DNA of 29,359 nt from positions 1-29,359 of IMG/VR virus record IMGVR_UViG_3300035034_000918, one strand, 5' to 3'. Positions within the stretch are counted from its first letter, which is position 1, and each line of letters opens with the position of its first letter. This document shows positions 1 through 29,359 of this stretch, piece after piece. The position numbers and the translations under genes were made by a program. The notes below the pieces were generated by a model that saw nothing but the letters and a program-made list of their open reading frames with translations, did not search any database and was not told the DNA's origin. Source of the DNA: a virus.

Positions 1-482
1 ATCAGGATTTCCGCCGACTCGGCGCGGACTATCCAACGATCTCGGATGCCGAAAGCGGTTCTGTAAAGCGCGCGCCTCTCTTCCAGATCCTCCCGCAGCC
101 GCGCTATCTCATCTTGCATATCCTCGATACCACGAGCGGAGAGGCGGTCCATCTCCGACTCCGCAGCCTCGGCGCGGGTGCGTAGGTTCTTCTCAATGAT
201 TCGATCCTCCTGAATTGTGAGATTTGCCTCCCCGATGATCGCATTCAGCCGCTCTATCGTCCCCTCGTACTGAATCACCAGAGCCTCGGCATGAGCTTGA
301 GCCGACTGTGTTCTTCGGATCTCCGCTCTCAAGAAAATCTCAGCGTCAGCATCGTCCTGAGCGAGACCTCGGAGACGCGCTATCTCGCCCTTAACTGCCT
401 TAAGGTGCTGAAGGTTGACTTCCCCGGCCGCAGCCTCACGCTCCATGATGAACAGAATGTCCTCGATGGTAAATTTTTCCAT
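1..482 (-). CDS. Coiled-coil hypothetical protein, C-terminus outside window
   Basis: The frame is open from ATG at 482 down to the window edge, giving at least 160 residues with no stop. It begins MEKFTIEDILFIMEREAAAG and continues as charged helical heptads rich in Glu, Arg, Ala and Leu, with repeated segments of the type EIARLR near residues 38 and 129, so a long coiled coil is likely. Its ATG overlaps the stop of the upstream gene as TAATG, which supports the start and translational coupling. The stretch is visibly more GC-rich than the genes at 757-1636. Function is unknown; a structural or scaffolding-like small phage protein is possible but cannot be shown. Confidence 0.7.
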   Translation of the reverse strand, partial: MEKFTIEDILFIMEREAAAGEVNLQHLKAVKGEIARLRGLAQDDADAEIFLRAEIRRTQSAQAHAEALVIQYEGTIERLNAIIGEANLTIQEDRIIEKNLRTRAEAAESEMDRLSARGIEDMQDEIARLREDLEERRALYRTAFGIRDRWIVRAESAEIL

Positions 483-760
483 TACTCGTCCCCTTCCAGC
501 GCGGCAAGCAGTTCAGTTTCGATCGCATCCCATTGCTCGCCATCATCAGGGAATGTCGCATCGCGGGATATAAATGTGTGCATCCACCTCGCCGCCGCCT
601 CGACTTTTCGCAGCCGCGCGAGTTCTTCGGCCATTTCTTCATACGAGTCTTCATCAAATTCAGGTGGGTATTCCGGCCTAGTGTCGATCATCTCATCACC
701 TCCGATGCAATGCCCACGCAGCATCGACGTAATTATCAAGCAAATATTTAGGCTACTCAT
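482..760 (-). CDS. Small acidic hypothetical protein with LRKxEAAAR motif
   Basis: The product is 92 residues. The ATG at 760 overlaps the upstream stop as ATGA, and the stop overlaps the downstream start as TAATG, so the gene sits in a coupled chain. Residues 48-58 read ARLRKVEAAAR, followed by an acidic tail. The same LRK-[VI]-EAAAR motif recurs in the small gene at 1636-1848, suggesting two related proteins. The first 23 residues are hydrophobic and may not be translated if MIDTRPEYPP (residue 24) is the true start. No function is recognised. Confidence 0.6.
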   Translation of the reverse strand: MSSLNICLIITSMLRGHCIGGDEMIDTRPEYPPEFDEDSYEEMAEELARLRKVEAAARWMHTFISRDATFPDDGEQWDAIETELLAALEGDE

Positions 761-1161
761 CTTACAAACCCTCTTTCATTCCTCTTGCTACCCATCATCC
801 CATCATAGACTGGCTTGTCAAAAGTTCTCTTGTCTATCCACCACCAAGCAGTGTCGCCATGCTTAAAGTTCTTTCTGACCATATCTCTACATAGTTCTGG
901 GTAGATGTTTTCGTAATCCACTTTTTCTTTGGTTGAATTCCTCACATACTTCGGGCTGATGCATAGCTTTATCTCATCATAGAATGGATCTATTTCGTAG
1001 ATGTCTTCGATAACATCTCCGCAAACGTATAGGTATCCATACTTCTGCACTCTCCAATCGCATGAGTTAACGAGTTCTTGTCTATACATATCCAACGACC
1101 CAATCGAAGGAATCAACCACGGTGTCTCGTAATAATTTCTAGGCTTATCTGCTTTTTGCAT
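757..1161 (-). CDS. Hypothetical protein
   Basis: The product is 134 residues and rich in Tyr, Trp, Asp and Lys (for example DTAWWWIDKRTF near residues 103-114), with a composition typical of a compact soluble phage protein. It overlaps the upstream gene by 17 bases and the downstream gene by 4 (ATGA). No catalytic motif, signal peptide or membrane segment is seen. Base composition is AT-richer than the gene at 1-482. I do not recognise the family. Confidence 0.6.
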   Translation of the reverse strand: MQKADKPRNYYETPWLIPSIGSLDMYRQELVNSCDWRVQKYGYLYVCGDVIEDIYEIDPFYDEIKLCISPKYVRNSTKEKVDYENIYPELCRDMVRKNFKHGDTAWWWIDKRTFDKPVYDGMMGSKRNERGFVR

Positions 1162-1636
1162 TCTTGTATCCCATCAGTTCAGAGTATGAAAAGTTTCCCC
1201 TATCACAGGCTTCATCGATTGTTAACTCATCTCCACCGAATCCTCTGACGTGATTGTTTTCAACGATCACATACTCGTACACGCAATACTTTCCGTTAAC
1301 AAACGCAACCCCTGTCGGCGTGATTCTCCACATGCCTGTTGTCTTGGTGTCTCGACTGTCGTCTAACTTAGGCTTCTGCTCAATCAAGCCCCACCATCTC
1401 AGCTTGGCAAAGTCTCCTCCACCATCGTATCCGTAAAGTCTTTTGACATGATGATAATCATTTGGCTTTCTGTACAAGCTGACTAATGATTTAAGCCCAC
1501 CCTTTGGAAACTTTCTCCGGTATGTTCTCGAAATGTTTCCGCAGAAACGACACTCTTCTTCAATCGGATAGGGGCTCTTTCCTTTTCCTTCAGGCTTAAC
1601 TGTGTCGTCGTACAACAGCTTCTTTACTTGACCCAT
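1145..1636 (-). CDS. Phage hypothetical protein, zinc knuckle plus winged-helix-like C-terminus
   Basis: The product is 163 residues. A CxxC pair (CRFCGN, residues 29-34) is followed by a helical middle and a C-terminal block containing GDFAKLRWWGLIEQKP and TGMWRITPTGVAFVNGK (about residues 74-116). That pattern of 'lies on a track of FAKLR-WGLI, then W-RIT-G--FV' is common in small phage proteins and looks like a winged helix. The ATG overlaps the previous stop as TAATG and is preceded by GGAGAAAA. DNA- or RNA-binding is inferred only from the fold resemblance. Confidence 0.65.
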   Translation of the reverse strand: MGQVKKLLYDDTVKPEGKGKSPYPIEEECRFCGNISRTYRRKFPKGGLKSLVSLYRKPNDYHHVKRLYGYDGGGDFAKLRWWGLIEQKPKLDDSRDTKTTGMWRITPTGVAFVNGKYCVYEYVIVENNHVRGFGGDELTIDEACDRGNFSYSELMGYKNAKSR

Positions 1637-1848
1637 TACTTTTCTCCTAGCGTGTCAAACATGCCATCAAGGGCTCGCTCACGGTCTGCAAGCGTCACAG
1701 TCTTAACCCCGTCCCAACTCCCGCGTAGATAAACAGACTCGACATTTCTCGCCGCCGCTTCAATCTTACGAAGGCGCTCGATCTCGTTGCTTGCATAGTC
1801 GCAACAAGCACAATGAATACCCGAAGTCAGTTGGCAGTTATCATCCAT
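1636..1848 (-). CDS. Small hypothetical protein with LRKxEAAAR motif
   Basis: The product is 70 residues starting MDDNCQLTSG. An upstream in-frame start at 1953 exists, but the ATG at 1848 forms an ATGA overlap with the preceding gene, so it is preferred. Residues 24-33 read ERLRKIEAAAR-like, matching the motif in the gene at 482-760. Four cysteines lie in the first 20 residues (CxxxxxxxxCxCC type), possibly metal binding. The stop overlaps the next start as TAATG. Function is unknown. Confidence 0.6.
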   Translation of the reverse strand: MDDNCQLTSGIHCACCDYASNEIERLRKIEAAARNVESVYLRGSWDGVKTVTLADRERALDGMFDTLGEK

Positions 1849-2054
1849 CACTCTTCTCCCTTCGATTGAAACGGTCGAGCTGCGTGCAATGCACATGACG
1901 TGATGTGGCAGTGCCTGACTACGGACACCTGCCAAGCGCAGCACTCCAGGCATTTCAAATCAATCGCTGCTCGCAAGGACTTGCCAATCTTCTCGGCTCG
2001 CTTTGCGTATCGTTCTCGTTGTTCTTCAGGGCACGTCTCTAGTACGTTGCTCAT
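1848..2054 (-). CDS. Cys-rich small phage protein (KCLDCC-type family)
   Basis: The product is 68 residues starting MSNVLETCPEEQ; a GGAG lies six bases before this ATG, which is why it is chosen over the ATG at 2108. The C-terminal half contains KCLECCAWQ, then VRHC and TSCALHAARPF. This matches the layout of a widespread tiny phage family (K-CLDCC, VR-C, C-L-P-R) thought to bind a metal. The gene follows an intrinsic terminator by about 20 bases and is coupled by ATGA to the next gene. Its biochemical role is not known. Confidence 0.7.
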   Translation of the reverse strand: MSNVLETCPEEQRERYAKRAEKIGKSLRAAIDLKCLECCAWQVSVVRHCHITSCALHAARPFQSKGEE

Positions 2055-2076
2055 GTGTTCTCCAGTTTGTTTAGGC

Positions 2077-2117
2077 GTAAAACAAAAGGGGGAGCATGAA
2101 TGAATCACACTCCCCCT
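2077..2117 (-). terminator. Intrinsic terminator, minus strand
   Basis: On the minus strand AGGGGGAG and CTCCCCCT form a perfect 8-bp stem around a 15-base loop, followed by TTTTGTTTT. It lies after the stop at 2217 and immediately ahead of the ribosome binding site of the gene at 1848-2054, leaving no evident room for a new promoter. Confidence 0.85.
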
Positions 2118-2193
2118 CTCTTGCTAGTCCTCTAATTAGTTGATCCGGTTAACGGACTTACAGTTCATACCTGCCGTTTAGATTTGGGATCAC

Positions 2194-2218
2194 GTTGCTA
2201 TCCTGTAATGTTGCTATC
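2194..2218. repeat. 9-bp direct repeat GTTGCTATC, period 16
   Basis: GTTGCTATC occurs at 2194-2202 and 2210-2218, the second copy overlapping the stop codon of the gene at 2217-2540. The two copies face the same side of the helix only approximately. A binding site or chance duplication are both possible. Confidence 0.5.
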
Positions 2219-2540
2219 AGAATGGGATGTCCTCTTCTTCATTGTGTCCCTTCACTGGAGCAGGGTTGGGGATCTCTGCGTTCTCTCGAATCTGCTTCAG
2301 TTCAAACGTGACGAACTTGAACGGCTTGCCTGCCTTTGACACTCGGTCCCATGCTGCGCACTGCAACCGGACGATCCCGTCTTCCGGCGGATCATCCTTC
2401 ACGTGCTTGAACAGAATGCGAAGCTGATCAACTGAAATCTCTCCGCTCCCTGTGAGTACGGGATGGTTGTCGTTCGTCTTGTAGGTATTCTCAAACAGCC
2501 AAAGCCGTCCTTTGTCTTGCGGCTTGTTATCTTCTGACAT
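2217..2540 (-). CDS. Small protein with SSB-like acidic C-terminal tip
   Basis: The product is 107 residues starting MSEDNKPQDKG, with GGAG eight bases ahead of the ATG. The body has beta-rich segments (RLWLFENTYKTNDNHPVL, residues 12-29, and PFKFVTFELKQIRE, about 73-86). It ends NEEEDIPF, the acidic DIPF-type tip used by bacterial single-stranded DNA-binding proteins to recruit partners. It lies directly after the Sak3 annealase gene, so a single-strand-binding or annealase-accessory role in phage recombination or replication is likely. A canonical OB fold cannot be confirmed by eye. Confidence 0.55.
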   Translation of the reverse strand: MSEDNKPQDKGRLWLFENTYKTNDNHPVLTGSGEISVDQLRILFKHVKDDPPEDGIVRLQCAAWDRVSKAGKPFKFVTFELKQIRENAEIPNPAPVKGHNEEEDIPF

Positions 2541-2569
2541 CTATATTCTCCATTCTTCTTTAGTTATTC

Positions 2570-3244
2570 TTATTCATTAGAGGCTGACAGTTCAGCCTTC
2601 TTATCCTTGAACGCTTGAAGCACTGATGCGTAACGCTCCGGCGCTTCCTCTTCCATCGCCTTCAAGACCTTGATGTTATCCTTCCAAAAACTAGCAAGGT
2701 TGTCAATAGTTTCTGCATCCTTAACGAATACAGAAAACGTTTCTTGAGTTGCGCGATGCATCTCATCGCTGTTCTCTGCTGTCTCTACTTTTTTCTTAGC
2801 TACTGGATCTGTCTTCGCTTTGGTTGTTGCCTTCTTCGCTGTCTCACTCGACGCTGAAGGCAAGTCTTCGCCTGCGTAGATGTAATGACCCAAGCCAAAC
2901 ATGGCAAACGCCTTGACTAAACACCTCATGTTGGAGTCACCAATGTCACGAGCAGTTGGATCTTTAACTGCCGCGTTAGTAAACCCAGTCATAACGGGAA
3001 GGAACATCGTTCGTTCAAGGTTCCCAATTCTGACAGTGCAATGCACGGTTGCGGAAGCGTCATTGTGATACTCCGTTCCTGTGAATGCGTACTCGTACTC
3101 TGGGAAATTCTCCATCATGACTTGATGAGCAAACGTCCAAGATAGGTACGAAAGGTTGTTCTTCTTCTTGATGTGTTTGGATACGTCGATATGAGACAGC
3201 GTGTCCCACACCTCTTTGAATGTGTAGATAGTTTCTTCACTCAT
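2570..3244 (-). CDS. Single-strand annealing protein, Sak3 type (DUF1071, Rad52-like)
   Basis: The product is 224 residues. The N-terminal half carries the signature of Sak3/DUF1071 annealases: VSKHIKKKNNLSYLSW at residues 21-36, MFLPVM at 80-85, and MRCLVKAFAMFGLGHYIY at 106-123 followed by AGEDLP. The C-terminal 90 residues are Lys/Ala-rich and helical, with the usual low-complexity linker after the core. It anneals complementary single strands during phage recombination. The start forms an ATGA overlap with the upstream zinc-ribbon gene. The neighbouring PD-(D/E)XK exonuclease and SSB-like protein complete a plausible Red-type module. Family assignment is from motif recognition. Confidence 0.85.
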   Translation of the reverse strand: MSEETIYTFKEVWDTLSHIDVSKHIKKKNNLSYLSWTFAHQVMMENFPEYEYAFTGTEYHNDASATVHCTVRIGNLERTMFLPVMTGFTNAAVKDPTARDIGDSNMRCLVKAFAMFGLGHYIYAGEDLPSASSETAKKATTKAKTDPVAKKKVETAENSDEMHRATQETFSVFVKDAETIDNLASFWKDNIKVLKAMEEEAPERYASVLQAFKDKKAELSASNE

Positions 3245-3468
3245 GCTTCAATCCTTTCGTCTTTCGTTTCTAACACTTCAGCACATTTCTTACATCGAAT
3301 CTTCGTCGGCCAAGGATCTTCCTTTGTGCCCACTTCGTATCCGATCCTTCTCGTTTTCCTTGGCCTGCCTGAGACATGACCGTTCTCGCAAACTATGACC
3401 AGCCTGTTGTGATTCCTTGCGCTCACCTTGCAAGCGTTGACCTTTACCATTGGTATTGATTTAGACAT
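3241..3468 (-). CDS. Small zinc-ribbon-like protein
   Basis: The product is 75 residues starting MSKSIPMVKVN. The ATG at 3468 is preceded by AAAGGAAT at proper spacing, so the longer frame from 3495 is unlikely. Two cysteine clusters, CENGH and CKKC, flank a basic segment RPRKTRRIG, giving a zinc-ribbon-like, nucleic-acid-binding look. It lies between the exonuclease and the annealase and is coupled to the latter by ATGA, so a recombination-accessory role is possible, but nothing specific shows it. Confidence 0.65.
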   Translation of the reverse strand: MSKSIPMVKVNACKVSARNHNRLVIVCENGHVSGRPRKTRRIGYEVGTKEDPWPTKIRCKKCAEVLETKDERIEA

Positions 3469-3481
3469 ACTATTCCTTTCC

Positions 3482-4354
3482 CTAATCCAATTCACTCATA
3501 TACTGACTACAAAAACTAGACACACCACAGTAGTTTCCAACGCATCGAGTTGGAACTGAATCCCTGGTTAGAACTTCGGCCTTGAGATTGTTATCGATGA
3601 TAAACATCTCAGCGTCAGAGCTGCTGTTGAAAAGGCGATGCGCTCTCGCTGACAGCCCACCGTTCTGTAGGTATTTAGTAACAGCGAAAATCTTCCGTCC
3701 CTTCCATCGCTCTTCATTCGTGCATTCCCTCACTGGGTCAGCAGTATGATCCCTGATGCATCGTTCCATGAATTCTTTCTGCTGATCGAACGACCACAGC
3801 TTGATGGGTATGCGAACGACCGACTGCCTAGGGAACTTGGCGTCCCTCCGTACCAACGCAGCAGTCCAGTCCCTCACCACAGCAATGACTTCTGCTTCGC
3901 TTACGAAATACCCATTCTCTTTTGCGAGGTATGCGTAACAGTTGAGCTGCTTCTCCCATGATTCCTGACCATTCGGATTGATGATCAAGGCTGAGCCACG
4001 CACAGTTTTGTAATCCTTGAGCGCCCACTCCCCACCACCAAGAGGTGAGAGCAGGTCGCACTGACCGGAGACTGTCTTGCCAAGCATCTCTGCCCAGAAC
4101 CTGCGCTCCGCAATGTCGTCCTCGTCTGCCCCGTGCTGTAATATCTCATGGATGGCTGTGCCCAAGATGGACATGATCCGACCGGACACATCCTCTTCAA
4201 TCTCATCATCGTGAACCCTCTTGAGGTGAGCGATCTGAGGGGAGTCAATCATCTCGGTCACTGAGAAGTCAGCACCATCCTTGCTGTAGGGATTCTTCTC
4301 TTCGTATCGAACGAAAGCTTCTGGAAGGTCATGGTTATTAGTTAGTTTAGGCAT
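3482..4354 (-). CDS. PD-(D/E)XK exonuclease, RecB/Cas4-like
   Basis: The product is 290 residues from MPKLTNNHDL; an ATG two codons upstream (4360) lies too close to the AAAGGA site, so 4354 is preferred. Nuclease motifs are in order: GTAIHEIL (His69), GQCDLL (Asp100), LKDYKT (Asp114 and Lys116) and the Q-x3-Y motif (Gln136). The C-terminus has RCVGNYC and FC cysteines, fewer than a full Fe-S cluster of Cas4 needs. Beside a Sak3 annealase it is best read as the 5'-3' resecting partner of a phage recombination pair. It is the first gene of the left minus-strand operon. Confidence 0.82.
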   Translation of the reverse strand: MPKLTNNHDLPEAFVRYEEKNPYSKDGADFSVTEMIDSPQIAHLKRVHDDEIEEDVSGRIMSILGTAIHEILQHGADEDDIAERRFWAEMLGKTVSGQCDLLSPLGGGEWALKDYKTVRGSALIINPNGQESWEKQLNCYAYLAKENGYFVSEAEVIAVVRDWTAALVRRDAKFPRQSVVRIPIKLWSFDQQKEFMERCIRDHTADPVRECTNEERWKGRKIFAVTKYLQNGGLSARAHRLFNSSSDAEMFIIDNNLKAEVLTRDSVPTRCVGNYCGVSSFCSQYMSELD

Positions 4355-4391
4355 GTTCATATCCTTTCACGAAATGAATTCAAGGTGTTAA

Positions 4392-4420
4392 ATGTTAACC
4401 AACCAAACATTAGGGGTCAA
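4392..4420 (-). promoter_or_regulatory. Minus-strand sigma-70-like promoter for the recombination operon
   Basis: On the minus strand, -35 TTGACC (4415-4420) is separated by 17 bases from -10 TAACAT (4392-4397). It lies in the 72-base gap between the divergent genes at 4354 and 4427, correctly placed for the exonuclease-annealase operon. No clear plus-strand promoter for the replication block was found in the same gap. Confidence 0.6.
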
Positions 4421-4426
4421 CAATAA

Positions 4427-4855
4427 ATGTCATGGGATGTAGATTTTTGGATTGACGGTCAGCCGCAGTCAGCTAAGAATCGTAGGCAGATTGTTCGTCA
4501 TGGAAACATACCAAGATTAATCAAGAGCAAAGCCGCGCTGGAGTATCAAGATTTATTCAATGCTCAGTGCTTAGTTTTAGATGAACTACTTGAAGGAGAT
4601 GTCGCACTATGGCTGGACCCTTACTACAAAAGCCGGAGGCCAGACTTGGCATGTACGGAACTGATAATGGATCTTCTTCAAGGGAAAGTTTACAAGAACG
4701 ATCGGCAAGTCAAAGTGCAGGGCTCCAGTTGGAACCTGTCCAAGACGAGACCTGGATGCAGGATAAGAGTCCGGCGTATCAACTCATCAGGGTGTACAGA
4801 GATGTCATCATTGGAGCCCTCAAAGATATGGGGTGCGGAACCCCCTCCGAAGTAG
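4427..4855 (+). CDS. rusA: RusA-type Holliday junction resolvase
   Basis: The product is 142 residues. The RusA signature is at residues 66-95: RRPDLACTELIMDLLQGKVY followed by KNDRQVK, giving Asp residues in the places of the three metal-binding aspartates of the family. The N-terminus, FWIDGQPQSAKNRRQ, matches the usual opening strand and basic turn. RusA cuts four-way junctions and branched DNA during replication and packaging. It opens the plus-strand replication block; the ATG has only a distant AGGGG. The adjacent reading frame of the next gene overlaps its 3' end by 100 bases, which is unusual. Confidence 0.82.
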   Translation: MSWDVDFWIDGQPQSAKNRRQIVRHGNIPRLIKSKAALEYQDLFNAQCLVLDELLEGDVALWLDPYYKSRRPDLACTELIMDLLQGKVYKNDRQVKVQGSSWNLSKTRPGCRIRVRRINSSGCTEMSSLEPSKIWGAEPPPK

Positions 4856-5088
4856 GAAGTGTAAGAAGGTGGATGGGTTCTGATTCATTCTCTCACTGCT
4901 GTGACTTGTCAAGGTGGGAGGAAGGGTGGATAAGAGAGACGTTCATAAGCATTGAGTCTCTTCCTCACGCATCAAGAAAGCCAATCACGAGAGAGTGTAT
5001 TGAGATGATGAAGGCTCTTTCAGGGATGGGCTTGGACACGCACAACATCACGAGTGCAGAAAACCACTACGAACAAGGCGGTATGTGA
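4756..5088 (+). CDS. Phage hypothetical protein (W-x-S-x2-F-x3-C type)
   Basis: The frame fills the gap between the resolvase and the primase. Starting at the ATG at 4756 gives 110 residues; later ATGs at 4828 or 4873 are possible. The region SPAYQLIRVYRDVIIGAL, then RRWMGSDSFSHCCDL, then WIRETFISI follows a layout seen in many small phage proteins found beside replication genes (a helix, then W-x-S-x2-F-x3-C, then V/I-R-x3-I). The stop TGA is followed directly by the ATG of the primase-helicase. The function of the family is unknown. Confidence 0.65.
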   Translation: MQDKSPAYQLIRVYRDVIIGALKDMGCGTPSEVGSVRRWMGSDSFSHCCDLSRWEEGWIRETFISIESLPHASRKPITRECIEMMKALSGMGLDTHNITSAENHYEQGGM

Positions 5089-6879
5089 ATGTTATCAGGC
5101 TCAGTAAGCGATCAAGAGGAATACGTTCGCAATCACCTTAACTCAACAAACATAAGAGGCAGTAATTTCAGAACTGTCTGCCCATTATGTTCAAGCGATA
5201 GAAAAAATAAAACAGACAGGACATTCTCTGTTCGTATGGACGACGGTGTAGCCGTGTGGATCTGTCATCACTGTGAAGAAAAAGGATCTACTCGATTGGA
5301 AAATACAGACCTTCCGTTCATGCAAGACCATTACGCAAATGAGCCATCAGAAAATTACAATAGGCCAGCCCCTATACTGGGTGAGTTTGAAGAGTTAACA
5401 GACGAGCAGATAGGTTACCTTTCCAAGCGAGGCATCAGCGCAAAGACCGCCGAAAAAATAGGGATCATTAGTCAGAGCAAATTCATTCGCAGCCGAGAGG
5501 GTAAGTTTTTATGCCTCGGTTTTGTTTACAAGAACCTAGACGGAAGCCAAGCTGTAAAGTTTAGAGACGCCAAGAAGAACTTTCTCCAAGCAGGAGCTGC
5601 CAAAAGTTTCTGGAGGATTGAAGAGTTCAAAGAAGGTGACCTAGTAATCACCGAAGGAGAAATGGACGCTGCCTCCTTTGAAGAGATCGGAACCTTCGCC
5701 ACCTCCGTACCCAACGGAGCCCCACAAAAAGTGGTGGATGATCCAGACCCATTGAGCAAGAAGTATATGTACCTTGCGGAGTCTGAAGAGTTCATAAAGA
5801 AAGCCTCAAGAGTTATCATAGCGACAGACAGCGACGGTCCTGGCGAAGCGCTTGCAGAAGAGATCGCTCGACGGATCGGGAAGTCCAGATGCTGGCGGCT
5901 CCACTACCCAGACGGATGCAAGGATGCCAACGAAGTCTTGATGAAGCACGGGGCCGATGTCCTCAAGGAATCCCTGAAGGATGCGACACCGTGGCCCATC
6001 GGCGGGCTCAGGCAGGCCAGCGAGTACGCCGACTCAGCACTCAAACTGTACCGAGACGGGATGTCCCATGCTGTGGACATTTCCATCGGGGGAATCGACA
6101 AGATCTTCAAGCCTGCCCCCGGAACACTCGCCATCTTCACTGGCATCCCTGGCTCCGGCAAGTCCACGCTCACAACATGGCTCTCATACGTCCTGGCTTC
6201 TCAGCACGACTGGCAGGTGGGTGTCTTTGCGGCGGAAACATCTTCCCAGGTTCACTTGCTCCAGCTCGCGGCGCTACGTTGCGGGAAGCCCTTCATGGGG
6301 GCTGACAAGATGAGCGAAGTGGAGCTGACCAAAGCATTCGCTTGGATAAACGAAAGGTTTGTATTTCTAGATGAGTCTGAAACATCAGTAGACTCTATCC
6401 TTGATCGTGGTCAAGCTGCAATCATGAGGAACGGTTGCAGACTCTTGGTGATTGATCCATTCAACTTCCTCTCTGGAGAATCCAGATCGAGTCGAGACGA
6501 TGATGGCTCAACCCAAGGCATCAACAGAATCCTCGTCAAGCTGAAGTCCTTTGCGGTGGAGCATGACGTAGCGATATGGCTGGTTGCCCATCCTAAAAAA
6601 ATGGAGAGGTTTCAAGGCAAGAATCACACACCCGGAGGCTACGACATCTCAGGCTCAGCCCACTTCTTCAACGTGGCGGACAACGGGATCACGGTAGAAC
6701 GTGACGGTCAAGAGCCTTGGGTTTCAAAGGTTGTATCTTGGAAGTCAAGGTTCCCTTGGGTTGGATCACTTGGAAGCACGAAGCTTAGTTTGGACAAGTA
6801 TGGGACAGGCTCGTACTCCAAGGTGCTTGAGTGGGGTGACCACCCTAACGATTTCAACACTGGATCAGGTAATGATTGA
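5089..6879 (+). CDS. Primase-helicase, T7 gp4/Twinkle-like
   Basis: The product is 596 residues. A zinc-binding domain has Cys31, Cys34, Cys59 and Cys62 (CPLC and CHHC). The TOPRIM primase part has ITEGEMDA (187-194) and ATDSDGPGE (245-253). A RecA-fold helicase follows, with Walker A TGIPGSGKST at 351-360, Walker B LLVIDP at 452-457 and a His-containing strand WLVAHPKK at 497-504. It should synthesise primers and unwind DNA at the phage fork. It follows the upstream stop directly and overlaps the next gene by 8 bases. Length and domain order fit the bifunctional family. Confidence 0.92.
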   Translation: MLSGSVSDQEEYVRNHLNSTNIRGSNFRTVCPLCSSDRKNKTDRTFSVRMDDGVAVWICHHCEEKGSTRLENTDLPFMQDHYANEPSENYNRPAPILGEFEELTDEQIGYLSKRGISAKTAEKIGIISQSKFIRSREGKFLCLGFVYKNLDGSQAVKFRDAKKNFLQAGAAKSFWRIEEFKEGDLVITEGEMDAASFEEIGTFATSVPNGAPQKVVDDPDPLSKKYMYLAESEEFIKKASRVIIATDSDGPGEALAEEIARRIGKSRCWRLHYPDGCKDANEVLMKHGADVLKESLKDATPWPIGGLRQASEYADSALKLYRDGMSHAVDISIGGIDKIFKPAPGTLAIFTGIPGSGKSTLTTWLSYVLASQHDWQVGVFAAETSSQVHLLQLAALRCGKPFMGADKMSEVELTKAFAWINERFVFLDESETSVDSILDRGQAAIMRNGCRLLVIDPFNFLSGESRSSRDDDGSTQGINRILVKLKSFAVEHDVAIWLVAHPKKMERFQGKNHTPGGYDISGSAHFFNVADNGITVERDGQEPWVSKVVSWKSRFPWVGSLGSTKLSLDKYGTGSYSKVLEWGDHPNDFNTGSGND

Positions 6880-7297
6880 TCAGACCATATTCGATTCGAT
6901 GCTGACTCAAGGCTTCATTGAATTGCCAGAGCATGAAGCTGCTCACTTGTTCATTGAATCTCTTGCCTTGTCAGGCTCTTCAATTAAAAGCTTGGACATA
7001 GAGAAGATGATGGACGGTGGTGGTTCACACAGGTCAAGCGCTGACTCAATCGCTGACCAACGCATGATATTTTCAGGGGCTTACAGATCGATGGTCAAGT
7101 CATGCGAAGAAACCACGATCAAGTCCGTAATGGATTGGTGCAACTCACCTTACGGATACTCCAAAGACAAGGAGGACCTGAGCGCAATGGCTCAAGTCCT
7201 CCTCCCTGGTCTTCGATGTCTTGCTCGGTACTACGGATGTTCAGTCCGAGACCCAAGAAGAATTCTTAGATCACAAGTCTATCACCGAGACTCATGA
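6872..7297 (+). CDS. Hypothetical protein after the primase-helicase
   Basis: The product is 141 residues from the ATG at 6872, which overlaps the primase stop by 8 bases. A longer frame from 6701 would read through the primase gene and is not credible. The sequence is mostly helical, with a Gly-rich turn (KMMDGGGSHRSS, about residues 36-47) and SVRDPRRILRSQ near the end. No motif is recognised. Its end overlaps the convergent gene at 7292 by six bases and no terminator is visible between them. Confidence 0.6.
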   Translation: MIDQTIFDSMLTQGFIELPEHEAAHLFIESLALSGSSIKSLDIEKMMDGGGSHRSSADSIADQRMIFSGAYRSMVKSCEETTIKSVMDWCNSPYGYSKDKEDLSAMAQVLLPGLRCLARYYGCSVRDPRRILRSQVYHRDS

Positions 7298-7507
7298 GCT
7301 GAACGGAACCAAGCTTAGGTCGATGTACACATCTCGCGTGCGAACGTAGAGACCGTCGTACTCTTTAAGCAATCTGATTCGTGTGACCTGAGCAGACCCA
7401 GCGCTGCCCATCTGAACAGTCTTCTTATGAGTCTTCAGCTTCTCAAGCGACTCAACAATTTTTTCCCAGTCCATTCGGTTTGCTTTCACTTTATTCTTTA
7501 CCTTCAT
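7292..7507 (-). CDS. Small hypothetical protein
   Basis: The product is 71 residues, basic at the N-terminus (MKVKNKVKANRMDWEK) and followed by a helical stretch and short strands. It is coupled to the upstream gene by an ATGA overlap at 7504-7507 and converges on the plus-strand gene ending at 7297. It is the last gene of the central minus-strand run. No function is recognised. Confidence 0.55.
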   Translation of the reverse strand: MKVKNKVKANRMDWEKIVESLEKLKTHKKTVQMGSAGSAQVTRIRLLKEYDGLYVRTRDVYIDLSLVPFSS

Positions 7508-7737
7508 TTGATGTCTTCCTTTCGTTTTATTCTTTTTTCATTTTGAATTTGCTCTTGGCTCTTGAGAATCCACTTGAATGTGTACACCCTAGCATCCATA
7601 GAGTAAGTAATCACCAAGTGGTAGTCATCTTGGTTAGGTATGTCAACGCTGGAGTGTTCAGGGACTACACAGTAAGACTTAAGCAGATTGCGAAATTCGT
7701 ATCCACTAATTTTAAGTTCAGTTATCAAGCTCTTCAT
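7504..7737 (-). CDS. Small hypothetical protein
   Basis: The product is 77 residues: MKSLITELKISGYEFRNLLK at the start, alternating strands in the middle (YHLVITYSMDARVYTFKWIL), and a highly charged Lys/Glu tail. It overlaps its upstream neighbour by 20 bases and its downstream neighbour by four. The layout suggests a small alpha/beta protein. No family is recognised. Confidence 0.55.
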   Translation of the reverse strand: MKSLITELKISGYEFRNLLKSYCVVPEHSSVDIPNQDDYHLVITYSMDARVYTFKWILKSQEQIQNEKRIKRKEDIK

Positions 7738-8155
7738 TTTGTTCAGGCTTCCTTCCTATCACCATATATAATTCATCTACATTCTCACCTGCCCCAGCAT
7801 CCTTGAAGATTTCCCATAGCTTAGCTTTAACAAAGGCAATGACCTGACGGCATCCAAAGTGATAACAAATTTCGTTAGCAAATTCTTTAGTGCAGTCGTT
7901 CCAGTCTTCGATGCCTCCATCTCCTGCAAGCATAAGCACAAGAAGGTCCTTCGCTCCATTGGGATAGTGCTTAACTTGCGTGATGATAATCATCGTGGAC
8001 TTATCAGTACGCCAGCACCACAGGTCTAAGTGTCCCTTGTATATCCCTTCACTGACAAGGTCAACGCCTCCGCAGTCATCGTCAGTTGCAATCGCTTCGT
8101 CATAGTAGGCTATCAACTCAGCGTCTAATTCAAATGGCATCATCTTGGTTAACAT
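7718..8155 (-). CDS. Phage GNAT-fold-like protein
   Basis: The product is 145 residues. The core GHLDLWCWRTDKSTMIIITQ, then VKHYPNGAKDLLVLMLAGDG, then GIEDWNDCTKEFANEICYHF, followed by GCRQV, matches the progression of small phage proteins related to GNAT acetyltransferases (evaluation of an 'HLW' strand, 'VT-I--YP' strand, 'L--GG----W' and a helix before 'GC--I'). The usual closing GR-GW motif is replaced by KAKLWEIFKDAG. Acetyl-CoA binding is not evident, so enzymatic activity is doubtful. The gene lies directly downstream of an intrinsic terminator. Confidence 0.5.
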   Translation of the reverse strand: MLTKMMPFELDAELIAYYDEAIATDDDCGGVDLVSEGIYKGHLDLWCWRTDKSTMIIITQVKHYPNGAKDLLVLMLAGDGGIEDWNDCTKEFANEICYHFGCRQVIAFVKAKLWEIFKDAGAGENVDELYMVIGRKPEQNEELDN

Positions 8156-8182
8156 TAGTTGATTACCTTTGTTTAGTTGTGC

Positions 8183-8220
8183 AAAAGCAAGAGGCCCTGA
8201 CCCCCGAAGATCAGAGCCTC
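8183..8220 (-). terminator. Intrinsic terminator with UUCG-capped stem, minus strand
   Basis: On the minus strand GAGGCTCTGA (8220-8211) pairs along all ten positions with TCAGGGCCTC (8200-8191), one pair being U-G, so the stem is better in the minus-strand RNA than in the plus. The loop contains CTTCGG, and TTGCTTTT follows. It lies after the gene at 8247-8510 and just upstream of the gene at 7718-8155. Confidence 0.85.
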
Positions 8221-8230
8221 TGCCCCTTCA

Positions 8231-8256
8231 TCTTGGGTGATGCGACCTACCCAAGA
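8231..8256. repeat. 8-bp perfect inverted repeat across a stop codon
   Basis: TCTTGGGT (8231-8238) and ACCCAAGA (8249-8256) form a perfect inverted repeat around a 10-base spacer that includes the stop of the gene at 8247-8510. It may support the nearby terminator or slow translation termination; alternatively it is coincidental. Confidence 0.45.
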
Positions 8257-8510
8257 TCAAACCCGCCGCTTGTATCATCTACTTCTTCGGCATCCTTCTC
8301 CCGCTGCATCATGTCCAGCACATCGTCACGGAAACTGTCGTCCATCGAATCAAAGTAATCCTTGATGATTCGATAAGAGACACGGGAAGCTGACCGATCC
8401 TCTTGCTGCATGAGCAGCCGCAATGCTGCGTGAAGGTAGTCCCCCTGTTCATCGTGAGGGAAGTTCACACCCACTGTGCGGGTCTTGTTCTTTCGTTTGC
8501 TTTCAGACAT
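8247..8510 (-). CDS. Possible ribbon-helix-helix DNA-binding protein
   Basis: The product is 87 residues. After a basic start (SKRKNKTR) comes a short strand TVGVNFP, then a helix YLHAALRLLMQQ, then SASRVSYRIIKDYF, an arrangement like the strand-helix-helix of Arc/MetJ-type regulators. The tail is acidic. It is coupled by TAATG to the gene above. If the fold is right it would bind an operator as a dimer, which makes it one candidate reader of the palindromes in this genome. This is inferred from secondary-structure pattern only. Confidence 0.5.
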   Translation of the reverse strand: MSESKRKNKTRTVGVNFPHDEQGDYLHAALRLLMQQEDRSASRVSYRIIKDYFDSMDDSFRDDVLDMMQREKDAEEVDDTSGGFDLG

Positions 8511-8707
8511 TACCAGTCCTCTCCAATTTCTTGCATGATCGCTTTCAGCTCAAGGCTAATTGCCTCGCAGCGTTCTTTCATCTTGATGACCTCAGTCAGT
8601 TGATCTGATATCAACCAGCGAAGCCTTGCCGTTGATACTTTACCATCGGTTCGAGGGTCTTTGTAGTCCCTTTGCTCGACGATAACATCGAAAGATTCAG
8701 GCATCAT
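8510..8707 (-). CDS. Small hypothetical protein
   Basis: The product is 65 residues: MMPESFDVIVEQRDYKDPRT, then a long amphipathic helix with LRWLISDQLTEVIKMKERCE and LELKAIMQEIGEDW. Its ATG follows directly on the stop codon of the gene above, and its stop overlaps the next start as TAATG. The helical C-terminus could be a dimerisation coiled coil. No function is recognised. Confidence 0.55.
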   Translation of the reverse strand: MMPESFDVIVEQRDYKDPRTDGKVSTARLRWLISDQLTEVIKMKERCEAISLELKAIMQEIGEDW

Positions 8708-8977
8708 CTATACATTTCCTTTCGCAATCTCAAGTAGTGCGACTGTGTACATACGAACATCACCATCAATGGGCGACTCGAATCGCTCAGCTTCAAACTT
8801 GCCATCAGATTCCATTTGATTTTTCTTGTTCAGCATATTGCCGACTAGATCTATGAAGTCTTCATTGAATCCAACGGTCTCCCACGTGAACCTCAGCGTG
8901 TCCAGCATCCGACGCTGCGCATGGTAGTGTTCCTTCGACAGGGCTTTGGTTGCTTCGTCTTGTTCAGTCATATTCAT
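8708..8977 (-). CDS. Small hypothetical protein
   Basis: The product is 89 residues starting MNMTEQDEATKALSKEHYHA, predicted to be mainly helical, with no motif that I recognise. AAAGGTGAGCA precedes the ATG. The gene overlaps the C-terminus of the gene above by 14 bases and abuts the gene below, so it belongs to the same operon. Confidence 0.55.
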   Translation of the reverse strand: MNMTEQDEATKALSKEHYHAQRRMLDTLRFTWETVGFNEDFIDLVGNMLNKKNQMESDGKFEAERFESPIDGDVRMYTVALLEIAKGNV

Positions 8978-9317
8978 TGCTCACCTTTCCTTTAGCAGTA
9001 CGCTTGATACTGATAATCCTTGCAGGCTTTGCGTTTAAGTTTTCTACCTCGATGCTCCTGAGGTATTCACGGAATGCTTGAAGAGTTGAGAGCCAATGCT
9101 TCTCGATTGACGACTCAGGGCTTTCCTCTACGGCAACGATGCATTCTTTCTCTACGTTTTCGAGTAGGGCGTTCACCTCGGTGGCGATATCTGAATAGAC
9201 CTCGACCTTGACCATCAAGTCCACAAAATTATGGAAGACTTGACCGGCTCTTGATTTCGTATCGATATAGTCAGGCATTAAGAAGGCCACCCATTCCGCA
9301 ACGAGGGGCGGTGGCAT
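8964..9317 (-). CDS. Hypothetical protein with hairpin-sequestered ribosome binding site
   Basis: The product is 117 residues from ATG 9317, which has GGGGAAAGG at good spacing; an alternative ATG at 9278 has no such site. The protein is helical (NFVDLMVKVEVYSDIATEVN, ALLENVEKECIVAVEE) with a basic C-terminus RIISIKRTAKGK. The ribosome binding site is the right arm of an 8-bp stem (see 9326-9362), so expression may be conditional. No family is recognised. Confidence 0.55.
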   Translation of the reverse strand: MPPPLVAEWVAFLMPDYIDTKSRAGQVFHNFVDLMVKVEVYSDIATEVNALLENVEKECIVAVEESPESSIEKHWLSTLQAFREYLRSIEVENLNAKPARIISIKRTAKGKVSNEYD

Positions 9318-9325
9318 TGGCTATG

Positions 9326-9362
9326 CCTTTCCCCTGCCTCGGAGTCCTCAAAGTGGGAAAGG
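9326..9362 (-). promoter_or_regulatory. Stem masking a ribosome binding site
   Basis: On the minus strand CCTTTCCC (9362-9355) pairs perfectly over 8 bp with GGGAAAGG (9333-9326), and the latter is the ribosome binding site of the gene starting at 9317. The intervening 21 bases form the loop. No T-run follows, so this is not a terminator. Confidence 0.6.
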
Positions 9363-9386
9363 ATGACCACCAAGAACACCGCGTTG

Positions 9387-9584
9387 CTACGGCGCACGAT
9401 AGCACTCCCCTTCCAGATCGTAAGGTTCAGTAATACAAATGCACCCAGCTCCACACTGAGCAGCGGTCGAACATGTAGTCTGCAAGCAGATAAAGCAGCT
9501 TGCCTTTGATGCCACGGTCACGAACGCCATCGAAACGAACAGCGCAATCATGACCCAATAGATTTTATTCTCTTTCATTTTCAT
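9387..9584 (-). CDS. Exported cysteine-rich (knottin-like) peptide
   Basis: The product is 65 residues. An N-terminal basic segment MKMKENK is followed by a hydrophobic stretch (YWVMIALFVSMAFVTVA) consistent with a signal peptide or anchor. The remaining 35 or so residues hold eight cysteines: CFIC, then C-x4-C-x5-C-x3-C-x1-C-x10-C. The x5-x3-x1 core equals that of cystine-knot miniproteins such as squash inhibitors. No lipobox is present (KASC). Export to the periplasm or outside, with disulfide bonds, is inferred. The ATG overlaps the stop of a tiny membrane peptide gene. The partner and function are unknown. Confidence 0.65.
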   Translation of the reverse strand: MKMKENKIYWVMIALFVSMAFVTVASKASCFICLQTTCSTAAQCGAGCICITEPYDLEGECYRAP

Positions 9585-9667
9585 TTTAGTTTAGGCCCTT
9601 TCTTTTTATTTGGCATGATAATGTAAATAACAAACAGTAACAAGACAAACTCTACAATCTCAAACAC
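9581..9667 (-). CDS. Tiny single-span membrane peptide
   Basis: A GTG at 9667 with GAGG six bases upstream opens a 28-codon frame: FEIVEFVLLLFVIYIIMP forms a transmembrane segment, followed by the basic tail NKKKGPKLK. A second GTG at 9673 would add two residues. The stop overlaps the ATG of the cysteine-rich peptide gene as ATGA, so the two are probably co-translated. Net-positive tail and single span resemble small phage membrane peptides, including some lysis or superinfection proteins, but nothing identifies it further. Confidence 0.5.
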   Translation of the reverse strand: MFEIVEFVLLLFVIYIIMPNKKKGPKLK

Positions 9668-9675
9668 TTTCACCC

Positions 9676-9963
9676 TCAATAATCTCCATTCAAATTTCCT
9701 GAGAATCCAGAGTAATCACTGTACTCGTCACCGTAGTCCAACCCTTCTGCCCAATGATATCTCCTTCGACCTCTTCGCCTTTCTCGCTTAGGCCAAGGCC
9801 TACTAACCAAGGCTAAGAAATACCTTTGCTTCTTTGATAAGAATCCATTGTCATGAAGGAAGTTCTTACACCCGATAGCAAAGTTGTTTCTTGGCGCTGT
9901 CTTCAAAGCTTTCTCTATCAGCTCCTCATTGGTAAGCGTTTCGCTTTGCGTCACTGAGTCCAC
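9676..9963 (-). CDS. Hypothetical protein with basic centre
   Basis: The product is 95 residues from a GTG at 9963. A helical N-terminus (NEELIEKALKTAPRNNFAIG) is followed by FLHDNGFLSKKQRYFLALV, then an Arg/Lys cluster PKRERRRGRRR and a Tyr/Gly/Asp-rich tail. The 'G-LS-KQ' segment occurs in several small phage proteins. The basic cluster suggests nucleic-acid contact. It overlaps the upstream gene by 13 bases. Function is unknown. Confidence 0.5.
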   Translation of the reverse strand: MDSVTQSETLTNEELIEKALKTAPRNNFAIGCKNFLHDNGFLSKKQRYFLALVSRPWPKRERRRGRRRYHWAEGLDYGDEYSDYSGFSGNLNGDY

Positions 9964-10337
9964 GTTGTGTCCACTCCGCTGTCTAACAAGTAAGCGTTCG
10001 CAACAGCTTTCTGAACTGTCTCGTCACCATAGTACTTACGACTAAGTAATTCTTCCCAGGAAGTTTCTACCGGATTCCATTGCCCTTCAAATCCATAGCA
10101 TGAGCAATGGGTACCGTATGTTTCAAATAACTTTCCATTCTTCCTGAAGAGGCAGAATGAATCTTCTTCGTAGGAATAGCAATTGAATTCATACACAAGG
10201 ATTGTCGCACCTTGAAGAGATTTCAATACATCATTATGTTCTGTTTTTCCTTTTTCATCATTTTCAAAAGATGAATACCAGTCTTCGGCAATTGATTTAG
10301 CAGTTACGTCTTTAACATCATTCATAATTTTACTCAT
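9951..10337 (-). CDS. Conserved-type phage hypothetical protein (HCSCYGFEGQW)
   Basis: The product is 128 residues from MSKIMNDVKD; the longer frame to 10433 runs inside the upstream gene. A central region, ATILVYEFNCYSYEEDSFCL, then KNGKLFETYGTHCSCYG, then FEGQWNPVETSWEEL, matches a phage protein family that senses or binds something with a 'Y-Y----G-AF-L---dGkLyEV-GSHCSCYGLEGQW-PE-T' layout. The family is common but uncharacterised. The start overlaps the end of the IS110-like gene by 8 bases. Confidence 0.65.
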   Translation of the reverse strand: MSKIMNDVKDVTAKSIAEDWYSSFENDEKGKTEHNDVLKSLQGATILVYEFNCYSYEEDSFCLFRKNGKLFETYGTHCSCYGFEGQWNPVETSWEELLSRKYYGDETVQKAVANAYLLDSGVDTTWTQ

Positions 10338-11157
10338 TAGCCATAGGCCAGTTAGGTGGTGCAAGGAAATGAGTGTGCCCACCATGCTCAATGATGTACG
10401 GCTTGGGCGGTGCCTTCTTGAATGTCGATTCAAACAAGACGTGATGGAAGTGCGAAAGGAAAAGCTTCACTGCATACCGCCGCGCACGGGCATCGATCTG
10501 CCCATCACTTAGCTTGCCACTCTCAAGCTTGTCTCTCGTGTCGTTCTTAGCGTAGTTCTTTTCGGTGAGCTGCCTCGCTGCCGTCTCGGCATTGCCTCCC
10601 GCCTCGTTCCTGTCGATCTCGTATGCCTTTCGTTCCTCGTACACCTTGCCATACACGTCGTTGTCGTAGCCTCTCAGCTTCATGAAAGACTGGCCGATCT
10701 TCCACGTCAGCACCTTGAGGTCAGCGTTCCAAGGTCGTCGCGTTTTCTTTTCCCACTTCACTGTTGGGTCAAGCCCCGCGAATCTCCAGATGTGTCCGAC
10801 TGTTGGTGCCTTGTTGATGTCGATGTGGGCAAGGAGGCCAGCCGAAATGACAGGCCCGATACCATGAATGGAGAGCATCCACTGCCCTGCCTCTGTGCTT
10901 TTAACGTACTGGTTGAGCGTTGATTTAATTCCTCCCTCGATGGTCATGTAATTTTCCATGTTCCATTCGATGATCTCGTTAGGCTCACCTGCCTTGGAAG
11001 ACTCACGCATCTGTGCGCTTGTCCTGATCCTCAGCTCTTGTGCATCGTAGTATGAGTCAACGAGATACCTCGCCTCGCTGCTGCTTAAGGCACTTGCTGC
11101 ATTGCGTAGGTCTTTGTTTACTTTCGTTACTAACTCGATTCGGTCATCAGTATTCAT
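10330..11157 (-). CDS. IS110-type transposase C-terminal domain protein (phage form)
   Basis: The product is 275 residues. Residues 94-160 carry the helix-hairpin-helix and following core of the IS116/IS110/IS902 C-terminal domain: MLSIHGIGPVISAGLLAHID, GHIWRFAGLDPTVKW and RRPWNADLKVLTWKIGQSF. The N-terminal 90 residues are helical and do not show the DEDD/RuvC-like catalytic domain of true IS110 recombinases, and no IS ends are visible around the gene. It is therefore likely a resident phage protein that has kept only the DNA-binding/Tnp part. AAAGGATTGAC precedes the ATG. Its role is unknown. Confidence 0.7.
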   Translation of the reverse strand: MNTDDRIELVTKVNKDLRNAASALSSSEARYLVDSYYDAQELRIRTSAQMRESSKAGEPNEIIEWNMENYMTIEGGIKSTLNQYVKSTEAGQWMLSIHGIGPVISAGLLAHIDINKAPTVGHIWRFAGLDPTVKWEKKTRRPWNADLKVLTWKIGQSFMKLRGYDNDVYGKVYEERKAYEIDRNEAGGNAETAARQLTEKNYAKNDTRDKLESGKLSDGQIDARARRYAVKLFLSHFHHVLFESTFKKAPPKPYIIEHGGHTHFLAPPNWPMANE

Positions 11158-11297
11158 GTCAATCCTTTCAATATTCTATGGCTCACTCTTATATTTTGTA
11201 ACTGTCGAGAGCAATGGTTCATTCCTTAAGTATGGTGCGCTCAAGTTGAGAGATTCATTCACCTTCTACGGTACGATCTTTTACGCATGATTCATTC
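11153..11297. repeat. Degenerate 36-bp tandem repeat array 1
   Basis: The block G[GA]TTCA[TC]TC recurs at 11180, 11216, 11252 and 11289 (period 36-37), with a second block resembling GGTAACTNTC about 18 bases before it in each unit. Unit identity is low outside the blocks. It fills the gap upstream of the gene at 10330-11157. A related array lies at 11917-12024. Confidence 0.6.
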
Positions 11298-11342
11298 GGT
11301 TTATATGTAGCTATCCTCTGTTTATGATTGGTTAAGCTAGTC

Positions 11343-11630
11343 CTACTCGCCACCCTTAGGTATCCAAGAAGAGAACGCTTCCTTCCTTAGTTCGTCCAAC
11401 TCTTTCTCAATCGAATACTTCTTGTACTTGGCAATCCGTATCAGGGTTTCAATCTTGTTGACGTTTGAGAATGCCTTCCTTTTATCAGCAAGCTCAAGAT
11501 CTACATCAAGCTTAATGATCTCACGATTGACAGCATTCAATTCCTTCTGCTTTCCGTCAGCCTCAGCCTTGATCACGTTGGGATGACGTTGCTTAGGTGC
11601 TGGAGTTTCGATCTCAGTCTGCTCACTCAT
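11343..11630 (-). CDS. Small coiled-coil protein
   Basis: The product is 95 residues, starting MSEQTEIETPAPKQRHPNVI and then almost entirely heptad-like helix (KQKELNAVNREIIKLDVDLE and following), so a dimeric coiled coil is likely. The ATG overlaps the upstream stop as ATGA. With the zinc-binding gene above it forms a two-gene cassette flanked by the two 36-bp repeat arrays. Function is unknown. Confidence 0.6.
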   Translation of the reverse strand: MSEQTEIETPAPKQRHPNVIKAEADGKQKELNAVNREIIKLDVDLELADKRKAFSNVNKIETLIRIAKYKKYSIEKELDELRKEAFSSWIPKGGE

Positions 11631-11875
11631 GATAATGCGTACCCAGTCATGTCAATAAGATCACCGCTTGGTTGGTGTCCGTCATGGTATGTATCAAGCC
11701 ATCCATTTAGTAACCTCTTAAGAATCATGATCTCCCTAGATTTACTCTCAACACCTTTATCAAATGATCTGCACTCAGGACACTGAAGTTGTACGTCCTT
11801 TGTATACATGTCGCCGCACGTCAGGGTGTAGTTACCTTGATCCATGTTGCGCTTACCGCATGTTGTCATTTGCAT
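11627..11875 (-). CDS. Small Cys-rich, zinc-binding-like protein
   Basis: The product is 82 residues starting MQMTTCGKRNMDQGNYTLTC, with further cysteines in QLQCPECRSF, so two CxxC-like or single-cysteine ligands could make a small zinc finger. A helix follows (REIMILKRLLNGWLD). A strong AGGAGG lies seven bases before the ATG, itself just after palindrome copy 1. The end overlaps the coiled-coil gene as ATGA. No specific function can be given. Confidence 0.6.
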   Translation of the reverse strand: MQMTTCGKRNMDQGNYTLTCGDMYTKDVQLQCPECRSFDKGVESKSREIMILKRLLNGWLDTYHDGHQPSGDLIDMTGYALS

Positions 11876-11891
11876 TTACTTACCTCCTGTT

Positions 11892-11910
11892 TAATGTCCA
11901 TTGGACATTA
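11892..11910 (-). promoter_or_regulatory. Palindrome copy 1 (perfect)
   Basis: TAATGTCCATTGGACATTA, 9-bp perfect arms around one base. It lies 16 bases before the ATG at 11875, abutting its AGGAGG site. Confidence 0.8.
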
Positions 11911-11916
11911 GCATTC

Positions 11917-12024
11917 GTAGAATTTGGTACTCTCGAACTTTTTGATTCACTCTCACATTTTGTAACTATCAAGTGTAGAGGTTCACTCATTGCATGTGTA
12001 ACTATCGAACAGAGTGGTTAGTTT
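11917..12024. repeat. Degenerate 36-bp tandem repeat array 2
   Basis: The block G[GA]TTCACTC occurs at 11944 and 11980, with a diverged copy at 12016, exactly 36 bases apart; GGTACTCTC, TGTAACTATC and TGTAACTATC precede them at the same offset. The last unit overlaps the stop of the VWA gene at 12018. Unit 11953-11988 matches unit 11189-11224 of array 1 at roughly three quarters of positions. Confidence 0.65.
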
Positions 12025-13646
12025 ACCTTGATCTCTACAACCTTGCCCCACGGAGGTCGGTTGTTGTACTCAGGCCAGCCGGGGTAGGTGCCTGGGGTAA
12101 ACACCGGCTCGCTTGACATCCAAAGAACGTCACACTTAGGGCGTGGCACGGACACCGCAGAGCCCAGGTCGGTGAACACGACCACACCGTCAGGAGTACC
12201 CGACTGTTGTTGAAGCCAGATGAATGGCGCATCAAATCGAGTGCCCCCGCCGACAGGAAAGCTAGACGGGATAGGGTCATTGGGTCTCAGATCAACGATA
12301 TGACCATGAAGAACGCGCGTGTTAAACGGCACGATAGTCAGACGTTTAACGCTTACGGTCTGTCGGATGCGAGTGAACTGGGAAGACAGAGCCCTATGTG
12401 CAGGCCAGTCCATTGAAATAGACACATCCCAGAAAGCGACCATCCAGTCCACTGATTCCTTGATCTCGGCTGGCTCGTACCGCCCAAGCTGCAAGCCACG
12501 TCGATCAAGCCTGCTCCACGAGCGACCAGAAGGGTTGCCGTTCTTAGTGAAGAAAGATCTGAGTACGGTAGACCAATCAGTACTAGGCTTAACGAGATTA
12601 TCTACAGTTCGCTTAGCGTAGACAGCACCGCTGTTACCGGCGGAAGAATGATGCATGTTCTTCGCCATCGAAAGATCTTCCTTGAGGTCATGCATTGCGT
12701 CACGCTTCTCAGATTCAGAGAGCGCACTGCCATCCTCGTTGGTCGCATCCCACACCTCACCCCAAGGCACATCCTCATAGGCATCAGAAAGTTTAGACTT
12801 AATAGAAGCCTCGCTTGAGTCAGCATCAGGCTCAGGTGGACGATCCTTGATGTCACCGACCTGCTTGCCTTGGCTTGGGTCATTTCCATCATCATCACCA
12901 TCACCATCACCAGATACATCACCTCCATCACCATCATCACCAGCATCAGCGTCAGTATTCTCAGAGCGAGCATCCGAGTCAGAGTCAGGACCAGAAGGTC
13001 CATCGCCTTCCTCTTGCTGGATCACGGGATCACCAGTCCCGTCGCCGGGTTCATCATCAGAGCCAAGGTCATCATCAGCAGGCTCGTCACCCGGATCACC
13101 ACCACCCTGCCCATCGCTACCGACAGGACCATCCTGCTGCTTAGGCTTCTTGGGTTGGGGCGGATTGATCTTGGCGTTGTCTACTAGGTAGTGATAGATG
13201 CGTTCCTCTGACCAGCCGGTGTACTTGGAATCACACAGCCCGCCCTTCGGGAGCGTGAAGCCAGATGCAATCATCATAAGGTTAATCAAATGATCGCAAG
13301 CAATATTCCAAAGCTTGGCATCCTTGTTACCTCGGCGAATGTCATGCCCTAGAGAGACGTGCCAGTACTCATGCATAAGCAGGCCGATCTGCTCAGCCGT
13401 CGTCAAGGGATTCCAAAAATCATGGTTGACATAGAGATACTTGCCGGAGACAGCAGCGGTCTTGACTTCCCATCCGTTGGGAGCGACAGCACCGACGATC
13501 ACCGTCATGCCCATCGCTTTAGCTGCAATGAAAGGCTCAGACATCAAACCTTTGAGTCGGCACTTGGCAATCTTCGCCTTGATCTTGTCAACCTGAAGGC
13601 CACTGAGTGGTGTGTACTTGTTACCAGTACTCTTAACGATATCCAT
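12018..13646 (-). CDS. VWA-domain metallopeptidase-like protein (DUF2201 type)
   Basis: The product is 542 residues from MDIVKSTGNK; AAAGGA six bases before ATG 13646 selects this start over 13670. Residues 91-101 read MHEYWHVSLGH, an HExxH-x4-H metallopeptidase motif, followed by NIACDHLIN as in DUF2201 proteins. A long Gly/Asp/Ser acidic linker occupies roughly 150-270. The C-terminal third is a VWA fold with a complete metal site: DVSIS (Asp407, Ser409, Ser411), Thr469 in GGGTRFD and Asp493 in VVFTDLG. Such proteins act as substrate adaptors for MoxR-type AAA ATPases, and one is encoded next door. The target in the phage-infected cell is unknown. Confidence 0.85.
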   Translation of the reverse strand: MDIVKSTGNKYTPLSGLQVDKIKAKIAKCRLKGLMSEPFIAAKAMGMTVIVGAVAPNGWEVKTAAVSGKYLYVNHDFWNPLTTAEQIGLLMHEYWHVSLGHDIRRGNKDAKLWNIACDHLINLMMIASGFTLPKGGLCDSKYTGWSEERIYHYLVDNAKINPPQPKKPKQQDGPVGSDGQGGGDPGDEPADDDLGSDDEPGDGTGDPVIQQEEGDGPSGPDSDSDARSENTDADAGDDGDGGDVSGDGDGDDDGNDPSQGKQVGDIKDRPPEPDADSSEASIKSKLSDAYEDVPWGEVWDATNEDGSALSESEKRDAMHDLKEDLSMAKNMHHSSAGNSGAVYAKRTVDNLVKPSTDWSTVLRSFFTKNGNPSGRSWSRLDRRGLQLGRYEPAEIKESVDWMVAFWDVSISMDWPAHRALSSQFTRIRQTVSVKRLTIVPFNTRVLHGHIVDLRPNDPIPSSFPVGGGTRFDAPFIWLQQQSGTPDGVVVFTDLGSAVSVPRPKCDVLWMSSEPVFTPGTYPGWPEYNNRPPWGKVVEIKVN

Positions 13647-13660
13647 TTCATATCCTTTCT

Positions 13661-13679
13661 TAATACCCATTGGACATTA
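13661..13679 (-). promoter_or_regulatory. Palindrome copy 2
   Basis: TAATACCCATTGGACATTA. The two departures from the consensus become G-U and U-G pairs in the minus-strand RNA. It lies 14 bases before the ATG at 13646 and directly before AAGAAAGGA. Confidence 0.75.
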
Positions 13680-13692
13680 AGCTTCGTAAAAA

Positions 13693-14814
13693 CTAAACAT
13701 TCAGGTGCTTGAACTCTCGCTTGAAGTTAGTGAACTCTTCAGTCACAGCACAGAACTCAGGGTTGGCATCGGCCATCATCTTGAAAGCAAACACTGCCAA
13801 GCCCTCGTCCATGCGCTTGATGTACTTGATCGCAGCCTCTGCCATCTCGCGAGTGATGTGTTCGCCCGCATTCTTGATACGACCGAAGTCATAAGCAAGA
13901 TTGCAAGCCATCGCATAGCAAGCCGATGCGTTGTGATTGGGAACCGGAGCATCATCAGGGTTGAGATAGATCGCCTCGACAGGACACAGTTCAGAGGCCA
14001 TGCGAATGAAGCCGCCGAACTCAAGGCCAATCTCTTCGCCGCACTTGTGCTGGACGATCTGAGAAACCATCCGATCATTGTGCAGAGGCAAAGACTCGAT
14101 CAGGTAGGACGACTTAGCCCACGAGCGAGGTGAAGCAAAGGCTCCAGACTTGTCAGGGTTGAAGTTATACAGATTCTCAGGCTTCCACTGAATGTAGGCA
14201 CGAATCCGAGGGTCAATCCCTTCGGACGCAGCCCAGGTGAGCCAGACCTCAGCGTCAGGGTCAGGCATATTGAAGATGTACATACGATCTTCAAGCGACT
14301 TGATCAGCTCGTTGCCGCCACAGTTGTCTTCGGGTCGGTTAGCACCAGCCATGAAGAACAGATTCTTATCGACAGGAGAACCCTCAAGGCTCCAGTCTTC
14401 AAGCATCGACTGAATGCCACCCTGCTGGTCAGGCATACACTTGTCGATCTCGTCCAGCATCATAAGCACACCGTTGTACTTATCCTTATCGTAAGAAGCT
14501 TCGATAAACTTCTTGGTAGTCAGGAACTCAACGGTCATCGTCTTCATGTTGGGCACGAGAAAACCCTGAATGTCAGGGCTAGGTGTACGAGACAGAATCG
14601 ACACCGCAAGCAAGAGCTGACGAGACTCAGCAAACTGTGCTGCTCGCTGCGTCTTACCAATGCCGGGTCCGCCAAGGAACGTAAAGATTGAACCACGACC
14701 AGGGATCTTGTCTACCTGAGTAGAGAGACAAGCGTTCATCATCATGAACATGTCATCCTCGATGGTCGGGTGCGAAGTTTCCATAAGAAGTTCGTTAAGT
14801 GGAGTGCGTGTCAT
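13693..14814 (-). CDS. MoxR-type AAA+ ATPase
   Basis: The product is 373 residues. Walker A is GGPGIGKT at 48-55, Walker B LMMLDEID at 117-124, sensor 1 lies in MAGANRPED (Asn159), and an Arg-containing ASPRSW region around 230 fits sensor 2. The compact layout without extra domains is MoxR/CbbQ-like. It should form a ring that uses ATP to remodel a target through its VWA partner, encoded immediately downstream. AAGGAT precedes the ATG, and palindrome copy 3 lies further upstream. Each of the three genes of the trio has its own leader palindrome. Confidence 0.88.
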   Translation of the reverse strand: MTRTPLNELLMETSHPTIEDDMFMMMNACLSTQVDKIPGRGSIFTFLGGPGIGKTQRAAQFAESRQLLLAVSILSRTPSPDIQGFLVPNMKTMTVEFLTTKKFIEASYDKDKYNGVLMMLDEIDKCMPDQQGGIQSMLEDWSLEGSPVDKNLFFMAGANRPEDNCGGNELIKSLEDRMYIFNMPDPDAEVWLTWAASEGIDPRIRAYIQWKPENLYNFNPDKSGAFASPRSWAKSSYLIESLPLHNDRMVSQIVQHKCGEEIGLEFGGFIRMASELCPVEAIYLNPDDAPVPNHNASACYAMACNLAYDFGRIKNAGEHITREMAEAAIKYIKRMDEGLAVFAFKMMADANPEFCAVTEEFTNFKREFKHLNV

Positions 14815-14845
14815 TTGGTTATATCCTTTTCATATTCTTAATTGA

Positions 14846-14864
14846 TAATGTCCGATGGACATTA
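14846..14864 (-). promoter_or_regulatory. Palindrome copy 3
   Basis: TAATGTCCGATGGACATTA: 8-bp perfect arms with an altered three-base centre. It lies 31 bases before the ATG of the AAA+ gene at 14814. Confidence 0.78.
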
Positions 14865-14880
14865 AATTTGTGGGTTGTTT

Positions 14881-15786
14881 TTAGTAGTTGTCTGTTGCAG
14901 GCGGTGCCATCTGTCCGAAGTGTCCGATGCGATCAAGGATATCATCAGCCTTCTTCGATGCGTCTTCGCGGATCTTCTCGTCCACTCGCAGAGTCTCAGG
15001 GTTCATGTGCGCAAGGTCTTTCAAAATCTGCTGTCGCACTGACTCAACCAAGGGATCGTTGCCGATGTTAAGATCCTTCACCTTCTTCAGGAGGGCATCA
15101 ACCTTGGTCACGGTCACGTCACGGAAAGAACCCTTCTTCTGTCCCGTGTACCCATCCATTGCTTCTTTGAATCCGCCGATCGTTTCGGTCATGATGCTGC
15201 CAAGGCTCTCTAAGGAATGAGCAAACTTTTCCTTCTCCTGTGTGGCGACAAGAGATCGGAACCGTTCACGCTGCGCAGCCGTGATGCCAGCTCGCGGGTC
15301 ATGCTCAGGGTCAGGAACCAACTTGATGTCATACTCGACGTATACTTTCGAGCGGATCTCGTCCGCTGTCGGGTAGTCTTCCTCTCGGAAAGCAGAGCCA
15401 AGAGCAATGCGCTGCTCTTCGATCCAAGCAGGCAGCTTGTCGCAGACCTTCTCGACCTGCTGCTCGCAATCAATCTTGCAATCGCTTGCGATTTTTTCAA
15501 GCTCATCAGTCTTGAGGTTCTTCGCGATGCGATAAACATCCCAAGCCAGACTCAAATCATTGAACTCGTTTCTCGCACGGACCTGAATATTTTTCAGCTC
15601 CTTCACTTCTTCGCTGCCCATTGCGTCGATGGTTGTCTTGAACTTCTTCGGGTCAGCTTGATGCTGCTGTGCAGTACCATCGGAAAGATCCTTCCGAGTC
15701 TTTCGCTGTCCGAACATGCCCATAGAAAGCTTGACCAAAGAACACTCTTCTGAAAGCTTCATTCCACTATCTTTACCGTTACTCAT
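14881..15786 (-). CDS. Helical third protein of the AAA/VWA trio (DUF3150-like?)
   Basis: The product is 301 residues, starting MSNGKDSGMKLSEECSLVKL. SMGMFGQRKTRKDLS near residue 21 resembles the opening of DUF3150-type phage proteins (strand, then a 'W-G-kkl---DL' turn), followed by long charged helices up to the end. It lies first in the trio with the AAA+ and VWA genes, so it is probably a partner or substrate of that machine. AAGGGATATACCA precedes the ATG. The family call is tentative; the operon link is clear. Confidence 0.65.
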   Translation of the reverse strand: MSNGKDSGMKLSEECSLVKLSMGMFGQRKTRKDLSDGTAQQHQADPKKFKTTIDAMGSEEVKELKNIQVRARNEFNDLSLAWDVYRIAKNLKTDELEKIASDCKIDCEQQVEKVCDKLPAWIEEQRIALGSAFREEDYPTADEIRSKVYVEYDIKLVPDPEHDPRAGITAAQRERFRSLVATQEKEKFAHSLESLGSIMTETIGGFKEAMDGYTGQKKGSFRDVTVTKVDALLKKVKDLNIGNDPLVESVRQQILKDLAHMNPETLRVDEKIREDASKKADDILDRIGHFGQMAPPATDNY

Positions 15787-15825
15787 TGGTATATCCCTTC
15801 ACTCTCGGCACTTGATATCCGTTGT

Positions 15826-15844
15826 TAATGTCCATTGGATATTT
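15826..15844 (-). promoter_or_regulatory. Palindrome copy 4
   Basis: TAATGTCCATTGGATATTT, the most diverged right arm. It lies 39 bases before the ATG at 15786 and downstream of hairpin copy A in the same leader. Confidence 0.65.
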
Positions 15845-15858
15845 AAGTGCATGTTTTA

Positions 15859-15879
15859 AGCAGGTCGTTAGACCGTACT
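15859..15879 (-). promoter_or_regulatory. Bulged leader hairpin, copy A
   Basis: On the minus strand: AGTA, a bulged C, GGTC, loop TAAC, GACC, then TGCT. Outer pairs are A-U, G-C, U-G, A-U; the U-G wobble pairs only in minus-strand RNA. It begins about 12 bases after the predicted start site of the promoter at 15897-15924. Confidence 0.7.
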
Positions 15880-15885
15880 ATTGGA

Positions 15886-15914
15886 TTGAGATAACAAGTA
15901 TAGCACACTATAAA
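15886..15914 (+). promoter_or_regulatory. Plus-strand sigma-70-like promoter for the small-terminase candidate
   Basis: -35 TTGAGA (15886-15891), 17-base spacer, -10 TATAAA (15909-15914). It overlaps the minus-strand promoter at 15897-15924, so the two probably cannot be occupied at once. Confidence 0.65.
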
Positions 15915-15924
15915 CACTTGTCAA
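15897..15924 (-). promoter_or_regulatory. Minus-strand sigma-70-like promoter for the AAA/VWA trio
   Basis: On the minus strand, -35 TTGACA (15919-15924), 16-base spacer, -10 TATACT (15897-15902). Both hexamers are near consensus. The leader that follows contains hairpin copy A and palindrome copy 4. Confidence 0.75.
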
Positions 15925-16023
15925 CTCTTCTTGTTAATTAAAATAAAATAAAAACATACAATAAAACAAGTCGTCTATCATACAAGACTCACTACTCTGT
16001 GGGTTCACGAAAGGATTTCTTCC

Positions 16024-16764
16024 ATGCCCCTCACAGGATTGGATGCACATAACAAAATGTCAGACAGCCCAAAGAAGAAGCGCAAGCTTGTTAAACACGG
16101 CCCTGAGCGTACAGAACTAACCGACATCGAACAGAAGTTTATCAGCGAGATACTTAGAGACGATGCCAACAGGCCCACCACTCTCAGCGCAGCGATGCGT
16201 AACGCTTGCCCTGAGAAAAGAAAGTGGACATCCAAGGCCCTCACTAATGACGCAAGCCGAGTCTACAATCGAGACATCGTAAAGGATGCCATCGAAAGAA
16301 AGCGTGCGGCCATAGAAAGAGAGCGAAGACGCTCAACCAGGGTGACTAAAGCGTTCATCGAGAATCGTCTAGTCGAGGAGGCAACCAACGCTGACAGGCC
16401 AGCGGACAGGATCGCCGCACTCAGGGCGCTCGCCTCCATGCAACCCGAAGAACTACCCGAAGATCCAACCAAAGATGCAGCCTCCAAGGAAGATCTTGTG
16501 AATAGGTTGGAAGATATTCTTCAAGAGAAATTAGGATCAGCGATCGACGTAACCCCAGAGCTTGACGTGTCTGCAATCGAGGCCACCTCCGCAACCAAGT
16601 CATCCACGAGCATGTCCACAGCAGACCTGACTGACCTGACTGACGACGATGAGGAGGACGACGATGACGATGGTGTGATTGACGTTGAGGTTGTGACTCC
16701 GGCGGAACCTGAGCCTGAGCCAGACCTTGACCCCGTAACCAAAGACTCAGAGCCTGCGTTCTGA
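16024..16764 (+). CDS. Small terminase subunit candidate
   Basis: The product is 246 residues. AAGGA lies eight bases before ATG 16024; MSDSPKKKRK (residue 12) lacks its own site. Residues 32-90 read LTDIEQKFISEILRDDANRP, TTLSAAMRNACPEKRKWTSK and a helix ending VKDAIERKR, the helix-turn-helix plus alpha-hairpin layout of small terminases (LT-kQ-kFv--yl-d--n---A---aG). The tail is acidic (DDDEEDDDDDG). It would recognise the packaging site and recruit the large subunit, encoded 6.4 kb away. It is the only plus-strand gene in this zone and is driven by its own promoter. Confidence 0.62.
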   Translation: MPLTGLDAHNKMSDSPKKKRKLVKHGPERTELTDIEQKFISEILRDDANRPTTLSAAMRNACPEKRKWTSKALTNDASRVYNRDIVKDAIERKRAAIERERRRSTRVTKAFIENRLVEEATNADRPADRIAALRALASMQPEELPEDPTKDAASKEDLVNRLEDILQEKLGSAIDVTPELDVSAIEATSATKSSTSMSTADLTDLTDDDEEDDDDDGVIDVEVVTPAEPEPEPDLDPVTKDSEPAF

Positions 16765-16767
16765 TTC

Positions 16768-16995
16768 TTAATGTCCATTGGACATTTTATCTAGGTAATC
16801 GTAGTCAATCACGATCTGTCCCTTGGACTGCTCAAACGCTCCATCCTTCTTGCCCATTCGATACGCACCGAACGGTATGACTGCGTAGACTACGCTTCGC
16901 ACCATTAGATCTAATTCGTAAGACAATCCCATGCCTTGAATCATTGGCACAAAATTAAGAGTGAATACTGACGCAGCTAAAAGAATTCTATTCAT
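16768..16995 (-). CDS. Small membrane protein
   Basis: The product is 75 residues from MNRILLAASVF, preceded by GGTGAATCAA; an ATG at 17007 would add four residues but sits too near its site. Two hydrophobic stretches, ILLAASVFTLNFVPMIQG and MVRSVVYAVIPFGAYRMG, suggest two membrane spans or a signal plus one span, followed by a soluble tail. The last codons MSNGH are encoded by palindrome copy 5. It converges with the plus-strand gene ending at 16764, three bases away. Function is unknown. Confidence 0.55.
   Translation of the reverse strand: MNRILLAASVFTLNFVPMIQGMGLSYELDLMVRSVVYAVIPFGAYRMGKKDGAFEQSKGQIVIDYDYLDKMSNGH
16769..16787. promoter_or_regulatory. Palindrome copy 5, inside a gene end
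   Basis: TAATGTCCATTGGACATTT. Unlike the others it lies between convergent genes, forming the last codons of the gene at 16768-16995, with no minus-strand gene immediately downstream. Confidence 0.75.
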
Positions 16996-17410
16996 TTGAT
17001 TCACCATTCACCTTTCGTTCCACACTCTCAAGTCGGCTTGAGAATTCTTCAAGCATAGACTGAAGTGCTTCGGCTTGCGATCCATCCCATTCCTTAAGCC
17101 ATGCATTTACTTTGTCCCAATTTCTAGGGGCAGGCTTTGAATCATACTCGATTCCAAGCCATGGATTAGGCGTTGAGACAACGTAGTCAGCAGCCATGGC
17201 CCAGGTAAGCAATTCAGAACGTGTAGATTTATAGTTTGCAAACTCTGAGTCATCACCGATGTGATTGGATGCGAAGTCTTCAAGCAAATCACACGCATAG
17301 ATCTGATCCGTTCGGTCATTCATAGTTTCATTCTCGCAAGCATCCTTATAGCTAATGATATTTTCACGAGCCAATCCAAGCACCATCTCTACTGCATCAC
17401 AAAGATTCAT
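16988..17410 (-). CDS. Hypothetical protein
   Basis: The product is 140 residues from MNLCDAVEMVLGLARENI; AAGGG seven bases before ATG 17410 selects it over 17434. The sequence is acidic and helical, with YACDLLEDFASNHIGDDSEF near the start and a helical coiled-coil-like end (LQSMLEEFSSRLESVERKVN). It overlaps the membrane-protein gene below by 8 bases. Palindrome copy 6 lies in its leader. No family is recognised. Confidence 0.6.
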   Translation of the reverse strand: MNLCDAVEMVLGLARENIISYKDACENETMNDRTDQIYACDLLEDFASNHIGDDSEFANYKSTRSELLTWAMAADYVVSTPNPWLGIEYDSKPAPRNWDKVNAWLKEWDGSQAEALQSMLEEFSSRLESVERKVNGESNE

Positions 17411-17424
17411 TTTGATTCCCTTCT

Positions 17425-17443
17425 TATTGTCCATTGGACATTA
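17425..17443 (-). promoter_or_regulatory. Palindrome copy 6
   Basis: TATTGTCCATTGGACATTA, 14 bases before the ATG at 17410, directly followed on the minus strand by AAGAAGGG. Confidence 0.78.
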
Positions 17444-17451
17444 TGTTTTGG

Positions 17452-17838
17452 CTACTTGTTCTCGTAGATTCTGAAACAAAACATGTCGCCAACTTCAATA
17501 CCACATTCATTATGGATGAAGTCGTGCATGTTTCCATAGATAGTGAACTGAAGAAAGCAATGCTCTTGCGAGATCTTGCATCCAGCCATGATGGCTGAAA
17601 ATCTGAGAAGCCAAGCATTTATAAACCCACTATGCTTAAGCGAAGGCTCATTGCCTCCGTTATTCGATGAGATTTCGACAGTAATCTTATTCCAAAGTGG
17701 AACTAGTCCATCTCTTGGAACGAATTCTTGTGCAATAAGCGGCTCAGAGCAGAGGTGAGGCCTATCTCTTTCTCCAGAGATTTCCATATAAGCATCACCA
17801 CTTGGATCAAGTTCGAGATTGATTTTCTTTGTAAGCAT
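17452..17838 (-). CDS. Hypothetical protein with CGIxVG C-terminus
   Basis: The product is 128 residues, mostly beta-rich (INLELDPSGDAYMEISGERD), with five Cys in the second half. The end reads FIHNECGIEVGDMFCFRIYE, echoing the end of the gene at 18814-19281 (KVCGIDVGYEFHAYFQ), so the two may share a C-terminal module. AAGGATATTCAA precedes the ATG, and palindrome copy 7 precedes that. Function is unknown. Confidence 0.6.
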   Translation of the reverse strand: MLTKKINLELDPSGDAYMEISGERDRPHLCSEPLIAQEFVPRDGLVPLWNKITVEISSNNGGNEPSLKHSGFINAWLLRFSAIMAGCKISQEHCFLQFTIYGNMHDFIHNECGIEVGDMFCFRIYENK

Positions 17839-17854
17839 TTGAATATCCTTTTCT

Positions 17855-17873
17855 TATTGTCCATTGGACATTT
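17855..17873 (-). promoter_or_regulatory. Palindrome copy 7
   Basis: TATTGTCCATTGGACATTT, 16 bases before the ATG at 17838, followed on the minus strand by AAGAAAAGGATAT. Confidence 0.78.
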
Positions 17874-17898
17874 GTTCAAGCGTTAGGCGAATCATCTA

Positions 17899-17937
17899 CC
17901 CCGTACCTATCCAAGCATACGGGGCTAGTGATTAGCC
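17899..17937. repeat. Two adjoining hairpins between genes
   Basis: CCCCGTA (17899-17905) pairs with TACGGGG (17918-17924), and GGCTA (17923-17927) pairs with TAGCC (17933-17937). They sit just after the stop of the gene at 17937-18140. No T-run follows on the minus strand, so termination is uncertain. Confidence 0.5.
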
Positions 17938-18140
17938 TAGCCTCTCTGCTCGTAGTCATTGAGTATCACTTCAGCACACCCATTCCAGAATGCAGAGCGA
18001 CTCACTTTCTTAAGCCTCCTGCATCTTGAGTATTCTTCTCCGCAATAGGTGACAGCCTTAAGATGGTCACCATCATGCTCTTTCAAGATGCCCATAGCAA
18101 AGGCCTCTTGATCTTCAGGTGTCGAGTGTTCTAATCCCAT
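17937..18140 (-). CDS. Small hypothetical protein
   Basis: The product is 67 residues from MGLEHSTPEDQEAFAMGILK; GAGGGG before ATG 18140 selects this start over 18236, which lies inside the upstream gene. The sequence contains YCGEEYSRCRRLKK, then SRSAFWNGCAEVILNDY, probably two helices. It follows the upstream stop by about ten bases. No family is recognised. Confidence 0.55.
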   Translation of the reverse strand: MGLEHSTPEDQEAFAMGILKEHDGDHLKAVTYCGEEYSRCRRLKKVSRSAFWNGCAEVILNDYEQRG

Positions 18141-18150
18141 ATCTAACCCC

Positions 18151-18495
18151 TCAATTCCACACGTACTTGATGCGTCGATACTTGGAGCCATCATGCTCCC
18201 ACACTGAGCCACGCCACAAGTTAATGCAGAGTGCATGGTTTCTGTTATGCGTGAAGATTCGGAAGCGCTTCCCGCTCACCTCCACACCTGTGATCTTGTA
18301 CTTCGGCTCCGCACTGACAGGCCAGTAGTCAGAGCTAATGGCATCATGCATATCATCGAACCAATGAGTCATTCCCGATGGCAGTCGAACTCCAACCCCC
18401 TTACCGATAGGCCTGCCATCGAGCAAGCGAACGGTTCCTCCATGAGGCCCGTTGCCCTTGCACTCAGAGATTACATAGTTATTAACATTTTCCAT
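18151..18495 (-). CDS. Hypothetical protein
   Basis: The product is 114 residues starting MENVNNYVISECKGNGPHGG, with AAGGGA before the ATG. Alternating short strands and Gly/Pro turns (TVRLLDGRPIGKGVGVRLPS, KYKITGVEVSGKRFRIFTHN) point to an all-beta fold. It follows the tiny lipoprotein gene by 15 bases. Nothing catalytic is seen. Confidence 0.6.
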   Translation of the reverse strand: MENVNNYVISECKGNGPHGGTVRLLDGRPIGKGVGVRLPSGMTHWFDDMHDAISSDYWPVSAEPKYKITGVEVSGKRFRIFTHNRNHALCINLWRGSVWEHDGSKYRRIKYVWN

Positions 18496-18510
18496 TTGAA
18501 TTCCCTTCGT

Positions 18511-18621
18511 CTACTCGCACTCTTGGATGCAATAGCATCCATCATTAGGTTCAGGCTTCACACTGACACAACCAATCATCAGCACACACATTAGAGCGAG
18601 GATTAAATATCCATTGGACAT
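18511..18621 (-). CDS. Tiny Cys-rich lipoprotein-like peptide
   Basis: A 36-codon frame starts at the ATG inside palindrome copy 8, overlapping the upstream stop as TAATG. It reads MSNGYLILALMCVLMIGC, a hydrophobic signal ending in a near-lipobox (LMIGC), then a 17-residue tail with three more cysteines (GCYCIQEC). Lack of a positive charge near the N-terminus and Met at the -3 position are departures from typical lipoproteins. Outer-envelope attachment is an inference; a spanin-like role is conceivable given the tiny size. Confidence 0.45.
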   Translation of the reverse strand: MSNGYLILALMCVLMIGCVSVKPEPNDGCYCIQECE

Positions 18622-18623
18622 TA
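18605..18623 (-). promoter_or_regulatory. Palindrome copy 8, at a TAATG junction
   Basis: AAATATCCATTGGACATTA. On the minus strand it contains both the stop of the gene at 18621-18821 and the ATG of the lipoprotein-like frame. Confidence 0.72.
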
Positions 18624-18821
18624 AAACTCAGCTCCACAGTGATGGCAGTATCCGCCGCCGGGATAGGTGTGCGTCCATTGATGACCGTACACCTTGCAGT
18701 CACGTCCGGGCCTGAGTCCAGGCCACTTATCGAACGCCTCCTCTTGCTCACGGTCGAGTCCGCCGCGCACAAGATCCCATCCAACCATCACAGTTTCCAC
18801 GTCGTCGATCTTCTTACCCAT
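18621..18821 (-). CDS. Small zinc-finger-like protein
   Basis: The product is 66 residues from MGKKIDDVETVMVGW; the frame's longer version overlaps the upstream gene by 100 bases, so ATG 18821 is preferred. The C-terminus reads CKVYGHQWTHTYPGGGYCHH followed by CGAEF, giving C-x4-H and CxxC-type ligands for one zinc, a layout typical of small phage zinc proteins. The stop overlaps the next start as TAATG. Function is unknown. Confidence 0.62.
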   Translation of the reverse strand: MGKKIDDVETVMVGWDLVRGGLDREQEEAFDKWPGLRPGRDCKVYGHQWTHTYPGGGYCHHCGAEF

Positions 18822-19281
18822 TCCACTCTTCTCCGATCTTCCATTGAAAGTATGCATGGAATTCATACCCCACGTCGATACCGCATACTTTACTAAGCCA
18901 CTTAACAAGCGCTCCATAGCTCATAGAGTGAGTGTACGCTGATGAACCATCACACGATGGTAGAATCATGAACCCATCAGCAAGCACATAGCCTTCCAGC
19001 TCAGTTGGAAAGTCATTATCAAAGCAGCATTCATAGTTCCCAGTCACATGAAGCACGACGCCAGTTGCATCCTTAGGAACATTGATTCCATACTCTTGAA
19101 GGCCACCGAGGCAGATGAAATCATCCCATTCTTCCTCGTCGTCCATCTCGTTCTCGACGAACACAAGATCGTTCGTATCCTCACGCATATCGGCGTCGTC
19201 CAAAGGAAAACGAAAGTGCAATCTTATTTGATGTGCTGCTCTTCGCTTTGCCAGTTGCTGCTCTTTGGTATAGCTAGTCAT
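18814..19281 (-). CDS. Hypothetical acidic protein with CGIxVG C-terminus
   Basis: The product is 155 residues. The N-terminus is basic and helical (YTKEQQLAKRRAAHQIRLHF), then an acidic segment (VENEMDDEEEWDDF), then strands with GVVLHVTGNYECCFDNDF. The end, ALVKWLSKVCGIDVGYEFHA, resembles the end of the gene at 17452-17838. It is coupled to the upstream gene by ATGA. No family is recognised. Confidence 0.58.
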   Translation of the reverse strand: MTSYTKEQQLAKRRAAHQIRLHFRFPLDDADMREDTNDLVFVENEMDDEEEWDDFICLGGLQEYGINVPKDATGVVLHVTGNYECCFDNDFPTELEGYVLADGFMILPSCDGSSAYTHSMSYGALVKWLSKVCGIDVGYEFHAYFQWKIGEEWNG

Positions 19282-19442
19282 TTCACTCCCCTCTCTACGT
19301 CGAATGCATTCTGCACTTCGGCTTCGGCTTCAGCCTTGAGTCGGTCGTCGAACTTGTAGGCTCGGCCATCAGGATGAAGAGAAAACTCAGACCCCTTGCG
19401 TACAAACCAAACGCCACCCATTTCAAACGGTTCCCATATCAT
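19278..19442 (-). CDS. Small hypothetical protein
   Basis: The product is 54 residues from MIWEPFEMGGVWFVRKGSEF; GAGG eight bases before ATG 19442 selects this start. A beta hairpin (GGVWFVRKGSEFSLHPDG) precedes a helical tail (RLKAEAEAEVQNAFDVE). It lies between palindrome copy 9 and the gene at 18814, to which it is coupled by ATGA. Function is unknown. Confidence 0.55.
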   Translation of the reverse strand: MIWEPFEMGGVWFVRKGSEFSLHPDGRAYKFDDRLKAEAEAEVQNAFDVERGVK

Positions 19443-19460
19443 TTGATCTACCTCATTTTT

Positions 19461-19479
19461 TAATATCCATTGGACATTT
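19461..19479 (-). promoter_or_regulatory. Palindrome copy 9
   Basis: TAATATCCATTGGACATTT, 18 bases before the ATG at 19442 and only 17 bases after the terminator at 19496-19534. Confidence 0.75.
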
Positions 19480-19495
19480 AAATTTGTATGGTTCC

Positions 19496-19534
19496 TACAA
19501 AACAGGGGGCCGCAGCTCAATGCCACGCCCCCCT
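19496..19534 (-). terminator. Intrinsic terminator, minus strand
   Basis: On the minus strand AGGGGGGC pairs with GCCCCCT (one bulged G) around a 16-base loop, followed by GTTTTGTAG. It lies after the gene at 19563-19811 and about 50 bases before the next start codon. Confidence 0.75.
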
Positions 19535-19562
19535 AGTCTCACACTCACTCGATCAGCTCAGT

Positions 19563-19811
19563 CTACTGCTGCGCGTACTCCACAGAGAAGCCGTCGTATT
19601 CCATGCCCAGCTCGCTGCGCAGCACATGAAGCTGTTCGTTCAAGCGTTCCACGATACGAGCCTGGATCTCAGCCGATCCAATGTCGCCGCCGAAAACAAC
19701 GCTCAGCGATTCGGAACCACTCACCTCCTCCAGCTTACGCATCGCCTTCTCGATTTTGAATTCGATTCGAGCCATCTCTCGGATGCCAGCCATTCGATTG
19801 TCTACAGTCAT
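19563..19811 (-). CDS. Small helical hypothetical protein
   Basis: The product is 82 residues starting MTVDNRMAGIREMARIEFKI. Helical segments (EKAMRKLEEV and QARIVERLNEQLHVLRSELG) flank a Gly/Ser-rich turn, so a helical hairpin is likely. AAAGGATATGTA precedes the ATG. Palindrome copy 10 and a CAGGC-GTAAA-GCCTG hairpin lie in the leader. No family is recognised. Confidence 0.55.
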   Translation of the reverse strand: MTVDNRMAGIREMARIEFKIEKAMRKLEEVSGSESLSVVFGGDIGSAEIQARIVERLNEQLHVLRSELGMEYDGFSVEYAQQ

Positions 19812-19842
19812 TACATATCCTTTCAGGCTTTACGCCTGCGCT

Positions 19843-19861
19843 TAATATCCAATGGAAATTA
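19843..19861 (-). promoter_or_regulatory. Palindrome copy 10 (diverged)
   Basis: TAATATCCAATGGAAATTA. The centre is inverted and one arm position is unpaired. On the minus strand the preceding bases make TATAAT. It lies 31 bases before the ATG at 19811. Confidence 0.6.
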
Positions 19862-19880
19862 TACTTTTGGCTTTTGTTTT

Positions 19881-19994
19881 GAATCACAGTGATTCTCATA
19901 TCCCCCACCCGTCAAGGCATAGGGGATATCAGCATCGCTGATTTACTCGAAACGGGATCGGAGGAGCGAACTAAGCGGAGGCCTCTCGGCCTCC
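19881..19994. repeat. Cluster of four dyads between genes
   Basis: In order: GAATCACAGTGATTC (19881-19895, perfect); ATATCCCC with GGGGATAT (19898-19929); ATCAGC-ATC-GCTGAT (19928-19942); GGAGGCC-TCTC-GGCCTCC (19977-19994). They fill the gap after the gene ending at 20007. None has a downstream T-run, so operators or processing sites are as likely as terminators. Confidence 0.6.
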
Positions 19995-20006
19995 ACTTGA
20001 TCCAGA

Positions 20007-20702
20007 CTACGCAGCCTTCGCTGCCTCAGCCTTCTCAGCCTTCGCTGCCTTCGCCTTCGCTGCCTTCTCAGCCTTCTCAGCCTTCGCTTTTACTGCCTTC
20101 TCTCGCTTCACAGCCTTCGCCTTCTCGGCGGCGGCCAGCTTCGAAAAAGCCTTCGCCATCTTGGGGTCCTTCAGAGTCTCAAGCGCTTCTTTTACATCCG
20201 TTCCCAGCTCAAGCCCGACGAAAGCCTCGGCCAGTTTGTAGAAAGCTGTCCGCGTATCGGGCGAGAGGAAAGCCTCAAGCTGTTTCTGATTCGAAACTTC
20301 CTTTGTCAAGAGCCATGCTTCGCACGCCTCAGGATTGCGAAGCAGAGGCTTCAGATCCGAGGAGCGCTTCAGCTCAGCTTCCTTCCGAAGCTGCTGACCG
20401 AGGAGCCATCCGCGCTCGGCCGTTCGACCGATCCCGAATTCCGCTTTGTACTCAGCGACAGCGTCCGCCACTTCCTTCGATGGCCGACCCTTACCTGCAA
20501 GCGGTACTCCAAGCGTCGCGTTGCGCGCAGCGACATGTAGCGCGACCCGCATTCCCGTGACGTTGAACCGCTGATCAAGTTTCGCTACCTCGGCTCGCTT
20601 CGCATCGGCTGACGTTTTGTCTGCATCGCCCGATTTGATCAGAGCCTTGAGGTTTGATACCAGCATGGACAGCTTCACGTTTTCAATTTTAATTTCACTC
20701 AT
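20007..20702 (-). CDS. Protein with Lys/Ala-rich histone-like tail
   Basis: The product is 231 residues from MSEIKIENVKLSM; the frame to 20765 passes through palindrome copy 11, so ATG 20702 is preferred. The N-terminal 180 residues are helical, with a GKGRPSKEVADAVAEY segment near residues 70-85. The last 45 residues are a Lys/Ala/Glu repeat of the KAEKAEKAAKAKAAKAEK kind, like the tails of histone H1-like bacterial proteins. DNA coating or condensation is an inference from that tail. The repeat makes the plus strand look open too, which is an artefact. Confidence 0.6.
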   Translation of the reverse strand: MSEIKIENVKLSMLVSNLKALIKSGDADKTSADAKRAEVAKLDQRFNVTGMRVALHVAARNATLGVPLAGKGRPSKEVADAVAEYKAEFGIGRTAERGWLLGQQLRKEAELKRSSDLKPLLRNPEACEAWLLTKEVSNQKQLEAFLSPDTRTAFYKLAEAFVGLELGTDVKEALETLKDPKMAKAFSKLAAAEKAKAVKREKAVKAKAEKAEKAAKAKAAKAEKAEAAKAA

Positions 20703-20741
20703 TTTTATACTCTCACTATGGCCCACTAGGGGCGTTGGGTT

Positions 20742-20760
20742 GAATGTCATATTGACATTA
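20742..20760 (-). promoter_or_regulatory. Palindrome copy 11 (altered centre)
   Basis: GAATGTCATATTGACATTA: the AATGTC and GACATT arms are kept, the central CCATTGG is replaced by ATATT. TATAAT precedes it on the minus strand. It lies 40 bases before the ATG at 20702. Confidence 0.6.
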
Positions 20761-20793
20761 TACAATCGAGCAACACGCTCGTTTGTTCTTATC

Positions 20794-20814
20794 AGTAGGT
20801 CGCTAGACCGTACT
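20794..20814 (-). promoter_or_regulatory. Bulged leader hairpin, copy B
   Basis: On the minus strand: AGTA, bulged C, GGTC, loop TAGC, GACC, TACT; all eight pairs are Watson-Crick. It lies in the leader of the gene at 20007-20702. Confidence 0.75.
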
Positions 20815-20820
20815 GTCTAA

Positions 20821-20849
20821 AGCTTATCACAGAGTCTAGCTATTAGCAA
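20821..20849 (-). promoter_or_regulatory. Weak minus-strand promoter candidate
   Basis: -35 TTGCTA (20844-20849), 17-base spacer, -10 TAAGCT (20821-20826). The match is poor, but the position directly before hairpin copy B is as expected. It overlaps the end of the gene at 20836-21243. Confidence 0.35.
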
Positions 20850-21243
20850 GCACTCCAACCGATTCGAGATATCGCACTAGCTTGCGTCGGTTGATCCGGT
20901 TTGCATTGCTCCAGTCAGTAGCCGTCACTCGGAGCCGTTCCGCCCGCTTGGCATCGGTACACATTCGGATCGCTTTGAGCCACTTCGCTTCCATAGCCTC
21001 ACTAGGGGACTCTCCTCCTACGTCGTACCGCACCGCGTGGTTGCCGCGTGCGTGGAATCTATTGCGCTCAATAACCGCGTGCGCTCGCTTCTCGGCAGCC
21101 TTACCCGGTAATTGCTGCGTTCGGCTATTCTTTCGGCCAACCTTAGGGCGCGCGTCAAAGCCCGCTGTCAAGCTTGCGTCGACCTCGCTTCGTCGCGTCT
21201 TTGCTACCCGATCCAGACCATCGCCGTTGATTAGAATACCCAT
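20836..21243 (-). CDS. Basic hypothetical protein, first gene of the minus-strand zone
   Basis: The product is 135 residues from MGILINGDGLDRVAKTRRSE. The frame extends to 21396, but the promoter at 21307-21335 and leader hairpin copy C lie inside that extension, so ATG 21243 is chosen. The protein is Arg/Lys/Ala-rich (VGRKNSRTQQLPGKAAEKRA, KRAERLRVTATDWSNANRIN) and probably binds nucleic acid. As the first gene read from the control region it could be an early regulator, but no known fold is recognised. Confidence 0.6.
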   Translation of the reverse strand: MGILINGDGLDRVAKTRRSEVDASLTAGFDARPKVGRKNSRTQQLPGKAAEKRAHAVIERNRFHARGNHAVRYDVGGESPSEAMEAKWLKAIRMCTDAKRAERLRVTATDWSNANRINRRKLVRYLESVGVLANS

Positions 21244-21259
21244 CTCTCTCGCTCTCTCT

Positions 21260-21280
21260 GGTAGGCCGCTAGGCCGTACC
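21260..21280 (-). promoter_or_regulatory. Bulged leader hairpin, copy C
   Basis: On the minus strand: GGTA, bulged C, GGCC, loop TAGC, GGCC, TACC. Compared with copy B two stem pairs have changed on both sides (A-U to G-C and U-A to C-G), keeping the structure. Confidence 0.75.
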
Positions 21281-21306
21281 GTTATTCGTTTTCGTCGAGC
21301 AAGGGA

Positions 21307-21335
21307 ATCATGCCATAGGGAGTTTAGACTGTCAA
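21307..21335 (-). promoter_or_regulatory. Minus-strand sigma-70-like promoter
   Basis: -35 TTGACA (21330-21335), 17-base spacer, -10 CATGAT (21307-21312). The predicted start is about 20 bases before hairpin copy C and about 57 before the ATG at 21243. Confidence 0.65.
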
Positions 21336-21388
21336 GCATTATCGAATGGTTTTTAAACTCCAAAGGATAATAACACTCAGAAGTGTAC

Positions 21389-21405
21389 TGTGACATAATG
21401 TCTCA
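21389..21405. promoter_or_regulatory. GACA/TGTC dyad 1
   Basis: TGTGACATAATGTCTCA, nearly symmetrical, with core GACAT-A-ATGTC. A close copy, TGTGACAAAATGTCGCA, is at 21961-21977. Confidence 0.5.
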
Positions 21406-21701
21406 GACTAGACTTTTTATACTTTCTATAGGGTAGGTAGGGTCTGGGCGAACGTCGCGCACAAGCGATCCTAGGGAGTCTGAGAGCGTGCCGTTTCTGG
21501 CACAGTTTAGGCTATTGGGGCGTGGGTTCAGAGCGGGTGTATTGGCATGGTAACTGCCAATTGTTGGGGGGTGGGGTGGCTTAATCAGAGTGGAAACAAT
21601 GGGACCGCCCTGTGTTGCGTCTTAGCAGTCGTGAATGTGATATCGCGTCACAATTAGCGTGCTTTCGGTATCGTGAGACTCGATTCGTGAATTCGGAAAC
21701 G

Positions 21702-21715
21702 CGACAGTAATGTCG
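21702..21715. promoter_or_regulatory. GACA/TGTC dyad 2
   Basis: CGACAGTAATGTCG, perfect 5-bp arms with a four-base centre. Confidence 0.45.
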
Positions 21716-21775
21716 TATGAAGGGGAACCCCCCTTTTGTGGCGTTCAGAATTTCCACAAACGAACATGATTGTAG

Positions 21776-21811
21776 AGAGGCAATCTGTATTCCTTAGAGG
21801 CAACCTGTATT
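21776..21811 (+). repeat. 16-bp direct repeat, period 20
   Basis: AGAGGCAATCTGTATT (21776-21791) and AGAGGCAACCTGTATT (21796-21811) differ at one base and are spaced exactly 20 apart, close to two helical turns, as expected for tandem protein sites or an origin iteron. Confidence 0.6.
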
Positions 21812-21821
21812 TTTGTACGGA

Positions 21822-21849
21822 TTGAAACAAAGTTTCTAGGCAATAAAAT
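21822..21849 (+). promoter_or_regulatory. Plus-strand promoter candidate
   Basis: -35 TTGAAA (21822-21827), 16-base spacer, -10 TAAAAT (21844-21849), directly after the 20-bp-period repeat. It would give a transcript covering the AT-rich and folded segments before the gene at 22520. Confidence 0.45.
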
Positions 21850-21960
21850 TTCCCAAAAAAATATTATAAATGATCCGCCGTAAGGACATGAGCTTGGCAA
21901 AGCAATAAGCGTGGCGTTTAGGGTTGAGACCTAAGATCACTAATCTCCATCAAATTGATC

Positions 21961-21977
21961 TGTGACAAAATGTCGCA
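21961..21977. promoter_or_regulatory. GACA/TGTC dyad 3
   Basis: TGTGACAAAATGTCGCA; preceded by the 11-bp palindrome ATCAAATTGAT at 21949-21959. Confidence 0.5.
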
Positions 21978-22253
21978 ATTAAATAAAAGTCTCTCCTAAA
22001 ATACAACTATCCAAACGTCGCATTTGGTGAGAATGCAAGTTGTTGTCCGGCGGATAGAATTGGAAAGCTCATTTAGAAAGGTGAACGTCAGTCATGTAAA
22101 AGACTTGATTTCCATACTCAAAATATGATATTTAAGGCAAGCCTCAAGAGAACAAACGATCGGTTCCAATAGGTAATTAATCGAAACGTGATATTGATAT
22201 TTTTTACTTGGAAAAAATGTCGATATATAGTGTAGATGTGGTATTTATAGGAT

Positions 22254-22501
22254 GGTTGGATTTGGAGTTTGTTCGAAGATTTGTATGATTAGGAGGTGAT
22301 CGTTTAGAAGAAGCAAAGCTTCGTATCGTTCACCCCTCTTATGACCCACACCTTGGGGGTGTGGAGCAAAATAATCCAGAGGGTTCTCTCCAAATGATTT
22401 ATCCCTATCTATCCAATCTAAATGAGCGATGACGTACAAGATTCTTTGCGATCCTTCACGATCAACTTGGAGCAAACAGAGATCGCTCTATAGAGATAGG
22501 G
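22254..22501 (+). other. Folded leader or non-coding RNA candidate
   Basis: An extended anti-16S match, AGGAGGTGATC (22291-22301), has no start codon in range and is locked in a stem GGTGATCG (22295-22302) with CGTTCACC (22327-22334), one mismatch. Inside is GAAGC-AAA-GCTTC (22310-22322). Next comes CCACACC-TTGGG-GGTGTGG (22346-22364). Longer-range 8-bp matches are ATTTGGAG with CTCCAAAT (22260/22388), GGTTGGAT with ATCCAATC (22254/22411, one wobble) and CCCTATCT with AGATAGGG (22403/22494). The first two compete. The segment lies directly upstream of the right-hand operon. Confidence 0.45.
22467..22494 (+). promoter_or_regulatory. Weak plus-strand promoter candidate
   Basis: -35 TTGGAG (22467-22472), 16-base spacer, -10 TATAGA (22489-22494), with a start near 22501 before the gene at 22520. 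Match is modest. Confidence 0.3.
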
Positions 22502-22519
22502 TACAAGAGAAAGGAATTT

Positions 22520-22936
22520 ATGATTCAGTCTGAAATGCTAGAAGCACACAACTGTGATTGCATCTGCTCTGAATGCAACCCAGAGATTGATTGCGAGAAG
22601 ATCGCTCTCAGTTCAAAGGACTTCACTGAGTACAAAGAAAGGGTTCTTGAGAAGAAGAACAAGAAGAAGGCAAAGCCAACAGTCATCTTCAATGAATGGG
22701 AAGGTGTCGAAAGGGCTTTAAGGGAAGTCTTTCCTTCTGAGAGTAAAACTGGATTTAACATTGAAGTAAAAGATGTTGAAGACGTAATGGATGTACTCAA
22801 CACCACTTCAGTGATCGCAATTGATATGATTTGCCAGGACGCAATCGATCTTCCTGCTATCCGCCAACAGGCATCTACAAAGAGGTTGTCCAGTGAAAAG
22901 CTTTCTGGTGGATTACGTCATGACGGAGCAGAGTAA
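22520..22936 (+). CDS. Hypothetical protein, first gene of the virion operon
   Basis: The product is 138 residues starting MIQSEMLEAHNCDCICSECN; AAAGGAATTT precedes the ATG. The N-terminal cysteines (CDCICSEC, then C) could hold a zinc. A Lys-rich helix (ERVLEKKNKKKAKP) and an acidic region follow (VKDVEDVMDVLNTTSV). It overlaps the next gene by 44 bases. No family is recognised; it sits where small packaging-associated genes often lie. Confidence 0.58.
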   Translation: MIQSEMLEAHNCDCICSECNPEIDCEKIALSSKDFTEYKERVLEKKNKKKAKPTVIFNEWEGVERALREVFPSESKTGFNIEVKDVEDVMDVLNTTSVIAIDMICQDAIDLPAIRQQASTKRLSSEKLSGGLRHDGAE

Positions 22937-23081
22937 GAAGGATGCAGAGACCCAAAACTTATTCATGTATTCAGCGGAGATTGAGGCCGAATCGTTTGAG
23001 AAAGCAGAACGGGTGCTTTCCGCAATCAAGTCCACTGGCATATTGGTTGGGGAAGTTGTTTCTTTAGACGAACCAAGTTAA
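22893..23081 (+). CDS. Small hypothetical protein (GTG start)
   Basis: The product is 62 residues from a GTG at 22893 with AGAGG seven bases upstream. KSFLVDYVMTEQSK, then FMYSAEIEAESFEKAERVLS, then GILVGEVVSLD looks like a small ferredoxin-like alpha/beta unit found in many phage proteins. It overlaps the upstream gene by 44 bases. Function is unknown. Confidence 0.58.
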   Translation: MKSFLVDYVMTEQSKKDAETQNLFMYSAEIEAESFEKAERVLSAIKSTGILVGEVVSLDEPS

Positions 23082-23119
23082 CCTGATGCTTCTCATTCTA
23101 TTGAATAGGATGCACCAGA

Positions 23120-24679
23120 TTGCCTAACTCCACGTCTTACACAAAAAGAGAGCCTGACCTTAGTCAGTACGCAGGCAAGCTAGGTCAATTAGATGACGAG
23201 TCTCTAAGTGAAGTCCAAAAGCTTCTAGACCGAATCAGGGCTCTCGACCTCAGGCAATCCGCCCAAGAAGATTTTCTCACATTTGCAAAGCGTGTCTGGC
23301 CTGAGTTCATAGAAGGCAACCACCATGCGATCATGGCTGACGCCTTCAATCGAATCAAAAGCGGTAAACTCAAAAGACTGATCGTGTGTATGCCTCCACG
23401 GCACACCAAGTCTGAGTTCGCTTCGTTTCTTCTTCCTGCTTGGTTCTTGGGAAACCAACCTAAAAAGAAGATCATCCAAGCCACCCATACGGCTGACCTC
23501 GCCAAATCATTTGGCTTGAAGGTCAAAGATCTCATCGACAACGACCCTATCTACGAAGAGATTTTCCCTGGCGTCAAACTCAAGAAGGACGAGAAGGCCA
23601 GTGGTAAGTGGAGAACCAACCAAAAAGGCGAGTACTTTGCTGTCGGCGTGAATGGTGCAATCGCAGGTCGTGGTGCTGACCTCTGTATCATCGATGATCC
23701 TCACGCAGAGAAGGATGTCCTGACATCCAACGACAAGGCTGCGTTCGACACAGCCTATGACTGGTATCTCACTGGTCCTCGTCAGCGCCTCCAGCCCAAT
23801 GCGGCGATCGTGATCGTGATGACTCGCTGGTCCAAGATGGATCTGTGCGGGAAGATCCTGGCGAAAGCCAAAGCGGACGGTGAGCTAGAAGAATGGGAAG
23901 TGATCGAGTTCCCGGCGATCCTGAATGAGGACTCGGACACTCCGCTGCCTGTCTGGCCTGGGTTCTGGTCTCTCAAGGAGCTGACCAAGCTCAAGAAGGA
24001 ACTTCCGATCCAGAGATGGTCTGCACAGTATCAACAGAACCCAACTGCCTCTACTTCGTCTGTGATCAAAAGAGAATGGTGGAAGCCCTGGAAAGAACCT
24101 CGGCCACCGCATTGCTCGATCGTGATCCAGTCTTGGGATACGTCCTTCTCTTCTAAGGACTCAGCCGACCCCTCCGCGTGCATCGAGCTGGGGGTGTTTG
24201 ATATGGAAGGCCCTAATGGTCGTCCTCAGGCTAACGTGATCCTTCTCGATGGGTTCCAAAAGAGAATGGAGTTCCCTGAACTTAAAGCAGAGGCATACAG
24301 TCGTTACAAAAGAAAACAGCCTGACATAGTTTTAATTGAAACGAAGTCTACGGGTATGCCTCTTGTGCAAGAGCTTCGCATGAGAGGAGTTCCGATTCAG
24401 GAGTTCGGTGGATCAACGCGAGGCAACGATAAAGTTGTTCGCGTTAACTCGATCGCTGACTTATTTTCCAGCGGGGTGGTCTGGTATCCAGAAGGCAAGA
24501 AGTTTGCAGAAGAAGTGATTGAACAGTTTGCTGACTTTCCTGCCAACTCAAGCAATGACGACTATGTAGACGCCATGACACAAGCCCTCATTCGGTTCAG
24601 GCGTGGGGGTCTTATTCCTTTGGACACAGACTACGAAGAAGAAGATGACTTTGAGCCTGTGAACGCCGCTTACTATTAA
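23120..24679 (+). CDS. terL: Terminase large subunit
   Basis: The product is 519 residues. The only usable start upstream of the conserved part is the TTG at 23120 with AGGA nine bases before it; the frame is closed by a TGA at 23102. ATPase motifs are MPPRHTKS (91-98, Walker A type) and LCIIDDP (188-194, Walker B), with MTRWS (234-238) as coupling motif. The nuclease has Asp340 in QSWDTSF, Glu407 in LIETKS and Asp481/Asp484 in NDDYVDAM. It powers DNA packaging and cuts the concatemer. The small-subunit candidate is far away at 16024. Confidence 0.95.
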   Translation: MPNSTSYTKREPDLSQYAGKLGQLDDESLSEVQKLLDRIRALDLRQSAQEDFLTFAKRVWPEFIEGNHHAIMADAFNRIKSGKLKRLIVCMPPRHTKSEFASFLLPAWFLGNQPKKKIIQATHTADLAKSFGLKVKDLIDNDPIYEEIFPGVKLKKDEKASGKWRTNQKGEYFAVGVNGAIAGRGADLCIIDDPHAEKDVLTSNDKAAFDTAYDWYLTGPRQRLQPNAAIVIVMTRWSKMDLCGKILAKAKADGELEEWEVIEFPAILNEDSDTPLPVWPGFWSLKELTKLKKELPIQRWSAQYQQNPTASTSSVIKREWWKPWKEPRPPHCSIVIQSWDTSFSSKDSADPSACIELGVFDMEGPNGRPQANVILLDGFQKRMEFPELKAEAYSRYKRKQPDIVLIETKSTGMPLVQELRMRGVPIQEFGGSTRGNDKVVRVNSIADLFSSGVVWYPEGKKFAEEVIEQFADFPANSSNDDYVDAMTQALIRFRRGGLIPLDTDYEEEDDFEPVNAAYY

Positions 24680-24697
24680 GACAAGGATTCATAATAA

Positions 24698-25084
24698 ATG
24701 AAAGTCTTTACATCAAAGAGACAAGAAGTGGAAGCAATTCAGTTCAACAGCATGGACGACGTGGACGAGCTGATGGACTTCGATCCTCGCATCCAGTGGC
24801 TGAACAGCAAACAGAACTGTATTGCCTTCAAGGAACATGCAAACACTTTTCCGCTTCGAGCGGGAAGCTGGTTCGTCAAATTCCCTTCCGGCCAAGCGCA
24901 TGTGCTTTCCGACCAACAGATGGAAGATGGCTTCGAAATTATCACTGCTTCCAAGGGCGGAATGCGAAAGAAGAAGTCAGAACCCACAGTTGAAAAGCCT
25001 GATCTGTATATGCCCAAGGCGGTCAGAGACGCAGTCAACGTTCCCGGCATTCCCGAAGACATGCTGGGCGGTGAGGGAGACTGA
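24698..25084 (+). CDS. Phage hypothetical protein (EAIQF type)
   Basis: The product is 128 residues. VEAIQFNSMDDVDELMDF, then FPLRAGSWFVKFPSGQAHVL, then SDQQMEDGFEII matches the very common small phage protein with an initial 'vEAvqf', a central 'V--GDW-V---dG-v-vls' and a final 'F---Y'. A basic, low-complexity C-terminus follows. It lies between terminase and portal genes. The function of the family is not established. Confidence 0.65.
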   Translation: MKVFTSKRQEVEAIQFNSMDDVDELMDFDPRIQWLNSKQNCIAFKEHANTFPLRAGSWFVKFPSGQAHVLSDQQMEDGFEIITASKGGMRKKKSEPTVEKPDLYMPKAVRDAVNVPGIPEDMLGGEGD

Positions 25085-25086
25085 TC

Positions 25087-27654
25087 ATGGCAGTCGACAA
25101 GTCTATCTCAGTACCTTTGCCTGGAGATCCACCCCTGCCGAACGGAGAGATGGACTCGTTCTTGATTCCGCCGGAACCAACGGATTCAATCGATCCTGAC
25201 ATCGTCATCGAAGACACGGACGATGGTGGGATCATGATCGACTTCGATCCTTCCGAGGAAAGACTTGCCGATGTAGATGAAAACTTTGCAGTTAATCTTG
25301 CTGAGTTTCTTGACGAATCCTACTTGAATGAACTCTCGTCAAACTTAAAAAGAAAGTTTGATTCTGATAAGTCTTCCCGTTCTGAGTGGGAAGAGATGTA
25401 CGAAGAAGGCCTTGAGCTTTTGGGTCTCAAGATCGAGAAGCGCACTGAGCCTTGGGTGGGTGCATCAGGCGTAACGCATCCCATCTTGACCGAAGCAGTC
25501 GTTGACTTTCAGAGTCAAGCGATCGGAGAGATCTTTCCAGAGGGTGGTCCTGTCAGAACCAAGATGGTCGGAGAGGACAGCTCCAAGAAAACAAGGCAGG
25601 GGCTTCGCGTAGAGCATCACATGAACTGGATGGTCACCGAAGAGATGGTCGAATACCAAGAAGAGATGGATCGACTCCTCTTTGCACTGCCCTGTGCAGG
25701 CTCTGCGTTCAAGAAAAGCTACTGGGACACGGATCAAAACCGCATTGTCTCTGTCTTTGTTCCGGCGGAAGATCTGGTAGTCAATTTTGGTGCGACTTCT
25801 CTTAAGACATCGACTCGATGTTCAGAGATTATGCGCAAAGATGGCAACTGGATACGTCGAAGGCAGGTCTCTGGGTTCTATCGTGACGTAGATCTTCAAG
25901 CAGTTGACTCTGAAAGGACTTCACTTAAGGAAAAGCAGTCCGAAACCAGTGGTGAACGAGCCCAGACAGACGATGACGACACCTACACCTTGGTTGAAAT
26001 GCATGTAAACCTCGACATTGAAGGGTACGAAGACCAAATTGAAGGTCAAGACACAGGAATTGCCCTTCCCTATGTCGTCACTTTCGATACAGGCTCCAAC
26101 GAAGTGCTTTCAATCTACCGAAACTGGATGCCAGACGACACTTCCAAGCAAAAACGAGACCACTACACCCACTACCAATACATTCCGGGCTTTGGTTTCT
26201 ACGGATTGGGCCTGATTCACCTTATGGGTGGCCTAGCAAAGGGTGCAACGTCCATGTTGCGCCAGTTGATCGACGCTGGAACGATTTCCAACCTTCCTTC
26301 GGGCTTCAAATCGCGTGGATTGCGCGTAACAGGCGGCTCAACACCGCTTGCGCCCGGTGAATTCCGAGATGTGGACGTTCCTGCCGGGAAAATCAGCGAT
26401 AACCTGATGGCTTTGCCGTACAAAGAGCCCTCGAACGTACTTTTGCAGCTACTGGGCATGATTACCGAGGAAGGAAGACGTTTTTCCAGCTCGATGGACA
26501 TCAGCATGGGCAATATGAACCAAGAAACGCCTGTCGGGACGACATTGGCGCTCTTGGAACGCACCATGAAGGTGATGACGGCCATTCAACGCAGACTTCA
26601 CCGATCTTTGAAGGATGAATTCAAGATCATGGTTGAAATTCTGCAAGGTCAGCCAAATAAGGTCTATCCCTACGAGGTTGAAGACGAAGATCCTTCGATC
26701 ATGCAGTCTGACTTTGATAGTCGCATCGATGTCATCCCTGTTTCTGATCCGAACGCTTCAACGTCTAGTCATCGCATCATGAAAGGGCAGACTGCTCTTC
26801 AGATGTTTGCAATGGCTCCTCAAGGGATCATGGACCCGAAGCCTTTGTTCAGGTGGGCGCTTGAGCAGATGGATATTCCGGGTGCCAGAGATGTTATCCC
26901 CCTAGAGTCAGACCTCACACCCACAGACCCGATTACAGAGAACATGGCGATCCTGACAGGCTCTCCAATCAAAGCATTCATTCATCAAGACCACCAAGCG
27001 CACATCCAGACACACATGCTTGGGATGCAAGATCCAAAGGTCCAGGGAATCCTGGCGAACTCGCCTCAGTCGCAGGTTTCGTTTTCTGCCATGATGGCGC
27101 ACGTCACTGAGCATGTGGCTTACCAGTATCGATCCGAGATCGAGCAATCTCTTGGCACCCAGCTTCCGCCGGAAGGTGAAGAGCTTCCTCCTGAGATTGA
27201 AGCAGAGTACTCACGCCTTGTGGCTCAAGCTGCAACCAAGCTCTTTGAGCGAAACACTGCTGAGCAGAAAATGGCTGAGAACGAACAGCTCCTTGAAGAT
27301 CCGATGATGCAGATTCGGAACAAGGAACTTGAGATCTCCAAGATGAAGGAAGAAGGCAAGCTGATGCTTGGCATCGAGCGCCTTGGTTTGGATAAAGCAA
27401 AGCTTTACCAGAAGGATGAGTCTGAAGACCAAGATCGAACCCAGAAAGCAATCAGTAACACTGAGCGCGCAGCAATGGACATGCTGGGGAACATCATTGA
27501 AGCAGCCTCAAGAACGGAAGAGCTTGATAGTCGAGAGCGTTTATCTCTACTTGAGTCCATGATGGACAACGCATCTGCGGAAGCAAAGAGTATTTCCGAA
27601 GAGCGTGAACGCAAAGCTAAACTTGTAGAAGGAAGATTCAATGAAGAGAGATGA
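25087..27654 (+). CDS. Portal protein
   Basis: The product is 855 residues, GGGAG before ATG 25087. KSSRSEWEEMYEEGLELLGL, then EPWVGASGVTHPILTEAVVD, then LPCAGSAFKKSYWDTDQNRI and VFVPAEDLVVNFGATSLKT match a portal family seen in podophage-like and other marine-type tailed phages. The C-terminal 180 residues form long helices (EISKMKEEGKLMLGIERLGL and onwards), fitting the helical barrel of large portals. It forms the dodecameric DNA gate at the capsid vertex. Placement after terminase and before scaffold agrees. Confidence 0.9.
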   Translation: MAVDKSISVPLPGDPPLPNGEMDSFLIPPEPTDSIDPDIVIEDTDDGGIMIDFDPSEERLADVDENFAVNLAEFLDESYLNELSSNLKRKFDSDKSSRSEWEEMYEEGLELLGLKIEKRTEPWVGASGVTHPILTEAVVDFQSQAIGEIFPEGGPVRTKMVGEDSSKKTRQGLRVEHHMNWMVTEEMVEYQEEMDRLLFALPCAGSAFKKSYWDTDQNRIVSVFVPAEDLVVNFGATSLKTSTRCSEIMRKDGNWIRRRQVSGFYRDVDLQAVDSERTSLKEKQSETSGERAQTDDDDTYTLVEMHVNLDIEGYEDQIEGQDTGIALPYVVTFDTGSNEVLSIYRNWMPDDTSKQKRDHYTHYQYIPGFGFYGLGLIHLMGGLAKGATSMLRQLIDAGTISNLPSGFKSRGLRVTGGSTPLAPGEFRDVDVPAGKISDNLMALPYKEPSNVLLQLLGMITEEGRRFSSSMDISMGNMNQETPVGTTLALLERTMKVMTAIQRRLHRSLKDEFKIMVEILQGQPNKVYPYEVEDEDPSIMQSDFDSRIDVIPVSDPNASTSSHRIMKGQTALQMFAMAPQGIMDPKPLFRWALEQMDIPGARDVIPLESDLTPTDPITENMAILTGSPIKAFIHQDHQAHIQTHMLGMQDPKVQGILANSPQSQVSFSAMMAHVTEHVAYQYRSEIEQSLGTQLPPEGEELPPEIEAEYSRLVAQAATKLFERNTAEQKMAENEQLLEDPMMQIRNKELEISKMKEEGKLMLGIERLGLDKAKLYQKDESEDQDRTQKAISNTERAAMDMLGNIIEAASRTEELDSRERLSLLESMMDNASAEAKSISEERERKAKLVEGRFNEER

Positions 27655-27814
27655 AGTAGCAGCGTCGATACTAGGTGGTCTTCTCTCAGGCTCTGATCCT
27701 GGGTACAGGATTGGGAGAGGGTTGGAGAAAGCAGTTGAAGACTCACTGAAAGCAGCAGATGCTTTTCTTGATTACTTGAAAAATGAAGGAAAGAAATGAA
27801 AGCAGGCTGGGATA
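27641..27814 (+). CDS. Small hypothetical protein after the portal gene
   Basis: A 57-codon frame starting MKRDEVAASILGGLLSGSDP overlaps the portal stop by 14 bases; AAGGAAGATTCA precedes the ATG. The rest is helical (GLEKAVEDSLKAADAFLDYL). It fills a gap otherwise lacking a gene in a tightly packed operon and ends six bases before the next start. Function is unknown. Confidence 0.55.
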
Positions 27815-27819
27815 ACTGA

Positions 27820-28026
27820 ATGAACGTTACTGAACTACAGCGCTTGTTTCACAAAGAGGTAGAAGAGCAAATTAAGTCTTCTTCTGAATACCTCATGGGT
27901 GGAGGAGCCGAAGACCACGGTCAGTATTTGGGACTCGTGGGCAAATTAACCGGACTGAAACTTGCCCAAACAGTAATCGATCAAATCATTAATGATTGGA
28001 TTCGCAACCAAGGAGAGGATGAATAA
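27820..28026 (+). CDS. Small conserved-type protein in the capsid operon
   Basis: The product is 68 residues, starting MNVTELQRLFHKEVEEQIKS. YLGLVGKLTGLKLAQTVIDQ is a segment typical of small helical phage proteins encoded beside portal and capsid genes. Ribosome binding is weak (GGGATAACTGA), suggesting coupling with the upstream gene. The stop is two bases before the next start. Function is unknown. Confidence 0.6.
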   Translation: MNVTELQRLFHKEVEEQIKSSSEYLMGGGAEDHGQYLGLVGKLTGLKLAQTVIDQIINDWIRNQGEDE

Positions 28027-28028
28027 GA

Positions 28029-28433
28029 ATGTCAAAGGATATTCAGTACGACACGGAGGCAGTGGATACTGCAAAGAAGAAAGGGAAGTATGCTTCTCAG
28101 CTACCTCAGCCCTCTGGCTACATGATGCTGTTGGCTCTTCCTGAAATGAAAGAAGAAACGGCTGGTGGGATTGTTATTCCAGAGTCTCGTCTTTTTGATG
28201 AGCAGTCTGCTTCTGTTGTAGGCATGGTTATCAAGATGGGCTCAGATTGTTATCTCGATGAGAAGCGATTCCCAACTGGACCTTGGTGCAAAGAAGGGGA
28301 CTGGGTGATGATCAAGTCCTACGGAGGGAACCGAGTTTCAATTCACGGCAAAGAATTTCGGCTGATCTCTGACGATAACATTATGGCCGTAGTAGAAGAT
28401 CCGCGCGGCGTAGCGCGGGTTTCGGGGAGCTAA
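28029..28433 (+). CDS. GroES-type co-chaperonin
   Basis: The product is 134 residues. QPSGYMMLLALPEMKEETAG, GIVIPESRLFDEQSASVVGM and VIKMG follow the GroES order: opening strand, the mobile-loop region (EETAGGIVIP) and a central beta barrel; the tail KEGDWVMIKSYGGNRVSIHG, then FRLISDDNIMAVVED completes it. It should cap host GroEL and help fold capsid proteins, like T4 gp31. It sits between portal and scaffold genes, as expected for such a role. Confidence 0.85.
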   Translation: MSKDIQYDTEAVDTAKKKGKYASQLPQPSGYMMLLALPEMKEETAGGIVIPESRLFDEQSASVVGMVIKMGSDCYLDEKRFPTGPWCKEGDWVMIKSYGGNRVSIHGKEFRLISDDNIMAVVEDPRGVARVSGS

Positions 28434-28436
28434 TTT

Positions 28437-29359
28437 ATGTCTGATGTCCAACCAGACGAAACGATTCAGATGATGTCTCCGCTGGAGCTTCCAAGCACCA
28501 AGGGAGACGGGGGTGAAAAACAGGGTCTGACAGAGATTGATTTTGATGCCAGTGATGACATTGAGATTGAAATCATTGATGACGACTCTGAGCCTGCCAT
28601 CGAGCCTGTCGACAAGGAAGTGCTTGAAGAAGATGACCCTTCGATTCAAGACATTGAGCAAGAGCTGTCTGCTGAGCAGATGGACAAGCTTGGCCTGACG
28701 AAGGGCGTCCGAGAGCGGATTGGCAAGCTGACGTGGCAGAAGAACGAAGAGCGCCGCCAGCGTGAATCGATGGAGCGAATGCAGCAGGAAGCGGTTCGCT
28801 TTGCCGAGACAGAGCGTCAGGAGAACGAGAAGCTTCGTGAACTCTTGCAGCGTGGCGAACAGGTCATGGTCTCTGAGGTTCGGTCTCGAACCAAGTCAGA
28901 CCTTGCCGCAGCAGAGCAGGCGTACACGATTGCCGTAGAGGATGGAGACTCTCAGAGGATTCTTGCCGCACAGAAAGCGCTCAACCGGGCGCAGATGGAG
29001 CAGTATGAAGCTGATCGCTACTCTCCTGTCCTGCCTCAGAACCAAAACAGGCAGGGCGAAAAGCAGAATAACCCGCAGAATCAACAAAGATACGCTCAGC
29101 CTCAACAAGGTTATCAACAGTATCAAGAACCTCAACGCCAACAGCCTGTCAATGAAGCATCTCAAGACCCGAAGTTGGTCACTTGGATGTCGAAAAATCC
29201 CTGGTTCAAACAGGATCAGTCAATGACAGAGGAGGCAATGAGAATTCATCGGGAGCTTACAGAAATTCGTGGCATCAACCCAATGACTGACGAATACTAT
29301 AATCACCTCGACAAGCGCTTGGACCAACTCTTCCCTCAACGAAACGGGGATAAGCAGGC
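28437..29359 (+). CDS. Scaffolding protein, C-terminus outside window
   Basis: The frame runs at least 307 codons to the window edge from ATG 28437, with GGGGAG seven bases before it. The N-terminus is acidic (DASDDIEIEIIDDDSEP), the centre a charged helix rich in Glu, Arg and Gln, followed by a Gln/Pro/Tyr/Asn-rich linker. The end, WFKQDQSMTEEAMRIHRELT, then GINPMTDEYYNHLDKRLDQL, matches phage scaffold proteins (W---D--MT--A---h--L------P-s-eYy--id---). It would direct capsid assembly. The C-terminus is not seen. Confidence 0.78.
   Translation, partial: MSDVQPDETIQMMSPLELPSTKGDGGEKQGLTEIDFDASDDIEIEIIDDDSEPAIEPVDKEVLEEDDPSIQDIEQELSAEQMDKLGLTKGVRERIGKLTWQKNEERRQRESMERMQQEAVRFAETERQENEKLRELLQRGEQVMVSEVRSRTKSDLAAAEQAYTIAVEDGDSQRILAAQKALNRAQMEQYEADRYSPVLPQNQNRQGEKQNNPQNQQRYAQPQQGYQQYQEPQRQQPVNEASQDPKLVTWMSKNPWFKQDQSMTEEAMRIHRELTEIRGINPMTDEYYNHLDKRLDQLFPQRNGDKQ

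Follow-up and report, generated by a model that had tools for sequence, protein, structure and literature searches.

What purpose might be served by a 19-bp palindrome that recurs eleven times within one zone of a viral genome, for the most part shortly before start codons? The question is raised by an IMG/VR virus record, 29,359 bases long and probably an incomplete genome, which was analyzed over its whole length and is referred to here as the window. A previous sequence-only reading had listed eleven copies and suggested an operator for a phage repressor, a promoter element or an RNA site. We searched the window for TAATGTCCATTGGACATTA and found ten copies with up to three mismatches, exactly at the listed starts, where none was expected (100 shuffles); the eleventh, at 20742 (TAATGTCAATATGACATTC on the minus strand), is a diverged copy that scored 18.9 bits compared with 27.6-33.5 bits for the other ten, using a matrix trained on the same copies that it scores. 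In 40 shuffles the top matrix score was 18.0 and the mean maximum 4.7. All eleven copies are confined to 11.9-20.8 kb, and a matrix scan of the whole 29.4 kb returned nothing comparable beyond them, the next best site (21354) reaching only 9.8 bits, in agreement with the earlier statement that there are none elsewhere.

The palindrome zone coincides with a leftward block adjoining TerL, considered early as judged by its position and promoters, whose genes include a DUF2201/VWA gene (13646 leftward), a MoxR-like ATPase gene (14814), a 301-aa gene (15786) and small orphans. The gaps between palindromes and minus-strand starts, cross-checked against the gene starts, amount to 14-39 nt for nine copies, and a AAGAAAGGATAT-type module lies downstream of several of them; both the position and the palindrome-module-ATG arrangement had been recognized correctly from the sequence. 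The same applies to the two exceptions, one situated between convergent gene ends and the other at a TAATG junction, where a 36-codon lipoprotein-like ORF has its ATG within the palindrome (Table 1). Both strong sigma70-type promoters of the window (15924-15897 and 21335-21307) are placed upstream of palindromes.

Table 1. Palindrome copies, promoter-like sites and candidate regulator gene in the window.
Feature	Position	Strand	Remarks
Copy 1 (TAATGTCCAATGGACATTA)	11892..11910	-	16 nt before ATG at 11875
Copy 2	13661..13679	-	14 nt before ATG of DUF2201/VWA gene (start 13646)
Copy 3	14846..14864	-	31 nt before ATG of MoxR-like ATPase gene (start 14814)
Copy 4	15826..15844	-	39 nt before ATG of 301-aa gene (start 15786)
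Copy 5	16769..16787	none	Exception: between convergent gene ends
Copy 6	17425..17443	-	14 nt before ATG (start 17410)
Copy 7	17855..17873	-	16 nt before ATG (start 17838)
Copy 8	18605..18623	-	Exception: overlaps upstream stop TAA and ATG of small lipoprotein-like ORF
Copy 9	19461..19479	-	18 nt before ATG (start 19442)
Copy 10	19843..19861	-	31 nt before ATG (start 19811)
Copy 11 (diverged, TAATGTCAATATGACATTC)	20742..20760	-	39 nt before ATG of candidate regulator gene
231-aa orphan gene, candidate palindrome reader	20007..20702	-	Promoter-end position in early block, synteny only; Lys/Ala-rich tail
Sigma70-type promoter TTGACA-16-TATACT	15897..15924	-	11/12, extended -10; heads sub-block of 301-aa gene; consensus match only
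Sigma70-type promoter TTGACA-17-CATGAT	21307..21335	-	Head of early block; consensus match only

The TerL of the window is 50% identical to those of the HTVC023P/027P-group phages and of DSL-LC04 and 41% identical to that of the cultured cyanophage Pag-Yong1, and a scan with the ATPase found no close relatives. We fetched 80 IMG/VR relatives with TerL 51-55% identical to that of the window. A repeated-dyad search revealed that several relatives, with TerL identities of 40-56%, have multi-copy palindromes of their own in the matching zone, namely CCTAACANTGTTAGG, TTACTGTCNGACAGTAA, TGTAAACANNTGTTTACA and GGGTTACN5GTAACCC, with CCTAACA(N)TGTTAGG and GAGGGTTAN7TAACCCTA as further forms. Many of these copies run straight into a ribosome binding site and an ATG. 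Of 69 TerL loci that offered 2.5 kb or more of zone sequence, a set collected in part by palindrome, 40 had a dyad family of at least three copies (among loci collected by TerL only the share is about one quarter, 8 loci); neither shuffled sequences nor the structural side yielded any such family. In one 65-kb record (L183) all 24 copies (up to two mismatches) lie in a single 12.3-kb zone that spans the record-end junction. Pag-Yong1 has the palindrome GGTTCAGNCTGAACC in a layout like that of the window: its perfect copies are mostly intergenic, typically 21-22 nt before minus-strand starts, and 22 of 42 loose matches fall within 60 nt of a start compared with 10% of random positions. Such arrays were absent from the cultured Pelagibacter phages and DSL-LC04, which belong to the broad clade, in the stretches examined. 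The papers examined on HTVC-type relatives contain no mention of palindromes, and a literature search on Pag-Yong1 found nothing relevant. The dyad TATTTACTAGTAAATA of two further genomes (G011 and G019) is flanked on its 3' side by a T-rich stretch and stands at a greater distance from start codons, and was not counted as the same architecture.

The palindrome array with the window's own sequence is unique to the window record: two IMG/VR scans for the window-type core found it only as single copies attributable to chance, and neither a zone gene nor a TerL at 40% identity or more was present in any of the 81 control loci with that core. On the TerL tree, the window forms a long branch among relatives in which no palindrome family was detected. 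Within the CTAACA clade, the TACTGT, GGGTTAC and GGTTAC classes are nested with good support, which indicates that the palindrome word has been replaced wholesale while the layout was kept. The sequence-only reading had regarded loss of the copies and of their position in related phages as evidence against it; position and copy number are in fact kept in part of the clade, and it is the sequence that is replaced.

Do these dyads act as DNA or as RNA? It is possible in principle, although we think it unlikely, that they form an RNA hairpin upstream of the Shine-Dalgarno sequence that serves as a translational-regulator binding site, a processing site or a stabilizer in the mRNA. The location between stop codon and Shine-Dalgarno sequence with short, regular gaps would fit such an element, the near-constant gap of 21-22 nt in Pag-Yong1 would also suit a translational role, copies 1 and 3 fold as the expected hairpin, and hammerhead-like structures occur in the early leaders of some relatives. 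As had been remarked from the sequence, copy 2 retains pairing in the minus-strand RNA by means of G-U and copy 4 does not; over the whole window, the single-arm changes comprise 4 sense-strand G-U, 1 antisense-strand G-U and 9 mismatches, a slight sense-strand excess (4 vs 1) in small numbers. We examined the constraint on 500 non-redundant copies of the CTAACA class, the commonest and best sampled. Their core TAACANTGTTA is nearly invariant, and the single-arm changes comprised 195 plain mismatches, mostly at outer positions, 45 sense-strand G-U and 66 changes that retain pairing only in the antisense RNA, so that the half-sites vary independently without any preference for sense-strand G-U. 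Copies of this class are in excess 0-40 nt before starts; nevertheless, 48% of the 500 lie within ORFs, compared with 78% of random positions. Further points against an RNA element are the copies within genes, those between the ends of convergent genes and those ahead of the -35 box of the candidate regulator's promoter, the dyad spacing variants N0, N1 and N2 among relatives, and the mostly modest z-scores of the leader folds. An Rfam search of the window gave no match. The two-fold symmetry with independently varying half-sites expected of a dyad operator is thus found in the relatives, the numbers in the window being small. Taken together, the independent half-sites, the lack of a sense-strand G-U preference and the copies within genes argue for DNA dyads, and comparative sequence evidence of this kind strongly favors operators over RNA hairpins, the first of the three functions proposed initially.

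Of the candidate readers of the palindromes, the product of the first early gene is the better one. In the relatives this gene encodes an orphan protein of about 170-210 aa, and the palindrome class tracks its family: the CTAACA-class family was found in 29 of 30 CTAACA loci and in none of 10 loci of other classes (E<1e-5), or, with loci labeled by site count, in 30 of 32 versus 0 of 37 (Fisher 1.6e-17), although this class-gene linkage is partly confounded by phylogeny. A class-matched palindrome lies within 300 nt upstream of all 60 CTAACA-class first early genes compared with 227 of 406 other zone genes, mostly near -145 and at -24 to -45, positions that flank a sigma70-type TTGA...TATAAT promoter where one was recognized. 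The TACTGT loci (TTACTGTC) have a different conserved first gene, with a palindrome about 30 bp upstream of TTGACA. One locus (L092) encodes a distant homologue of the first-gene protein of the TTACTGTC phages together with the palindromes TTATAGTC/GACTATAA, which have 6 of 8 half-site bases in common with theirs, and this related protein with a related palindrome suggests co-evolution of regulator and site. The proposed pairing of reader and site is suggested by co-occurrence and by this one case of co-variation.

The CTAACA-class family had no match in Pfam or PHROG at E<=0.001 and none by tblastn in the isolate-phage collection; its predicted fold is helical (pLDDT 81) and, compared with the PDB, matched no solved DNA-binding protein as a whole. 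First early gene products of different classes did not align with each other. In the window, the product of 20007-20702 had no database match and no alignment or detectable shared sequence with the first early gene products of relatives; because no detectable sequence is shared with other classes, its assignment as the probable reader is made from its position. In Pag-Yong1 the candidate reader would be UMO76074 (38932-39495). A small XRE/HTH_3 protein was also considered, as it is encoded in 15 of 15 long CCTAACA records and also in TTACTGTC records. Its recognition helix is near-identical in the CCTAACA and TTACTGTC phages, and since it does not change across palindrome classes, the XRE protein is disfavored as reader. 

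We consider it likely that the palindromes belong to a stoperator-like dispersed operator array for a phage-encoded early regulator, characteristic of a clade of phages of about 58-66 kb, and that those of the window would be one lineage's version of the array controlling the early transcription block. A dimeric DNA-binding protein of the phage, most likely the first early gene product, would read the dyad, binding both around the promoter of its own gene and in front of most of the early genes. Its effect would most likely be to shut the block down, with promoters and elongating RNA polymerase being blocked as infection proceeds; repression is here the presumed direction, rather than activation. 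Many dispersed dyads, some of them in genes and all in one zone adjoining the terminase gene, could also be sites for a structural or segregation protein acting in partition, nucleoid organization, replication or packaging and not in gene regulation. We regard this as quite improbable, as the enrichment before starts and the conserved placement round one promoter fit regulation better; nor was an integrase (PF00589) detected in 20 related records, 14 control genomes being positive. The term phage repressor, used in the sequence-only reading, finds no support in this result if taken in the lysogeny sense.

It is very unlikely that the palindromes are promoter elements, or the recognition motif of a phage RNA polymerase or sigma factor, before each gene. 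The leader position would be compatible with this, and TATAAT overlaps two copies; however, perfect dyads are unusual for promoters, and in most classes the palindromes stand apart from the strong sigma70-type promoters. The TATAAT-like boxes that had been noted before several copies reduce to a TATAAT abutting those at 19843 and 20742, in both cases without a -35. A consensus promoter scan of the window found 13 promoter-like sites for 13.0 expected, none of them coinciding with a palindrome copy, and with no -35 at the copies and no excess of such sites the promoter-element reading was rejected. An intrinsic-terminator reading was likewise rejected, no minus-strand terminator-like site (a hairpin followed by a T run) being present at the copies. 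A functionless selfish or mutational repeat spreading between genes, which the downstream module shared by window copies might recall, is scarcely credible in view of the replacement of all copies by another dyad at the same positions in relatives and the tight constraint on the core across highly diverged phages.

Classical phage operators of the lambda, 434 and P22 type are dyads of 15-21 bp with invariant core positions and an autoregulated regulator promoter, and they are few, grouped together at one promoter or two. Here, in contrast, some 10-20 copies are dispersed through the operon and inside genes. The operator principle is thus ordinary and the form unusual: dispersed, leader-placed and repeatedly re-specified dyads combined with an orphan candidate regulator. 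The array would work much like the stoperators that Cluster A mycobacteriophages such as L5, Bxb1 and Trixie possess, which reach about 30 dispersed copies, many near gene boundaries; they are asymmetric 13-bp sites, mainly in one orientation, bound by the immunity repressor of a temperate phage and halting transcription elongation when so bound, and their word varies between phages and tracks the regulator, with one site upstream of the regulator gene (PMC6550527, PMC9283540). The arrays described here resemble them in that (i) one short motif is dispersed in at least 10 copies (11 in the window and 24 in L183), (ii) the word differs between phages and tracks the candidate regulator, and (iii) a site lies upstream of the putative regulator gene (60 of 60 in relatives, 20742 in the window). 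They differ in the two-fold symmetry of the sites, in their position 14-40 nt ahead of start codons, in the absence of a detected integrase and in having a candidate regulator from an orphan family. Asymmetry and a lysogeny module are defining features of the Cluster A stoperators; because the sites are symmetric and no integrase was detected in 20 related records, we do not class the array with them. Cluster K mycobacteriophages have 11-19 SAS repeats, which accompany the translation starts of some of their genes; about half of the repeats are closely preceded by 17-bp inverted repeats (ESAS). An SAS is a 13-mer without symmetry that is located right at the start site, and an ESAS has imperfect arms separated by a variable spacer (PMC3203893). 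The likeness to SAS/ESAS is one of position only, since here a 19-bp dyad stands 14-39 nt upstream of the start, and replacement of the sequence together with a partner gene is undescribed in Cluster K (PMC3203893).

Most descriptions of dispersed operators so far concern temperate mycobacteriophages. A version that extends across a clade of aquatic phages, has been re-specified repeatedly and comes with no detected integrase would provide dozens of natural regulator/operator pairs, and, if the proposal is true, a function for an orphan protein family. It is tempting to speculate, though we hold this extension to be rather doubtful, that in an apparently strictly lytic clade with rapidly switching regulator/operator pairs the first-arriving phage might shut the early block only of those co-infectors that share its palindrome class, an immunity-like exclusion without lysogeny. 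Early-gene shut-off and specificity-typed exclusion in lytic phages would become directly testable, including in the cultured Pag-Yong1. The palindromes would moreover serve as a DNA signature to locate clade members in metagenomes: a scan of IMG/VR with CCTAACANTGTTAGG, with no protein input, matched at least 120 contigs, and 78 of the 119 loci checked encode proteins related to those of the window.

Besides the main 19-bp palindrome, a second palindromic sequence of consensus AGTACGGTCTAGCGACCTACT recurs in the window. Of three copies, two are found 10-40 nt past the start site predicted for a strong sigma70-type promoter, and this second palindrome is possibly an operator for another regulator. 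A third repeat, GATAGTTACAAAATGTGAGAGTGAATC, is asymmetric, and its three copies sit upstream of the next genes in the window. In one relative (G009), dyads are grouped near promoters in place of a dispersed array.

Coordinates of further repeats, structures and genes in the window and in records of its relatives (L and G handles)
Feature	Record	Position	Strand
Second palindrome, AGTACGGTCTAGCGACCTACT, three copies	Window	21260-21280, 20794-20814, 15859-15879	minus
Third repeat, GATAGTTACAAAATGTGAGAGTGAATC, three copies	Window	11980-12006, 11944-11970, 11180-11206	minus
Clustered dyads, TTAGGACTGTCCTAA	G009 (L108)	16434-16560	
Clustered dyads, TTAGGACTGTCCTAA	G009 (L109)	around 27934-27991	
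Lipoprotein-like ORF, 36 codons, MSNGYLILALMCVLMIGCVSV...	Window	18514-18624	minus
Hammerhead-ribozyme-like structure	L034	3237-3290	minus
Hammerhead-ribozyme-like structures	L119	12543, 15194	plus
Weaker structures of this type	L119	10173, 11466, 14127	
Hammerhead-ribozyme-like structure	L109	1947	plus
Small XRE-type protein (MSYGYS...VSRxTVYNWF); homologues in other records	L281	2474-2728	plus
IS110-type transposase-like ORF (PF02371, phrog_4285)	Window	10330-11157	minus
Gene within the leftward early block	Window	16024-16764	plus
Stretch without called gene (~1.1 kb), separating the divergent early and late blocks	Window	21400-22500	

Copy 8 of the main palindrome contains the ATG of the small lipoprotein-like ORF. 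Hammerhead-ribozyme-like structures were observed in the early-gene leaders of relatives, directly 5' of the ribosome binding sites; the one in L034 scored 24.3 bits against Rfam Hammerhead_3 (E 0.009 in a 600-base search), which is below the gathering threshold. Many relatives carry the small XRE-type protein as a conserved part of their replication module.

No family match was found for the plus-strand gene within the early block; judging from its sequence, this gene may encode a terminase small subunit. Small phage genes surround the transposase-like ORF.
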